Origin: Caballeronia sp. LZ062
Lineage (GTDB): Bacteria; Pseudomonadota; Gammaproteobacteria; Burkholderiales; Burkholderiaceae
Length of the DNA: 64,000 bases
Assembly (NCBI RefSeq): GCF_031450785.1
Contig: NZ_JARTWB010000001.1
Coordinates: 1,178,001-1,242,000, forward strand
Direction: 5' to 3'
Shown here: piece by piece, positions 1 to 64,000 of the stretch
Layout: every line of letters begins with the position of its first letter
How positions within the stretch are numbered: the stretch's first letter is position 1
Notes under the pieces: generated by a model
Seen by the model: only the letters and a program-made list of their open reading frames with translations
Database searches by the model: none
Told to the model about the DNA's origin: nothing
Position numbers and translations under genes: made by a program

Positions 1-1
1 G

Positions 2-844
2 TCGGACGAGCAAGTCGAAGGATGGAAGCTCGTGACGCGTGCTGTTCATGAAGCAGGCGGCAAGATCTTCCTGCAATTGTGGCACGTCGGCCGCATTTCG
101 GACCCTATCTTCCTCAACGGCGAACTGCCGGTTGCGCCGAGCGCGATCGCCGCGAGCGGTCACGTGAGCCTCGTGCGTCCGCAGCGTCCGTATGTCACGC
201 CGCGCGCACTGGAACTGGATGAAATCGCGGGCGTGGTCGCGGCTTATCGCAAGGGCGCGGAAAACGCGAAGCGCGCGGGCTTCGACGGCGTCGAAGTGCA
301 CGGCGCGAACGGTTATCTGCTCGACCAGTTCCTTCAGGACAGCACCAACAAGCGCACGGACGAGTACGGTGGCCCCATTGAGAATCGCGCGCGTCTGATG
401 CTCGAAGTGGTCGACGAGTGCATCGCCGTTTGGGGCGCGGACCGCGTGGGCGTGCATCTCGCACCGCGTGCGGATTCGCACACCATGGGCGACAGCGACC
501 GCGCGGCCACCTTCGGCTATGTGGCGCGCGAGCTGGGCAAGCGCAAGATCGCGTTCATCGCGGCGCGTGAAGCGGAAGGTGCGGACAGCCTGGGACCGCA
601 ATTGAAGAAGGCGTTCGGCGGCGTGTATATCGCGAACGAGGGCTTCACCAAGCAGAGCGCGGAAGCCATCCTCGAACGCGGCGATGCCGACGCTGTGGCA
701 TGGGGCAAGCCGTTCATCGCGAATCCGGACCTCGTGCGCCGCTTCGAAGTGGACGCGCCGCTCAACTCGCCGGATACCGCAACGTTCTATTCGGCAGGGC
801 CGAAGGGCTATACCGACTATCCGTTGCTTGAAACGGCGGAGTAA
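2..844 (+). CDS. Old Yellow Enzyme-family alkene reductase (NemA-like), 5' end outside window
   Basis: FMN-dependent NAD(P)H:flavin oxidoreductase that reduces activated C=C bonds (N-ethylmaleimide, enones, nitro compounds) in the cytosol. The reading frame is open from base 2, so the first visible ATG-like codon is not the start. About 280 residues are present and roughly 80-90 N-terminal residues (first beta strands of the TIM barrel) lie upstream. Seen: LWHVGR, the substrate-binding His/Asn pair in HGANGYLLDQF, then NKRTDEYGG and NRARL, all typical of the family. The end is intact and is followed by a strong terminator, so this closes a transcription unit. Family assignment is firm; the physiological substrate cannot be read from sequence. 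Confidence 0.93.
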   Translation, partial: SDEQVEGWKLVTRAVHEAGGKIFLQLWHVGRISDPIFLNGELPVAPSAIAASGHVSLVRPQRPYVTPRALELDEIAGVVAAYRKGAENAKRAGFDGVEVHGANGYLLDQFLQDSTNKRTDEYGGPIENRARLMLEVVDECIAVWGADRVGVHLAPRADSHTMGDSDRAATFGYVARELGKRKIAFIAAREAEGADSLGPQLKKAFGGVYIANEGFTKQSAEAILERGDADAVAWGKPFIANPDLVRRFEVDAPLNSPDTATFYSAGPKGYTDYPLLETAE

Positions 845-875
845 GTTTTCGCATCAGGCATTACATCATGCATCG

Positions 876-912
876 AACAAAACAGCGGCTTCGGCCGCTG
901 TTTTGTTTTTGT
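876..912 (+). terminator. Rho-independent terminator of the OYE gene
   Basis: Perfect 14-bp stem (876-889 with 894-907) closed by a TTCG tetraloop, followed by a T-rich tract. It lies 32 bases past the stop codon. Confidence 0.93.
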
Positions 913-1206
913 CCTCCAGCTTAGTCAAGCCAATTACCTGCACAGGTACCGCAACGCCTTCTTCTAACCAATCGCACGTCGAAATTATCGATTTTGCGCT
1001 CAACCGCGCCGCAAAAATAGTGTATTGGTGCGTCTGACTCTCTGCCGACTGTGCGTGCACCACGAAGCGCACGGGCGCAGAAACCACACTGCAAGTGCAT
1101 GCCCGGTTCGTTTCATGAACGATTCAAGACGCCGCTCGTTCCATACGTTTCTCCCGTGCCCGTCGGGCATCTAACGGCTGCGGGTCGATCCCGCCAAGGA
1201 GCGCTT
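913..1206. other. Intergenic leader of aspT-aspD
   Basis: About 290 bases without a supported gene and noticeably less GC-rich than the flanking genes. It should hold the aspT promoter, but I cannot place confident -35/-10 boxes. A 73-codon minus-strand frame (866-1087) runs through the terminator hairpin and lacks a ribosome binding site, so it is not called. Confidence 0.6.
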
Positions 1207-2898
1207 ATGTCGTGGCTTACGCAAACGCTGCGCAGCTACCCGGAAATCGCGATCTTTCTTTCGCTAGGCGTCGGGTATTGGGTCGGCGGCAAGTCGTTCA
1301 AAGGATTCAGTCTCGGCGCAGTGACCGCGACGCTGCTCGCCGCCATCGCCATCGGGCAACTTGGCATCAGCATTTCGTCAAATGTAAAAGCCGTCTTCTT
1401 TCTGATGTTCCTGTTCGCAGTCGGCTATGGCGTCGGTCCGCAATTCGTGCGCGGCATTGCAAAAGACGGCTTGCCGCAGGCGCTTTTCTCCGTGATCCAA
1501 TGCGTCCTTTGTCTCGCCGCGCCTTATGCAGCAGCGAAGATCGCAGGCTATGGCGTCGGTTCGGCGGCGGGCCTTTTCGCGGGATCGCAGACGATTTCTG
1601 CGTCGATGGGGCTCGCGACCGACGCAATCAATCGCCTGGGCCTTGCGCCTGCCGAGACCAAGGCGTTGCTCGACGCGATGCCAACGGCCTACGCCGTCAC
1701 CTACATCTACGGCACCATCGGCTCCGCGATCATTCTCGCGATGCTCGGGCCGAAACTGCTTAACATCGACCTCGTTGCGGCATGCAAGGATTACGAGGAA
1801 AAGCTTGGCGGCGCGGCGGAACTAGGCGGGCCGGGCACGGGATGGCATCAGTTCGCGCTTCGTGCGTATCGCGTTGCCGATCACGGGCGCGCCGCAGGCA
1901 TGAGCGTGGCTCAAGCGGAGGCGCTCAGGCCCGCCGGCGCGCGGCTTTTCATCGAACGCATTCGGCGCGACGGCAAGATACAGGAAGCCAAGGTTGACGA
2001 CGTGCTGCAGCCGGGCGATGTCGTCGCGGTCGTCGGGCGGCGCGAGCACCTCGTCGATCTGCTCGGCGGCACCGCGACCGAAGTCGACGACGCCGAATTG
2101 CTTGCGGTGCCCGTGGAAGGCGTGGATGTCTACATCACGAGCAAGCATGTGGAAGGGCGCACGCTCGCTGAACTCGGGCAAACGCCGGGCGCGCGCGGCG
2201 TCTTCATCCGGCGTATCAAGCGCGGCGCGACAGAAACGCTGATTCCCGTGCTGGCGAGCACCAAGCTGTATCGCGGCGACACGGTGACGCTTGTCGGACG
2301 CACGCAGGATACGACCGCAGTGGCGAATGCGGTGGGCGTCATCGACCGGCCGAGCGACGTGGCGGATATGGCCTTCGTCGGCCTCGCCATCACGCTCGGC
2401 GCGCTCATCGGCGCCATCGTGATTCGCTTCGGCGCTGTCCCGATCACGCTCTCGACGGCGGGCGGCGCGCTCATCGCAGGCATCGTGTTCGGCTGGCTGC
2501 GCGCAATTCATCCGACGTTCGGCCGCATTCCGTCACCGACTATCTGGTTCATGAATTCAGTAGGACTGAATGTATTCATCGCGGTGGTCGGCATATCGGC
2601 AGGTCCGGGCTTCGTCGCGGGATTGCAGAAGCTCGGCGTGAGCCTGTTTTTATGGGGTATTTTCGCGTCGTCGGTGCCGCTCATCATCGGCATGTATATC
2701 GCGAAGTACGTCTTCAAGTTCCATCCCGCGATTCTGCTCGGCATCTGCGCGGGCGCACGCACGACCACAGCCGCGCTCGGCATGATCTGCGACGCGGCAA
2801 AGAGTCAGGTTCCGGGCCTCGGCTATACGGTCACGTATGCGGTCGGCAATACGCTGCTCACCATCTGGGGGATGGTCATCGTGATGCTGATGACGTGA
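1207..2898 (+). CDS. aspT: Aspartate-alanine antiporter family transporter (AspT-like)
   Basis: Inner-membrane exchanger of the AAE family. In characterised members it swaps external L-aspartate for internal L-alanine. The 563-residue protein has a hydrophobic N-terminal block (about residues 10-185), a soluble middle with two TrkA-C/RCK_C-like segments (about 195-380) and a second hydrophobic block (about 385-563), the AspT/YidE arrangement. Start chosen at 1207 because AAGGAG lies just upstream and the in-frame codons before it are not protein-like. aspD follows 66 bases later, so substrate inference is strong: transport plus decarboxylation forms a proton-motive cycle. The assignment to Asp/Ala rests on this linkage. 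Confidence 0.88.
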
Positions 2899-2916
2899 AG
2901 GCTCGACGCAGTGTGA

Positions 2917-4605
<1,689 letters not shown>

Positions 4606-4607
4606 AA

Positions 4608-4640
4608 GACAATCGGGCCGCGCAAGGCGGCCCGATTGTC
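4608..4640. terminator. Hairpin terminator between convergent aspD and porin genes
   Basis: Perfect 13-bp stem (4608-4620 with 4628-4640) and a 7-base loop starting 3 bases after the aspD stop. There is no long T tract, so efficiency is uncertain. Its position between two converging genes suggests it serves both. Confidence 0.7.
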
Positions 4641-4671
4641 ATGCATGTGCTTCAAGCAGGAAGCGGCGCGC

Positions 4672-5865
4672 TCAAAACTTGTGACGCATGCCGATGCGGA
4701 ACGCGAGCTGGTTGTTCTCGCCCTGACCCGACGTGCCGAAGTAGCTCGACGACGACGAACCGATCGACGCCTGATTCTCCTGGCCGCCGTTCGAACCCGA
4801 CGCCTTCTGATAGATAGCGAGCAGGTACACGTCGGTGCGCTTGCTCAACGCGTAGTCGAAGCTCGCGTCGATCTGATGCCAATGGCCCTTGAGGTTGTCG
4901 TAAAGGTCCATGTACGTATAGCCGAGACCCGCCGTCATCGCAGGCGTGATGGCGTACTTGCCGCCGATATCGAATGCGTTGATGCGCGAACTCGCACCGA
5001 CGATCGGCTCGAAGCGCGTGTTCGTCCACAAGCCGAAAACCGTCGCCGCGCCAATCGCATAGTTAGCGCCAACGCCGAATGAACGCAGATCCTTCGCGTT
5101 GTTCACCGTGCCGGTCGTGTTGATGTTCGCGACCGTCATGCTGAATGCCGGCGTGGCAGCCGTCGGATAGTGGATGTCCGTGTACGCCGCACCGACGCCG
5201 AGCGGCCCGGCCTTGTAGTTCAGGCCGAAGCTGTAGGCGCGCGACGAACCTTGCGTCGTCGTGGTGCCGACAGTGGTGTTAGGCGTGCCCGCGAACGCGC
5301 CCGCGGTGTTCGAGAAGCCGTACATCGCGCCGAACGTGATGCCGTAGAAGCTCGCGCTCGAGAACTTGACCGCGTTGTTGATACGGCTCGACGTCAACTG
5401 GTCGAAGTCGTTCATGTGGTACGCGTAGTTGCCCGCGACAGTCTGCCCGCCGATCGAATATGCCGACCCGAGGTAGTCGGTGTTGAAGCTGTATTGACGA
5501 CCGAAGGTCAGCGAGCCGACGTCGTTCTTCGCGATACCGACGTATGCCTGACGGCCGAATTCCGCGCCGCCCTGACCGAGCGTGCCCGTGCCGCTGTTGA
5601 AGCCGTTTTCCAACGTGAAGATAGCCTTCAGGCCGCCGCCCAGATCTTCGGCGCCGCGCAGGCCCCAGCGGCTGCCTTGGGCAACGCCGTCGTCGTATTT
5701 CACGAGCGATTTGCCGGGGCGCGTCGCGCTGGCCGCGCTGTTGTTCACATAGCTGATGCCGGCGTCGATGATGCCGTACAGCGTCACGCTGCTCTGTGCA
5801 TGAGCGGACGTGGCGATGGTGGCGAAAGCGGCGAGGGCGGCAGTTGCCAAGAGATTCTTCTTCAA
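4672..5865 (-). CDS. Burkholderia-type outer-membrane porin, TTG start
   Basis: Trimeric 16-strand general porin (Gram-negative porin_4 type) for diffusion of small solutes. The 397-residue precursor has a classic signal peptide (KKNLLATAALAAF, cleavage after AHA near residue 21). The mature start SSVTLYGIIDAGI and the C-terminal RIGMRHKF ending in Phe are hallmarks of the family and of BAM recognition. The start is a TTG at 5865-5863, because no ATG or GTG sits at the signal-peptide start and an ACGGAG ribosome binding site lies a few bases upstream. The longer in-frame extension is not signal-like. Substrate selectivity is unknown. Confidence 0.92.
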   Translation of the reverse strand: MKKNLLATAALAAFATIATSAHAQSSVTLYGIIDAGISYVNNSAASATRPGKSLVKYDDGVAQGSRWGLRGAEDLGGGLKAIFTLENGFNSGTGTLGQGGAEFGRQAYVGIAKNDVGSLTFGRQYSFNTDYLGSAYSIGGQTVAGNYAYHMNDFDQLTSSRINNAVKFSSASFYGITFGAMYGFSNTAGAFAGTPNTTVGTTTTQGSSRAYSFGLNYKAGPLGVGAAYTDIHYPTAATPAFSMTVANINTTGTVNNAKDLRSFGVGANYAIGAATVFGLWTNTRFEPIVGASSRINAFDIGGKYAITPAMTAGLGYTYMDLYDNLKGHWHQIDASFDYALSKRTDVYLLAIYQKASGSNGGQENQASIGSSSSSYFGTSGQGENNQLAFRIGMRHKF

Positions 5866-6122
5866 AACGTGCTCCGTGAGTTGGTTCGCGGTGTGTGGTT
5901 GCGCTGCGAGGGCAGCGCCCGTCTGCTGCGTCGCGCTCGGGCTGGCGCGTGGCGGCGACGGGCGCAAATGTAGCGGCGGCTGAAGAAAGAAATGTGACAG
6001 GGTTTACCTTGAGCTTTGGTGTCTCGCCGGTGCAACGGGGCTTGAGCATCGCGCTCACGTGTGCCAACGCGCGCACGCGGGGCCGCGCTATGCTGGCGGT
6101 TCATCACCCCGAGCGAGCGAAC

Positions 6123-6491
6123 ATGGACGAACAGGGAATCCGCGAACTGGAAGAACGCCTGAGACAGGCGATGATCGCCTCAGACGTGAATGCGCTCGAC
6201 GCGCTGCTCGCCGACGACTTGAGCTTCGTCGACGCAACGGGCAAGGTCTGGACGAAGGCCGACGACCTCAACGGGCATCGCTATGGCATGCAGCGCATCG
6301 ACACGCTGAAGGTGGAGGAGCAAAGCATCCGCGTGTATGGCGCCTTCGCGATCACGGTGACGCGCGTGGCGATATCCGGCACGTTCGCGGGCGCACCGTT
6401 CACGGGCAGCCTGCGCTATACGCGAACGTGGGGCGAGACCGCAGGCGCCTGGCGCGTGGTCGCGGCGCAATGCGGTCTCATGGCTTTCTAG
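6123..6491 (+). CDS. NTF2-like / SnoaL-DUF4440 family protein
   Basis: 122-residue cone-fold protein with the usual pattern of this family: an N-terminal helix (REELEERLRQAM-like), LLADDLSFVDATGKVWTKAD, then alternating beta strands ending in WRVVAAQCG. Such proteins are small-ligand binding or isomerase-type folds and are often only annotated as nuclear transport factor 2 family. ATG at 6123 chosen because similarity to the fold starts there. It is divergent from the porin and converges on the deacylase gene. No specific function can be given. Confidence 0.8.
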   Translation: MDEQGIRELEERLRQAMIASDVNALDALLADDLSFVDATGKVWTKADDLNGHRYGMQRIDTLKVEEQSIRVYGAFAITVTRVAISGTFAGAPFTGSLRYTRTWGETAGAWRVVAAQCGLMAF

Positions 6492-6502
6492 AGGCGAAAC
6501 GC

Positions 6503-7618
6503 TCAGGCCGACAGCAGCGAGCCCGTGCGATACGCCTTCGCGCCCGCGATGCGCGCGACTTCGAGACCCGCCGTCGCGAAACGCGTGATATGCCGCGCGT
6601 ACATGACGCCCGACGTGCTGCACTTGACGGTAGTCACGGTGTCGGTCAGCGGATCGACGATATCGGCAATGGCTTCGCCTGCGTCGATGAATGCGCCCAC
6701 TTGCGCGCGAAACACGAGCACGCCCGACGCCGGCGCGACGATCGGCTCGGCGCCCGCGAGCGGCGTCGCAGGGAACGCGAGCTCAGGCAGCGGCGCTTGC
6801 GGCGCATCGATCACGCCGCGGTGAATCAGGTAATTGACGATGGCCTGCGCGTCCTTGTCCGCGAATTCATGCGACACGTCATGCTGGCTGCGCAGCTCGA
6901 CCGTCACCGAAATGCCGCCGCTCGGAATCGGGAAGCGGTCGCCATAACGCGCGCGCAGATCCGACCAGCAGAAGCTGTGGATTTCGTCGAACGGATTGCC
7001 GACCGAATTCAGCGCCAGCAGCGATGCCTTGGAATCCAGATAACGCGCGAGCGGTTCCACTTCCGCCCAGATGTCCGGGTTCGTGTACAGATGCAGCGCG
7101 GCGTCGAGATCGCAGTGCAGATCGAGCACCACATCCGCGTCGTAGGAGAGCTTTTGCAGCGCGAGGCGTTGCGATTCCAGTTCGGTGCGCGGCGTCTGTT
7201 CGTCGAGCGCCTCTTTCATCGCGGCGCGCACCGCGAGGCGGTTCGCATCGGCGTCGTTGGACAGGCGCGCCTCGATGCGCGGCGCGACCAGCGCGGCGAG
7301 ATCGTGGAAATTGCGGTTGAAGTTGTGGCCGCTGTTCGTATCGAACCGGCCGAGCAGGTTGCCGTGCAGGAACTGATTCAGGCCGATGGGATTGGGCACC
7401 GGCACGATCACCACTTCGCCGCGCAGCTTGCCGGCGGCTTCGAAAGCGGCGAGCTGGCGGCGCAGCTTCCACGCGACCAGCATGCCCGGCAGTTCGTCCG
7501 CGTGCAGCGACGACTGAATGTAGATCTTCTGTCCGCCGCCGGGACCGTAGTGAAAACTGGCGATGTTGCGAGAAGTGCCGAGCGTCGGCGAGATGAGCTG
7601 GTGAGTTCTGGTCTGCAT
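6503..7618 (-). CDS. Succinylglutamate desuccinylase/aspartoacylase (M14-like) family zinc deacylase
   Basis: Predicted zinc-dependent N-acyl amino acid amidohydrolase of the AstE/ASPA superfamily. Zinc ligands visible are His39 and Glu42 (HADELPG) plus the later His in LDLHCDLDA. The C-terminal third has the beta-rich, lipoyl-like extension (PASGVLVFRAQVGAFIDAGEAIADIVDP) typical of this subgroup. 371 residues from the ATG at 7618; five upstream codons in frame are possible but unsupported. It lies 3' of an amino-acid binding protein gene on the same strand, separated by that gene's terminator, so it is probably transcribed separately. Substrate unknown. Confidence 0.87.
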   Translation of the reverse strand: MQTRTHQLISPTLGTSRNIASFHYGPGGGQKIYIQSSLHADELPGMLVAWKLRRQLAAFEAAGKLRGEVVIVPVPNPIGLNQFLHGNLLGRFDTNSGHNFNRNFHDLAALVAPRIEARLSNDADANRLAVRAAMKEALDEQTPRTELESQRLALQKLSYDADVVLDLHCDLDAALHLYTNPDIWAEVEPLARYLDSKASLLALNSVGNPFDEIHSFCWSDLRARYGDRFPIPSGGISVTVELRSQHDVSHEFADKDAQAIVNYLIHRGVIDAPQAPLPELAFPATPLAGAEPIVAPASGVLVFRAQVGAFIDAGEAIADIVDPLTDTVTTVKCSTSGVMYARHITRFATAGLEVARIAGAKAYRTGSLLSA

Positions 7619-7804
7619 AGTGTTCGCGCGCACGCGAGTGCGCGAGGTCTTGCCTCGATGGTTGCTGGACGGGTTGAGGCGCCCGGATGCGGGCCTGTGA
7701 TGCGCTGCGGTGTCTCCGTCCGCCGGCGCGGCCTCAGACGTTCGATCTTAGCCGAAATCGGCGCGGCGGGCGGCCGGCTCGTCGGCACCGGCCGGACGGC
7801 GCGC

Positions 7805-7833
7805 AATGAAAAACGGGCTCCGCGGAGCCCGTT
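7805..7833 (-). terminator. Rho-independent terminator of the amino-acid binding protein gene
   Basis: Read on the minus strand: a perfect 22-base palindrome (7812-7833, 11-bp stem, CGGGCTCCGCGGAGCCCG core) followed by TTTTTC. It lies about 25 bases past the stop of the gene at 7858-8649. Confidence 0.9.
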
Positions 7834-7857
7834 CGTCTGTTGGCTGCTTCCGAAGAA

Positions 7858-8649
7858 TTAGCCGCCGTACACGTCGAAGTCGAAGTACTTCTTCTCGAGC
7901 TTCTTGTACGTGCCGTCCTTGATGATGTCGGCGATCGCCTTGTCGATCTTCGCCTTCAGGTCGGTGTCTTCCTTGCGCAGACCGATACCGGCGCCATTGC
8001 CGAGAATCTTCTCGTCGACGATATCCTTGCCCGCGAAGTCGAAGCCCGCGCCGCGCGGCGTCTTCAGAAAGCCGATGTCGGCCTGCACCGCGTCTTGCAG
8101 CGCGGCGTCGAGACGGCCCGAGGTCAGGTCGGCGTAAACCTGGTCCTGGTTCTGGTACGGCGTGACGGTCACGCCCTTCGGCGCCCAGTACGTCTTGGCG
8201 TAGGTTTCCTGAATCGTGCCTTGCTCCACGCCGACGTTCTTGCCCTTCAGGCTGTCGGCCGTCGGCAGGATGCCGCTGCCTTTCTTCGCGACGAGGCGCG
8301 TCGGCGTGTTGAAGAGCTTGCTGGAGAAAGCGATCTGCTCGGCGCGTTGCGGCGTCATGGACATCGACGAGAGCACGCCGTCGAACTTCTTCGCCTTCAG
8401 CGCGGGGATCATGCCGTCGAAGTCGTTTTCCACCCACACGCACTTGGCCTTCAGGCGCGTGCAGATTTCGTTGCCGAGATCGATGTCGAAACCGACCAGC
8501 TTGCCGTCCGAACCTTTCGATTCGAACGGGGGATAGCTTGCGTCGACGCCGAAGCGGATCGTCGAATAGTCCTTGGCATGGGCCGTGACGGCGGTGAACG
8601 ACGTGACGGCGAGAAGGGACATCGACAAGGCGGCAAGCAGTTTCTTCAC
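7858..8649 (-). CDS. Polar amino-acid ABC transporter periplasmic binding protein (ArgT/HisJ type)
   Basis: 263-residue SBP_bac_3 protein. Signal peptide MKKLLAALSMSLL to AHA, cleaved near residue 25, then the ligand-binding start YSTIRFGVDASYPPFE and GFDIDLGNEIC, which are diagnostic for lysine/arginine/ornithine and histidine binders. The Arg that binds the ligand carboxylate is in MTPQRAEQIAF. A single-gene unit with its own terminator: no permease or ATPase gene is adjacent, so it must feed a transporter encoded elsewhere. Exact amino acid not determinable, though the FE..DG.MIPAL.AKKFDG pattern favours basic amino acids. Confidence 0.92.
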   Translation of the reverse strand: MKKLLAALSMSLLAVTSFTAVTAHAKDYSTIRFGVDASYPPFESKGSDGKLVGFDIDLGNEICTRLKAKCVWVENDFDGMIPALKAKKFDGVLSSMSMTPQRAEQIAFSSKLFNTPTRLVAKKGSGILPTADSLKGKNVGVEQGTIQETYAKTYWAPKGVTVTPYQNQDQVYADLTSGRLDAALQDAVQADIGFLKTPRGAGFDFAGKDIVDEKILGNGAGIGLRKEDTDLKAKIDKAIADIIKDGTYKKLEKKYFDFDVYGG

Positions 8650-9014
8650 TGTTTTAACTCCAGAAGGTGGTCAGTTCGGCCCGGAAGGTCTCGTTCCGGT
8701 GCCGTCCGGCGAGGCGGGCGGTCGCCTGAAACAGGCCGGACGGCGGGCATTCCGCGGATCGTGTCCGTGCAGAATCGGCAGAAGGTTACCAAGCCAAAAT
8801 AGTTCGGAACCTAGTGAAACCCCGAATAGCGGCGCTTTAGAGCATTTCCTCCTTTCTGCATCCACGCGCGAGCGGCGGTTCGCGCGCCCGAAGGGGCCGC
8901 CCGCAGGAATGATCCAGCCGGTTAAGATGCGGCCTTCGCTTTTTGCGCCTCGGCGCGCCGAAAGCCCTCGCATCGCCAGACAAAAAGCCAGACATGAATC
9001 AGGAGACGACACCG
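8650..9014. other. Intergenic region between divergent binding-protein and MFS genes
   Basis: About 365 bases with promoters for both directions expected. I see no convincing ORF, riboswitch or operator palindrome. An in-frame ATG for the MFS gene at 8994 has a poor ribosome binding site. Confidence 0.5.
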
Positions 9015-10460
9015 ATGGCCACCTCACCTGCGGGAAATTCACGCCGCGCATCCGCCGATGCAGCCCCGCCCGCACTGACCGCCGGCCTCATTTCCGCGCG
9101 CCTCGACAGGCTGCCGGCTACGCGCACGGTGTGGACGCTCGTCGTTCTGCTGAGCCTCGGCTTCTTCTTCGAACTGTACGATCTGCTGTACTCGGGCTAC
9201 GTCGCGCCCGGCCTCGTGAGAAGCGGCATCCTGACGCCCGCGACGAACGGATTCTTCGGCATGACGGGCGTGGCGAGCTTCATCGCTTCGCTGTTCGCGG
9301 GGCTTTTTATCGGCACGGTCGCGTGCGGCTGGCTTGCCGACCGCTTCGGCCGTCGCGCCGTGTTCACGTATTCGCTGCTGTGGTACACGGCGGCCAACGT
9401 CGTCATGGCGTTTCAGGAGACCGCCACGGGGCTCAACTTCTGGCGCTTTCTGGCGGGCGTGGGTATCGGCGTGGAACTGGTGACCATCGGCACGTATATC
9501 TCGGAACTCGCGCCTAAGCATATCCGCGGCCGCGCTTTCGCGTGCGAGCAGGCGGTGGGCTTCATGGCGGTGCCCGTCGTCGCGTTTCTCGCGTATCTGC
9601 TCGTGCCGCGCGCGCCCTTCGGCATCGACGGCTGGCGCTGGGTCGTCGTGATCGGCGCGCATGGCGCGCTCTTCGTCTGGTGGATTCGCCGGCGCTTGCC
9701 CGAAAGCCCGCGCTGGCTCGCGCAAAAAGGGCGGCTGGAAGAAGCCGACCGCGTGATGTCCGCGCTCGAAGCGCAGGTGCAGCGCGAATACGGCAAGCCG
9801 TTGCCGCCGCCCGCCGCGCCCGAGCCGGTGCTGGATGCCGAAGACGCACGAGGCGGCGCGTTCGCCCGCATGTGGCGCGCGCCCTACGGCAAGCGCGCCG
9901 CCATGATGATCATCTTCAACGTGTTTCAGACGGTCGGTTTCTACGGCTTCGCGAACTGGGTGCCGACGCTTCTGATCAAGCAGGGCATCACGGTGACGTC
10001 GAGCCTGATGTATTCGAGCATCATCGCCATCGCGGCGCCCATCGGCCCGATGATCGGCCTCGCGATTGCCGACAAGATCGAACGCAAGACGGCCATCGTC
10101 GCGATGGCGGCGGCCAATATCGTGTGCGGGCTGCTCTTTAGCCAGTCGTCGAATGCGGCGTTTCTGATTGCAATGGGCGTCGGGCTCACGCTGTCGTCGA
10201 ACATCATGTCGTACAGTTTCCACGCCTATCAGGCCGAGCTTTTCCCGACGAGCATCCGCGCGCGCGCCGTCGGCTTCGTGTATTCGTGGAGCCGGTTCTC
10301 GGCGATCTTCACGTCGTTCATCATCGCGGGCGTGCTGAAGGGCTTCGGCACCACGGGCGTGTTCGTGTTCATCGCGGGCGCCATGCTGATCGTAATGGCG
10401 GCAATCGGATCGTTGGGGCCGAGAACGCGCGACATGGCGCTCGAAAAGATCTCGCACTGA
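9015..10460 (+). CDS. MFS transporter, sugar-porter/metabolite:H+ symporter type
   Basis: 481-residue inner-membrane protein with 12 predicted transmembrane helices. Seen: the loop 2-3 signature LADRFGRRAVF, a GIGVELVTIGTYISELAP stretch in helix 4-5, PESPRWL after helix 6 and a repeated A-type motif in the second half (ADKIERKTAI). ATG at 9015 preferred over 8994 because AGGAG is 9 bases upstream. The 30-residue hydrophilic N-terminus and FELYDLLYSGYVAPGL in helix 1 resemble organic-acid or aromatic transporters of the SP/AAHS group, but the substrate cannot be assigned. Confidence 0.88.
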   Translation: MATSPAGNSRRASADAAPPALTAGLISARLDRLPATRTVWTLVVLLSLGFFFELYDLLYSGYVAPGLVRSGILTPATNGFFGMTGVASFIASLFAGLFIGTVACGWLADRFGRRAVFTYSLLWYTAANVVMAFQETATGLNFWRFLAGVGIGVELVTIGTYISELAPKHIRGRAFACEQAVGFMAVPVVAFLAYLLVPRAPFGIDGWRWVVVIGAHGALFVWWIRRRLPESPRWLAQKGRLEEADRVMSALEAQVQREYGKPLPPPAAPEPVLDAEDARGGAFARMWRAPYGKRAAMMIIFNVFQTVGFYGFANWVPTLLIKQGITVTSSLMYSSIIAIAAPIGPMIGLAIADKIERKTAIVAMAAANIVCGLLFSQSSNAAFLIAMGVGLTLSSNIMSYSFHAYQAELFPTSIRARAVGFVYSWSRFSAIFTSFIIAGVLKGFGTTGVFVFIAGAMLIVMAAIGSLGPRTRDMALEKISH

Positions 10461-10545
10461 AGCGAACGCGCGCCGATTGCTGCGTGTGTGCGTTCTGTAT
10501 GCCAGAATCCGCATAACGTTCCTCGCAGCCGCCCACTATTCGAAT

Positions 10546-11439
10546 ATGTCCGACACGCTCAGTCCAGTCGAAGCAGATCATGCGATGCGCAACTGGACCT
10601 ATCGACCCGAAGGCCGGATTCGGATCGGCTCCGAGATGCACAAGCGCATGTTCTGCGAGATGCTGCTGACGACGCACAATCCTTATAAGCCTGCCGTCAT
10701 CGAGTGGCCGAAGCTGGACGCGGCGGCGCTGAGGCGCGTGACGTCGCTGCCGATCTGGGATATCGCGGTGCAGACGGAAGGGCGCGCGTCGATTCGCGTG
10801 GCGACGTATGCGGCGAGCGTGGCCGACCCGTTGCTCAACGAAGCGTTGCGCATGAACGGCGGCGAGGAGGCGCGGCACAAGCTCGTGTTGTCGAAGCTCG
10901 TCGAGGCGTATGGCATCGAACTCGCGCCCGAGCCGCCGTATCCCGCTCCCGATGATGCGCTGCGCGCGTGGATGCTTACGGGTTACAGCGAGTGCATCGA
11001 CAGTTTCTTCGCGTTCGGGCTTTTCGAGGCGGCGCGTCAGTCGGGCTATTTTCCGGAGGCGCTTGTCGAGACCTTCGAGCCGGTGATCCAGGAAGAAGCG
11101 CGGCACATTCTGTTCTTCGCGAACTGGGTGGCGTGGTATCGGCGCAGCTTGCCGTGGTATCGCAAGCCGGGTTTTCTGCTGAAGACGGCGGGCGTGTGGC
11201 TTTCGCTGATCCGGGATCGCATATCGCTCGCGCGTGGTTTCGATAAGAGCGGCGCGGCGCAGGACGCGAATTTCCCCGCGAATGTCGGCGATTCGGTGGC
11301 GGGTGAAGTGTCGGTGGGCGCGTTGATCGACTTGTGTCTGGTCGAGAACGAGCGCCGCATGGCGGGCTACGACGCGCGGTTGCTGCGGCCGACCACCGTG
11401 CCGATGCTCGCGCGGGTCGCGCGGCGGTTCGTCAAGTAG
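10546..11439 (+). CDS. Ferritin-like di-iron protein of unknown function
   Basis: 297 residues containing two EEARH motifs (107-111 and 183-187). With Glu78 and Glu149 they give the E-x29-ExxH / E-x34-ExxH ligand set of ferritin-like di-iron carboxylate proteins. This spacing recalls oxygenases and N-oxygenases (AurF type) and rubrerythrin-like proteins. A hydrophobic patch near 225-245 (FLLKTAGVWLSLI) may be a buried helix or membrane contact. Its end overlaps the converging tetR gene by 8 bases. The reaction is unknown; the di-iron site is inferred from motif spacing. Confidence 0.8.
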   Translation: MSDTLSPVEADHAMRNWTYRPEGRIRIGSEMHKRMFCEMLLTTHNPYKPAVIEWPKLDAAALRRVTSLPIWDIAVQTEGRASIRVATYAASVADPLLNEALRMNGGEEARHKLVLSKLVEAYGIELAPEPPYPAPDDALRAWMLTGYSECIDSFFAFGLFEAARQSGYFPEALVETFEPVIQEEARHILFFANWVAWYRRSLPWYRKPGFLLKTAGVWLSLIRDRISLARGFDKSGAAQDANFPANVGDSVAGEVSVGALIDLCLVENERRMAGYDARLLRPTTVPMLARVARRFVK

Positions 11440-12172
11440 GGGAGTCCGCTCCCGGCGCCTGACCACTTTCCTCGAACCGCCGCGACGCATCCTCCACATC
11501 CTGCCTGAACCTTGCGAGCGCCGCCAACCGAGCATTCGGCGGCTGCAGCGCCGCCCACAACACGTCCACCAGTTCATCCGCCGTCGTCTCGATCTGAGCC
11601 TGGCTCAGGCGGCGCTTCGCGAGCGTCGCGTCCCAGAGCACGTGCTCCATCGGCCCGAAGACGAGCGAGCGCAACAGACGCAGCGACACGTCCGCGCGTA
11701 TCTGCCCGAGCGTCTGCCCGCGCGCGAGCACGTCCATCAACGGTGCGGTGTAGCGGCGCTGCAATTCAGTCAGCGTGTCCGACAAATCATGCTGTTTCGT
11801 GCGGCCTTCCGACAGCACCAGCGAACATAAGCCGGTGCCGTTGACGAGCATCAGCCGCAGATGCGTTCTCACGATAAAGGCGAACTGTTGCCGAATCGAG
11901 CCTTCGCGCGGCAGGCCGCTCTCGAACGCATCGATGATTTCGTCATACCAGTCCGCGATCACGCGCGCGCACAGCGCCCGCTTGCCGCTGAAGTAGCTGA
12001 AAACGGTCGCCTCCGAAATGCCCGCGCGCAGCGCGATTTCCGCAGTGGTCGCCGCGTCGTAGCCTTTTTCGGCGAAGACATCGCGGCCTGCTTGCAGGAT
12101 GTCGCGCACGCGCTGCTGAGATTTGACGCCGGTGGGCGTCCGGCGGCCGTTTCCGGTGGATTGCGTGGACAT
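11432..12172 (-). CDS. TetR/AcrR family regulator of leucine degradation (LiuQ-like)
   Basis: 246-residue repressor with an N-terminal TetR DNA-binding domain. The helix-turn-helix is near residues 40-61 (TTAEIALRAGISEATVFSYF), preceded by a Lys/Arg-rich tail, and the C-terminal ligand domain is variable. It is divergent from liuABD across a 163-base region carrying two TGAGC-N3-GCTCA palindromes, so it most likely represses liuABD and itself. TetR regulators called LiuQ are known to control leucine/isovalerate genes in betaproteobacteria; the name is inferred from position. An acyl-CoA intermediate is a plausible ligand. Confidence 0.85.
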   Translation of the reverse strand: MSTQSTGNGRRTPTGVKSQQRVRDILQAGRDVFAEKGYDAATTAEIALRAGISEATVFSYFSGKRALCARVIADWYDEIIDAFESGLPREGSIRQQFAFIVRTHLRLMLVNGTGLCSLVLSEGRTKQHDLSDTLTELQRRYTAPLMDVLARGQTLGQIRADVSLRLLRSLVFGPMEHVLWDATLAKRRLSQAQIETTADELVDVLWAALQPPNARLAALARFRQDVEDASRRFEESGQAPGADSPT

Positions 12173-12202
12173 GATCGTGCCGAAGAGTGTCGGGAACGAA
12201 TG

Positions 12203-12215
12203 TGAGCGTAGCTCA
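12203..12215. promoter_or_regulatory. Putative TetR operator 1 (liu)
   Basis: Perfect palindrome TGAGC-GTA-GCTCA, 9 bases upstream of the proposed -35 box of liuA and 31 bases upstream of the divergent regulator start. Confidence 0.7.
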
Positions 12216-12223
12216 AATCCCTA

Positions 12224-12252
12224 TTGACGGCTACCGGATTTGAGCGTGAAAT
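12224..12252 (+). promoter_or_regulatory. Sigma-70 promoter of liuABD
   Basis: TTGACG (12224-12229), 17-base spacer, TGAAAT (12247-12252). The spacer also carries a TTTGAGC half-site of the operator motif. Predicted transcription start near 12259, giving a leader of about 77 bases. Confidence 0.65.
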
Positions 12253-12279
12253 AAGCCACGAATCGGTAGATGCCCGTTG

Positions 12280-12292
12280 TGAGCCAGGCTCA
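12280..12292. promoter_or_regulatory. Putative TetR operator 2 (liu)
   Basis: Perfect palindrome TGAGC-CAG-GCTCA located in the liuA leader, centred 77 bases from operator 1. Same arms and spacing as operator 1. Confidence 0.7.
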
Positions 12293-12335
12293 AGTTCGGG
12301 TACGCCAACCCCACTGCATATCCGAGGAGACACCC

Positions 12336-13517
12336 ATGAGCACCGTGCCGGGCCTGAACTTCGCGCTGGGCGAAGACATCGACATGTTGCGCGATACGCT
12401 CGTCAACTTCGCAGCGAAGGAAATCGCGCCGCGCGCTGCGGAAATCGACCGCACCGACCAGTTCCCGATGGACCTTTGGAAGAAATTCGGCGATCTCGGC
12501 GTGCTCGGAATGACGGTCTCCGAGGAATACGGCGGCGCGAACATGGGCTATACGGCGCACATGGTCGCGATGGAGGAAATATCGCGCGCGTCGGCGTCGG
12601 TCGGGCTGTCGTATGGCGCGCATTCGAATCTGTGCGTGAACCAGATTCATCGCAACGGCACGGAAGCGCAGAAGCGCAAGTATCTGCCGAAGCTCGTATC
12701 CGGCGAACATGTAGGTGCTTTGGCGATGAGCGAGCCGAACGCCGGGTCGGATGTGGTCAGCATGAAGCTGCGCGGCGACGAAAAGGGCGATCACTACGTG
12801 CTCAACGGCACGAAAATGTGGATCACCAACGGCCCGGACTGCGACACGCTCGTCGTCTATGCGAAGACGGATATCGAAGCGGGCGCGAAGGGCATTACGG
12901 CGTTCATCGTCGAGAAGGGCATGAAGGGCTTTTCCGTCGCGCAGAAGCTGGACAAGCTCGGGATGCGCGGCTCGCACACGGGCGAGCTCGTCTTCGAGAA
13001 CGTCGAAGTTCCGAAGGAAAACATTCTCGGCGCGTTGAACGGCGGCGTGAAGGTGCTGATGAGCGGTCTCGACTATGAACGCGCCGTGCTCGCGGGCGGT
13101 CCCACGGGCATCATGCTCGCGTGCATGGATGCGGTCGTGCCGTATATCCACGATCGCAAGCAGTTCGGGCAGGCCATCGGCGAATTTCAGTTGATTCAGG
13201 GCAAAGTCGCGGATCTTTATACGACGCTGCAAGCGTGCCGCGCGTATTTGTATGCCGTGGGACGTCAGCTCGATACGCTCGGCTCGGGACACGTGCGCGA
13301 CGTGCGCAAGGACTGCGCGGGCGTCATTCTCTATACCGCCGAGAAGGCGACGTGGATGGCCGGCGAAGCAATCCAGATTCTCGGCGGCAACGGCTATATC
13401 AACGAGTATCCGGTCGGGCGTCTCTGGCGCGATGCGAAGCTCTATGAAATCGGCGCGGGCACGAGCGAGATCCGCCGTATGCTGATCGGGCGCGAACTGT
13501 TCGCAGAGACGGCATAA
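12336..13517 (+). CDS. liuA: Isovaleryl-CoA dehydrogenase
   Basis: FAD enzyme oxidising isovaleryl-CoA to 3-methylcrotonyl-CoA, third step of leucine breakdown; electrons go to ETF. 393 residues, normal length. Diagnostic for isovaleryl specificity: the catalytic Glu248 lies in [12 protein letters not shown], while the usual acyl-CoA dehydrogenase position near the end holds Gly-Ala ([11 protein letters not shown]). FAD motifs [10 protein letters not shown] and MWITNG are present. Start at 12336 behind GAGGAGA. First gene of the liu operon, 11 bases ahead of liuB. Confidence 0.96.
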
Positions 13518-13528
13518 GGGCGCGCGTC

Positions 13529-15136
13529 ATGACCATCATCGAATCGAAGCTGAATCCGCGCAGCGAGGAGTTTCGCACCAATGCTGTCGCGCTCGAAGCA
13601 CTCGTCGCGGACCTGAAAGAGAAGGTCGCGAAGATTGCGGAAGGCGGCGGGCAGGCGGCGCGCGACCGTCATTTGTCGCGCAACAAGCTGCTGCCGCGCG
13701 ATCGCATCGCGCAGTTGCTCGATCCCGGCACGCCGTTTCTCGAACTCTCGCAGCTTGCAGCGTACGGCATGTACAACGATGAAGCGCCGGGCGCGGGCAT
13801 CATTACAGGCATCGGGCGCATTGCGGGGCAGGAGTGCGTGATCGTCTGCAACGACGCGACCGTGAAAGGCGGCACGTACTATCCGGTCACGGTGAAGAAG
13901 CACCTGCGCGCGCAGGAAATCGCCGAGCAGAATCGCTTGCCGTGCGTGTATCTCGTCGATTCGGGCGGCGCGAACTTGCCGAATCAGGACGACGTCTTTC
14001 CTGATCGCGATCACTTCGGCCGCATCTTCTATAACCAGGCGAACATGTCGGCGCAGGGCATCGCGCAGATCGCAGTGGTGATGGGATCGTGTACGGCGGG
14101 CGGCGCATATGTGCCCGCGATGAGCGACGAATCGATCATCGTGAAAGATCAGGGCACGATTTTTCTGGGCGGACCGCCGCTCGTGAAAGCGGCGACTGGC
14201 GAGGAAGTGAGCGCGGAAGACCTGGGCGGCGGCGATGTTCACACGCGGCTTTCGGGCGTTGTCGATCATCTCGCGCAAAACGACGCGCACGCGCTCGGCA
14301 TCGCGCGCAGCATCGTCGGCAATCTCAATCGCGTGAAAGCGCCGACGCTCGCGCTCAAGGAACCGTTGCCGCCGCGTTACGAGCCGGAGAGTCTCTACGG
14401 CGTGATTCCCGTCGATACCCGCAAGCCCTTCGATGTGCGCGAAGTGATCGCGCGCGTCGTCGACGATTCCGCTTTCGATGAGTTCAAGGCGCGCTACGGC
14501 ACCACGCTCGTCTGCGGCTTCGCGCATATCTGGGGGCATCCGGTCGGCATCGTCGCGAACAACGGCATTCTGTTTTCCGAGTCCGCGTTGAAGGGCGCGC
14601 ATTTCATCGAACTGTGCTGCCAGCGCAAGATTCCGCTCGTGTTCTTGCAGAACATCACGGGCTTCATGGTTGGCCGCAAGTACGAGAACGAAGGCATTGC
14701 GCGTAACGGGGCGAAGATGGTCACGGCGGTGGCAACGGCGAAAGTGCCGAAGTTCACGGTGATCATCGGCGGCTCGTTCGGCGCGGGCAATTACGGAATG
14801 TGCGGCCGCGCATATTCGCCGCGTTTCCTGTGGATGTGGCCGAACGCGCGCATCTCGGTGATGGGCGGCGAGCAGGCCGCGTCCGTGCTCGCGACCGTGC
14901 GGCGCGACGGCATAGAGAAGAAGGGCGGCACGTGGTCGAAGGAAGATGAAGAAGCGTTCAAGGCGCCGATTCGCGAGCAGTACGAGGTGCAAGGGCATCC
15001 GTACTATGCGAGCGCGCGCTTGTGGGACGACGGTGTGATCGATCCGGCGCAGACGCGCGACGTGCTCGGCCTGGGACTCGCCGCGACGATGAACGCGCCT
15101 ATCGAAGACACGCGCTTCGGCGTGTTCCGCATGTAA
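13529..15136 (+). CDS. liuB: 3-methylcrotonyl-CoA carboxylase, carboxyltransferase (beta) subunit
   Basis: 535 residues with crotonase-fold carboxyltransferase halves. It transfers CO2 from biotin on LiuD to 3-methylcrotonyl-CoA, giving 3-methylglutaconyl-CoA. Seen: [20 protein letters not shown] and the oxyanion region [17 protein letters not shown] in the N half, [11 protein letters not shown] and [16 protein letters not shown] in the C half, matching MccB rather than propionyl-CoA carboxylase. It sits between liuA and liuD. The enoyl-CoA hydratase gene liuC that often follows liuB is absent here. Confidence 0.96.
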
Positions 15137-15151
15137 CCGGATGTGATGCCC

Positions 15152-17142
<1,991 letters not shown>

Positions 17143-17146
<4 letters not shown>

Positions 17147-17667
17147 CGCTTCTTCTTCGGCGGGCGGCCGAGCAGCGTTTCTTCGCTCTCCGCCCGCACG
17201 AGGATCTCGACGCGCCGGTTCATCGCGCGGCCTTGCGGCGTGTCGTTGCTGGCGATGGGCCGCAGATACGCCACGCCCTTCGTCGTGAGGCGCTCGGCCG
17301 GCACGCCGCGGGCGATCAGCGCGCGCGCGACTGCTTCGGCGCGCGCCTGAGAAAGCGTCCTGTTGTAGGCGAGCGTGCCGTCGTTATCGGTGTGACCTTC
17401 GATCAGCACGGGCCGCATGCTGCGCTTGAGCACCGTTGCCGCGCGGTCCAGCGCCGGCAGACTGCCGCGGCGAATCTCCGCTTCGTCCACATCGAAAAGC
17501 GCGACTTCCGGGAGCCGCATCTCGACGCCGCCGTTGACCTGCTGCATGGCGATGCCGTATTGCGCATTCAGCCGCTCTTCCGTCGAGCGGTCCAGCTTGG
17601 TGCCGCAGCCCGTCAACAGCACGAGCGAGGTACATGCTCCAACCGCCAGTAAGCCTTTGCCGACCAT
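17143..17667 (-). CDS. OmpA-family peptidoglycan-associated lipoprotein (YiaD-like)
   Basis: 174 residues: lipoprotein signal with lipobox LLTGC (lipidated Cys21), a short linker, and an OmpA/MotB C-terminal domain (about 60-165) containing IEGHTDNDGTLAYNRTLSQARAEAV, the peptidoglycan (mDAP) binding region, and NRRVEILV. The basic tail PPKKKR ends the protein. Predicted to sit in the outer membrane and hold the murein. It converges on liuD and overlaps its stop. No functional link to leucine breakdown is implied. Confidence 0.88.
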
Positions 17668-17838
17668 TCCGAGATTCTCGCGTTGATGCCCGAGCCGCGA
17701 TTATAGGGAGGACAGAGCGTTCGTTTGTAAAGAACGTTGCATCAATTCGTCGACGCGAAGTGGAACGAATCGTGCGCTTACAATGCTCGCGGCTCTATCG
17801 CTTTCGCTTATTGTCGATTCCTTCAGAGGCTCCCTTTC

Positions 17839-18930
17839 ATGGCGATTTCTTCGCGCACCGAGAACACGCCCAACGCGGCTGAAGCGGCCGATCGCACGCG
17901 CAGGATGCAGCGCGCGGCGTCGGCGGTGCTCTATACCGTTCTCGTGGTGATCGCGCTCTATACCGCGCGCACGTTCATTCCGGCTGTCGTGTGGGCTATC
18001 GTGATCGCCATCGCGTTGTGGCCCGCGTTCGGCTGGCTGGAGCAGCGTCCCGTGTTCCGGCAGCGTCATACGCTGCTCGCGGTGCTGCTGACGCTCGCGG
18101 TCGGCTTGCTCTTCGTGGTGCCGTTCGCCGTTGTCGCGGCGCAGACGGCGGACGAAGCGCACGACCTGCTGCAATGGTTCCACGACGTCCTGCGCACCGG
18201 CATTCCGATGCCCGCGTTCGTTCAGTGGCTGCCGACCGGCGCGCAACAGGTCGCGCACTGGTGGCAGGCCAATCTCGCGACGCCGCTGGAGTCGTCGCCT
18301 GCGGTGAAAAACCTGCATAGCGCGACGTTCGTGGCGATGACGCGGCATTTCGGCAGCCGCGTCGTGCACGTCCTCGTGCTCTTCGGCTTCATGCTGATGA
18401 CGCTTTTCTTCATCTTTCAGGCGGGCGCCAAGATCGGCAGGCAGCTGATTGCCGGGTCGCGGCGCGCGTTCGGCGCGGACGGCGCGGCGCTCGTGCAGCG
18501 CATGGCCGATTCGGTGCGCAGCACGGTCGTCGGACTGGTGGTCGTAGGCCTGGGCGAGGGCGCGCTGCTCGGTATTGCCTATGCCGTGACCGGCGTGCCG
18601 CACGCCACGCTGCTCGGCATGCTGACGGCGGTCGCCGCGATGCTGCCGTTCTGCGCGCCGATCGTCTTTCTCGGCTCGGCGCTGTGGCTGCTCGCACAGG
18701 GGTCGATGATCGCGGCGGCGGGCGTGGCGATCTTCGGACTCGTCGTGGTATTCGTCTCCGAGCACTTCGTGCGGCCCGTGCTGATCGGCGGCTCGACGCG
18801 CCTGCCGTTTCTGCTCGTGCTCTTCGGCATTCTGGGCGGCGCGGAGACGTTCGGGCTGCTCGGGCTCTTCATTGGCCCGGCGCTGATGACGATTCTCGTC
18901 GTGCTCTGGACCGACTGGGCTCGCGCCTGA
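17839..18930 (+). CDS. AI-2E (PerM/YdiK) family inner-membrane permease
   Basis: 363-residue membrane protein with about 7-8 transmembrane helices and the family pattern: an N-terminal helix pair (VLYTVLVVIALYTARTFIPAVVWAIVIAIALWP), a long amphipathic middle (100-190), and a conserved C half (GEGALLGIAYAVTGVPHATLLGMLTAV; SEHFVRPVLIGGSTRLP; FGLLGLFIGPAL). Start at 17839 behind AGAGG. Family members have been linked to autoinducer-2 export or Na+/H+ exchange; the real substrate is uncertain. Confidence 0.9.
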   Translation: MAISSRTENTPNAAEAADRTRRMQRAASAVLYTVLVVIALYTARTFIPAVVWAIVIAIALWPAFGWLEQRPVFRQRHTLLAVLLTLAVGLLFVVPFAVVAAQTADEAHDLLQWFHDVLRTGIPMPAFVQWLPTGAQQVAHWWQANLATPLESSPAVKNLHSATFVAMTRHFGSRVVHVLVLFGFMLMTLFFIFQAGAKIGRQLIAGSRRAFGADGAALVQRMADSVRSTVVGLVVVGLGEGALLGIAYAVTGVPHATLLGMLTAVAAMLPFCAPIVFLGSALWLLAQGSMIAAAGVAIFGLVVVFVSEHFVRPVLIGGSTRLPFLLVLFGILGGAETFGLLGLFIGPALMTILVVLWTDWARA

Positions 18931-18944
18931 TCCGCAGCGCTTGA

Positions 18945-19253
18945 TCAGTCGCCGCGTTCCTGCACGCACACCCACGGCGAGACGACCACGGCCCACAACT
19001 CAGGATCGCGGGCGGCGAGGTCGGCGGCTGTTTCGGCTTGCACGCGCTCCACAAGTCCGGCCGATAGCCATTGCGTGACCTGCTTCGTGTCGTCGCTCGC
19101 AACGGCTTCCGCGACACTCACCAGATCCAGGTCGCGCTTCACCCAGATCAGCACGCCCTTCGCGAAGAAGCGTTCGAGTTCCGACCAGCCGATCTGCGCG
19201 GTTTCGGCGAGGAGCTTCACGTACAGCGGGCTGGGATTGGCGGCGTCGGTCAT
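18945..19253 (-). CDS. DUF2288 family protein
   Basis: 102-residue acidic cytosolic protein with the family pattern LLAETAQIGWSELERFFAKGVLIWV and DLDLVSVAEAVASDD, ending in WVCVQERGD. Function unknown. ATG 19253 chosen where family similarity starts; a further 12 codons in frame upstream are unlikely. It is convergent with the AI-2E permease gene and downstream of pcaHG, separated from that operon by a hairpin terminator. Confidence 0.82.
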   Translation of the reverse strand: MTDAANPSPLYVKLLAETAQIGWSELERFFAKGVLIWVKRDLDLVSVAEAVASDDTKQVTQWLSAGLVERVQAETAADLAARDPELWAVVVSPWVCVQERGD

Positions 19254-19273
19254 GGCGGGAATGCGATAAAAAC

Positions 19274-19316
19274 GAAAGGCGTCCGACACTATAGCGCAGT
19301 GCCGGACGCCTTTTTT
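19274..19316 (-). terminator. Terminator of pcaHG (bidirectional-looking)
   Basis: Eight-bp outer stem (19278-19285 with 19303-19310) plus an inner CACT/AGTG pairing. T tracts lie on both sides (TTTTTT on plus; TTTCGTTTTT on minus). It lies just past the pcaG stop. Confidence 0.85.
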
Positions 19317-19330
19317 GCGGCTTACAGCGA

Positions 19331-19921
19331 TTACAGGTCGAAGAACACGGTTTCGTTCGGTCCGCGCAGATGCATGTCGAAACGGTAAATGGTCGAGGAC
19401 GTGCCCGGCTCGCGCTTCGCGATCAGCGTGTGGCGGCGCTCGGCCGGCACGCTTTGCAGCACGGTGTCCTTCGCGTTTGCTTCGGTTTCATCGTCGAAGT
19501 AAATGCGCGTGTACGAATGCAGCAGCATGCCGCGCATCAGCAGGATCACGTCGAGATGCGGCGCGGAATCGTCGGCGGTTGCGCCCGGCTTCACGGTATC
19601 CACGATAAAGCGCAGCTTCGGGTCCGTGCCCGTGCCGACGCGCGCAAAGCCGCGAAAGCCCGATTCGCGCGCTTCTTCCGCGCTTTGCACGTAGCGGCCG
19701 TTCGCATCGGCCTGCGCGACTTCGATGAGCGCATCGCCGATGGGCTTGCCTTCTGCATCGAACACGTTGCCGACGACGGCGATGTGCTCGCCCGGCACTT
19801 CGCGGTCCGCCGCCGATGCCGTGAAAAGGCTCTTCAGGTCGAAGTTGTACTGTTCCGGCACGAGGCCGTATGCGAAATACGGTCCGACGGTCTGCGAAGG
19901 TGTTTGCTTGAGGGTCGTCAT
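19331..19921 (-). CDS. pcaG: Protocatechuate 3,4-dioxygenase alpha subunit
   Basis: 196 residues. It pairs with PcaH to form the intradiol ring-cleaving enzyme that converts protocatechuate to beta-carboxy-cis,cis-muconate in the beta-ketoadipate pathway. Seen: TPSQTVGPYFAYGL at the N-terminus, GNVFDAEGKPIGDALIEV, ANGRYV, and the His-poor active-site face (APHLDVILLMRGML) typical of the non-iron alpha chain. Start at 19921, two bases after the pcaH stop. The longer in-frame extension merely overlaps pcaH. Confidence 0.95.
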   Translation of the reverse strand: MTTLKQTPSQTVGPYFAYGLVPEQYNFDLKSLFTASAADREVPGEHIAVVGNVFDAEGKPIGDALIEVAQADANGRYVQSAEEARESGFRGFARVGTGTDPKLRFIVDTVKPGATADDSAPHLDVILLMRGMLLHSYTRIYFDDETEANAKDTVLQSVPAERRHTLIAKREPGTSSTIYRFDMHLRGPNETVFFDL

Positions 19922-19923
19922 GA

Positions 19924-20625
19924 TCACTCCGTCGGGGTCTCGTCCGGGCCGCGCAGCACGATGTCGAATTCGTAGCCGAGCGCGTAGTTTTCCTGCGTCG
20001 TGTCGATGGAAAAGCGCGAAACCAGGCGATGGCGCGCGTGTTCCGGAATGCCCTGGAAGATCGGATCGAGTTCGAGCAGCGGGTCGCCCGGGAAGTACAT
20101 CTGCGTGACGAGGCGAGAGCCGAAGTATTCGCCGAAGAGCGAGAAGTGGATGTGATTCGGCCGCCATGCGTTCGGATGGTTGCCCCACGGATACGCGCCC
20201 GGCTTGATGGTCATGAAGCGGTAGCGGCCCTGATCGTCGGTCAGGCAGCGGCCCGCGCCGAGGAAGTTCGGGTCGAGCGGCGCGTCGTGCTGGTCGGCCT
20301 TGTGCACGTAGCGTCCGGCGGCGTTCGCCTGCCACACTTCGACGAGCGTGTTGCGCACGGGACGCCCGCCTTCATCCAGCACGCGGCCTGTCACGATGAT
20401 GCGCTCGCCGAGCGGCGCGCCGTTCTTCGCTGCATTGCGCGTGAGGTCGTTGTCGTAAATGCCGAGGTCGTCCGCGCCGTATACGGGCACGCGGCGGTTG
20501 CGCAGGTTTTCTTTGAGCGGAATGAGCGGCAGCGAAGGACTGCGCGACACCGACGACCGGTAGCCCGGCGACAGGTACGGCGGGTGCGATTCCCAGTCGC
20601 GCGGCGTGAGAATGGGGGACGTCAT
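19924..20625 (-). CDS. pcaH: Protocatechuate 3,4-dioxygenase beta subunit (iron-binding)
   Basis: 233 residues carrying the Fe(III) site: Tyr106 (AGRYVHK), Tyr145 (GAYPWGNHP), His158 and His160 (NHIHFSLFG). It starts with the family N-terminus (HPPYLSPGYRSSVSRSP). AGGAGA precedes the ATG at 20625. First gene of pcaHG, divergent from the LysR gene. The remaining beta-ketoadipate genes (pcaB, C, D, I, J, F) are not in this window, as is usual for Burkholderia-type genomes, where pcaHG stands alone. Confidence 0.96.
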   Translation of the reverse strand: MTSPILTPRDWESHPPYLSPGYRSSVSRSPSLPLIPLKENLRNRRVPVYGADDLGIYDNDLTRNAAKNGAPLGERIIVTGRVLDEGGRPVRNTLVEVWQANAAGRYVHKADQHDAPLDPNFLGAGRCLTDDQGRYRFMTIKPGAYPWGNHPNAWRPNHIHFSLFGEYFGSRLVTQMYFPGDPLLELDPIFQGIPEHARHRLVSRFSIDTTQENYALGYEFDIVLRGPDETPTE

Positions 20626-20692
20626 GTCACTGTCTCCTGATGATGTGACGTGAATAGGATATTTCTGGCGACTACTTTAACGAACGCGCCGA

Positions 20693-20729
20693 GTTATGGA
20701 AAATGACGTTTTGTGCGTCTAACCATAAC
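20693..20729. promoter_or_regulatory. Inverted repeat in the pcaH-LysR intergenic region (candidate PcaQ site)
   Basis: GTTATGG (20693-20699) and CCATAAC (20723-20729) form a perfect 7-bp inverted repeat with a 23-base spacer, between divergent pcaH and the LysR gene and 8 bases ahead of the latter. The ATAAC-type arms resemble the ATAACC/GGTTAA elements described for PcaQ. A possible minus-strand promoter for pcaH (TTCGTT-N17-TATCCT) lies between the repeat and pcaH. Confidence 0.5.
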
Positions 20730-20737
20730 GGCTCTTC

Positions 20738-21676
20738 ATGGATACGGACTTCACCAATACGCGCGTCAAGTTCCGCCATTTGCAGTGTTTTCTGGCCGTG
20801 ACGCAACTCGGCAGCGTGCAGCGCGCCGCCGACAGTCTCTCCATCACGCAACCGGCCGTTTCGAAGACCATCGGCGAACTCGAATCCATTCTAGGCGTGC
20901 GGCTCTTCGAGCGCGGGCGGCGCGGCGCGGTGCCCACGCGCGAAGGGCGGCTTTTCGCGCCGCACGCGAGTGCGTGCGTGGCATCGCTGCGCGAGGGCGT
21001 CGACATGCTGCTGCGCGAGCGCGGCGACGTGCCGGGCGTGGTGTCGATCGGCGTGCTGCCGACCGTCGCGAATGCTTTGCTGCCACCCGCGTTCGCCGCG
21101 TTCCGGCAACAGTGGCCGGCCGTGTCGCTGAGCGTTCACACGGACTCGAACGCGCCGCTCCTGGACCGTTTGAAGGCAGGCGAAGTGGATCTGGTCATCG
21201 GCCGGCTCTCGGAGCCGGAGGCCATGCACGGGCTGTCGTTCGAGCAGATTTATCGCGAGCCGCTGGCGGTGGCGGTGCGCCGCGATCATCCGCTCGCGTT
21301 CGAGACGCCCCTGACGCCCGCGCTGCTGACGCGCTTTGCCATCGTCGTGCCGCCGTTTGGCACGCTCATCCGTCAATCGGCGGAGAGCATGCTGACCGCG
21401 TTCGGCGCGCACGCGCTCACCGCGCTCGTCGAAACGCTGTCGGTCTCGCTCGGGCGCTCGCTCGCGCTTCATAACGACGCGGTCTGGTTCGTGCCAGCGG
21501 GCGCGATCGAGCACGACATCGCGCTCGGCCTGCTGGTCGCGCTTCCGATGCCGTTTGCCGGCACCGACGAGCCCATCGGCCTCATCCGCCGCAACGACGC
21601 GGCCCGCACGGCCGTCGAGGAGTCGCTGGTCGATGCCATCCGCGAGGCCGGGCGCACGCGCGCCGCGAGCAAATGA
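20738..21676 (+). CDS. pcaQ: LysR-type regulator, PcaQ-like
   Basis: 312 residues with an N-terminal winged HTH (about 13-70; LGSVQRAADSLSITQPAVSKTIGELE) and a C-terminal periplasmic-binding-like effector domain (about 95-300). Divergent from pcaHG, the standard PcaQ arrangement. PcaQ activates pca genes in response to beta-carboxymuconate-type intermediates. Identity as PcaQ rests on context plus the FRHLQCFLAVTQLGSVQRAAD N-terminus, which resembles the PcaQ/GbpR branch. Confidence 0.85.
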   Translation: MDTDFTNTRVKFRHLQCFLAVTQLGSVQRAADSLSITQPAVSKTIGELESILGVRLFERGRRGAVPTREGRLFAPHASACVASLREGVDMLLRERGDVPGVVSIGVLPTVANALLPPAFAAFRQQWPAVSLSVHTDSNAPLLDRLKAGEVDLVIGRLSEPEAMHGLSFEQIYREPLAVAVRRDHPLAFETPLTPALLTRFAIVVPPFGTLIRQSAESMLTAFGAHALTALVETLSVSLGRSLALHNDAVWFVPAGAIEHDIALGLLVALPMPFAGTDEPIGLIRRNDAARTAVEESLVDAIREAGRTRAASK

Positions 21677-21866
21677 CCGAAGCGTCCGCGCGGCCCGCTG
21701 CTTGCTCAGGCAGCATTTACCGCGCAAGTTTTGCGGGAACAAAATACTATGACGAAAGGGCGGAAATGGCGGAATCGCGGCATCGAAAGCAAACGTTCAC
21801 GGTCAATCACTCGCTGCCGCCCGGCCCTCGTTTTCGCATCCAACCCATGCCCGCACCGTTCGCACC

Positions 21867-22235
21867 ATGAAGACCGTACTTCTCGTCGACGACGACCCGA
21901 CCACCATCGAAGCCTGGACCTTATGCATGCAGGGAGAGGATTGCAACGTCTTATGTGCGTTCGACGGCAACCGGGCCTTGTCGATACTGGGTGAGCAAAC
22001 GGTAGATATCGTCGTTTCCGACTGGATGATGCCCGGTCTGGGCGGCGCGCTGCTCTGTCAGACGATGAAGAACGACGCGTCGCTCGCGCACATTCCGTTC
22101 TTGATGATCTCCGGGCATCCGAACCCGCCGGCATTCGTGAGCTATGACGGCTACCTGCGCAAGCCGGTGGACATGGAAACGCTGCTCTCGGCGGTGAATC
22201 GGCTGTGCGCAGCCAAGAAACGCCCGCTGTACTAA
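21867..22235 (+). CDS. Stand-alone CheY-like receiver protein
   Basis: 122 residues, a single REC domain: acidic pocket in VDDDP (8-11), phosphoacceptor Asp52 (VVSDWMMPG), conserved Ser/Thr (LMISGH) and Lys (YLRKPVD). There is no output domain, so it must signal by protein contact. No kinase gene is adjacent. The stop overlaps the stop of the converging acyltransferase gene by 4 bases. Partner unknown. Confidence 0.92.
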   Translation: MKTVLLVDDDPTTIEAWTLCMQGEDCNVLCAFDGNRALSILGEQTVDIVVSDWMMPGLGGALLCQTMKNDASLAHIPFLMISGHPNPPAFVSYDGYLRKPVDMETLLSAVNRLCAAKKRPLY

Positions 22236-22945
22236 CGCAGTTCGGCGAGCGCCTCGTCCATCTGGTTCTGCGCGAGCCGGTTCAACTCCTGCGGGATCTC
22301 GCATGCCATCGGCAACGGGGGCGTGACGATCACGCGAATATGCCCGCCGTGGTCGGGCCAGCCCTTCGCGGGCCACACTTTCCCGGCGTCATGGACGACA
22401 GGCACGACCGGCACTTTCGTCGCGCACGCGAGCCGCACGCCGCCGGACGCGAGCTTGAGCGGCGCATCGTGGGCAACGCGCGTGCCTTCCGGAAAAATGA
22501 CGACCGCATCGCCTTTTTTTAGCCGCGCCGCGCATTCGCGCGTGACCGCCTGATGCGCCTGCCGGATCGAACCGCGATCGAGGCTCACCATATCGAGTCC
22601 GCGCAGCACCCAGCCGAAAAACGGAATCTTCGTCAATTCGCGCTTGAAAACGAAACTGATGCGGCGCGGGAAGAGCGCCATGAACGCGAGCGTTTCCCAC
22701 GTCGATTCGTGGCGACTCAGGATGATGAACGGTCCCTCGGGCAGATGCTCCAGGCCTTCCACGGAGCACGTCACGCCGGCGATGACGCGCATCATCGCGA
22801 CCATCGCGCGGCACCACAGCTTCGCAAGCCAGTAGCGTCCGTTGCGGCCGACGAACGGAAAGAGCGGCAGGATCAGAATGGACCAGAGTGTGCCGCTGCC
22901 GAGCAGATAGGTAGCGAAGAGCCACTTGACGAGAGTGCGGCGCAT
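22232..22945 (-). CDS. 1-acyl-sn-glycerol-3-phosphate acyltransferase (PlsC family)
   Basis: 237-residue inner-membrane acyltransferase making phosphatidic acid from lysophosphatidic acid. Two hydrophobic segments near the N-terminus (8-31). Catalytic box His79 in SRHESTWE (H-x4-E, the betaproteobacterial variant of H-x4-D), substrate box FPEGTR, and VPVVPVVHDAG. ATG 22945 chosen; 20 further codons upstream are unlikely. It may be a second PlsC, since genomes of this group often carry several. Confidence 0.88.
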   Translation of the reverse strand: MRRTLVKWLFATYLLGSGTLWSILILPLFPFVGRNGRYWLAKLWCRAMVAMMRVIAGVTCSVEGLEHLPEGPFIILSRHESTWETLAFMALFPRRISFVFKRELTKIPFFGWVLRGLDMVSLDRGSIRQAHQAVTRECAARLKKGDAVVIFPEGTRVAHDAPLKLASGGVRLACATKVPVVPVVHDAGKVWPAKGWPDHGGHIRVIVTPPLPMACEIPQELNRLAQNQMDEALAELR

Positions 22946-23080
22946 CGGGCTTGAGGTATCGGAGTGATGGAGGGCGGGTAAGGGCAGAAGCATAGCGCAT
23001 CGCACTTTCGGGAGCTTTCATGCGCGGCCGTCCGGTGGATGCAACAATGGTCGCCGTTCGACACTTTGAGGAATGACGCG

Positions 23081-24052
23081 ATGGAAGACCTGCCGGTGAC
23101 TTTCGACGAGGGCATGCTCGACGTCGGCGACGGACATTCGATCTACTGGCGCGCGCAGGGTCCGCGCGATGCGCCTGCGATGCTCGTCGTGCACGGCGGC
23201 CCCGGCGGGGCGATGAACGTCAAATGGGCGGAAGTGCTCGATCAGGACGCGTGGCGCGTCGTCTTCTTCGACCAGCGCGGCTGCGGCAAGTCGAAGCCGT
23301 TCGGGAAGCTGGAGCACAACGGGCTCGACGCGCTTGTCGGCGACATGGAAAAGTTGCGCGCTGCCCTCGGCATCGAGCGATGGGCGATCTTCGGCGGTTC
23401 GTGGGGCACGACGCTCGGCCTTGCCTACGGGGTCGCGCATCCCGAACGCTGCACGGGCTTTCTGCTGCGCGGCGTCTTTCTCGCGCGCCGCGAGGACATC
23501 GACTGGTTCCTGTGGGACGTGCGTCGTGTGTTTCCGGATGCGCATGGCGCGTTTCTCGACGCGATCGAAGCCGCCTGCGGGCAGCGCCCGGCGAACGCGC
23601 AGGACATTTTGACGCTGACCGAGGCGCCGCTCGCGCGTTTCGACGAGGCGGGCGCACGGCTCGCGCGCGCCTGGACGCTGTACGAAACGACGCTGTCGGT
23701 GGTCAACAAGCCCGCCTCCGAACCCGCCGACGAGGACAAGCGGCCGAGCGCCGAAGCCAATGCCGCCGCGGTTTCCATGGCGTTGCTCGAACGTCATTAC
23801 ATGGCGCAGGAACTGCCGCCTGAGGCGCTGCTGCCGCGCGTGGCGCGCATTGCGCATCTGCCGTGCCGTATCGTTCACGGGCGCTTCGACATGGTGTGTC
23901 CGGCGGACCAGGCGGTCGCGCTCGCGGCGCACTGGCCGGGCGCGGGGCTGGCCGTCGTGAGCGGCGCGGGACACTGGACTTTCGAGCCGGGCAATGTCGT
24001 CGCGCTGCGGGCGGGCGCGCAGGCGCTTGCGGACGCGATTCGCAACGCGTGA
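23081..24052 (+). CDS. pip: Proline iminopeptidase (S33 alpha/beta hydrolase)
   Basis: 323 residues. Removes N-terminal proline from peptides in the cytosol. Catalytic Ser107 in GGSWGTT, Asp in HGRFDMVCP, His in GAGHWTFE. HGGPGG oxyanion loop and DQRGCGKS are S33 signatures. Start at 23081 behind GAGG. The last about 25 codons are the left part of a diverged tandem duplication spanning the junction with the next gene (see the repeat at 23978-24240); this gene's stop lies in the left copy. Confidence 0.93.
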   Translation: MEDLPVTFDEGMLDVGDGHSIYWRAQGPRDAPAMLVVHGGPGGAMNVKWAEVLDQDAWRVVFFDQRGCGKSKPFGKLEHNGLDALVGDMEKLRAALGIERWAIFGGSWGTTLGLAYGVAHPERCTGFLLRGVFLARREDIDWFLWDVRRVFPDAHGAFLDAIEAACGQRPANAQDILTLTEAPLARFDEAGARLARAWTLYETTLSVVNKPASEPADEDKRPSAEANAAAVSMALLERHYMAQELPPEALLPRVARIAHLPCRIVHGRFDMVCPADQAVALAAHWPGAGLAVVSGAGHWTFEPGNVVALRAGAQALADAIRNA

Positions 24053-24240
24053 GCGAGCGTGACGCCGGCAGTCAGGCCAGCGGCGTGCGGGCGGCTTCGG
24101 CTAGACGCCGCGAGTGCTTCGAAGCGGGCAACGTGGCGGCGCATTTCAGGCGCTCGCGAAGCGGTCAAGGACGCGTGAGTGCGCGCAGCGCCGGCAGTCA
24201 GGGCAGCGGCGTGCGCGCGGCCTCGTCGAGGCGCCGCCAG
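23978..24240. repeat. Diverged tandem duplication of the pip/EAL-gene 3' junction
   Basis: Left unit about 23978-24114, right unit about 24115-24240. Positions 24063-24114 and 24189-24240 match at 45 of 52 bases by eye (offset 126). ACGCGTGAG recurs at 24045 and 24171. TTCGA-n-GCGGGCAA-type sequence recurs at 23981 and 24118, with small indels between. The left unit holds the true pip 3' end plus a dead copy of the EAL gene's tail (minus-strand reading RRLAEAARTPLA-stop). The right unit holds a frameshifted dead copy of pip's tail (FEAGNVAA) plus the true EAL tail (RRLDEAARTPLP-stop). Confidence 0.75.
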
Positions 24241-25448
24241 TCCAGGTCTACTCCCGAGACGATCGTCCGCTCGCCGCGCCGTATCGCGATGGCGAGCGTC
24301 ACGCACAGCGACGTGCCCGTCACCGAAAGATACGGCGCGGACGTGATGACCTGCTGCGGCTGCGCGCAGGCATCGACGAAATAGGAGCGGTTGTCCCAGC
24401 GGCCGCTCGACGGGTCCGCAATCGGCGCGAAACGCTCGCTGCGTCGAGTCGCGCACGCGCCGGCCAAGGCGGGCATGTACTCGCGGCCGGCTTCGTCGAG
24501 AAAGAAGCAGCTCAACGTGCTCGGTAGCGCAAGGATTTCGGCGCACGCGGACTCGCCGCTCGCGCCGCCCGCCAGACGCCGCGCCGCCTGAGCGAGGCCC
24601 GCGCGGTACGGCATCAGCAGCAGATCGCGCGTCAGGCGCTCGCTGCGGCGCGTCTGCGCGAGCGTGTCGAACGCCTCCTCGATCAGCGCGGTGGCCGCAC
24701 TGGCCGGCGACAGCCCTTCCGCAGGCTTGCCGAGAAGATAGCCCTGCACGAAATCCACGTTTGCCCGCGCGGCGAGCAGAAGATCCTCGCGCGTCTCGAT
24801 GCCTTCCGCCACCACGAACATGCCCGACTGATGAAGCAGATCGACGAGCTTCGGCAGCACCCAGTCGCTCAGGTGCGTGCGTTTCGGGCCGTTCGGCAGA
24901 CGCACGAGACTGCGGTCGAGCTTGACGATGTCCGGCCGCATGGTCAGCAGCCGGTCGACGTTGGAGTGGCCAGCGCCGAAGTCATCCACCGCGACGAGAA
25001 AGCCTTCCGCGCGAAACGCACGCGTCGCGCCGGCAAGGCGTTCGACGTCCGTCCCGCCCGATTCCAGCACCTCGATCACGAGCTGTTCCGGCGCAAGCCC
25101 GGCCTCGCGCGTGCGCGCCGCGAACTGCCGCGCGTAGCCGTGGTCCGTGAAAGTTGCCGGGTTCATGTTGATGAAAAGCCATTGCGCAGCCGGCAGAAAG
25201 GCGGCGGCGCTCTGGAGATGCGTGATATGGCTCAGGCGGTCCAGCTCCGCCACCGTTCCCGCGACGATCGCGCGGCCGAACAGGTCGAATGGGCCGACGA
25301 GCGGCTCGTCGGTCAACGGCGCGTCGTTTGCTAGCTTTTTTCCGCGCAGAAGCGCCTCGTAGCCGATCTCGCGTTGATGTGGCAGGCTGAAGATGGGCTG
25401 GACATGCGTCGAGAGCGCGATGCCGTCGACGACTTCGGCGCGCCGCAT
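24198..25448 (-). CDS. EAL-domain c-di-GMP phosphodiesterase with YkuI-like C-terminal sensory domain
   Basis: 416 residues. The EAL domain (about 10-250) keeps the catalytic set: Glu31 (YEALLRG), Asn94 (FINMNP), Glu126 (VIEVLES), Asp155/Asp156 (VDDFGAG), Lys176 (VKLD), Glu215 (AEGIE), Gln235 (VQGYL), so hydrolysis of c-di-GMP to pGpG is expected. The C-terminal 150 residues (CFFLDEAGREYMP ... NRSYFVDAC ... SAPYLSVTG) look like the PDC/Cache-type domain associated with EAL in YkuI; no transmembrane segments, so cytosolic sensing. The start is uncertain: ATG 25448 has a poor ribosome binding site and a GTG at 25520 would add 24 residues. Confidence 0.87.
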   Translation of the reverse strand: MRRAEVVDGIALSTHVQPIFSLPHQREIGYEALLRGKKLANDAPLTDEPLVGPFDLFGRAIVAGTVAELDRLSHITHLQSAAAFLPAAQWLFINMNPATFTDHGYARQFAARTREAGLAPEQLVIEVLESGGTDVERLAGATRAFRAEGFLVAVDDFGAGHSNVDRLLTMRPDIVKLDRSLVRLPNGPKRTHLSDWVLPKLVDLLHQSGMFVVAEGIETREDLLLAARANVDFVQGYLLGKPAEGLSPASAATALIEEAFDTLAQTRRSERLTRDLLLMPYRAGLAQAARRLAGGASGESACAEILALPSTLSCFFLDEAGREYMPALAGACATRRSERFAPIADPSSGRWDNRSYFVDACAQPQQVITSAPYLSVTGTSLCVTLAIAIRRGERTIVSGVDLDWRRLDEAARTPLP

Positions 25449-25739
25449 CAGCACGCCACGCGGTCGCGCGGCGCGCGCTCGTCGCGCAATGCGGACGAGG
25501 ACGCGCACAGGATGGCACACGGGTCGGAGAACGGCAGCACGGCGGCGGTACGAACGTGAAATAGGATGAACACGTTATCGGCGTGCGTGATGCGAACTTG
25601 AGCGCGTGCGGGGCGCGCGCCGGATTTGCCGGGCCACGTCCCGCGACCTATCTTTGATGGTGCGGTGATACGATCGCGCTGCAACTAACCCGGTGCGCGG
25701 CTCGTCGAACGCTGCATGCGAACTTCAAGAGAGACATCG
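25449..25739. other. Intergenic region between divergent EAL gene and conserved hypothetical
   Basis: About 290 bases. No ORF with coding character. If the EAL gene starts at the GTG at 25520, the first 72 bases are coding. I see no operator palindrome. Confidence 0.4.
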
Positions 25740-26162
25740 ATGGCGCAACAGAAAACCAATCCCAAACTCGAGCAGGCGCTGACACGCGGCGATCTCGCCA
25801 TCCGCCAGGCCAACTCGAGCCGCGCCACCGCGGTGCTGCGCGCGCTCGGCAAGATGATCGTCGAGGCATCGGCGACCATCGGCGTCGAGGCGCACGTCGT
25901 CATCCATGATGGCGACAAGATCTACGATCCCGCCGACGGCGTGTGGCCGCAGCAACTGCTCGTCTCGCTGGACGGCCCGGTGGAGGAGAACGACCCGGAC
26001 GAGATCCGCACGGTCACGCTGCTCGCCGATACGCCGGGCACCGTGTTCCGCTGCGAGTGGCAGCGTGCAGACGGCAACCTCGGCCGCCAGGAGGGACGGC
26101 CGCTCGCGATGGTCGCGTTCATCACGGACGTCGACATTCCCTGGCTGGACGAAGAAGACTGA
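25740..26162 (+). CDS. Conserved hypothetical protein
   Basis: 140-residue soluble protein, basic N-terminus (AQQKTNPKLEQALTRGDLAIRQANSSRATAVLRALGKMI) and acidic C-terminus ending WLDEED. No catalytic motif recognised. The AAGAGAG ribosome binding site supports ATG 25740. Codon use is like its neighbours and a strong terminator follows, so it is a real monocistronic gene. It looks like a lineage-restricted cytosolic protein. Confidence 0.75.
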   Translation: MAQQKTNPKLEQALTRGDLAIRQANSSRATAVLRALGKMIVEASATIGVEAHVVIHDGDKIYDPADGVWPQQLLVSLDGPVEENDPDEIRTVTLLADTPGTVFRCEWQRADGNLGRQEGRPLAMVAFITDVDIPWLDEED

Positions 26163-26188
26163 CACCGCATGATGTTCGTGCGCGAAAG

Positions 26189-26228
26189 CGCGGATGCCGG
26201 CCCGGCGGTCGCATCCGCGTTTTTTTTG
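26189..26228 (+). terminator. Rho-independent terminator
   Basis: Nine-bp perfect stem CGCGGATGC/GCATCCGCG (26189-26197 with 26211-26219), 13-base loop, then nine T residues. Ends the transcript of the conserved hypothetical gene. Confidence 0.93.
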
Positions 26229-26637
26229 CGCGGCGCATCGACTTACAAGTGCTCAAGCAAACGTTTCCGTGGGTTATTTTTATTTTGGTGACTGCTTAAG
26301 AGTTGTGTCCTATTTCTATTCAGACGGCTATTCTTCGAATTGCCTCTTGCGCGGGGTTTGCTTCTCCTTGCCCTCGTTCCGGTTCACCATTTTTGTGCGC
26401 GATCTTATTTCCGTACGGCGTTGGCTTATTCAAGATCGAATGCCTACCGGTAATAAGTTCGCTTGTAGAAGACATATTCCACCGATATAGCCCAAAAGTT
26501 GCTCCGTAACAGCGGCAAGCGCGCACCCCGTTCTTTGACTTCGTGAGAGGCTCGACACGCCGCATGAGGGTCCTACCTACCTAATCCGCCCTCATGACGC
26601 GGCACTTTCTAATCGCCGAGAAAATGGGGTTTAACAA
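26229..26637 (+). promoter_or_regulatory. Long AT-rich leader upstream of the FeeM-like gene
   Basis: About 410 bases, clearly richer in A/T than the surrounding genes, with several T tracts in the first 250 bases. No supported ORF. It should contain the promoter of the acyltransferase gene. Near its 3' end is a stable hairpin (26559-26603). I could not fix -35/-10 boxes; an unannotated small RNA or a xenogeneic-silencer binding region are possible. Confidence 0.5.
26559..26603 (+). promoter_or_regulatory. 5'-UTR hairpin ahead of the FeeM-like gene
   Basis: Stem arms GCCGC-ATGAGGG (26559-26570) and CCCTCAT-GAC-GCGGC (26589-26603), a 12-bp stem with a 3-base bulge and 18-base loop, ending 34 bases before the start codon. 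No T tract, so more likely a leader structure than a terminator. Confidence 0.5.
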
Positions 26638-27423
26638 ATGGACCGTCTGGACCTTGCCAATCACGCCGCCGTCAAACAAGCAAACCAATTCGACAACACG
26701 CTTCGCCCGACGCTCACGGTCGTGCCCTCGCTTCAGAAAACCGAGCGCATGCCGTTTACTATTCGTATCGTCCGGGATGACGAGGGCCTGCAAAAAGCGG
26801 TAAGCATTCGACGTTCTGCTTACGGACGGCATTTGCCCGAGTTCGCAGAGAGAATGGCGATCGAACATTCCGATCGCGATCCGGGGACGGCCGTGCTGCT
26901 CGCCGAGTCGAAGCTCGACGGCGCGCCGCTCGGCACCATGCGCATCCAAACGAACGCTTACGGACCGCTCGCGGTCGAGCAGTCGATCACGCTGCCGGAT
27001 CATCTCGCGACGAGCCGCCTTGCGGAAGCGACGCGGCTGGGTGTCGCGGGCGGCATGGTCGGGCGCGTGGTAAAGGTGGCGCTATGCAAGGCGTTGTGGA
27101 TGTTCTGCGAAATGCACGAGATCGACTGGATGGTCATCACCGCGCGTTCGCCGCTCGACCGCGAATACGAGGCAATGCTTTTCCGCGATGTTTTCGGCGC
27201 GAACGAGTTTCTGCCGATGTCGCATGTCGGTGGTTTACCGCACCGAGTGCTGGCGAAAGAAGTGGCTGTCGCGCGGCAGCGTTGGGAGGAAGCGCGTCAT
27301 CCGTTATTCAACTATATGGTGAACACGCATCACCCAGACATCGATTTGCAATCTGTCGATTTATCTTTTGATTGGGAACCGGTAGGATGCCCGGAGGCAC
27401 CGTTGATGGCTTATGGCCGTTAA
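26638..27423 (+). CDS. FeeM-like N-acyl amino acid synthase (GNAT-fold acyltransferase)
   Basis: 261 residues with the acyl-ACP-dependent GNAT fold shared by FeeM and LuxI-type synthases. Seen: TIRIVRDDEGLQKAVSIRRSAYGRHLPEF, where LuxI-like proteins bind substrate; PLGTMRIQTN; then EATRLGV, matching the conserved acidic/Arg element; and MVITARSPLDREYEAMLFRDVF. FeeM makes long-chain N-acyl tyrosines and related lipids. A 38-residue N-terminal extension precedes the domain. It directly precedes a GGDEF-EAL gene on the same strand. Acyl chain and amino acid acceptor are unknown. Confidence 0.75.
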   Translation: MDRLDLANHAAVKQANQFDNTLRPTLTVVPSLQKTERMPFTIRIVRDDEGLQKAVSIRRSAYGRHLPEFAERMAIEHSDRDPGTAVLLAESKLDGAPLGTMRIQTNAYGPLAVEQSITLPDHLATSRLAEATRLGVAGGMVGRVVKVALCKALWMFCEMHEIDWMVITARSPLDREYEAMLFRDVFGANEFLPMSHVGGLPHRVLAKEVAVARQRWEEARHPLFNYMVNTHHPDIDLQSVDLSFDWEPVGCPEAPLMAYGR

Positions 27424-27468
27424 TGGCGTCGCCGTTTCAGCATGCACCAACGAAGGTAAAAGCAATTA

Positions 27469-27493
27469 ACCGGACCCCGGCGCGGTCCGGTTG
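27469..27493 (+). promoter_or_regulatory. Intergenic hairpin between FeeM-like gene and GGDEF-EAL gene
   Basis: Perfect 9-bp stem AACCGGACC/GGTCCGGTT with a 7-base loop, 46 bases after the FeeM-like stop. No T tract. It may stabilise or attenuate the mRNA, and it argues that the GGDEF-EAL protein starts downstream at 27585 rather than in this stretch. Confidence 0.45.
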
Positions 27494-27584
27494 GCCAAAA
27501 GGCAGCGGTGGCGGTTTGCCGTCCCGCTGTTCGCCAATACCGGCGCGGCGGGGCGCTGGCGGCGTGAACGGGGGTTGTCCAGGT

Positions 27585-30554
27585 ATGGCGTCGGTTATTC
27601 CAGCTTCCTTATCGAGATTCAAACGAAGCGGCTCGTGGATCGACGACGCGCTCTACGCGGTCGCCGTCTACGCCGTGCCGTTTCTCATCGCGCTCGGCAC
27701 GATCGCCACGCTTTACTTCCTGCCGCGCCAGTACGAATCGCGCGGCGCGATCCCGTTGCCACTGCGCGTCCTCGCCGATGAAGGCGATCAGCTGCGGCCC
27801 GCCGAAGCACTCACGGCGCTGAGCGGCGCCGCGCCCGTGTCCCGTTACAGCACGCATCTCTCCGAGAAGCCGATCTGGTTCACGTTCAGCGCGCCGCCGA
27901 TGGGGGGCGAACTGACGACCGCCGTGGAATTACCGTCGCGTCACGCGCAAACGCTTGCTTGCTGGGACGCAGCGACCTTGCGCCCGCTCGGCCGCGCCGA
28001 CCGGGATTCGGTGAGCGGCGCGATGCACCCCGTCAAGGCGGGCTTCTTCATCCAGGCGGGACGGCTCGCGCAACCCGAGACCATTCTCTGCCGCGGCACG
28101 TACTCCGGCCCGGCGCAGATCATCGTGCAGGCTTGGAAGTGGCAAGGCCTGCGCAGTTCCGCGCTCGACTTCCAGGAAAGCTCCGGGCTGATCGCGGGCG
28201 GCCTTCTGACGCTCGCCGTCTTCGTCTTCGTCACGGCGCTCATCAATCGCGAGTGGACCTACGTGATTTTCGCGGTATGGCTCGTCGGCAATCTGCGGTT
28301 ATGCGCGAACGCCATGGGCTGGGACATGCAATGGCTCGGCCGCATGCTGCCGCCGGACTTCATGATGCCGCTGCGGCAGATCACGTTCGCCGCGTACTAC
28401 CTGCTCACCGCCGCGCTCTTTGCGCAGTTGTTCCGTCGCGAACTGCGGGTCGTCGGCTATCGATGGCTGCTGCGTGTCATTCAATACGTCGGCGTCGTGC
28501 TGCTCGCCGCGGCGCTCGCGTTGCCTTACTCGCTCTTCATCCCGACGCTATGGATCACCGCGGCGTTCGGCATCTGCGTACTGGTGTTCTTCCTCGTGCG
28601 CCTCGTGTGGATGGCCCGCTCGCGGACGGTGCTGTGGTACGTGGCGTCGCTCGCCATCGTGCTCTTCGCCACCTTCTCGGAAGTGCTGGGCGCTGCTTTC
28701 GGACTCAAGGTGCTGCTGGGCGGCGTGAATACGGTCATGGCCGCCCTGTCGTCGAGCATGATGGCGGCGTTCGCCATCGCCGAGCAGATGCGCGCCGAGC
28801 GCGACTTCCGCCGGCAGGCGCAGATGGAACTGCGCAACACGTACGAAGTCACGCCCATCGGACTCTTCACGCTGGATGAGAAAGGCCACTTCGTGCGCAC
28901 GAACCCCGCCTTGCGCGCGATGCTCGATCTGCAAAAGGCCGAATACAAGCTGCGTCACTGGCACGATTACTTCGAGCCGGGCGCGTGGGGCGCGTTGCAG
29001 GCGCTGGCGTCCAAAGGCAGCGACGGCGAACTGGAAATGAGCGGTTCGGTGGAACGCGGCACCGGCGAGCGGCGCTACTTGCTCAAGGCCATTCGCTCGA
29101 ACGGATGGATAGAAGGTTCATTGCAGGACACGACCGAACGTTCGAAGGCCGTCGAGCGCTTGCGCTTTCTCGCCGAGCACGATCCGCTCACCGGCTCGCT
29201 GAATCGCCGCGGCGTCGAGAAAGCCATCGCCGCGCAGAGCGAGGAATCGCTGCCGTGGGCGCTGGCCTATGTCGATCTCGACCGCTTCAAGCTGGTCAAC
29301 GATCTCTTCGGCCATCGCTGCGGCGACGAGGTCTTGCGGCAGGTCGCCGCGCGCACGCGAGCGCATTTCGCGCGCAGCTATCCCGTTGGCCGCATCGGCG
29401 GCGACGAGTTCGTATGCGTGATGAACGATACGTCCATCGAAGACGCCATCGCGCAGTGCCGCGAACTGATCTCCATTCTGAGCGACGCGCCGTACCAGGT
29501 CGGCAATCGCGCATTCCAGGTGAAGGCGTCGATCGGACTCGTGGAATGTTCGCAGGGCGTGCGCGTGCAGGACGCGCTCTCCCACGCCGACCGCGCGTGC
29601 CGCGAAGCGAAGAAGGTCGCGCATACGCATCTGGTCACGTATCGCAAGGGCGCCGCGGCGTTCGAGGAGCGCGCGGAAGAATTGAAACTCGTCGAGACGC
29701 TGGGCCGCAATCGCCTGCCGCCGGGCCTCTTTCTCGTGATGCAGCCGATCATGTCGCTGCGCGCGCCGAATGAGTCGCTGAACTTCGAAGTGCTGCTGCG
29801 GATGCGCGCGCCCGACGGCACCACGCTGCCGGCCGGCAAGGTTATCGTCGCGGCGGAAGAGTCGGGCAACATCGCGGCTATCGACCGCTGGGTGATTTCT
29901 ACGCTGCTCGAATGGATCGAGACGCATCGCCACGAACTAAAGAACACGCAGTTCATCTGCGTGAATTTGTCTGGCGGCTCGCTCAACGACGAGCAGTTCA
30001 TGGAGGACATCTTTGCGCTCTTCGCGCGGCATCCGTCCGTCGTGCATTATTTGTGTCTCGAGATCACCGAAAGCGTCGCGCTGCACGATCTCGAAAACAC
30101 GCAGCGTTTCATCGCGCGCGTCCACGAAATGGGCGGCAAGATCGCCCTCGATGATTTCGGCGCGGGCTACACGTCGTTCAAATATCTGAAGTCGCTGTCG
30201 GCGGATGCGCTGAAAATCGACGGCGAATTCGTGCGGTCCATGTGCGAGCATCCGGCGGATATCGCGATTGTCGAGGCAATTGTCGCGCTGGCGCGCAATC
30301 TCGGCATGCGAAGCGTCGCGGAGTGGGTCGAGGATATCGACACGCTGCGTGCATTGCAGGAAATCGGCGTCGATTACGTGCAGGGCTTTCTCGTTGCGCG
30401 GCCGCAGGACAGCTCGGCCATTCTGGCGGCGCGCTCTGCCGCGAGCTTCGTCAAAGATCCGGAGGTCGTCAGCTTCGTGCAGTGTTTGTCCGAGCCGGCG
30501 CAGGCCGTTGCCATCGACTTCGAGCGGCGCGCGCGCGCCATGAACACGCACTGA
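27585..30554 (+). CDS. 7TM (DISM-type) - PAS - GGDEF - EAL bifunctional c-di-GMP protein
   Basis: 989 residues. Order: TM helix (about 20-42), periplasmic sensor (45-195), seven TM helices (about 200-400, 7TMR-DISM style), PAS (410-520), GGDEF (525-690), EAL (710-950). The GGDEF motif is intact at 605-609 (RIGGDEF). The EAL domain keeps FEVLLRM, NLSGGS, EITES, LDDFGAG, LKID and VQGFL, so both cyclase and phosphodiesterase activity are possible. Start uncertain: an ATG at 27423 overlaps the upstream stop (TAATG) but would add a low-complexity stretch crossing a hairpin. Likely co-transcribed with the FeeM-like gene. Confidence 0.9.
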   Translation: MASVIPASLSRFKRSGSWIDDALYAVAVYAVPFLIALGTIATLYFLPRQYESRGAIPLPLRVLADEGDQLRPAEALTALSGAAPVSRYSTHLSEKPIWFTFSAPPMGGELTTAVELPSRHAQTLACWDAATLRPLGRADRDSVSGAMHPVKAGFFIQAGRLAQPETILCRGTYSGPAQIIVQAWKWQGLRSSALDFQESSGLIAGGLLTLAVFVFVTALINREWTYVIFAVWLVGNLRLCANAMGWDMQWLGRMLPPDFMMPLRQITFAAYYLLTAALFAQLFRRELRVVGYRWLLRVIQYVGVVLLAAALALPYSLFIPTLWITAAFGICVLVFFLVRLVWMARSRTVLWYVASLAIVLFATFSEVLGAAFGLKVLLGGVNTVMAALSSSMMAAFAIAEQMRAERDFRRQAQMELRNTYEVTPIGLFTLDEKGHFVRTNPALRAMLDLQKAEYKLRHWHDYFEPGAWGALQALASKGSDGELEMSGSVERGTGERRYLLKAIRSNGWIEGSLQDTTERSKAVERLRFLAEHDPLTGSLNRRGVEKAIAAQSEESLPWALAYVDLDRFKLVNDLFGHRCGDEVLRQVAARTRAHFARSYPVGRIGGDEFVCVMNDTSIEDAIAQCRELISILSDAPYQVGNRAFQVKASIGLVECSQGVRVQDALSHADRACREAKKVAHTHLVTYRKGAAAFEERAEELKLVETLGRNRLPPGLFLVMQPIMSLRAPNESLNFEVLLRMRAPDGTTLPAGKVIVAAEESGNIAAIDRWVISTLLEWIETHRHELKNTQFICVNLSGGSLNDEQFMEDIFALFARHPSVVHYLCLEITESVALHDLENTQRFIARVHEMGGKIALDDFGAGYTSFKYLKSLSADALKIDGEFVRSMCEHPADIAIVEAIVALARNLGMRSVAEWVEDIDTLRALQEIGVDYVQGFLVARPQDSSAILAARSAASFVKDPEVVSFVQCLSEPAQAVAIDFERRARAMNTH

Positions 30555-30581
30555 TAATCAACGCGTTCTGGGCGGCCGGGA

Positions 30582-30791
30582 TTACGCCGCCGTCATTCCA
30601 TTCAGAATCTTTTCCGCCGCAATCGGAATGCGCGTGTCGTCCCATTGCGCGAGCCATTGCAGTTCCTTTCGCGTGAAATAACCCGATTGATTGCGAAGCG
30701 CATATTGAAGCGCATCCACGACGTGATCGCGGATGATCTGCGGCGCATTTTCGTCCGTGACGATTGCGTGAAAGGCTTCGAGTGTGCTCAT
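30582..30791 (-). CDS. Small hypothetical protein (69 aa)
   Basis: Begins STLEAFHAIVTDENAPQIIR and contains FTRKELQWLAQWDD; predicted mostly helical, no membrane segment. Composition looks protein-like and the gene fits exactly between the GGDEF-EAL stop and the hut promoter region. The ribosome binding site is weak. Not recognised; a conserved but uncharacterised Burkholderiaceae ORF is my guess. Confidence 0.55.
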   Translation of the reverse strand: MSTLEAFHAIVTDENAPQIIRDHVVDALQYALRNQSGYFTRKELQWLAQWDDTRIPIAAEKILNGMTAA

Positions 30792-30892
30792 GTTGCGTCG
30801 TTTCGATTGACCGTAATGCGACTCACATTAACCGGCCAAAAAACGCGGACAAAAATCGCGGAGTCGATTCGTTTTTAAATCCTCGTTGCATC

Positions 30893-30904
30893 CTGTCTAT
30901 ACAG
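30893..30904. promoter_or_regulatory. HutC operator, distal (hutU)
   Basis: CTGTCTATACAG (CTGTATAGACAG on the other strand), an imperfect palindrome matching YTGTATAKACAR shared by all four hut sites in this window. Confidence 0.72.
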
Positions 30905-30957
30905 CTTGCGCTGCCGCAGCGCTGCGCGACGTCGGGATTTCCCCAATACAACGCAAG

Positions 30958-30969
30958 TTGTATATACAA
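30958..30969. promoter_or_regulatory. HutC operator, proximal (hutU)
   Basis: Perfect palindrome TTGTATATACAA, 44 bases ahead of the hutU start and centred 65 bases from the distal site. Closest of the four to the TGTATATACA core known for HutC in pseudomonads. Confidence 0.78.
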
Positions 30970-31012
30970 GAACATGCGGTGAACCACTCAATGCCCGAGC
31001 GCAGGAGCCACC

Positions 31013-32686
31013 GTGACGTCGTCCTCCCGTATTCGCGATACCCAGATCCGCGCGCCGCGCGGCGCCCAGCTCAATGCGAAAAGCTGGCTGACCGAAGCGC
31101 CGCTGCGCATGTTGATGAATAACCTGGACCCGGACGTCGCCGAGAATCCGAACGAACTCGTCGTCTACGGCGGCATCGGCCGGGCGGCGCGCGATTGGGC
31201 CTGCTACGACAAGATCGTCGAGACGCTCAAGCGGCTCGAAGCCGACGAGACGCTGTTGATCCAGTCGGGCAAGCCGGTCGGCGTGTTTCGCACGCACGAG
31301 AACGCGCCGCGCGTGCTCATCGCGAATTCGAATCTGGTGCCGCATTGGGCGAACTGGGAGCACTTCAACGCGCTCGACGCGAAAGGTCTCGCCATGTACG
31401 GCCAGATGACGGCGGGAAGCTGGATCTATATCGGCAGTCAGGGCATCGTGCAGGGCACGTATGAGACGTTCGTCGAGGCGGGACGGCAGCATTACGGCGG
31501 CAATCTCAAGGGGCGCTGGGTGCTCACGGCCGGGCTCGGCGGGATGGGCGGCGCGCAGCCGCTCGCCGCGACGCTCGCGGGTGCGTGCTCGCTGAATATT
31601 GAATGCCAGCAGAGCCGCATCGACTTCCGTCTCAAAACGCGTTATGTCGATGAACAAGCCAGCGATCTCGACGATGCTCTCGCGCGTATCGCCCGCTACA
31701 CGTCGGAGGGCCGCGCGGTGTCGGTCGCATTGTGCGCGAACGCCGCCGACGTCCTGCCCGAGCTGGTCAGGCGCGGCGTGCGCCCGGACCTCGTCACCGA
31801 TCAGACGAGCGCGCATGACCCACTGAACGGCTACTTGCCGCGAGGCTGGACGTGGACGCAATACCGTGATCGCGCGCAAAGCGATCCGGCGGCGACCGTC
31901 AAGGCCGCGAAGCAGTCGATGGCCGAACACGTGCGCGCAATGCTCGCGTTCCGTGAGCAGGGCGTGCCGACCTTTGACTACGGCAACAACATCCGCCAGA
32001 TGGCCAAGGATGAAGGCGTCGAGAATGCCTTCGATTTCCCCGGCTTCGTGCCCGCGTATATCCGGCCGTTGTTCTGCCGCGGCGTCGGGCCGTTCCGCTG
32101 GGCGGCGCTGTCGGGCGATCCCGAAGACATCTACAAGACCGACGCCAAGGTCAAGGAACTGATCGCCGACGACGCGCATTTGCATCGCTGGCTCGACATG
32201 GCGCGCGAGCGCATCCGCTTTCAGGGCTTGCCGGCGCGCATCTGCTGGGTCGGGCTGGGTCAGCGGGCGAAGCTCGGCCTCGCGTTCAACGAGATGGTGC
32301 GCAGCGGCGAGTTGTCCGCGCCGGTCGTGATCGGGCGGGACCATCTGGATTCGGGGTCCGTCGCGAGTCCGAATCGCGAAACGGAGGCGATGAAGGACGG
32401 CTCGGACGCCGTGTCCGACTGGCCGCTGCTGAACGCGCTGCTGAACACGGCGAGCGGCGCGACGTGGGTATCGATCCACCATGGCGGCGGCGTCGGCATG
32501 GGCTTTTCGCAGCACGCTGGCGTCGTGATCGTCTGCGACGGCAGCCGCGAAGCCGACGCACGCATTGCACGCGTGCTGCACAACGATCCGGCGACGGGTG
32601 TCATGCGCCACGCGGACGCCGGCTATGACTCTGCAATCGAATGCGCGCGCGAGCAAAACCTCGATCTGCCGATGATCGCGCGATGA
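31013..32686 (+). CDS. hutU: Urocanate hydratase
   Basis: 557 residues. Second step of histidine degradation: urocanate to 4-imidazolone-5-propionate, using tightly bound NAD+ as electrophile. Seen: [12 protein letters not shown] near the N-terminus, the NAD-binding [26 protein letters not shown] segment, and the active-site Cys in [10 protein letters not shown]. The GTG start at 31013 is supported by AGGAG. hutI follows with an ATGA overlap. It lies about 17 kb from hutH, although these genes are normally adjacent; both loci carry matching HutC sites. Confidence 0.96.
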
Positions 32687-33903
32687 GCACGCTCTGGCAT
32701 CACTTCCACGCGGCAACGATGACGGGCGGCAAGTATTCGGTCATCGAAGACGCGGCGATGTTGACGGACGCCCGGCGCATTGCGTGGATCGGTGCGCGCG
32801 CCGACGCGCCGCGCGAGGTGGATTGCGAGCACATCGATTTGGGCGGCGCCTGGGTGACGCCTGGGCTGATCGATTGCCATACGCATCTCGTTTTCGGCGG
32901 CGATCGCAGCGGCGAATTCGAGGCGCGCCTGGAAGGCGCCAGCTACGCGGAGATCGCGGCGCGCGGCGGCGGCATCGCGAGCACGGTTCGGGCGACGCGC
33001 GAAGCGAGCGAGGACGCATTGTTCGACGCGGCCCGGTCCCGCGCGCTCGCTCTCATGCGCGATGGCGTGACGACGCTCGAAGTCAAATCGGGCTACGGTC
33101 TGGACCTGGCGAACGAACGCAAGATGCTGCGCGTGGCGCGGCGTCTCGCCGGCACGCTGCCGCTCACCGTGCGGACAACGTGCCTCGCGGCGCACGCGTT
33201 GCCGGCCGAATATGCGGGGCGGGCGGACGATTACATCGCGTATGTCTGCGAAACCATGCTGCCGGCGCTGGTGGACGAGCATCTCGTCGATGCCGTCGAT
33301 GCCTTCTGCGAACATCTCGCGTTCTCGCCGCAGCAAGTGGAGCGCGTGTTTCAGGCCGCGCGCAATCTGGGCGTGCCGGTGAAGCTGCACGCGGAGCAGT
33401 TGTCGTCGTTGCGCGGCGCGACGCTCGCGGCGAAGTATCAGGCTTTATCGGCGGATCATCTCGAATACATGACGGAGGACGACGCCATAGCGATGGCGCG
33501 CGCCGGCACGGTCTCCGTGCTGTTGCCGGGCGCGTTCTACATGCTGCGCGAAACGCAAGTGCCGCCTGTCGATGCACTGCGGCGGCACGGTGTGCCGATT
33601 GCCCTCGCGAGCGACCTGAATCCGGGCACGTCGCCGGCGCTGTCCCTGCGGATGATGTTGAACATGGGTTGCACGCTGTTCCGGCTGACGCCGGAGGAGG
33701 CGCTTGCCGGCGTGACGATTCACGCGGCGCAGGCACTCGGCTTGAAGTGCTCGCACGGCTCGCTGGAAGCGGGCAAGGCGGCCGATTTCGTGGCCTGGCG
33801 AATCAATCGGCCTGCGGAACTGGCGTATTGGCTCGGCGGCGCGCTGCCGAATCGGGTGGTGCGAAACGGCGAAGAGATTGCGTTCGATACGCCGACTCAA
33901 TGA
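32683..33903 (+). CDS. hutI: Imidazolonepropionase
   Basis: 406-residue amidohydrolase converting 4-imidazolone-5-propionate to N-formimidoyl-L-glutamate. Metal ligands: His66 and His68 (DCHTHLVF), His in VKLHAEQLS, Asp in [10 protein letters not shown]. Substrate contacts [12 protein letters not shown] and [10 protein letters not shown] are present. ATG overlaps the hutU stop (ATGA), so the pair is translationally coupled. The next pathway enzyme (HutF or HutG) is not encoded here. Confidence 0.96.
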
Positions 33904-33908
33904 GACGA

Positions 33909-33932
33909 CGCCCCGTCGATGGCGGCGGGGCG
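33909..33932 (+). terminator. Weak hairpin after hutI
   Basis: Seven-bp GC stem CGCCCCG/CGGGGCG with a 10-base loop directly after the hutI stop. No T tract; it could equally protect mRNA 3' ends. Confidence 0.35.
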
Positions 33933-33954
33933 CGGCTCGGACGGTACGGCGCAG

Positions 33955-34209
33955 TCAGGCCCGACGGCCGCGGATCATTCCATAGATGACGAGCAGGATG
34001 ATCGCGCCGATGACCGAGGCGATCCATCCGGCGGGCTGTCCGGGCTGGTACCAGCCGAGCGCCCGGCCCACGTAGCCCGCGACCAGCGATCCGGCAATGC
34101 CGAGCACGATGGTCATGATCCAGCCCATGTTGTCGTCGCCCGGCTTAATGGCGCGTGCGATAAGACCGACGACCAGTCCAACGATCAAAGTACCGATAAA
34201 TGCAAGCAT
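33955..34209 (-). CDS. GlsB/YeaQ/YmgE (transglycosylase-associated) small membrane protein
   Basis: 84 residues, three transmembrane helices with Gly-rich packing (GTLIVGLVVGLIARAI, MTIVLGIAGSLVAGYVG, ASVIGAIILLVIYG) and the family PGDDNMGWIMT loop. Inner-membrane stress-response protein of uncertain role. ATG 34209 has a GGAG ribosome binding site 7 bases upstream. Convergent with hutI. Confidence 0.9.
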   Translation of the reverse strand: MLAFIGTLIVGLVVGLIARAIKPGDDNMGWIMTIVLGIAGSLVAGYVGRALGWYQPGQPAGWIASVIGAIILLVIYGMIRGRRA

Positions 34210-34422
34210 GCGGTTGCTCCTCGACGTGATTTGCTGCGTGTTAGCAGGTAGCGTCCGGGCGTGGCCCGGCCTCTTCAAAGTAGCACGGCCGGTAGCGTTT
34301 GAGTATGACGCTGCCGGCAGTGCCCGGCATCGGCCGTTCGGCCAAAACGGGTAGCACGCCGGATGCCACGCAAGCCAGCAGGGTAGAATTCGTCGCATTG
34401 CTTCACGCACAAACATTGCACG

Positions 34423-34911
34423 ATGACCGACTCCGCATTTCCTCCCACCGACGACCCTATTCACGAAGACCGGCTCTGGCAAGACGACGGCTGGACAGCA
34501 CGGGTGATCAAGAATGAAGACGACGACGGCTGGGCCGTCGAAATGATTCAGGCGGGCGAGGCGGAACCCGCGCTCGTCGGTCCCTGGACAATGGGCCGCG
34601 ACAAGAAGAACCCCAAGCCGCTGGATGCCGCCGCGTTTCGCACACTGGTGAAGACGGCGTCCGAAGTGCTGCGCCGCCATGAGCAGCAGCGTCACGCGAT
34701 GCTGCACAAGAACGTCACCATCGACGTGCGCGGCGAGGAAATCACGGTCACGCTCGATATCGTTCCCGATGACGACGATCCATACGCCGATCTCAAAGCC
34801 ATGGATGCATTCGGCGCGCAACTCGCGCATGTTCGCGTTTCACCCGCGTTCAAGCTGAGCAAGGCTAGCGCGGAGCGGTGGGCCGAGAACGACTTCGCGA
34901 AGCCGAATTGA
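34423..34911 (+). CDS. Conserved hypothetical protein (162 aa, acidic)
   Basis: Strongly acidic soluble protein with IKNEDDDGWAVEMIQ, GPWTMGRDKKNPKPLD and DIVPDDDDPYADLKAMDAFG. Predicted alpha/beta. No catalytic motif recognised. Length, codon use and a shared terminator with the opposing OmpA-like gene support a real gene. Seems confined to Burkholderiaceae-type genomes, but I cannot verify that here. Confidence 0.75.
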   Translation: MTDSAFPPTDDPIHEDRLWQDDGWTARVIKNEDDDGWAVEMIQAGEAEPALVGPWTMGRDKKNPKPLDAAAFRTLVKTASEVLRRHEQQRHAMLHKNVTIDVRGEEITVTLDIVPDDDDPYADLKAMDAFGAQLAHVRVSPAFKLSKASAERWAENDFAKPN

Positions 34912-34954
34912 ACGGCCCCGGCCGCTCTTTCGCTGCACTCGCTGCCCAAAAAGA

Positions 34955-34984
34955 AAATGCCGTCACGCGGACGTGACGGCATTT
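34955..34984. terminator. Bidirectional terminator between convergent genes
   Basis: Perfect 13-bp stem (34955-34967 with 34972-34984) and CGGA loop. The minus-strand side is followed by TTTTCTTTTT, so it is strongest for the OmpA-family gene. It lies 43 bases past the stop of the plus-strand gene. Confidence 0.88.
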
Positions 34985-35010
34985 GCATTTCGTCGTGAAG
35001 CTGACCCGTC

Positions 35011-36834
35011 TTATTTGACGACGAATTCGATCCGGCGGTTCGCGAAGCGTCCGCTTGCGGTCGCATTGTCGGCCACGGGATTCGCGTCGCCGTAGCCCGT
35101 CGCAGTGAGCGACTGCGGCGGCACGCCGCTCTTGACGAGGAACGCACGGACGGCTTGTGCGCGCTCTTTCGACATCTCCAGCTTCGCCGGCGGCGCGCCG
35201 ACGCCGTCGGAATAGCCGGCGATTTCGAGGTTGACCATTGAGCCCTTCGCCGCGCAGTTCTTGAGCAACTGCGCCGTTTCACCGAGCGTCGAGGCCGCGC
35301 CTTCCGGCACCGTCGCGCTCGACCGGCCAAAGTTGACGACTTGCAGGTCCAGCACCGCCGTCAGTTTTTGGCCCGAACAGGCGTCGTCGGTGGCGAGGAG
35401 CGTCTTCATCGCGTTGCGAAACGACTGCGTGGCACTGGCCACCGCGCTGTCGACGTCGAACGAACTGACCTGGAACATGCCGCCGAGTGAGTTCTTCAGG
35501 CGCTCTGCCCATCCGAGCTTGGCGTCGGCCGCAGCGCCGCTCAATTCGACCTTGGAGCCGACGACCTTCGCCTCGGCGCCCGGCACAGCCATGAGCGGCG
35601 TCAGTTGTTTCAGTTGCGCGAGCCACGGGGCCGGGGGCGTACCCGCCGCCACTGAGACATCTGCGGTGTAGCCCTTGCCGAAGCGGTGATCCAGCGCCTG
35701 AATCAGTTGCTGCTTCTCGGCGTCCGAGCCCACCGTCGCGTGAATGGAGGGAACGCCTGCTTCGCTGACCGAAAATACCAACTGCGCGTCTTTCATTGCT
35801 GCGGCCGGTGCGCTGGGTTCCACGCTCGGAGCGGCGGTCGCGGCGAAAGGGGCCGAAACGGCGTTTGCCGTCGAAGCCGTATCGATCGATGCCGCGGCCT
35901 GTGAAGCCGGCTGCGCGACCGTCGATACGGGTGTCGTTGCCGCGCTCGTAGCCAGATCGACGCTCGGGTTGTGCGTGAAGCCGCGGTAATACACGAGCGC
36001 GAGAATCGCCGCCAGCACCGCGAACAGCAGCCATACCGCCTTGTTGGACCGCTTCGGCGCCGGCTTGCGCACGGGCGCCCGCATAGTCGCGGACTTCGTC
36101 GGCGCAGGTGAGACGGGTGGAACGGGCGGCGCGGGCGGGGGCGGCGGCGCCACAACCGGCGGGGTGCTTCGCGTTGGTGCCGGCGCAGCATGACTCGCGA
36201 CGGTGGCCGCAGGCAGGGCGAGCTCGTCGGCGATATCTAGCGTCGATCCCACCGCGTCGAGCCGCGCGCCGATGCTGCTTACGAAACCGTCCACGTTCCC
36301 CAGGCCGATGGCGCTCGCGGCATGATGCGTGAGCGACGCGCGCATCTCGCCGATCTGGTCGCGCAGCAAGCCAGGCAAGTGCGAGAGGTTCGCCTGCGAT
36401 AGCAGAAAGTGATGCTTGAGAATGCCGAACATGATGGCGGACAGCATGCCCGCGAGCGCGGACGTGGCCTGCACGGGCACGCCGGTTTCGGCGGATACGG
36501 CGTCGGTCAGCGCATCGATGCGCTGACCGGTCGCGCGGGAGGCGAGCAGGTGGCCCGACGTCTCCAGATGCTTGAGGCCGGCGGTCGTCGTGATGACGTT
36601 TCGCAACTGCTCGGCCACGAAGGCGTTCGCCTCGGGCGACATGATGACGGCATAGACGGAACGCGCGCCGTCGGCGAGGGCCGATCGGTCCATGACCGAT
36701 GCAACCAGCCCCGGCGCCGTGCGCGCGGCCAATTGCTGCACGATCTGCGCAGGGATGCCGAACTTCTGCGATAGCTGGTCCGCGACCTCGCTGGAGATCG
36801 CGGTCTTGACCGCCTGAACCAGATTGATACTCAT
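35011..36834 (-). CDS. DUF937-like / OmpA fusion envelope protein
   Basis: 607 residues. N-terminal helical region rich in Ala and Leu (1-200; resembles DUF937-type repeats), a Pro-rich stretch (about 218-250), one transmembrane helix (about 264-284, AVWLLFAVLAAILALVYY), a BON-like middle (residues 340-440), and a C-terminal OmpA domain (about 500-607; IAGYSDGVGAPPAKLEMSKERAQAV, NRRIEFVVK). Predicted topology: cytosolic N-domain, periplasmic murein-binding C-domain anchored in the inner membrane. No secretion operon is adjacent. Role unknown, probably envelope integrity. Confidence 0.83.
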   Translation of the reverse strand: MSINLVQAVKTAISSEVADQLSQKFGIPAQIVQQLAARTAPGLVASVMDRSALADGARSVYAVIMSPEANAFVAEQLRNVITTTAGLKHLETSGHLLASRATGQRIDALTDAVSAETGVPVQATSALAGMLSAIMFGILKHHFLLSQANLSHLPGLLRDQIGEMRASLTHHAASAIGLGNVDGFVSSIGARLDAVGSTLDIADELALPAATVASHAAPAPTRSTPPVVAPPPPPAPPVPPVSPAPTKSATMRAPVRKPAPKRSNKAVWLLFAVLAAILALVYYRGFTHNPSVDLATSAATTPVSTVAQPASQAAASIDTASTANAVSAPFAATAAPSVEPSAPAAAMKDAQLVFSVSEAGVPSIHATVGSDAEKQQLIQALDHRFGKGYTADVSVAAGTPPAPWLAQLKQLTPLMAVPGAEAKVVGSKVELSGAAADAKLGWAERLKNSLGGMFQVSSFDVDSAVASATQSFRNAMKTLLATDDACSGQKLTAVLDLQVVNFGRSSATVPEGAASTLGETAQLLKNCAAKGSMVNLEIAGYSDGVGAPPAKLEMSKERAQAVRAFLVKSGVPPQSLTATGYGDANPVADNATASGRFANRRIEFVVK

Positions 36835-36996
36835 CGACTGCCTATCCTTTTACTATGACGCCGAGCGCGGGCGCAATGACGTGCGCATTCTATATGTGCA
36901 GGTATCCTGAAAAGTCGTCGGGATATTTCTTTACATAAGTGCCGTACGTACGCCACTCAATTAAAGATGGCGCTTGCAACGCTTGACAGTTCGTTT

Positions 36997-37233
36997 TCAG
37001 TGCGAGCGCGCGGACAAATCCGAAAAAATCCGCGCGAGGCGCGTCTTCGCGGCCTCAAACCAAGACGGCTTCGCGTCCGCTGCCTCGAGGTTGCGCGCGG
37101 CGACGGCAAGCAGCGACAAGACAGAATGAGCGTGAATGAATTTGCTATACGATGCGTCGAGCGGCGAGGTCCACGCGCAAGCGCGGCAATCGTGCTTCGC
37201 GCAGGTGTTGCAAGGCGGTTGATCGCGATACAT
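36997..37233 (-). CDS. Small Cys-rich hypothetical protein (78 aa)
   Basis: Near its N-terminus is CNTCAKHDCRAC, a CxxC-x4-CxxC pattern able to bind zinc or an Fe-S cluster, followed by a helical segment (FIHAHSVLSLLAVAARNL) and a basic tail. AGGA is suitably placed before ATG 37233. An ORF could arise by chance in this GC-rich DNA, but the ordered cysteines argue for a gene. Function unknown. Confidence 0.5.
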   Translation of the reverse strand: MYRDQPPCNTCAKHDCRACAWTSPLDASYSKFIHAHSVLSLLAVAARNLEAADAKPSWFEAAKTRLARIFSDLSARSH

Positions 37234-37395
37234 GAGAGGGTCCTGATCCGAGTACCCGCGCATGATGTGCCATCTTGTAACGATTGACGATCAGACGCTT
37301 CTGATTGAATCTCAAATGCGCCCTAAAAAGGGGCAGAATTGCATCGGATAGCCGTTCGGCCTATGGCGCGACGGCAAACTCTTGGAGGCATGGAA

Positions 37396-37692
37396 ATGCA
37401 CTATCTGCTCGTGTACCACCTTTGCGACGATTATCTGGACCGCCGCGCGCAGTTTCGGGATGCGCATCTCAAGCTGGCGTGGGAAGCGGTCGAGCGCGGA
37501 GAAATCGTGCTCGCCGGCGCGCTCGATGCGCCCGCGGATCGCGCGATGCTACTGTTCCAAGGCGACTCGCCGGCCGCCGCCGAAACGTTCGCGCGTAACG
37601 ATCCGTATGTGATCAACCAGCTCGTGGAACGCTGGGAAGTGCGCAAGTGGAATACCGTAGTGGGCGAGGACGCAGCCACGCCCGTCCGCTAG
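37396..37692 (+). CDS. YciI family protein
   Basis: 98 residues, dimeric alpha+beta-barrel fold. Pattern MHYLLVYHLCDDYLDRR, RDAHLKLAWEAVERGEIVLAGAL (catalytic-type His), and NDPYVINQLVERWEVRKWNTVVG. Related to muconolactone isomerase-like and polyketide-accessory proteins; no defined substrate. ATG 37396 chosen because GGAGG is 7 bases upstream; ATG 37390 is too close to it. Confidence 0.9.
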   Translation: MHYLLVYHLCDDYLDRRAQFRDAHLKLAWEAVERGEIVLAGALDAPADRAMLLFQGDSPAAAETFARNDPYVINQLVERWEVRKWNTVVGEDAATPVR

Positions 37693-37707
37693 ACCGGGAC
37701 CGGAGGC

Positions 37708-38676
37708 TCAGGCGTCGGCCGTCTCCTCGGGCCGCCGCCGTGCCGCGCGATAGAGGCTCGTGAGCGTGTCGTCCATCTGTTGCGATCGCTCGAACAATTG
37801 CGCGAGCCATTCCACGAAAGCCGAGACGCGCGGCGTCGCCTGCCGGCTCTTCAGGAACGCGACCGACACCTTCAGCGGCGGCGATTTCCATTGCGGGAGG
37901 ACCTCGCGCAGTTGCCCGGAGCGCAGATAGGGCTGCGCCGCGATGGAGAGCGGCTGAATCAGGCCGAGCCCTTCGAGCCCGCACGCGAGGTACGCGTGCT
38001 CATCGGCAACCTGCACGAAACCGCGCATGCTCACGGTGAAAGGCTTGCCATCCACGTCGAACTCGAAGTCCGCAGGGCGGCCGCTCTTCGCCGGCACGCA
38101 ATTCACCGCGACATGCTGCGCGAGCTCGTCGAGGCTCGTCGGCGTGCCGTGCTTCTCGAGATAGGCGGAACTGGCGCACGTGACCTGTTCGAGCACGCCG
38201 AGCCGCCGCGCGATCAAACCCGAATCGGGCAATTCACCGAGCTGAATGCTGCAATCGACGCCTTCGCCGACGAGATCGACATTGCGGATGCCGATGCCGA
38301 TCGACAGCTCGATCTGCGGATAACGCGCGTGAAATTCCGGCAGCGCGGGCACGACGATGGACGTCGCAACCGTGTCCGGCATTTCGACGCGCAGCCGTCC
38401 GCGCAGGCGCTCTTCGCCCGCGCCGAAGCCGGATTCGAGTTCGTCGATGTCGGCGAGGATCTGCGCGCAGCGTTCGTAGTAGGCCGCGCCGTCGACAGTC
38501 AGGTTCAGGCGCCGCGTCGTGCGTGCGAGCAGTTGCACGCCGACGAGCGCTTCGAGTTGTTGCACGGTCGTCGAGACGCTTGCACGCGGCATGCCGAGCG
38601 ATTCGGCAGCGCGCGTGAAGCTGTTCGTATCGACGACACGCGTAAAGACACGCATGGCATGGACGCGATCGATCAC
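37708..38676 (-). CDS. LysR-family transcriptional regulator
   Basis: 322 residues. N-terminal winged HTH (about 1-60; NSFTRAAESLGMPRASVSTTVQQLE), effector domain 90-295. The GTG start at 38676 (IDRVHAMRVFTRVV) has AAGGA in front; the ORF extends further upstream but without protein-like sequence. Belongs to the large CrgA/DsdC-like branch common in Burkholderia. Its target is unclear: neighbours are the YciI gene (convergent) and, further upstream, the MscS gene on the same strand. Confidence 0.9.
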   Translation of the reverse strand: MIDRVHAMRVFTRVVDTNSFTRAAESLGMPRASVSTTVQQLEALVGVQLLARTTRRLNLTVDGAAYYERCAQILADIDELESGFGAGEERLRGRLRVEMPDTVATSIVVPALPEFHARYPQIELSIGIGIRNVDLVGEGVDCSIQLGELPDSGLIARRLGVLEQVTCASSAYLEKHGTPTSLDELAQHVAVNCVPAKSGRPADFEFDVDGKPFTVSMRGFVQVADEHAYLACGLEGLGLIQPLSIAAQPYLRSGQLREVLPQWKSPPLKVSVAFLKSRQATPRVSAFVEWLAQLFERSQQMDDTLTSLYRAARRRPEETADA

Positions 38677-38830
38677 GTGGTTTTTCCTTGTTCGCGATGG
38701 AGGGCGATGCGCAGGCGCAGGGCAAGCGGAGACGCATCGGCGAATGGTCACATCGTAATGACCGGCGCCCGATGCGTGAATACACAAAACTGGACGATTC
38801 TTGCCTGATTCTTCCGGCAACCGCGACGCG

Positions 38831-40096
38831 TCAGAGCGTCGGCATCTCGCCGCGCAGGCGTCCTGCGACGCCCGCGAAGTCGCTGCCCGAAGGCGCCTGA
38901 TAGAGCCGCAGGCCCATCTCGGGAAGAATCGCGAGCAGATGATCGAATACGTCGCCCTGAATGCGCTCGTACTGCGTCCACGCAGTCGTCGCGGTGAAAC
39001 AGTAGACCTCGACTGGAATGCCTTGCGATTCCGGTTCCATCATGCGAACCATGATCGCCATGTCCTGCCGTATCTCCGGATGATGCTTCAGATAAGCGAG
39101 CCCGTACTCGCGGAATGTGCCGATGTTCGTGAGCCGCCGCCGATTCGCGGGCTCCGCCGCGAGTTCGCCGAGATTGCGGTTGGCCTGTTCGACTTCCGTC
39201 TGCTTTTGCAGCAGGTAATCGTGCAGCAGGCGAAAGCGCATCATGTGTTGCGTTTCCTCATCGGTGAGAAAGCGCACGCATTGGGCGTCGATGCGCATGG
39301 TCCGCTTGATGCGCCGCCCGCCCGATTCGAACATGTGCCGATAGTTGCGATAGCTCTCGGAGAAGAGCTTATAGGTCGGCACCGTCGTAACGGTGTTGTC
39401 CCAGTTCTGGACCTTCACCGTATGCAGCGCGATGTCCTTCACCGCGCCGTCGGCCAGAGCTTGCGGCATCTCGATCCAGTCGCCAATGCGCAGCATGTCG
39501 TTCGACGTGAGCTGGGTGCTCGCGACGAGCGACAACAGCGTGTCCTTGAACACGAGCAGCAGCACCGCGGAAAGCGCGCCGAGCCCGGAGAGCATCCAAA
39601 GCGGCGAACGGTTGATGAGTATCGAGAGCACCAGCACGAAGCAAATCAACGCGAGCGCGAGCTTGCCGATCTGGATGTAGCCTTTGATGGAGCGTGTCTG
39701 CGCTTCCTTGCTCTCGGCGTAGACGTCCTGCCACGCCGAAAGCGCGCTGCCCGTCGCGAGAAACACGCAAACCCACGCCGCACCGTGCGCGAGGCGCTCC
39801 ACGGCCGTCGCCCATTGCCCGATATGCGGCACTTCGCCGATGCCGAGCGCGACGACCGCGAACGGCGCCGCATACCAGAGCCGGTGATAGGCGCGATGCC
39901 GGATGAACGCCTTGTCCCACGCCACGTGCCCGGCGAGCACCAGCAGCCGATGAGCGATGCGCAGCAGCACGCGTGCGACGACCCATTGCGCGAACTCGGC
40001 GATGACGAAAAGCGCCACGAGCCCGAGGAGCAGTTGCGCCCATGGCTGCGTCGGAAGATGCTGCTGGAGCGTGTTCGGAAGCCAGTCGAGATTCAT
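38831..40096 (-). CDS. MscS-family mechanosensitive channel (YbdG-like)
   Basis: 421 residues: five N-terminal transmembrane helices (about 18-190) ending in the pore-lining helix (LSGLGALSAVLLLVFKDTLLSLVAS), then the soluble beta and alpha/beta cage domain (NDMLRIGDWIEMPQALADGAVKDI; NWDNTVTTVPTY). The IGDWIE and VKDI signatures and the acidic insert resemble the mini-conductance channel YbdG. ATG 40096. Divergent from the rpiR operon. Expected to release solutes on hypo-osmotic shock. Confidence 0.9.
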   Translation of the reverse strand: MNLDWLPNTLQQHLPTQPWAQLLLGLVALFVIAEFAQWVVARVLLRIAHRLLVLAGHVAWDKAFIRHRAYHRLWYAAPFAVVALGIGEVPHIGQWATAVERLAHGAAWVCVFLATGSALSAWQDVYAESKEAQTRSIKGYIQIGKLALALICFVLVLSILINRSPLWMLSGLGALSAVLLLVFKDTLLSLVASTQLTSNDMLRIGDWIEMPQALADGAVKDIALHTVKVQNWDNTVTTVPTYKLFSESYRNYRHMFESGGRRIKRTMRIDAQCVRFLTDEETQHMMRFRLLHDYLLQKQTEVEQANRNLGELAAEPANRRRLTNIGTFREYGLAYLKHHPEIRQDMAIMVRMMEPESQGIPVEVYCFTATTAWTQYERIQGDVFDHLLAILPEMGLRLYQAPSGSDFAGVAGRLRGEMPTL

Positions 40097-40270
40097 GCGA
40101 AAGGGGCGGAAGAAGCGATGCGTCCCGTATTGTGCATGAACGCGCACGGCTCGTCGGAGGCACGTGCGCCGCTTATCGAAAACCCCAGTTCGATGAAAAT
40201 GAATTTTTTTCGGCGACTGTTTTGGGTAAACATACTTTCACCGCGACTTCCGAGCTGCCTGCCGCCGCGT

Positions 40271-41263
40271 ATGTCCCGCCGTCCACCGGTCGTTCCGCCC
40301 GCGCCTGCCGATGAGCTGATTTCGACGCGCATCGCCGCCGCCATGCCGATGCTCACGCCGATTCATCAGCGCATGGGCGCGTTCGTGCTCGCAAACCTGT
40401 TCCGCTCGGCGACCATGCGGATCGACGAACTGGCCGACGCCGTCGGCGCGTCCATCGCGACCGCGAACCGCTTCGCGAGGGCGCTCGGTTTCGCCGGCTA
40501 TCCCGCGTTTCGCGAGGCGCTCGTGCGCGGTTTCGAAGCGACCATCGCGCCGGTCGAACGCCTGCGCTCGTCGCTGGAATCGCCTGCGAGCGGCGCGGAA
40601 GTCTTCGAGGCGTCGCTCGCGCAGGCTGCGGCGAACGTGCGTCTCGCCCAAACATCCGTCGATGCCGCGAAGGCCGAATCGCTCGTCGATGCCATTCTCG
40701 AAGCGCGCCGCGTGTTCGTGCTCGGCTACGGCGCGAGCGCCTTTCTCGCGGGCCTGATGGAGCACGGCCTCACGCCGTATTGCGCCAACGTGCAGTCGCT
40801 CGCGCTTCATGGCGGGCCGTCGCACGCGGCGCGGCGGCTCTTCACGGCATCGCGCGATGACGTGCTCGTGGCGATCGCCTTTCCGCGCTATGTCGACGAC
40901 ACCATTGCGCTCGCGCGGCAGGCGCAGCAACGCGGCGTGCGCGTCGTCGCGCTCACGGACAGCGGTGCGTCGCCGCTCGCGTGCATTGCGGATCTCGTGC
41001 TCACGATCCGCGCCGAGCGCAGGCTCGCCGCCAATTGCGATACGGCGGTGCTCGCCGTGATCGAAGCGCTTTGCGACGCGGTTGCGCATCGCGCGAATCG
41101 CTCGGTGGAAGCAGCATCCGGCCTCACCGAATTCGTGCTGCCGTGGCTTGTCGCACCGCCGATATTGAGCGGCGCGACAGCCACTGCGCCCGCCACTTCA
41201 GCGCACGCGCCGCGTCGCGCATCCGCCAAACGCCACACTCACACGGAGCCGCGCGAGACATGA
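40271..41263 (+). CDS. MurR/RpiR-family regulator of the peptide operon
   Basis: 330 residues: HTH_6 DNA-binding domain (about 25-95; MRIDELADAVGASIATANRFARALGF) and SIS sugar-phosphate-type domain (about 125-255; VFVLGYGASAFLAG; DDVLVAIAFPRYVDDTI). First gene of a seven-gene tail, and its stop overlaps the iaaA start (ATGA), so it probably autoregulates. The frame is open far upstream into the antisense of mscS, which is an artefact of high GC. ATG 40271 is my choice; its ribosome binding site is weak and ATG 40193 is an alternative. Effector unknown. Confidence 0.85.
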   Translation: MSRRPPVVPPAPADELISTRIAAAMPMLTPIHQRMGAFVLANLFRSATMRIDELADAVGASIATANRFARALGFAGYPAFREALVRGFEATIAPVERLRSSLESPASGAEVFEASLAQAAANVRLAQTSVDAAKAESLVDAILEARRVFVLGYGASAFLAGLMEHGLTPYCANVQSLALHGGPSHAARRLFTASRDDVLVAIAFPRYVDDTIALARQAQQRGVRVVALTDSGASPLACIADLVLTIRAERRLAANCDTAVLAVIEALCDAVAHRANRSVEAASGLTEFVLPWLVAPPILSGATATAPATSAHAPRRASAKRHTHTEPRET

Positions 41264-42239
41264 GCGCCATTCCAGTCATCGCCATCCACGGCGGCGCGGG
41301 CACGATCCTGCGTTCCGCCATGAGCACCGACGCCGAAACGCGCTACCACGCCGCGCTCGGCGACATCCTGCGCGCGGGACAGCGCGTGCTTGCCGATGGC
41401 GGCAGCGCGCTCGATGCCGTGACAGAGGCCGTGCGTCTGCTGGAAGACTGTCCGCTCTTCAATGCGGGCCACGGCGCGGTGTTCACTGCCGCAGGCACGC
41501 ACGAACTCGATGCGTCGATCATGGACGGCGCGACGCTCGACGCCGGCGCGATCAGTTGCGTGACGCGCGTGAAAAACCCCGTGCTTGCCGCGCGCCGCGT
41601 GCTCGACGTGAGCGATCATGTGATGTTCACCGCTGCCGGCGCGGAGGCGTTCGCAGAGGCGCAGGGGCTGGAATTCGTCGATCCGTCGTACTTTCATACC
41701 GACGCGCGCTATCAGCAATGGCTGAACGCCCGCGGCACGCAGGGCACGCTGCTGGATCACGATGCCGCAACACGAGCCGCACGGGTACAACAGACAGGCG
41801 AGGACGATCCCATCGATCCCAGGAAGAAATTCGGCACGGTCGGCGCGGTCGCGCTGGATGCGCACGGCCATCTCGCGGCGGCGACATCCACGGGCGGCAT
41901 GACGAACAAGCAGGCCGGCCGTGTCGGCGATGCGCCGTTGATCGGCGCGGGCTGCTACGCGAACGACGCGACCTGCGCGGTCTCGACCACCGGCACCGGC
42001 GAGATGTATATCCGTATGCTTGCGGCCTACGACGTCTCTGCGCAGATGGAATATCGCGGATTGACGCTCGCGGCGGCCGCCGAAGACGTCGTGATGAATA
42101 AGCTGCCGCGTATCGACGGACGCGGCGGTCTGATCGCCGTCGATGCACGCGGCAACGTCACGCTGCCGTTCAACACCGAAGGCATGTATCGCGGCTTCGC
42201 GCGGGTGGGCGAGCAGGCGGTCACGGCCATCTACCGATC

Positions 42240-42243
<4 letters not shown>
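41260..42243 (+). CDS. iaaA: Isoaspartyl peptidase / L-asparaginase (Ntn hydrolase)
   Basis: 327-residue precursor that self-cleaves before nucleophile Thr193 ([10 protein letters not shown]). Seen: IAIHGGAGT at the N-terminus, [10 protein letters not shown], and the beta-chain [26 protein letters not shown] substrate pocket. Cleaves beta-aspartyl dipeptides and asparagine. Linkage of iaaA to gsiABCD is known in enterobacteria. Starts by ATGA overlap with the regulator and ends by ATGA overlap with gsiA. Confidence 0.95.
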
Positions 42244-44141
<1,898 letters not shown>

Positions 44142-44203
44142 GCGATGAGCCGAAACAGCACCACATCGTAGTGAACCATAACGTCAAGCCAAGGAGCCTC
44201 ACG

Positions 44204-45769
44204 ATGCCGTCCTCTCGTCCTTCACCGTTGCGCGCGGTTTTCGCGGCCGGCGCGTTCACCGGCTTCGCCGCCTTGTCCGCACTCGGTCCCGTGTCCGCGC
44301 ATGCGCAAAGCACCGCCGTCATGGCGGTCGCCTCGACTTTCACGACGCTCGATCCTTACGATGCGAACGACACGCTGTCGCAAGCGGTCGCGAAGTCGTT
44401 CTATCAGGGGCTTTACGGCTTCGACAAGGACATGAAGATCCAGCCCGTGCTCGCGACGAGCTACGAAGCAAGCCCGGACGCGAAGGTCTACACGATCCAC
44501 CTGCGCCAGGGCGTGAAATTTCACGACGGCACAGACTTCAACGCCGAAGCCGTGAAGGCGGTGTTCGACCGCGTCACCGATCCCGCGAACAAGCTCAAGC
44601 GCTACAACCTGTTCAATAAGATCGACAAGACCGAAGTGGTCGATCCGAACACGGTGAAGGTGACGCTCAAGTTCCCGTTCTCGGCATTCATCAACGTGCT
44701 CGCGCATCCTTCGGCTGTGATGATCTCACCGACCGCGTTGAAGAAATACGGCAAGGAGATCGCATTTCATCCGGTCGGCACGGGACCGTTCGAATTCGTC
44801 GAATGGAAACAGACCGACGACCTGAAGGTGAAGAAGTTCGCGGGCTACTGGAAGAAGGGCTATCCGAAGATCGACATGATCGACTGGAAGCCGGTCGTCG
44901 ATAACAACACGCGCGCCGCGCTCATGCAAACGGGCGAAGCGGACTTCGCGTTTCAGGTGCCGTTCGAGCAGGCGGCGACGCTCAAGACGAGTCCGAAGGT
45001 GGACCTGATCGCCGCGCCTTCCATCATTCAGCGTTACATCAGCCTGAACATGCAGCAGAAGCCCTTCGATAATCCGAAGGTGCGCGAGGCGCTCAACTAT
45101 GCGATCAACAAGGAGGCGTTGGTGAAGGTCGCATTTGCGGGCTATGCGGTGCCGGCCGAAGGCGTCGTGCCGCCGGGCGTCGACTATGCGACGAAGACCG
45201 GCCCGTGGAAATACGATCCCGCGAAAGCGCGCGAACTGTTGAAGGAAGCGGGCTATCCGAACGGCTTCGAGACGACGCTCTGGTCGGGCTACAACTACAC
45301 GACTGCGCAGAAGATCATCCAGTTCGTGCAGCAGCAGCTCGCGCAAGTGGGCGTGAAGGCGTCGGTCGAGGCGCTCGAAGCCGGGCAGCGCGTGCAGCGC
45401 GTGGATAGCGCGCCCGATCCGGCCACGGCTCCGGTGCGCATGTACTACATCGGCTGGTCGTCCTCGACGGGCGAAGCGGACTGGGCCATCTCGCCGCTGT
45501 TGTCGAGCGCGTCGTTTCCGCCGAAGCTCGCGAATACGGCGTACTACAAGAACGATAACGTCGATGCCGACCTACAAAAGGCACTCGCGACCACCGACCG
45601 CAACGAGAAAGCCGCGCTCTACGCCGACGCGCAGAAGCGCATCTGGGCCGACGCGCCGTGGATCTTCCTCGTAACGGAGAAGGTCGTGTATGCGCGCAGC
45701 AAGCGTCTTTCCGGCGCCTACGTGATGCCCGACGGCTCCTTCAACTTCGACGAGATCGCCATCAAGTAA
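44204..45769 (+). CDS. gsiB: Glutathione/peptide ABC transporter periplasmic binding protein
   Basis: 521 residues, SBP_bac_5 family. Signal peptide ends at AHA near residue 35 ([12 protein letters not shown]). Seen: [22 protein letters not shown]-type [27 protein letters not shown] and [10 protein letters not shown], all family hallmarks. AAGGAG precedes ATG 44204; an earlier in-frame GTG at 44171 is less likely. Substrate assumed glutathione or short peptides because of homology and operon partners. Confidence 0.93.
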
Positions 45770-45777
45770 AGGCCGCG

Positions 45778-46698
45778 ATGCTCAACTTCCTTGCCAAACG
45801 CCTGCTCGGGCTGCTGCCGACGCTCTTTATCGTCGCGGTGCTGGTTTTCATGTTCGTGCATCTGTTGCCGGGCGATCCCGCGCGGCTCGCAGCGGGCGCC
45901 GAAGCGGACGAAGCGACGGTAGCGCTCGTTCGCGCGGACTTGGGCCTCGACAAGCCGCTGCCGCAGCAACTCGCGAGCTTCTTCGGCAAGGTCGTGCATT
46001 TCGACTTCGGCAGATCGACGCGAAGCAAGCGCCCCGTCAGCACCGAAATCGCCGAGCGTTTCATGCCGACGCTGTGGCTCACGCTCGCGAGCATGGTGTG
46101 GGCCGTGGTGTTCGGCATGACCATCGGCATCGTGTCGGCGGTATGGCGCAACCGGTGGCCGGACCGGCTCGGCATGACGCTCGCGGTGTCGGGCATTTCG
46201 TTTCCCGCGTTCGCGCTCGGCATGCTGCTGATGGAGATCTTCTCGGTGAAGCTCGGCTGGCTGCCCATCGTCGGCGACGGAACATGGCAAAGCTACGTGC
46301 TGCCATCGCTCACGCTCGGCGCAGCGGTGGCTGCCGTGATGGCGCGCTTCACGCGCGCGTCGTTCGTCGAGGTGCTCGGCGAAGACTTCGTGCGTACCGC
46401 GCGCGCAAAGGGCGTGCATGAGCCTATCGTCATCGTGAAGCACTGCCTGCGCAACGCGATGATTCCGGTCGTCACCATGATGGGCCTTCAGTTTGGCTTC
46501 CTGCTGGGCGGTTCGATCGTGGTGGAGAAAGTCTTTAACTGGCCGGGCCTTGGACGCTTACTCGTGGATGCCGTGGAAATGCGGGACTATCCGGTGATTC
46601 AGGCGGAAGTGCTGCTGTTCTCGCTGGAGTTCATCGTCATTAACCTGGTGGTGGACGTGCTGTACGCGGTCATCAACCCGACTATCCGTTTCAAGTGA
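45778..46698 (+). CDS. gsiC: Peptide ABC transporter permease 1
   Basis: 306 residues, DppB-like: signature [34 protein letters not shown] (in part) at the N-terminus, six helices, and the EAA loop [18 protein letters not shown] that contacts the ATPase. Eight bases after gsiB. Forms a heterodimeric channel with GsiD. Confidence 0.95.
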
Positions 46699-46705
46699 GG
46701 ACGGC

Positions 46706-47596
46706 ATGAGCGTAACCGTGCAAGCCGCACAGGACAGCCAGCAGAACGTCCGCACGCCGTGGACCGAGTTCTGGCGCAAGTTCCGGCAGCAGCATGTCGC
46801 GATGATCGCGGCGGTGTTCGTGCTGCTGCTGATCGTGATCGCGATCATTGCGCCGTATATCGCGCCTTTCGATCCGGAGAACTACTTCGACTACGATGCG
46901 CTCAACGCGGGTCCGTCCGCGGCGCACTGGTTCGGCGTCGATTCGCTAGGGCGCGATATTCTCAGCCGCATTCTCGTCGGCAGCCGCATATCGTTGACGG
47001 CAGGTTTGCTGTCGGTGGTCATCGGTGCGGTGATCGGCACGTTCTTCGGCCTGCTCGCGGGCTATTATGAGGGATGGTGGGACCGCATCGTGATGCGCAT
47101 CTCCGACGTGCTGTTCGCGTTTCCCGGCATTTTGCTCGCTATCGGCGTGGTCGCGATTCTCGGCAACGGCATGGTGAACGTGATCTGCGCCGTGGCCATC
47201 TTCAGCATTCCCGCGTTCGCACGGCTCGTTCGCGGCAACACGCTCGCGCTCAAGCATCTGACGTACATCGAGGCGGCACGCAGCATCGGCGCGTCGGACT
47301 GGACCATCATCGTGCGCCATATTCTGCCGGGCACGATTTCATCAGTGGTGGTGTACTTCACGATGCGCATCGGCACGTCGATCATCACGGCGGCGAGCCT
47401 CTCGTTTCTCGGCCTCGGCGCACAGCCGCCGACGCCCGAGTGGGGCGCGATGCTCAACGAAGCGCGCGCCGACATGGCGATGGCGCCGCACGTGGCCATC
47501 TTCCCGAGCCTCGCGATTTTCCTCACGGTGCTCGCGTTCAATTTGCTAGGCGACGGCTTGCGCGATGCACTCGATCCCAAACTGGACCGGCCGTGA
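46706..47596 (+). CDS. gsiD: Peptide ABC transporter permease 2
   Basis: 296 residues, DppC-like: N-terminal OppC_N segment, [10 protein letters not shown] loop, [24 protein letters not shown] loop [23 protein letters not shown], and [12 protein letters not shown] near the C-terminus. Seven bases after gsiC. Its stop overlaps the GTG of the next peptidase gene (GTGA). Confidence 0.95.
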
Positions 47597-48618
47597 CGAA
47601 AGCACCGCACGTAGGCACCTTGCGAGCGGGCGCACGCGGCACGATAGCGGATGTCGCGGACGTGACGGTCGGCCACTGCACGCTCGATGATGGCAGCGTG
47701 CAAACCGGCGTCACAGTCGTGCGTCCGCATAGCGGTGACGTGTATCGCGCGAAAGTGCCCGCCGCCGCGTGCGTCATCAACGGCTTTGGCAAGAGCGTCG
47801 GCCTCGTGCAAGTCGATGAACTCGGCGTGCTCGAAACACCGATTGCGTTGACGAATACGTTCGGTGTCGGTGCTGTAGCATCGGCACAGATTCATTCGAC
47901 GTGCGAAGTAAATGAAGCGATAGGCCGTGACTGGCCGAGCGTCAATCCGCTCGTCTTCGAGTGCAACGACGGCTATCTGAACGACATGCAGGCGTTTGCG
48001 GTCGAAGAGGCGCACTATCGCGAAGCACTCGCCCGATGCTCGAAAGAATTCGCTCGCGGTGCCGTTGGCGCGGGCCGTGGCATGTCGTGCTTCGAGTTGA
48101 AAGGCGGCATTGGTTCGGCCTCCCGGATCGTGGACATCGGCGCAAACGACTATGCAATCGGCGCGCTCGTGCTCGCCAACTTCGGACGCTTGCCGCAACT
48201 GACGATAGCGGGCGACCCTGTCGGCCGCAGGCTGCACGCAGCCACGCAGAGTCGGATGGAGCCGGAACAAGGCAGCATCATCATGCTGCTCGCCACCGAT
48301 GCGCCGCTTGATGCGCGACAGTTGCGCCGTCTCGCGATGCGCGCCGCCGCCGGGCTCGCGCGCACGGGATCGGTCTATGGCCACGGAAGCGGCGATATCG
48401 CGCTCGCGTTCTCTACGGCGTACACCGTTGCGCACGATGCCGCGTGGGTCACGCTGCCGCCCTTGCTTGCCGACGCGCGCCTCGATCCGCTTTTTCAGGC
48501 GGCTGCCGATAGCGTCGAACAAGCCATTCTCGATGCGCTATTCAGCGCGAAGACCGTGACGGGTCGCGACGGCCATCAGCGGCTGTCGCTTACGGATGCA
48601 TTGAAACTTCAGCCATGA
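47593..48618 (+). CDS. P1-family aminopeptidase (DmpA/BapA type)
   Basis: 341 residues. Self-processing Ntn-like peptidase; predicted autocleavage Gly227-Ser228 in [15 protein letters not shown] gives the catalytic Ser at a new N-terminus, as in DmpA and beta-peptidyl aminopeptidases. Other signatures: [15 protein letters not shown] start ([13 protein letters not shown]), [37 protein letters not shown]. Family members release D-Ala/L-residues or beta-amino acids from peptide N-termini. GTG start overlaps the gsiD stop; ATGA overlap with the next gene. Substrate stereochemistry cannot be set from sequence. Confidence 0.9.
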
Positions 48619-49439
48619 AAGTACTGATTTCGAGCGATATAGAAGGCATCGCGGGCGTGTTCCATCCGGAGCAAACGCGGCCGGGCAACGCGGACTACGA
48701 GCAGGCGCGTCGCTGGATGACGCATGAAGCGAACGCGGCGGCGCAGGGCGCAATCGAAGGCGGTGCGTCCGAAGTATGGGTCAACGATTCGCATGGAGGC
48801 TTTCGCAATCTCCTGCCCGATGCTTTCGATGCCCGCGTCCAGCTCGTGCTCGGCAAGCCACGCACGCTAGGCATGATGGCGGGCCTTGAGGCATCGCCCG
48901 ATCTCGTGTTCATGGTCGGCTACCACGCGCGCGCGCAAAGCCGCGGGATTCTGGCGCATACGATCAATAGCGCGGCGTTCGCCCGCGTGCTGCTGGACGG
49001 TGACGAAGTCGGCGAAGCGGCGCTCTACGGCAGGCTCGCGGAAGAACGCGGTGCGCGCGTGGCGCTGCTGACGGGCGATGACGTCTTCGGCGCGGAGACG
49101 CTGCAGTTCTTTCCTGACGCGCGCTTCGTTTGCGTGAAGACGGCGCACGGCTATTCGAGCGGCGTCACGCAAACGCCCGCAGCGGCGTGCGAAGCGATCC
49201 GGCGCGCCGCCCGAGAAGTCGTCGAAGGAGCCGCGCCCGAAACGTTCGGCGCGCGCCATGCATCAAAAAACATGCACTGCGAACTGCGCGTGCAGACCAG
49301 CGCGCTCGCCGATCTTTTCTGCCAGTGGCCGTCGCTCGAACGCATCGACGGGGTCACGCTAGCCTTCGATGCGCCCGGTGCCGAGCACGTCGTTCGCACG
49401 CTCAATTGCCTTTCGGCAATGTCATTCATGTTGCGGTGA
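48615..49439 (+). CDS. dppA: M55-family D-aminopeptidase (DppA-like)
   Basis: 274 residues. Zinc ligands match Bacillus DppA almost position for position: Asp8 and Glu10 (SSDIEG), His60 (NDSHGG), His104 (GYHAR), with the acidic residue at 131-134 (EVGE). Hydrolyses peptides with N-terminal D-residues such as D-Ala-D-Ala; family members form a decameric chamber. Last gene of the rpiR-iaaA-gsi operon, coupled by ATGA overlap to the P1 peptidase gene. Confidence 0.93.
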   Translation: MKVLISSDIEGIAGVFHPEQTRPGNADYEQARRWMTHEANAAAQGAIEGGASEVWVNDSHGGFRNLLPDAFDARVQLVLGKPRTLGMMAGLEASPDLVFMVGYHARAQSRGILAHTINSAAFARVLLDGDEVGEAALYGRLAEERGARVALLTGDDVFGAETLQFFPDARFVCVKTAHGYSSGVTQTPAAACEAIRRAAREVVEGAAPETFGARHASKNMHCELRVQTSALADLFCQWPSLERIDGVTLAFDAPGAEHVVRTLNCLSAMSFMLR

Positions 49440-49510
49440 GGCCCGCAAGTGTCGTTAGAATGGAGCCCTTGAGCAGGCAAGCTCGATTCAGTAGCCGGCA
49501 GGCGAAGTCC

Positions 49511-49729
49511 ATGCATGACGTTAGACTCGCACACAACGACGACACCACGCTCGATCCCGCCGATCCCACGCTCGTCATGCGCGGATCATTGTTCATCGAC
49601 GGTCACGAGGCCGGCTGCTGGGAATCGCGGCGCGACGGCACACGGACTGCGCATCTGCGGCACGCCCGGGGTTGGATCGTCGAGTCGAGCCGCGCCGCGC
49701 TGACCGAGCGGCTCGCTCGCGGAGCGTGA
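49511..49729 (+). CDS. Small hypothetical protein (72 aa)
   Basis: Residues MHDVRLAHNDDTTLDPADP then a beta-type C-terminal half (GSLFIDGHEAGCWES, TAHLRHARGWIVESS). Charged, soluble. The in-frame ORF runs much further upstream as antisense-like noise within dppA, so the ATG at 49511 is a guess; one at 49460 also exists. Weak ribosome binding site. Not recognised. Confidence 0.5.
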   Translation: MHDVRLAHNDDTTLDPADPTLVMRGSLFIDGHEAGCWESRRDGTRTAHLRHARGWIVESSRAALTERLARGA

Positions 49730-49771
49730 CGTCCGCTTGCTGCGCTTTCATCAAGATAACTGAACAACAAC

Positions 49772-50149
49772 ATGTACCTGTCCATCATCGCGGTAGGACT
49801 CGGCGGCGGTCTTGGCTCGCTGCTCCGCTGGGCGCTCGGTCTGCGCCTCAACGCCGTGTTTCCGAACCTGCCGCTCGGCACGTTTTCCGCCAATGTGATT
49901 GCGGGTTACATCATCGGCGTGGCGGTCGCGTTCTTTGCGCGCGTCCCGGACGTTTCCGTCGAGTGGCGGCTTTTCGTGATCACCGGTTTGATGGGCGGCC
50001 TGTCCACGTTTTCGACGTTCTCGGCCGAAGTGGTCGCGCATCTCCAGCAAGGGCGGCTCGGCTGGGCGCTCGCGGAAATCGCGATTCACGTCGGCGCGTC
50101 GCTCTTGATGACCGCGCTCGGCATTGCAACGGTGGCCGTCGTAAGCTAA
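49772..50149 (+). CDS. crcB: CrcB/Fluc fluoride ion channel
   Basis: 125-residue protein with four transmembrane helices. Diagnostic [10 protein letters not shown] in helix 1, [14 protein letters not shown] in helix 2, and the Phe-box [16 protein letters not shown] in helix 3. Dual-topology dimer that exports fluoride. I looked for a crcB-type fluoride riboswitch in the short upstream gap and see none. Confidence 0.95.
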
Positions 50150-50275
50150 CTGTCGCGACACCTTTTGGCTTTTCTCACGCGCCTCTTTCCTACAATTCTC
50201 CCCGCGTTTCCGACGCCCAACTCTTCGCCGCGCTAGCAGCGGCTCGACTTTTATCGCAACAAAGAAGGTGAAGAC

Positions 50276-50749
50276 ATGCCCGAGTTCCCGCTAATCGAAA
50301 TCAGACCGTACCGGGCGAGTGATCTCGACGGCGTGATCGACCTGTTCCTGCGCGCGGTGCGCGAGACGGCATCGGCCGATTACAACGAAAAGCAGATCGA
50401 CGTCTGGGCGCAAGCCGATCCCGACGAATGGGCCGTCGCGCGCGCAAGCCGGCCCACGTGGGTGGCGTTTAGCGGCGGCCAGCTCGCCGGTTTCGCCGAT
50501 CTGGAACGAAACGGCCTGATCGACATGATGTTCGTTCATCCGGACCACCAGCGCAAAGGCGTCGCCACGGCGCTGCTCGCGCGCATCGAGGCGGAGGCGG
50601 ATGAGGCGGGTATGCAGGTGCTGCATACGTATGCGAGCGCGACTGGCCGGCCGTTCTTCGAATACTGCGGATTCACCATGTTGTTGGCGCGGGCGGTCGT
50701 CGTGCGCGGGCAGCGGTTCGTGCAGTTCGTGATGGAGAAAGTGCTGTAA
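50276..50749 (+). CDS. GNAT-family N-acetyltransferase
   Basis: 157 residues. Acetyl-CoA binding motif A is HPDHQRKGVATALLARIE (about residues 88-105), followed by motif B (HTYASATGRPFFEYCGF) typical of the YafP/PhnO-like group. AAGGTG precedes ATG 50276. Substrate unknown. Lies just upstream of the hutH promoter region. Confidence 0.92.
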   Translation: MPEFPLIEIRPYRASDLDGVIDLFLRAVRETASADYNEKQIDVWAQADPDEWAVARASRPTWVAFSGGQLAGFADLERNGLIDMMFVHPDHQRKGVATALLARIEAEADEAGMQVLHTYASATGRPFFEYCGFTMLLARAVVVRGQRFVQFVMEKVL

Positions 50750-50760
50750 ATGCTGCGCGT

Positions 50761-50772
50761 CTGTATAGACAA
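50761..50772. promoter_or_regulatory. HutC operator, distal (hutH)
   Basis: CTGTATAGACAA, one mismatch from a perfect palindrome of the YTGTATAKACAR motif, 11 bases after the stop of the GNAT gene. Confidence 0.75.
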
Positions 50773-50860
50773 GCGGTCCGCACATACGGGATTGGGTCTC
50801 AGTGGAATCCCGCATAGCCCCTTGTTTCGCCGTTTATGCCCGTTTAGACTGGCGTCTGAC

Positions 50861-50872
50861 TTGTATAGACAG
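50861..50872. promoter_or_regulatory. HutC operator, proximal (hutH)
   Basis: TTGTATAGACAG ends 8 bases before the hutH start codon, so bound repressor would also cover the ribosome-binding region on DNA. Centred 100 bases from the distal site. Confidence 0.78.
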
Positions 50873-50880
50873 GATGAAAC

Positions 50881-52428
50881 ATGATCACGCTGACGCCCGG
50901 AAAACTCACGCTGCCGCAACTGCGCCGCATCGCGCGCGGTTCCGATTCGCTGCGCCTCGATCCCGCGAGCTTTCCCGCTATCGACGCGAGCGCCCGCGCG
51001 GTCGCTGCCATTGCCGCAAAGGGCTATCCGGCGTACGGCATCAATACGGGCTTCGGGCGGCTCGCGAACACGCATATTCCCGCGGAGCAACTCGAACTGT
51101 TGCAGCGCAATCTGGTGCTGTCGCACGCGGTGGGCGTGGGCGAACCGATGTCGCGTCCGGTCGTGCGGCTGCTCATGGCGCTCAAGCTGTCGAGCCTCGG
51201 GCGCGGCCATTCGGGCATCCGCCGCGAAGTGATCGAGGCGCTCGTCACGCTCTTCAACGCTGACGTGCTGCCGATCATTCCGGTAAAGGGCTCGGTCGGC
51301 GCATCCGGCGATCTTTCGCCGCTCGCGCACATGTCGACGGTGCTGCTCGGCATCGGCGAAGTCACGATTCGCGGCGAACGCGCGAGCGCGCTCGACGGTC
51401 TCGCGGTCGCTGGCCTCAAGCCGCTGACGCTGCAGGCCAAGGAAGGACTCGCGCTGCTCAACGGCACGCAGGCTTCCGCGGCGCTGGCGTTGTATCACCT
51501 CTTTGCCATCGAGGACTTGTTCCGCACCGGGCTCGTCGCGGGTGCGCTGTCGGTGGATGCGGCCGCAGGCTCGGTCGTGCCGTTCGATGCGCGCATCCAC
51601 GAACTGCGCGGGCATCGCGGACAGATCGACGCCGCAGCCGCGTATCGCGCGTTGCTCGCGGGCTCGGGCATCAATCTGTCGCATGCGGATTGCGAAAAGG
51701 TGCAGGACCCGTACAGCCTGCGCTGCCAGCCGCAAGTGATGGGCGCGTGCCTCGACCAGATGCGCCACGCCGCCGACGTCCTGCTGATCGAAGCGAACGC
51801 CGTCTCCGACAATCCGCTTATCTTCCCGGAGACCGGCGAAGTGCTGTCAGGCGGCAACTTCCACGCTGAACCGGTTGCTTTCGCCGCCGACAATCTCGCG
51901 CTCGCCGCTGCTGAAATCGGCGCGCTGGCGGAGCGGCGCATCGCGCTGCTGATCGACGCCACGCTGTCCGGCCTGCCGCCGTTTCTCGTGCGCGACGGCG
52001 GCGTCAACTCCGGCTTCATGATCGCGCATGTGACGGCGGCCGCGCTCGCTTCCGAGAACAAGACGCTGGCGCATCCCGCTTCCGTCGATTCGCTGCCCAC
52101 TTCCGCGAATCAGGAAGATCACGTTTCGATGGCCACGTTCGCTGCGCGCAAGCTCGGCGATATCGCGAGCAACACGGCCAACATTCTCGCCATCGAGTTG
52201 CTCGCGGCGGCGCAGGGCGTCGATCTGCGCGCGCCGCACAAGACGAGCGCGCCGCTCATCGAGGTGATGAACACGCTGCGCGCGCACGTGCCGCACTACG
52301 ACCTGGACCGATACTTCGCGCCGGACATCGCGGCCATCGCGAAGCTGGTCGAACAAGGCGTCATCGCGAGGCATAGCCCGTTCGCGTTCGCATCCGAAGC
52401 ATTCGAGCAAGCGGACGCGAGCGCATGA
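50881..52428 (+). CDS. hutH: Histidine ammonia-lyase
   Basis: 515 residues. First step of histidine use: histidine to urocanate and ammonia. The MIO cofactor forms from Ala141-Ser142-Gly143 in [14 protein letters not shown]. Also [17 protein letters not shown] and EDHVSMAT, all conserved. ATG 50881. Its stop overlaps hutC by ATGA. Heads the hutHCD cluster. Confidence 0.97.
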
Positions 52429-53120
52429 ACACGCCCGCGTATCAGGAGATCAAGGACTACATCCTGCAGCGCATTCATATCGGCGAGTGGCGCGAGGGCG
52501 ATCAGGTGCCCTCGGAAAACGAGCTGGCGCGCGAATTCAAGGTCGCGCGCATGACCGTCAACCGCGCGCTGCGCGAACTGACGGCCGAACAGGTGCTCAC
52601 GCGCGTGCAAGGCGCGGGGACGTTCGTCGCGCAGCCGAAGTACGCGTCGACGCTCGTCGAGATTCGCAGCATTTCCGACGAAATCGCTGCGCGCGGCCAT
52701 GCGTATCGTGCGCAAGTGCTGCATCTGGGCGCATCCATCGTCGACGAGGCGCTCGCCGCTGAGATGCAGCTCGCGCTCGGCAGGCCGGTGTTTCATTCGC
52801 GCGTGCTGCACTTCGAGAACGACGAGCCGGTGCAGCTGGAAGAACGTTACGTGAACCCGGCGCTCGCGCCGGAGTACGCGCGGCAGGATTTCACGACGAT
52901 CACGCCGAACCAGTACCTGATGATCGCCGCCCCGCTTCAGCGCGTGGAGTACCGGATCGAGGCGTCCGTGCCATCACCGGAAATCCGCGAGGCGCTCGCG
53001 ATGGGCGTCCACGAGCCGTGTCTCTTGCTGCATCGGCGCACGTGGTCGCGGGATGCGGTCGCGTCTGTCGCGAACCTGTGGCATCCCGGCGACCGCTATC
53101 AATTCACCGGGCATTTCTGA
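52425..53120 (+). CDS. hutC: Histidine utilisation repressor
   Basis: 231 residues: GntR winged HTH (about 5-72; [28 protein letters not shown]) and UTRA effector domain (about 90-230). Family members are induced by urocanate. Inside the operon it controls, so autoregulated. Four matching operators (two before hutU, two before hutH) make both hut loci its predicted targets. ATGA overlap with hutH. Confidence 0.95.
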
Positions 53121-53121
53121 C

Positions 53122-53697
53122 GTGACGATCATTCCTGCGGCTTCGCTCATCGACGTGCCGTGGAAGAACGGCGGCGGCATCACGCGCGAGATTGCGGCGG
53201 GGCCGCCGGGCGCGTCGCTCGATGCGTTCGCGTGGCGCTTGTCGATTGCCGATGTATCGTCCGACGGCGCTTTTTCGGTGTTTCCGGGCGTCGATCGCGT
53301 GCTCGTGCTGCTGGACGGCGTAGGGATGCGGCTCGCCGAAGCGGGTGGCCGGGAGCATCGGCTGGACCAACCGCTCGCGATGGCGCGCTTCGCCGGTGAA
53401 ACGCCGATTAGCGCGAGTCTGATCAACGGACCGACGCGCGATTTCAACGTGATGGTGCGGCGCGACCGGGCGCGCACGTCGGTGTGCGTCCGGCGCGCCG
53501 GGCGTCATGAACTGGCGCGGGCGCACGAATTGACATTCGTCTACTGCGCACGCGGGCGGGTGAGCATCGCTTGCGCCGACGGCTCGCGTGCGGTGCTCGA
53601 TGTCGGCGATACCGTGCGCGTCGAGCAGCCGTGCGCTGTTGAAGCTACAAGCGATGCGGCGTGGCTCGTCATCGGCATCGAGGAGATACGAGCTTGA
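53122..53697 (+). CDS. hutD: HutD family protein
   Basis: 191 residues, bicupin fold: WKNGGGITREIAAGPPGA, FAWRLSIADVSSDGAFSVFPGVDR and NVMVRRDR are the family signatures. HutD tunes histidine utilisation, perhaps by binding formylglutamate or limiting urocanate build-up. GTG at 53122 follows the hutC stop by one base. Its own stop overlaps the TTG of the hutF relic (TTGA), keeping the ancestral coupling. Confidence 0.93.
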   Translation: MTIIPAASLIDVPWKNGGGITREIAAGPPGASLDAFAWRLSIADVSSDGAFSVFPGVDRVLVLLDGVGMRLAEAGGREHRLDQPLAMARFAGETPISASLINGPTRDFNVMVRRDRARTSVCVRRAGRHELARAHELTFVYCARGRVSIACADGSRAVLDVGDTVRVEQPCAVEATSDAAWLVIGIEEIRA

Positions 53698-53956
53698 TAC
53701 CGTTCTTCGCGGAATACGCGCGCCTGCCGGATGGCTGGCGGCGCAACGTGCTGATGGAATGGGACGACGATGGCGTGCTCACAGGCGTCGAGTGGGACAG
53801 CGTCGTTCCCACTCACATGGACGCCAGCGCATGCCGCCGGTTGCCGCGAGCCGAGCGGTCGCCGGACTGTGCCTGACCTCGGAGGCGAATCTAGGCGGCG
53901 GCTTCTTTCCGGCGCGCGAGGGCTTTCGGCCGACCAATTCGATTGTTGCTCGTTGA
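53694..53956 (+). pseudogene. hutF: hutF (formimidoylglutamate deiminase) remnant
   Basis: The first about 37 codons read as a HutF N-terminus (FFAEYARLPDGWRRNVLMEWDD), starting at a TTG that overlaps the hutD stop. Near 53805 the frame jumps to sequence matching the later HutF core (THMDASACRRL). About 53842-53848 there is a one-base frameshift, after which the next frame gives SRAVAGLCLTSEANLGGGFFPA, a conserved HutF segment, then unrelated sequence and a stop at 53956. Normal HutF is about 450 residues, so roughly 240 internal codons (including the metal-binding HxH) and the C-terminal 120 or so are gone. Cannot encode an active enzyme. Confidence 0.85.
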
Positions 53957-54094
53957 ACAAAAATATTTCGTGAGAATTGGGGTTTCCCCTAGGTCGCAGT
54001 CCTCCTACACTTGTCGTCAAGCGAAGGAAATCAGAAAGTGCTTAAAAGCTTCTGAGTTCTGTTCGATCTCAAAACAAGATTACTGGAGGTCATC

Positions 54095-54415
54095 ATGATC
54101 AAGTCATTCGTTCCGGCACTCGTTATCGCTTCGGCTCTGGCCGCCCCGACTTTCGCGTTCGCGCAAAGCAACGCGCCCGTCACGCGCGCTCAGGTCCGCG
54201 CGGAACTGGCCCAACTGGAAAAGGCTGGTTACAACCCGTCGCAAGACCGCGTGAGCTATCCGCAAAACCTGCAAGCCGCTCAAGCGCGTGTGAACGCCGA
54301 GCAAGGCGCGGTGGCAGAAACGTCGTACGGTCCCTCGTCCGCCGGTACGGCGCAATCGGGCGCTCGCTCGGCTGTGTCGATGTCGGATCGCAACTCGGTC
54401 TACTTCGGCCACTAA
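54095..54415 (+). CDS. DUF4148 exported protein
   Basis: 106 residues. Signal peptide cleaved after AFA near residue 23, then the DUF4148 pattern TRAQVRAELAQLEKAGYNPSQDRVSYPQNLQAAQARV (in part), with a Ser/Gly-rich tail. Small periplasmic protein typical of Burkholderia, often stress-induced; function unknown. GGAGG before the ATG, AT-rich promoter region upstream, strong terminator downstream: likely a highly expressed single gene. Confidence 0.92.
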   Translation: MIKSFVPALVIASALAAPTFAFAQSNAPVTRAQVRAELAQLEKAGYNPSQDRVSYPQNLQAAQARVNAEQGAVAETSYGPSSAGTAQSGARSAVSMSDRNSVYFGH

Positions 54416-54518
54416 GCCGGTGTACATCGACCCGCAGCTCTCTCGACGCAGCGGGTAGCAGGCAGCAGGGCAGTAGAAGTAACAGCAGTGCGAGAAGTGC
54501 AGTAAGCAGTAGAGCATG

Positions 54519-54561
54519 AAAAAAGCGCCGGCCGCGTTGATCGCGGCCGGCGCTTTTTTTT
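54519..54561 (+). terminator. Rho-independent terminator after the DUF4148 gene
   Basis: Sixteen-bp stem (54521-54536 with 54542-54557), 5-base loop and an eight-T tract. Confidence 0.95.
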
Positions 54562-54643
54562 GCGCCCAACGCGAACGCGCCGAAAGTCACGCGCTTGCAA
54601 GCGAAATCCTGCACGCTGTGTGCTTTCGTCCGGACCTTTGCCG

Positions 54644-55414
54644 ATGCAGATCATCACACAGTGCCTTCTATTCTGCGCCGCTGTGGCGCTCGGCGTGGCG
54701 TCGTCGCCCGTGCGCGCTGGCAGCTCCGACGCGCTCTGGCAGATCGTCCACGACCGCTGCGTGCCCGCCGCCGAGGGCGCGCCCGTCGAGCAGCCGTGCG
54801 CCGAGGTGAACCGCGCGGGCGGCTATGCGGTGCTGAAGGATCTCGTCGGCGTCGCGCAGTATCTGCTGATTCCGACCGCACGCGTGAGCGGCATCGAGAG
54901 TCCCGCGCTGCTGGAACCGGAGACGCCAAATTACTGGCGCGATGCATGGAATGCGCGCCATTACGTCGACGACGCGCTGCGCCGCCTCTTGCCGCGCGAC
55001 GAACTGTCGCTGGCGGTCAATTCGGCGAGCGGACGCACGCAGAACCAGCTGCATATTCATATCGACTGTCTGGCGGACGACGTGGCCGAGACGCTGCGCG
55101 AAACGGGGCCGGGCATCGGCACCCAATGGAAGCCGCTGCCTGTGCGGCTGCGCGGACACAGGTATCGCGCGATGCGCATCGACGACGCGGACCTTTCCCG
55201 CACCGATCCGTTCAGGCTGCTGGCCGCGACTGTCGCGCAGGAAGGCGGCTCCATGGGCGATCAGACCTTGCTACTGGTCGGCGGACAGCGTAGCGACGGC
55301 GCACCGGCGTTCTTTCTGCTCAACGATAGCGTCGGTCCGGGCGATCTCGCGTCGTCGGAAGAGCTACAGGATCACACGTGCGCGCTGGCCGGACGCACGA
55401 TCATCAAACCGTGA
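54644..55414 (+). CDS. cdh: CDP-diacylglycerol diphosphatase
   Basis: 256 residues. Hydrolyses CDP-diacylglycerol to phosphatidate and CMP at the inner membrane. N-terminal hydrophobic anchor (IITQCLLFCAAVALGVASS), then LWQIVHDRCVP, YLLIPTARVSGIES, NYWRDAWNAR and the HIT-like QLHIHIDC active site, all Cdh signatures. ATG 54644 opens the anchor; an upstream in-frame extension overlaps the terminator region and is not credible. Confidence 0.92.
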   Translation: MQIITQCLLFCAAVALGVASSPVRAGSSDALWQIVHDRCVPAAEGAPVEQPCAEVNRAGGYAVLKDLVGVAQYLLIPTARVSGIESPALLEPETPNYWRDAWNARHYVDDALRRLLPRDELSLAVNSASGRTQNQLHIHIDCLADDVAETLRETGPGIGTQWKPLPVRLRGHRYRAMRIDDADLSRTDPFRLLAATVAQEGGSMGDQTLLLVGGQRSDGAPAFFLLNDSVGPGDLASSEELQDHTCALAGRTIIKP

Positions 55415-55424
55415 CTGCGCCGGA

Positions 55425-56699
55425 TCAGCAATCGAAGCCCTGAAACACCGCATCGTCAGGGCCGATGGATGCGGGCGATTTCCACGTCGCGTCGCGCATC
55501 GAATGACGCACCTGATTCTCGACGCCCAGCAGCACCGCGAACAGCGCCATGCGCACGGCGATGCCGTTGTCCGTCTGCCGGAAGATAGCGAGCCGCAAAT
55601 CGTGATTCAGGTCGGTCGCGAGATCGTTCGCGCCGGGACGGCTGTCACGCGGCAGCGGATGCATGATCAGCGTGTCGCGCCCGCATGCCTCGTCGACGAG
55701 CGCCTGATTGATCTGGAAGTCCGGCGTGTAACCTTCGATGGACTCGTCAGCGAACCGCTCTTTCTGGATGCGCGTCGCGTAGACGACGTCCGCACCGGCG
55801 AGGCCCGCGCGCAGATCGCTCGTCTGCTCGATCACGTGGCCGCCGCGCGCGATGCGGTCGAGGATATGCGCCGGCATCTCCAGCGACTGGGGCGAAACGA
55901 GCGTGAACTTCAGCCCTTTGTACAGCGACAGCAACTTGGCGAGCGAGTGCACCGTGCGGCCGTATTTCAGGTCGCCGACCATCACGATGTGCGCGCCGTC
56001 CACGATCTTGCCCAGACGCGAAAACTCGCGCTGAACCGTGTACAGATCGAGCAGCGCCTGGCTCGGATGCTCGCCCGGTCCGTCGCCCGCGTTGATCACC
56101 GGCACGTTCGTCGCCCGCGCGAATTCCGCTACCGAGCCCTGTTCGGGATGCCGCACGACGATCGCGTCGGCGTAACCGCTGATGACGCGGCTCGTGTCGT
56201 AGATGGATTCGCCCTTCGCCATCGACGAAAACGTGAAGCCTGTCGTGTCGCACACCGAGCCGCCCAGCCGGCAGAACGCCGCGCCGAAGCTCACGCGCGT
56301 GCGCGTGCTGGCCTCGAAGAACAGATTGGCGAGCACCGCGCCTTCCAGCACGCGCGTGATTTTCCGGCGGCGCGCGATGGGCTGCATCATGTCGGCGGTG
56401 CGAAAAAGGGCCTCGGCAGAATCGCGCGAGAACTGGTCGATGGACAGCAACTGCGGCCGCCCTTCAAATCCGATGGAATATGCGCTCTGCGTAGACGTGC
56501 CGCCTTCCGGCATCCCCGCGAGAATCTCGCCGACATAGCGCCCCGCGATTTCCGGCATGACGCGCGATTCGGGCGATTCGTCCGGCAGCAGCCACGTGTC
56601 CAGCGCCCGCCGCGATACGCCGATGCGCGATGCAAACGCATCGCGGGTCATGTTCAGACGCCGCATGGCGTCGCGAAGCAGAGTTTGTTGCTGAGTCAC
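55425..56699 (-). CDS. Aspartate carbamoyltransferase with N-terminal helix-turn-helix extension
   Basis: 424 residues, about 110 longer than E. coli PyrB. Residues 1-60 look like an XRE-type HTH (LLRDAMRRLNMTRDAFASRIGVSRRALDTWLLP). The catalytic part (about 80-400) has the carbamoyl-phosphate loop STRTR (131-135), Lys162 in MAKGES (the 80s loop), HPSQ (211-214) and HPLPRD. All catalytic residues are kept. It is monocistronic, not beside pyrC or pyrR, so it may be a second or specialised ATCase. Whether the HTH binds DNA, or is a structural relic, is unknown. Product: N-carbamoyl-aspartate. Confidence 0.85.
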   Translation of the reverse strand: MTQQQTLLRDAMRRLNMTRDAFASRIGVSRRALDTWLLPDESPESRVMPEIAGRYVGEILAGMPEGGTSTQSAYSIGFEGRPQLLSIDQFSRDSAEALFRTADMMQPIARRRKITRVLEGAVLANLFFEASTRTRVSFGAAFCRLGGSVCDTTGFTFSSMAKGESIYDTSRVISGYADAIVVRHPEQGSVAEFARATNVPVINAGDGPGEHPSQALLDLYTVQREFSRLGKIVDGAHIVMVGDLKYGRTVHSLAKLLSLYKGLKFTLVSPQSLEMPAHILDRIARGGHVIEQTSDLRAGLAGADVVYATRIQKERFADESIEGYTPDFQINQALVDEACGRDTLIMHPLPRDSRPGANDLATDLNHDLRLAIFRQTDNGIAVRMALFAVLLGVENQVRHSMRDATWKSPASIGPDDAVFQGFDC

Positions 56700-56735
56700 G
56701 AGACGCTCCGAGATGTACGCGGAGCGTATAGTAGG

Positions 56736-57155
56736 TTACTCACCGATCAGATGCAACACGAGTTCGCGGTGATGCGGCGCCGCCCGGTGCTCGAACACAT
56801 AGATGCCCTGCCACGTGCCGAGCACCATGCGGCCCGCTTCCACGGGAATGGAAAGCTGAACGGTAGTGAGCGCGGTGCGAAGATGCGCGGGCATGTCGTC
56901 GGGGCCTTCCGCGTCGTGGATATAGCGGCCCGGCGCTTCCGGCGCGACCGCTTCGAAATACCGTTCGAGGTCCGCGCGCACGTCCGGATCGGCGTTCTCC
57001 TGAATCAGGAGCGACGCCGACGTATGACGGCAAAACACCGTCAGCAGGCCCGTGCGGATGTCCTGCAAGTCGATCCAGCGGTCGATCTCGCGCGTGACTT
57101 CGTGCAGGCCGCGCGAGCCGGTTGCGAGCGTCAGATGGTGGAGTGCCTGTTTCAT
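56736..57155 (-). CDS. YjbQ/UPF0047 family protein
   Basis: 139 residues with the full family pattern: GLLTVFCRHTSASLLIQENADPDV, RYIHDAEGPDDMPAHLR, GTWQGIYVFEHR. The His/Asp/Glu cluster forms a metal-like site. Some members have weak thiamine-phosphate synthase activity, but the true role is unclear. ATG 57155. Upstream of, and likely read separately from, the ATCase gene 36 bases downstream on the same strand. Confidence 0.92.
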   Translation of the reverse strand: MKQALHHLTLATGSRGLHEVTREIDRWIDLQDIRTGLLTVFCRHTSASLLIQENADPDVRADLERYFEAVAPEAPGRYIHDAEGPDDMPAHLRTALTTVQLSIPVEAGRMVLGTWQGIYVFEHRAAPHHRELVLHLIGE

Positions 57156-57256
57156 GTCGTTTTCGATCCGAGGGAATGTGCCTGTTCCAGTGTAACGGCT
57201 GGTTCACACGATGATGGACTATGCTTGGCGCGTGCCGTTCACCGCATCGGACGATC

Positions 57257-57799
57257 ATGCGCACACGAAAAGCCGCCGCGTTCCTCACCGCGTTCGTCGG
57301 GCTGCACGCGCTCGCCGCCCACGCCGAGGACACGCTCGCCGGTCCGGCCAATCGCGGCAACGATCCGTTTCTGCACGTATCGCACGCCATCGCCGATTGC
57401 CCCGCGCCGCGTGGCCCGTTCGAGACGGAAGCCGAATGGCTCGACGAAGCGCATTACCGCATCGAGCGCGGCAACAGTTGCTGGATCGCGGGCCGCTGCC
57501 GCCTGCCCAACAGCTACGACTACGATCGCGAGATCGCCGAAAGCGTCACGCGCCGCCTGAACGCGCTCAACGCATCGCTGCAATGGCGCGAGAAGACGAG
57601 TCTGTGGCTCACGTTGCAGCGGCGCTTCGTCTATGTGGACGGCTGCGTGTCGCCGGACTTCGACCGCGCGCGCTTCGTCGCGGAATTGAGCGAGACCGCC
57701 GATGTCGAGAAGATCATCGACCGCACGACGGTCGTTTCGCCTAAGCTGAAAGCGAGACCATGCGCGACGCCGGCCGCGACCGGCGATTGCCGAAGATGA
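57257..57799 (+). CDS. Exported BON-like domain protein
   Basis: 180 residues with a signal peptide (RTRKAAAFLTAFVGLHALAAHA), four or more cysteines (C47 region ADCPAPRG, SCWIAGRC, DGCVSPD, ARPC), and a BON-like alpha/beta segment (REIAESVTRRLNAL ... WLTLQRRFVYVDGCV). Periplasmic, probably disulfide-stabilised. Its stop overlaps the nfeD start (ATGA), so it is the first gene of a three-gene operon. BON assignment is by pattern and moderately sure. Confidence 0.75.
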   Translation: MRTRKAAAFLTAFVGLHALAAHAEDTLAGPANRGNDPFLHVSHAIADCPAPRGPFETEAEWLDEAHYRIERGNSCWIAGRCRLPNSYDYDREIAESVTRRLNALNASLQWREKTSLWLTLQRRFVYVDGCVSPDFDRARFVAELSETADVEKIIDRTTVVSPKLKARPCATPAATGDCRR

Positions 57800-59178
57800 G
57801 AACGAATCCCGCTGACCGGCTTCTACCGCTTCTCCGACGCCTGCTCGTGCTACTGGCGTTCGCCGCGATGCCGCTGTGCGCCGCCGCTGCGCCCGTCGTC
57901 GTCATTCCGCTGACGGGCGCGGTCGGCCCGGCGAGCGCGGACTTCGTCGTGCGATCGCTCGGGCGCGCCGCCGACGAGCACGCGCAACTCGCCGTCCTTC
58001 GCATCGACACGCCTGGCGGTCTCGATCTCTCGATGCGCTCCATCATTCAGGCGATTCTCGCGTCGCCCGTGCCGGTGGCAGCGTTTATCGCGCCGAGCGG
58101 GGCGCGCGCGGCGAGCGCGGGGACGTATATCGTGTACGCCAGCCATATCGCCGCGATGGCGCCTGGCACGAATCTCGGCGCGGCCACCCCGATTCAACTG
58201 GGCGCCGGTGGCCCGGAGCGCGCGGCGTCGGGTGCGTCGGCTGCGTCGGAAGGGGCATCGACCGAAACCCGCAAGCAGGTTCAGGACGCCGCCGCATATA
58301 TCCGCGGTCTCGCGCAATTGCGCGGCCGCAACGCGCAGTGGGCCGAGCGCGCGGTGCGCGAGGCCGTCGCGCTTTCGGCCAACGAGGCGCTCGCGCAGAA
58401 AGTGATCGACCTCACCGCGACCGACATTCCCGATCTGCTCGCGAAGCTCGACGGCCGCCGCGTGCGCACCGCGCAGGGCGAACGGGTGCTCGCGACACGG
58501 CATGCGAGCGTCGTCGCGTTCCGGCCCGACTGGCGCAACCGCTTTCTCGCGACGATCACGGACCCGAGCGTCGCGCTCATCCTCATGATGATCGGCATGT
58601 ACGGACTCTTCTTCGAATTCGCGAATCCGGGCTACGTACTGCCGGGCATGGCGGGCGCGATTTGTCTGCTCGTCGGCCTGTTCGCGCTGCAACTGCTGCC
58701 CGTGAGCTACGTGGGCCTCGGCTTGCTGGTGCTGGGCATCGGCTGTCTCGTCGCGGAGGCGTTCTTGCCGACGTTCGGCACGCTAGGGATCGGCGGCATC
58801 GTGGCTTTCGCCATCGGCGCGCTGATGCTCGTGGATACCGACGTGCCCGGCTTCGGCATCCCGTTCGGCGTCGTCGCGGCGCTTGCGCTTTTCTCCGCGC
58901 TCTTCGTCTTCGCGGTGTCGGGATTAGCACTGAAGGCGCGCAGGCGGCCCGTCGTCAGCGGCGGCGAGGCCTTGCTCGGCAGCATCGGCGTGATGCTGGA
59001 GGGCGGCGACACCGGCGAAACGATCGGCTGGGCGCAGGTGCACGGCGAACGCTGGCGGGTGCAGCCCGCATCGCCCGATGCGCTGCCGGAACAAGGCGCG
59101 CGCGTGCGCGTGACCGCACGCCACGGACTCACGCTGACCGTCGAGCCGTTCGACGAATCACATCGCAATGCACCTTGA
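57796..59178 (+). CDS. NfeD-family membrane serine protease (long form)
   Basis: 460 residues: signal/anchor (10-32), ClpP-like protease domain (about 33-240) with nucleophile Ser107 (RAASAGTYI) and a downstream Lys in TRKQV as general base, four transmembrane helices (about 258-385), and a C-terminal OB-fold NfeD domain (about 395-455). Long-form NfeD proteins (STOPP-type) cleave the C-terminus of the partner slipin, which is encoded next door. Catalytic dyad inferred by alignment to the Pyrococcus 1510-N protease. Confidence 0.9.
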
Positions 59179-59192
59179 ACGAGGCTAAAGAC

Positions 59193-59963
59193 ATGGGGAT
59201 GACTTTCGGTTTCGGCGGCATCATTCTCGCGCTGCTCATTTTTCTGCTGGCGTCGGCGGTACGCATTTTTCGCGAGTACGAGCGCGGCGTCGTCTTCATG
59301 CTCGGGCGTTTCTGGAAGGTCAAAGGGCCGGGGCTCGTGCTCATCATCCCGGTCGTGCAGCAAGTCGTACGCATGGACCTGCGCACCGTGGTTTTCGACG
59401 TGCCGCCGCAAGACGTCATTACGCGCGACAACGTCTCCGTGAAAGTGAATGCGGTCGTGTACTTCCGCGTGGTCGATCCGGAGAAGGCCGTGATTCAGGT
59501 CGCGCGCTATTTCGACGCGACGAGCCAGCTTTCGCAGACGACGCTGCGCGCCATTCTCGGCAAACACGAACTGGACGAACTGCTGTCCGAGCGCGAGCGC
59601 CTGAACAGCGACATCCAGCGCGTGCTCGACGCGCAGACGGACGTGTGGGGCATCAAGGTATCGAATGTGGAAATCAAGGATGTCGATATCAACGAGACGA
59701 TGATCCGCGCGATTGCCCGTCAGGCCGAAGCCGAGCGCGAGCGTCGCGCGAAGATCATTCATGCGGAAGGCGAATTGCAGGCATCGGAGAAGCTGTTGCA
59801 AGCTGCGCAGATGCTCGCGCAAGCCCCGCAGGCCATGCAGCTGCGCTATCTGCAAACGCTGACGACGATCGCCGGCGACAAGAATTCGACGATCGTCTTT
59901 CCGGTTCCGGTCGATCTGGTGAGCGCGGTGATCGACCGGTTCACGAAGTCATCGAACGCTTAG
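59193..59963 (+). CDS. Slipin (SPFH/stomatin family)
   Basis: 256 residues: N-terminal membrane hairpin ([20 protein letters not shown]), SPFH domain (about 30-180; [52 protein letters not shown]), a coiled coil ([20 protein letters not shown]) and a hydrophobic C-terminus, the expected target of NfeD. 14 bases after nfeD. Its stop overlaps that of the converging AhpD-like gene by 4 bases. Confidence 0.94.
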
Positions 59964-60496
59964 ACGAGCGCAGGGAAGTCGAGCGTCGTATCGTTCACGC
60001 GGTTGACGAGGTTCGTAAAGTTGATGACGCTCATCGCGAACAGGGCGTCGATGACTTGCGCTTCGGAATAGCCGGCTTCGCGCACATCGGCGAGCACGCG
60101 GGCATCCACGGTGCCGCGCGAATCCGCGACTTGCCGGACGAAGCGCACAAGTGCATCGCGCTTTGCGTTGCCGGTCGCATTGCCTGCGCGAATCTGCTGC
60201 GTCTCGTCTTGCGTCAGCCCGACCATCTTCCCGACGACCGTATGCGCAGCGGCACAGTAGTCGCAACCCGCCAGTTCGCTCACGGCGAGCTTGATGGCTT
60301 CGGCATCCGCCTTGTCGAGACTGCTCTTCGCGAGCACGGCATCGTTCGACAATGCCGCGCCGAGCGCCGCCGGGCTATGCGTGCCGACGGTGGCATACGC
60401 GTTCGGCACGCGGCCCGCAGCTTTCTTGATGGCGGTGAAGAGTTCAGCGGTCTTGCCGGTGGCTTCGTTGACGTTGACTTGAGAAAGACGCGACAT
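59960..60496 (-). CDS. Carboxymuconolactone decarboxylase/AhpD-like peroxidase
   Basis: 178 residues, CMD fold with redox Cys78-x-x-Cys81 and His85 (GCDYCAAAH), the AhpD/uncharacterised peroxidase-related signature ([19 protein letters not shown]). No lactone-decarboxylase motif, so peroxidase-like. Probably reduces peroxides with a thiol donor. ATG 60496 behind a plausible GGAGCAC region. Confidence 0.9.
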
Positions 60497-60610
60497 GGTG
60501 TGCTCCGGTTGGTTGGTGAGCCATCTGAATGGCGTGAGTCAACTGTAGGCCGGAGCAGGGCCGCCGTGAATGCGCGCGCGTCTCAACGAAGCGCGCGATC
60601 GTCTCAAGTT

Positions 60611-61939
60611 CTATTGCACCGTCGCGAGCACTTCTCTCACCGTCGCGAAGATGCGGTCGATCTGGTCGTCTTCGATGATGAGCGGCGGCGAAAACGCGAG
60701 GATATCGCCCGTATAGCGGATGAGCACGCCCGCCTCGAAACACTTCACGAACGCTTCGTAGGCTCGCGCGCCGGGCGCGCCGTCGCGCGGTTCGAGTTCG
60801 ATGCCCGCGACCAGTCCAAGATTGCGGATGTCTTTCACGTGCGGCGCGTCGCGCAGTGCGTGAGCGGCACTCTCGAACTTCGCGGCCTTCGACGCCGCGC
60901 GGTCGAACAACTTGTCGCGTGCGTAAAGGTCCAGCGTGGCGATGGCCGCAGCGGTCGCCGCCGGATGCGCGGAGTACGTGTAGCCGTGGAAAAGTTCGAT
61001 GGCATTGGCCGCGCCTGCATCGACGATCGTGTCGTGCACCTTGCGCTGCGCCGCCACCGCGCCCATCGGAATCGACGCGTTGTTGATGGCCTTGGCCATG
61101 GTGATGAGGTCGGGCGTCACGCCGAAGAACTCGCTGGCGGTCGCCTTGCCGAGACGGCCAAAGCCGGTGATGACTTCGTCGAAAATCAGCAGAATGCCGT
61201 GCTTCGTACAGATGTCGCGCAGCTTCTGCAAATAGCCTTGCGGCGGAATCAGCACGCCGGTGGAGCCCGCGACCGGCTCGACGATCACCGCCGCAATCGT
61301 CGATGCATCGTGCAGCGCGACGATGCGCTCCAGGTCGTCCGCGAGATGCGCGCCCCAAACCGGCTGGCCTTTCGAAAAGGCGTTGTGCGCGAGATCGTGC
61401 GTGTGCGGCAGATGATCGACCGAAGGCAGCAGCGCGCCCGAGAACGTCTTGCGGTTCGGCGCGATGCCGCCCACCGAGATGCCGCCGAAGCCCACGCCGT
61501 GATACCCGCGTTCGCGCCCGATGAGCCGCGTGCGCTGGCCTTCGCCGCGCGCGCGATGGTAGGCGATCGCGATCTTGAGCGCCGTGTCGACCGACTCCGA
61601 ACCCGAGTTTGTGAAGAAGATGCGATCGAGACCTTCGGGCATGATCTCGGCGACTTTGGTCGCGGCTTCGAACGCGAGCGGGTGAGCCATCTGAAACGTC
61701 GGCGCGAAATCCAGCGTGCCGAGCGCCTTTCGCACCGCTTCGACGATCTCGTCGCGGCAATGACCCGCATTCACGCACCACAGGCCCGCGCAGGCATCGA
61801 GCACTTCCCGGCCATCGGTCGACCGGTAGTACATGCCCTTCGCGCTTTCCAGAAGGCGCGGCGCGGCCTTGAACTGGCGATTCGCGGTGAAGGGCATCCA
61901 GAAAGACGACAGGTCGTCGATGACGGGGCGGGCGTTCAT
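60611..61939 (-). CDS. Class III omega-aminotransferase (beta-alanine/omega-amino acid:pyruvate type)
   Basis: 442 residues. PLP enzyme with Lys in TMAKAINN as Schiff base, acidic pair in IFDEVITGFGR, and FWMPFTANRQFKAAPRL at the N-terminus as in omega-amino acid:pyruvate aminotransferases. Likely moves the amino group of beta-alanine or a related omega-amine to pyruvate. Divergent from a MocR regulator, which usually senses the substrate or PLP. No dehydrogenase for the semialdehyde product lies next to it. Confidence 0.92.
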   Translation of the reverse strand: MNARPVIDDLSSFWMPFTANRQFKAAPRLLESAKGMYYRSTDGREVLDACAGLWCVNAGHCRDEIVEAVRKALGTLDFAPTFQMAHPLAFEAATKVAEIMPEGLDRIFFTNSGSESVDTALKIAIAYHRARGEGQRTRLIGRERGYHGVGFGGISVGGIAPNRKTFSGALLPSVDHLPHTHDLAHNAFSKGQPVWGAHLADDLERIVALHDASTIAAVIVEPVAGSTGVLIPPQGYLQKLRDICTKHGILLIFDEVITGFGRLGKATASEFFGVTPDLITMAKAINNASIPMGAVAAQRKVHDTIVDAGAANAIELFHGYTYSAHPAATAAAIATLDLYARDKLFDRAASKAAKFESAAHALRDAPHVKDIRNLGLVAGIELEPRDGAPGARAYEAFVKCFEAGVLIRYTGDILAFSPPLIIEDDQIDRIFATVREVLATVQ

Positions 61940-62019
61940 GGCTAAGTCTCCTCGAAAGAACGGTCACTGTATGCCGACGAAAATCTGCGCGGCATACACA
62001 GTCGCGTCACTGCGTTGCC

Positions 62020-62054
62020 AACTGTGCTGGCAAAATGGGGCAAACTGTGTTGGC
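62020..62054. promoter_or_regulatory. Direct repeats in front of the MocR gene
   Basis: AACTGTGCTGGC (62020-62031) and AACTGTGTTGGC (62043-62054), 11 of 12 bases equal, 23 bases apart start to start (about two helical turns). The first also lies in an inverted TTGCCA-N7-TGGCAA element. The second ends 20 bases before the start codon. MocR regulators such as GabR bind paired direct repeats in this position. Confidence 0.6.
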
Positions 62055-62074
62055 TGATCTTGCCTGACCCTCTG

Positions 62075-63481
62075 ATGATAGAACTCAAGCTGGAGCGCGG
62101 CTCGCGACAGGCGCCGACGCTCGTCGAGCAACTCGTGCGCGCCTTTTCGTCGGCCATCGAGGCGGACACACTGCGCGCGGGCGCATTGCTGCCCTCGGTG
62201 CGGCGTCTTGCCGAAAGCGAGCGACTGAGCACGTTCACCGTGACCGAAGCGTATGGCAGGCTCGTGTCGATGGGGCTTGTGGCCGCGCGGCGCGGCTCGG
62301 GGTATCGCGTGGCGGCGCGTGGGCCGCGCCACCAGGCCCGCGCGGTCGAATGGCAGCCGCCGAGCCTCACGGCCACATGGCTGCTGTCCGACGTCTTCGC
62401 CGATCATTCCGTGCCGATCAAATCCGGCTGCGGCTGGCTGCCGAACGAATGGGTCAACGAAAGCGGCCTGCATCATGCGTTGCGTGCGGTGAGCCGCGTG
62501 CCGGCGGCGCGCATCGCGGACTACGGACATCCGTATGGCTTCGCGCCGCTGCGCGAGCGCATTGCGGAGCAACTGGACCGTCACGGCCTGCCGGTCGATG
62601 CCGCATCCAATGTGCTATTGACGAGCGGCGCGACGCAGGCGCTCGATCTCATCGTGCGCACGCTGCTGCGTCCGGGCGATGCCGTGGTCGTCGAAGATCC
62701 CGGCTACTGCAATCTACTGCAGATTCTCAGGCTCGCCGGACTCGACGTTCATGGCGTGCCGCGCACCGCCGCGGGCATCGATACCGACGTGTTCGAACGC
62801 ATCGTCACAGAGCATCGGCCGAAGGCTGTCTTCCTCAACACGACGCTGCAGAATCCGACGGGCGCGACTTTCAGCATGGCGTCGGCGTTTCGTCTGATGC
62901 AGATCGCCGAGCGGCACGGCCTGTGGGTCGTGGAAGACGACGTGAACCGCGAGCTTGCGCCGCCCGGCGCGCCGTTGCTTGCAGCACTCGAAGGCTTAAG
63001 CCGCGTCGTGTATGTCGGCGGTTTCGCCAAGACGATCACGCCCTCGCTGCGCTGCGGTTATGTCGTGGCCGAACGCGACGTGTTGCGCGAACTGGCGCGC
63101 ACGAAGATGGCGGTAGGACTGACGTCGTCGGAGGCGACGGAGCGCATCGTCGAGAAAGTGCTGACGGAAGGGCGTTACGCGCGGCATGTCGGATTCGTGG
63201 TCGACAAACTGAAGGACGCGCATGCGCTCGTCGAGCAGCGCATGGATGCGCTCGGCGCGACGTTGTTTCGTCGTCCGCGCGCGGGTCTCTTCGTGTGGGC
63301 GCAACTGCCGATCGATCCGTCCCGTGCGAGCGAAGTCGCGACGCGTGCGCTGGAACACGGCATCTGGCTTGCCCCCGGCTCGTACTTTCGTCCGGGCGAT
63401 GCACCGAGCGCGTGCTTTCGTTTCAACGTGCCGCACTCGCTCGATGACGCGCTCTGGGCGTTCCTGGAAACGTTGCTGTAG
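62075..63481 (+). CDS. MocR-type PLP-dependent regulator (GntR-aminotransferase fusion)
   Basis: 468 residues: GntR winged HTH (about 12-80; LLPSVRRLAESERLSTFTVTEAYGRL), a linker, and a fold-I aminotransferase-like domain (about 120-465) with the PLP Lys in GGFAKTITPSLRCGY and DDVNREL. ATG 62075 chosen; the in-frame region upstream contains the operator repeats. Divergent from the aminotransferase gene, which is probably its target. The effector may be an amine or amino acid forming an aldimine with PLP. Confidence 0.93.
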   Translation: MIELKLERGSRQAPTLVEQLVRAFSSAIEADTLRAGALLPSVRRLAESERLSTFTVTEAYGRLVSMGLVAARRGSGYRVAARGPRHQARAVEWQPPSLTATWLLSDVFADHSVPIKSGCGWLPNEWVNESGLHHALRAVSRVPAARIADYGHPYGFAPLRERIAEQLDRHGLPVDAASNVLLTSGATQALDLIVRTLLRPGDAVVVEDPGYCNLLQILRLAGLDVHGVPRTAAGIDTDVFERIVTEHRPKAVFLNTTLQNPTGATFSMASAFRLMQIAERHGLWVVEDDVNRELAPPGAPLLAALEGLSRVVYVGGFAKTITPSLRCGYVVAERDVLRELARTKMAVGLTSSEATERIVEKVLTEGRYARHVGFVVDKLKDAHALVEQRMDALGATLFRRPRAGLFVWAQLPIDPSRASEVATRALEHGIWLAPGSYFRPGDAPSACFRFNVPHSLDDALWAFLETLL

Positions 63482-63488
63482 TCGCTTC

Positions 63489-63797
63489 TCAAACGGTGGC
63501 GCGCGGACCGGCGCTCAGGCGATGCAAATGCGTGCGCTGACGCGCCGCGCTCTTGCGGCCGCGCGACGCCGCGAGATGCGCCTGCAACCGCTCGCACACG
63601 TCTTTTCTGCGCACAGGGTTGAGCGGATCGCACAGACGAATGGTCAACGTGGCTGCTCTCGCGTGCAGCGGCACGAGCGTGTCGGGCTCCGGTGCTTCCC
63701 AGAGCACGACGGTATGCGTGCCGTCCGACACTTGCACGATCTGGAAGTGCGCGAGATCGATCTTGCTGAGTTCGTGTGGTTCGATCGAATGATGCAT
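63489..63797 (-). CDS. Hypothetical protein (102 aa)
   Basis: Residues LSKIDLAHFQIVQVSDGTHTVVLWEAPEPDTLVPL form a beta-rich N half; the C half is basic (RRKDVCERLQAHLAASRGRKSAARQRTHLHRL). No recognised domain. ATG 63797 has a GGGGGC sequence upstream. Convergent with the MocR gene. Confidence 0.6.
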   Translation of the reverse strand: MHHSIEPHELSKIDLAHFQIVQVSDGTHTVVLWEAPEPDTLVPLHARAATLTIRLCDPLNPVRRKDVCERLQAHLAASRGRKSAARQRTHLHRLSAGPRATV

Positions 63798-64000
63798 GAT
63801 GCCCCCGGAAACAGTCTCTCTGTGCATCGCCGGGTATGCAAACAGTATGCCGACGCCTGAAGCATCGCCCTTTTCCGCGTCGGCGCGGTCGCAGTGTAAT
63901 TTTCAGCGTGGCGCGCGTGAAAAAACGCCATTCGCGGACAAACGCATGTGTTGGCGCGAGCCGCACACCGCGCCCGCGCCGTCCGCTTTCTTATGCTTAT

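What the first reader, a model, noticed from the sequence alone, without database searches (positions are those of the whole stretch)
53694..53956. hutF is decayed to a remnant directly after hutD
The reading frame after hutD begins with a HutF-like N-terminus, jumps over roughly 240 codons to a later HutF segment (THMDASACRRL), then shifts frame by one base into SRAVAGLCLTSEANLG. The order of the pieces matches HutF and the TTGA coupling with hutD remains, so this is an in-place internal deletion plus frameshift, not chance. HutI makes formimidoylglutamate; with HutF dead, the strain must use another hutF copy, a HutG-type formimidoylglutamase, or cannot finish histidine use.
Basis: partly seen in the sequence, partly recalled or inferred. 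Interest (0 to 1): 0.72.

Follow-up and report, generated by a model that had tools for sequence, protein, structure and literature searches.

The report
Dead hutF backed by second copy
A bacterium's histidine-breakdown gene hutF has been reduced to a scrap in its usual place, and its neighbour hutG is gone too, but a separate hutF-hutG pair that sits with its own importer and regulator elsewhere in the genome probably does the job instead.

Summary
Confirmed. No HutF metal ligand survives. Four collinear relatives (88-89% identical) have both genes here. The genome is not hutF-less: an intact hutF-hutG pair lies on contig C3 in an IclR-SBP-permease-ATPase-hutD-hutF-hutG operon. hutH, hutU and hutI occur only in the window, under HutC-like operators; none was found at the C3 operon, which has its own conserved palindrome. 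Of 33 Caballeronia genomes comparable at this site, five lost hutF, and five of five carry the operon; but seven eroding or fragmented genomes, left out of that count, have no hutF match at all. The operon also occurs in another Burkholderiaceae genus and on a Klebsiella plasmid. Most likely histidine breakdown still runs, its last two steps supplied by an accessory formimidoylglutamate import-and-degradation operon. Gene content is shown; substrate, inducer and growth are inferred. No raw reads were available.

The parts
53694..53810 (+). 5' remnant of hutF (about 38 codons, TTG start overlapping the hutD stop)
   Evidence: HutF N-terminal profile hits; alignment to four relatives
53809..53811 (+). 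junction of deletion 1 (708 nt missing relative to each of four relatives, in frame by itself)
   Evidence: coordinates; blocks
53811..53919 (+). internal remnant of hutF (THMDAS...SEANLGGGFFPAR), with a one-base loss near 53840 that shifts the frame
53920..53940 (+). junction of deletion 2: 18-21 nt of unassigned sequence in place of 1317-1342 nt (hutF 3' part plus all of hutG)
53122..53697 (+). hutD, intact
   Evidence: Pfam HutD E 1.9e-53
52425..53120 (+). hutC repressor, intact
   Evidence: TIGR02018 over cut-off
50881..52428 (+). hutH, intact, only match in the genome
31043..32674 (+). hutU, only match in the genome (profile match range)
32743..33873 (+). hutI, only copy over the cut-off (profile match range; six weak hits elsewhere)
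30894..30968 (.). two HutC-operator-like sites (TGTCTATACA, TGTATATACA) before hutU
   Evidence: consensus TGTA-N2-TACA from passages of PMC12977541
50762..50871 (.). two HutC-operator-like sites (TGTATAGACA twice) before hutH
   Evidence: same sites in relatives
54095..54415 (+). DUF4148 gene whose conserved upstream region now directly follows the remnant

Best explanation
The stretch is a hutF pseudogene in its ancestral place. A 708-nt in-frame deletion removed the catalytic core, a one-base loss broke the frame, and a second deletion removed the 3' third of hutF together with hutG (the order of events is not known). A working protein cannot be made from it. The pathway is most likely not dead. 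HutH, HutU and HutI from the window make formimidoylglutamate, and HutF and HutG encoded on contig C3 finish it. The C3 pair belongs to an accessory operon (IclR regulator, amino-acid ABC importer, hutD, hutF, hutG) that probably imports and degrades formimidoylglutamate (or N-formylglutamate). Its presence made the HutC-linked hutF-hutG redundant and allowed their decay. Shown: the lesions, the gene content, the collinear relatives with both genes, and that no HutC-like site with at most 1 mismatch was found in the 19-kb stretch around the C3 operon. Inferred: the operon's substrate, its induction by a pathway intermediate through IclR, and growth on histidine.
For: Remnant and lesions. Collinearity with four relatives over window 28720 or later (where the fetched stretch begins) to 53802-53813. 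Decay: TEANLGDG is identical in 54 of 54 full-length HutF rows, but the remnant reads SEANLGGG; private changes in the remnant are 9 nonsynonymous and 4 synonymous, against 2 and 10 summed over four relatives (Fisher p 0.015). The C3 hutF scores 612 bits (cut-off 413) and its hutG 346 (cut-off 279); C3 HutF aligns with solved HutF 3mdu through the LHSH, HSLRAV, HIHIAEQ, VHATH and GSDSH stretches. Operon parts. Of 33 comparable Caballeronia genomes, 5 lost hutF here and 5 of 5 carry the IclR operon; 28 keep it, of which 5 have a second hutF (Fisher p 0.0011). HutC-like sites lie before hutU and hutH and none with at most 1 mismatch in the stretch around the C3 operon. A palindrome lies upstream of IclR in 13 of 14 operon loci; in this genome its only exact hit is there, with one 1-mismatch hit elsewhere on C1.
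Against: No expression, enzyme or growth data. The association has exceptions: adding the 7 eroding or fragmented genomes with no hutF match at E 1e-60 takes p from 0.0011 to 0.13 (from 0.0002 to 0.039 if only the IclR operon counts as the second copy), and one of them, G056, keeps near-complete hutH and hutC. Three genomes carry the operon and still keep hutF at the old site. The genomes are related, so Fisher p values are too small; on the hutH-hutC tree the loss needs 3 changes and starred branches force only 2. In G604 the palindrome-IclR unit sits inside a full hut cluster with hutI, so inducer and substrate may not be formimidoylglutamate alone. The P. aeruginosa transporter PA3176, in the comparable operon, was reported to affect use of N-acetyl-glutamate (passage of PMC2542419), so an N-acyl-glutamate substrate is possible.
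Confidence: 0.85

Rival explanations
1. The strain has lost the end of the histidine pathway: it accumulates formimidoylglutamate or cannot use histidine, because the C3 operon is not expressed when histidine is degraded.
For: No HutC-operator-like site with at most 1 mismatch was found around the C3 operon, which has a different regulator family. Formimidoylglutamate is described as a toxic intermediate, and loss of a HutC site at hutF caused growth defects on histidine in P. fluorescens (passages of PMC12977541).
Against: hutH, hutU and hutI are open and single copy; keeping them with a toxic dead end seems unlikely (inference). The four other genomes that lost this hutF also have hutF in the same kind of operon.
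Confidence: 0.1
2. Assembly or sequencing artefact: the true genome has an intact hutF-hutG at this place.
For: Raw reads are not available here, and no second strain of the species was found.
Against: Two separate large deletions, a single-base loss and substitutions at invariant residues are unlikely to come from one error. Other genomes show different lesions at the same site. The window lies in a 3-contig assembly of 98.88% completeness.
Confidence: 0.02
3. The remnant has a new role, as a small protein (53694-53876, 60 codons from the TTG) or as transcribed leader for the DUF4148 gene.
For: The TTGA overlap with hutD persists and the frame from the TTG stays open for 60 codons.
Against: Excess of amino-acid-changing private substitutions (9 against 4 synonymous), loss of frame, loss of the catalytic core. 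Pfam gives only a below-cut-off HutF_N hit and a chance-level DUF4185 hit (E 0.091).
Confidence: 0.03

Closest known systems
HutF of Pseudomonas (formimidoylglutamate deiminase; PDB 3mdu, 4rdv)
   Same: The C3 copy aligns over residues 7-462 of 466, E 5e-142, with the conserved catalytic stretches present.
   Different: The window remnant keeps only two short segments and no metal ligand; the C3 copy lies in an IclR/ABC operon and not beside hutC.
hutH-hutC-hutD-hutF-hutG locus of Caballeronia relatives
   Same: Same gene order and flanks, 88-89% DNA identity over hutC-hutD and the start of hutF.
   Different: hutF reduced to two pieces, hutG absent.
Pseudomonas aeruginosa operon of IclR-type HutR, hutE (PA3175) and PA3176
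   Same: An operon with a regulator, an enzyme acting on formimidoylglutamate and a transporter gene; HutR is reported as a FIGLU-inducible IclR-type regulator co-transcribed with hutE (passages of PMC12977541; operon make-up in passages of PMC2542419).
   Different: The Caballeronia operon uses HutF plus HutG and a binding-protein ABC importer; in P. aeruginosa the enzyme is HutE and the transporter a GltS-type symporter that was reported to affect N-acetyl-glutamate use. HutR's sequence was not compared here.
IclR-SBP-permease-ATPase-hutF-hutG gene set on Klebsiella pneumoniae plasmid NZ_CP092394.1
   Same: Same gene order (without hutD) and a perfect 7-bp inverted repeat ATTCCCT-N5-AGGGAAT upstream of IclR.
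   Different: Proteins 46-73% identical; lies between IS903B and IS6 transposase genes on an IncR plasmid.

Membership tests
HutF (window remnant as a working HutF) | Full-length profile match over the TIGR02022 cut-off | tested here: not met
   22.3 bits against 413
HutF (window remnant as a working HutF) | Metal ligands of the amidohydrolase core (HxH, H206, H232/E235, H269, D320 in 3mdu numbering; ligand roles recalled) | tested here: not met
   By counting on the alignment, deletion 1 ends just before T271 and deletion 2 starts before D320
HutF (window remnant as descent) | Homologous segments in HutF order, at the place where relatives hold hutF | tested here: met
HutF (C3 copy) | TIGR02022 / NF006680 over cut-off | tested here: met
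   612.8 bits (cut-off 413.05) and 861.6 bits (cut-off 810)
HutF (C3 copy) | Formimidoylglutamate deiminase activity | not testable with these tools
   needs an enzyme assay
HutG N-formylglutamate deformylase (C3 copy) | TIGR02017 over cut-off | tested here: met
   346.1 bits (cut-off 278.75)
HutC regulon (hutU and hutH in the window) | TGTA-N2-TACA-type operator upstream | tested here: met
   two sites each with at most 1 mismatch
HutC regulon (C3 operon) | TGTA-N2-TACA-type operator upstream | tested here: not met
   none with at most 1 mismatch in L044; one 2-mismatch match inside hutD and one 7 kb beyond the operon
HutG-type formimidoylglutamase (one-step bypass) | TIGR01227 over cut-off in this genome | tested here: not met
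   126 bits (cut-off 229); the protein is over the agmatinase cut-off, 212.5 against 174.3
IclR-controlled formimidoylglutamate import operon | Importer binds formimidoylglutamate; IclR responds to it | not testable with these tools
   best solved relatives of the binding protein are glutamine- and other amino-acid-binding proteins

The most novel reading that the evidence does not exclude
The IclR-ABC-(hutD)-hutF-hutG operon is a mobile module for scavenging extracellular formimidoylglutamate, with its own regulator and conserved operator. Where it arrives, it takes over the last two steps of histidine breakdown and the HutC-controlled copies decay repeatedly, so that one pathway becomes split between two regulators and two replicons.
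Probability: 0.45. Interest if true: 0.6.

Novelty: new variant of a known kind. Interest (0 to 1): 0.42.

Why it matters
Pseudogenes are common, but here the decay can be traced to a likely cause: a second copy under a different regulator. In Pseudomonas the control of hutF is reported as important because its substrate is toxic (passages of PMC12977541), so a pathway whose first three steps appear to answer to HutC and whose last two sit beside an IclR regulator is a direct test of how bacteria keep such a split pathway balanced. The accessory operon, found in Caballeronia, in genomes of another genus of the same family and on a Klebsiella plasmid, also points to formimidoylglutamate as a nutrient that bacteria may take up from outside, which can be tested.

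Tried and rejected
Sequencing or assembly error as the cause: rejected as unlikely (several lesions), but not excluded without reads. A formimidoylglutamase (TIGR01227) as bypass: rejected, because the only hit is an agmatinase-type protein. Other HutF-profile hits on C2: an 8-oxoguanine deaminase and a guanine deaminase. The idea that the strain lost histidine use outright: kept as a minor rival. Searches that gave nothing: in the plasmid collection the only record covering at least 80% of window 52425-54700 is Caballeronia sp. M1242, whose length equals contig G049:C2, with hutF intact there (records of the own or a very near genome may be left out). The strain name of the window genome was not found. 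Two frames given to the family search (L059:1501-2388 and L002:1501-2697 on +) were the wrong strand and gave no hit; the right frames were searched. The frames called SBPperm2 and ABCatp2 were wrong fusions; two searches gave the real IclR, SBP and permease frames.

Papers: ten searches (open-licence PMC papers only) listed no paper that, by title or start of abstract, describes this operon or this decay. Several lists were cut: 10 of 133, 10 of 23, 15 of 180. Passages found by term search were read in five papers (PMC5343134, PMC12977541, PMC8222616, PMC2542419, PMC4447125); none was read in full.

Rows dropped before counts: of 58 genus genomes (own included), 34 went into the site tree and 33 into the Fisher table (G044, which has no hutD-hutF-hutG at the site, was left out). 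The 24 left out are 13 genomes with hutF in a different full cluster (one of them, G021, also has a distant IclR-operon copy) and 11 eroding or fragmentary genomes. Seven of these 11 have no hutF match at E 1e-60, though G019 keeps a hutF fragment at the site; the test with the seven is. The count of substitutions used only codons identical among the compared genomes and left out the codon at the frameshift.

Full report
What was checked. Window 53694-53956 was compared with HutF profiles, with the rest of its own genome and with relatives. The window is C1:1178001-1242000.

The frame opening at the TTG that overlaps the hutD stop (TTGA, 53694-53697) matches HutF at the N-terminus (best E 1.5e-9; Pfam HutF_N 23.2 bits, just under its cut-off of 25). 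The other frame matches HutF at profile positions 277-308 (best E 9.3e-8), and a search of the whole genome found the same segment (E 9.5e-5). Against G048, G049, G039 and G041, where hutF is full length, the window follows the relatives to about 53809, misses 708 nt in each of the four, continues to 53919 with one base missing near 53840, and then loses homology until 53938 (G048) or 53941 (the other three).

The second break removes 1317-1342 nt of relative sequence (coordinates), which in the relatives holds the 3' part of hutF and all of hutG. What follows is the conserved upstream region of a DUF4148 gene. So this locus lost both last steps of the pathway. By counting on the alignment of the C3 HutF with the solved Pseudomonas enzyme 3mdu, the first deletion takes the LHSH, HSLRAV and HIHIAEQ stretches and the histidine of VHATH, and the second takes GSDSH; the roles of these residues as metal ligands are recalled, not tested.

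It is decay and not chance. The window is collinear with the four relatives from 28720 or later (where the fetched stretches begin) to 53802-53813 at about 89-91% identity in the long blocks. The motif TEANLGDG is identical in 54 of 54 full-length HutF rows from the genus, whereas the remnant has SEANLGGG. Counting changes found only in one genome at codons the others share, the remnant has 9 nonsynonymous and 4 synonymous, and the four relatives together 2 and 10 (Fisher p 0.015). In hutC the same count for this genome is 1 and 15. hutD is less clear: 12 and 14 for this genome against 11 and 21 for the four relatives together.

The rest of the pathway. hutU (31043-32674) and hutI (32743-33873) lie 17 kb upstream of hutH (50881-52428); hutU and hutH have one match each in the genome and hutI one over its cut-off. 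One intact hutF (612 bits, cut-off 413) and one intact N-formylglutamate deformylase hutG (346, cut-off 279) lie side by side on contig C3 at 181912-184159. Other HutF-like hits on C2 are an 8-oxoguanine deaminase and a guanine deaminase, and the only formimidoylglutamase-like hit is an agmatinase-type protein.

The C3 operon. In order on one strand: an IclR-family regulator, a family-3 solute-binding protein, an ABC permease, an ATPase, hutD, hutF, hutG. In Caballeronia sp. Lep1P3 (its plasmid p1 has the length of contig G040:C3) the same seven genes are annotated in this order. HutC-operator-like sites (TGTA-N2-TACA; consensus from passages of PMC12977541) lie at 30894 and 30959 before hutU and at 50762 and 50862 before hutH; these are 4 of 8 matches with up to 2 mismatches in the window, against 2.15 expected, and the only ones with at most 1. 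Sites at the same places recur in the relatives. In the 19-kb stretch around the C3 operon there are two matches with 2 mismatches, one inside hutD and one 7 kb beyond the operon, and none with at most 1. Instead, a palindrome ATTCCCA-N5-TGGGAAT (one mismatch in this genome) lies 73 nt before the IclR start. It was read from an alignment of ten loci and then found with at most 2 mismatches once in each of 13 of 14 operon loci, the miss being the distant G021. The four loci from outside the genus match it exactly. In 630,000 bases of loci without the operon there were 10 such matches. In this genome the only exact hit of the degenerate pattern is at the operon, with one 1-mismatch hit at C1:273595. 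It recurs as ATTCCCT-N5-AGGGAAT before the IclR gene on the Klebsiella plasmid, and exactly in G604.

Distribution in the genus. Of 58 genomes searched, 51 have a HutF match at E 1e-60 or better. At the hutH-hutC site, 33 genomes are comparable: 28 have long hutF and hutG matches and 5 have lost hutF (G000, G007, G013, G038, G040). In G013 hutH-hutC and hutD onward lie on two contigs. All 5 carry the IclR operon; of the 28, three carry it too (G017, G025, G039) and two carry another full hut cluster (G002, G006). Fisher p is 0.0011. Against this: 7 eroding or fragmented genomes have no hutF match at E 1e-60, and with them p is 0.13, or 0.039 if only the IclR operon counts; one of them, G056, still has near-complete hutH and hutC matches. 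The lesions differ: G007, G013 and G038 keep hutG at the site, G013 keeps a fragment matching codons 370-433, G038 a 38-bp 5' piece, and G040 neither hutF nor hutG. The hutH-hutC tree needs 3 changes for the loss and starred branches force 2, so at least two events are likely. In G038 the operon shows hutF but no hutG or adjoining hutD in the fetched stretch, and hutG survives at the old site: the two loci complement each other.

Origin of the second copy. In the HutF tree, the copies at the old site form one group (28 rows, support 100/99), and nine of the ten operon copies form another (100/99); the tenth, G021, is a long branch. The operon copy is therefore not a recent duplicate of the lost gene. 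The same kind of operon occurs in G127, G160, G226 and G231, from one other genus of the family (G231 without a hutD hit), where another hutF is also present, and on a Klebsiella plasmid between transposase genes. Close IclR relatives are rare: 2 of 398 genomes drawn across the phylum at E 1e-55, one of them the own genome. The other, G604, has the IclR unit within a full hut cluster with hutI and without an ATPase hit, so the ancestral inducer need not be formimidoylglutamate.

How it most likely works. HutH, HutU and HutI convert histidine to formimidoylglutamate under HutC control; the C3 HutF and HutG convert that to glutamate. Because the operon has an importer and lacks the first three enzymes, its own role is most simply uptake and breakdown of formimidoylglutamate or N-formylglutamate, with IclR as the sensor. 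A parallel is the P. aeruginosa operon of an IclR-type regulator, reported as FIGLU-inducible, with hutE and a transporter (passages); that transporter was reported to affect N-acetyl-glutamate use, which leaves an N-acyl-glutamate substrate open. Substrate, inducer and the flow of the pathway are inferences. Verdict: the pseudogene is real and in itself ordinary; the takeover by an accessory operon with its own regulator is the interesting part.

Noticed in passing
window 55425-56699 (-): Aspartate carbamoyltransferase gene (NF008853, 791 bits, cut-off 560) that is missing at this place in G048, G049, G039 and G041 but lies within continuous alignments in G040 and G007, so probably lost in those four.
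   Followed up: partly
L236 2985-8231 (Klebsiella pneumoniae plasmid NZ_CP092394.1): The IclR-ABC-hutF-hutG gene set between IS903B and IS6 transposase genes; 3 of 33 matching plasmid records have one place covering at least 80% of it.
   Followed up: partly
L056 and L067 (G038): Patchwork pathway: hutF found only in the IclR operon, hutG only at the old hutC site.
   Followed up: no
L199 (G056): A 6.2 Mb genome with near-complete hutH and hutC matches but no hutF match at E 1e-60: possibly a truncated histidine pathway.
   Followed up: no
window 31043-33873 and 50881-53697: hutU-hutI and hutH-hutC-hutD are 17 kb apart, with ABC transporter, D-aminopeptidase and other genes between them; the arrangement is collinear in the four nearest relatives.
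   Followed up: partly
window 53122-53697: hutD of this genome has 12 nonsynonymous against 14 synonymous private changes, perhaps slightly relaxed.
   Followed up: no
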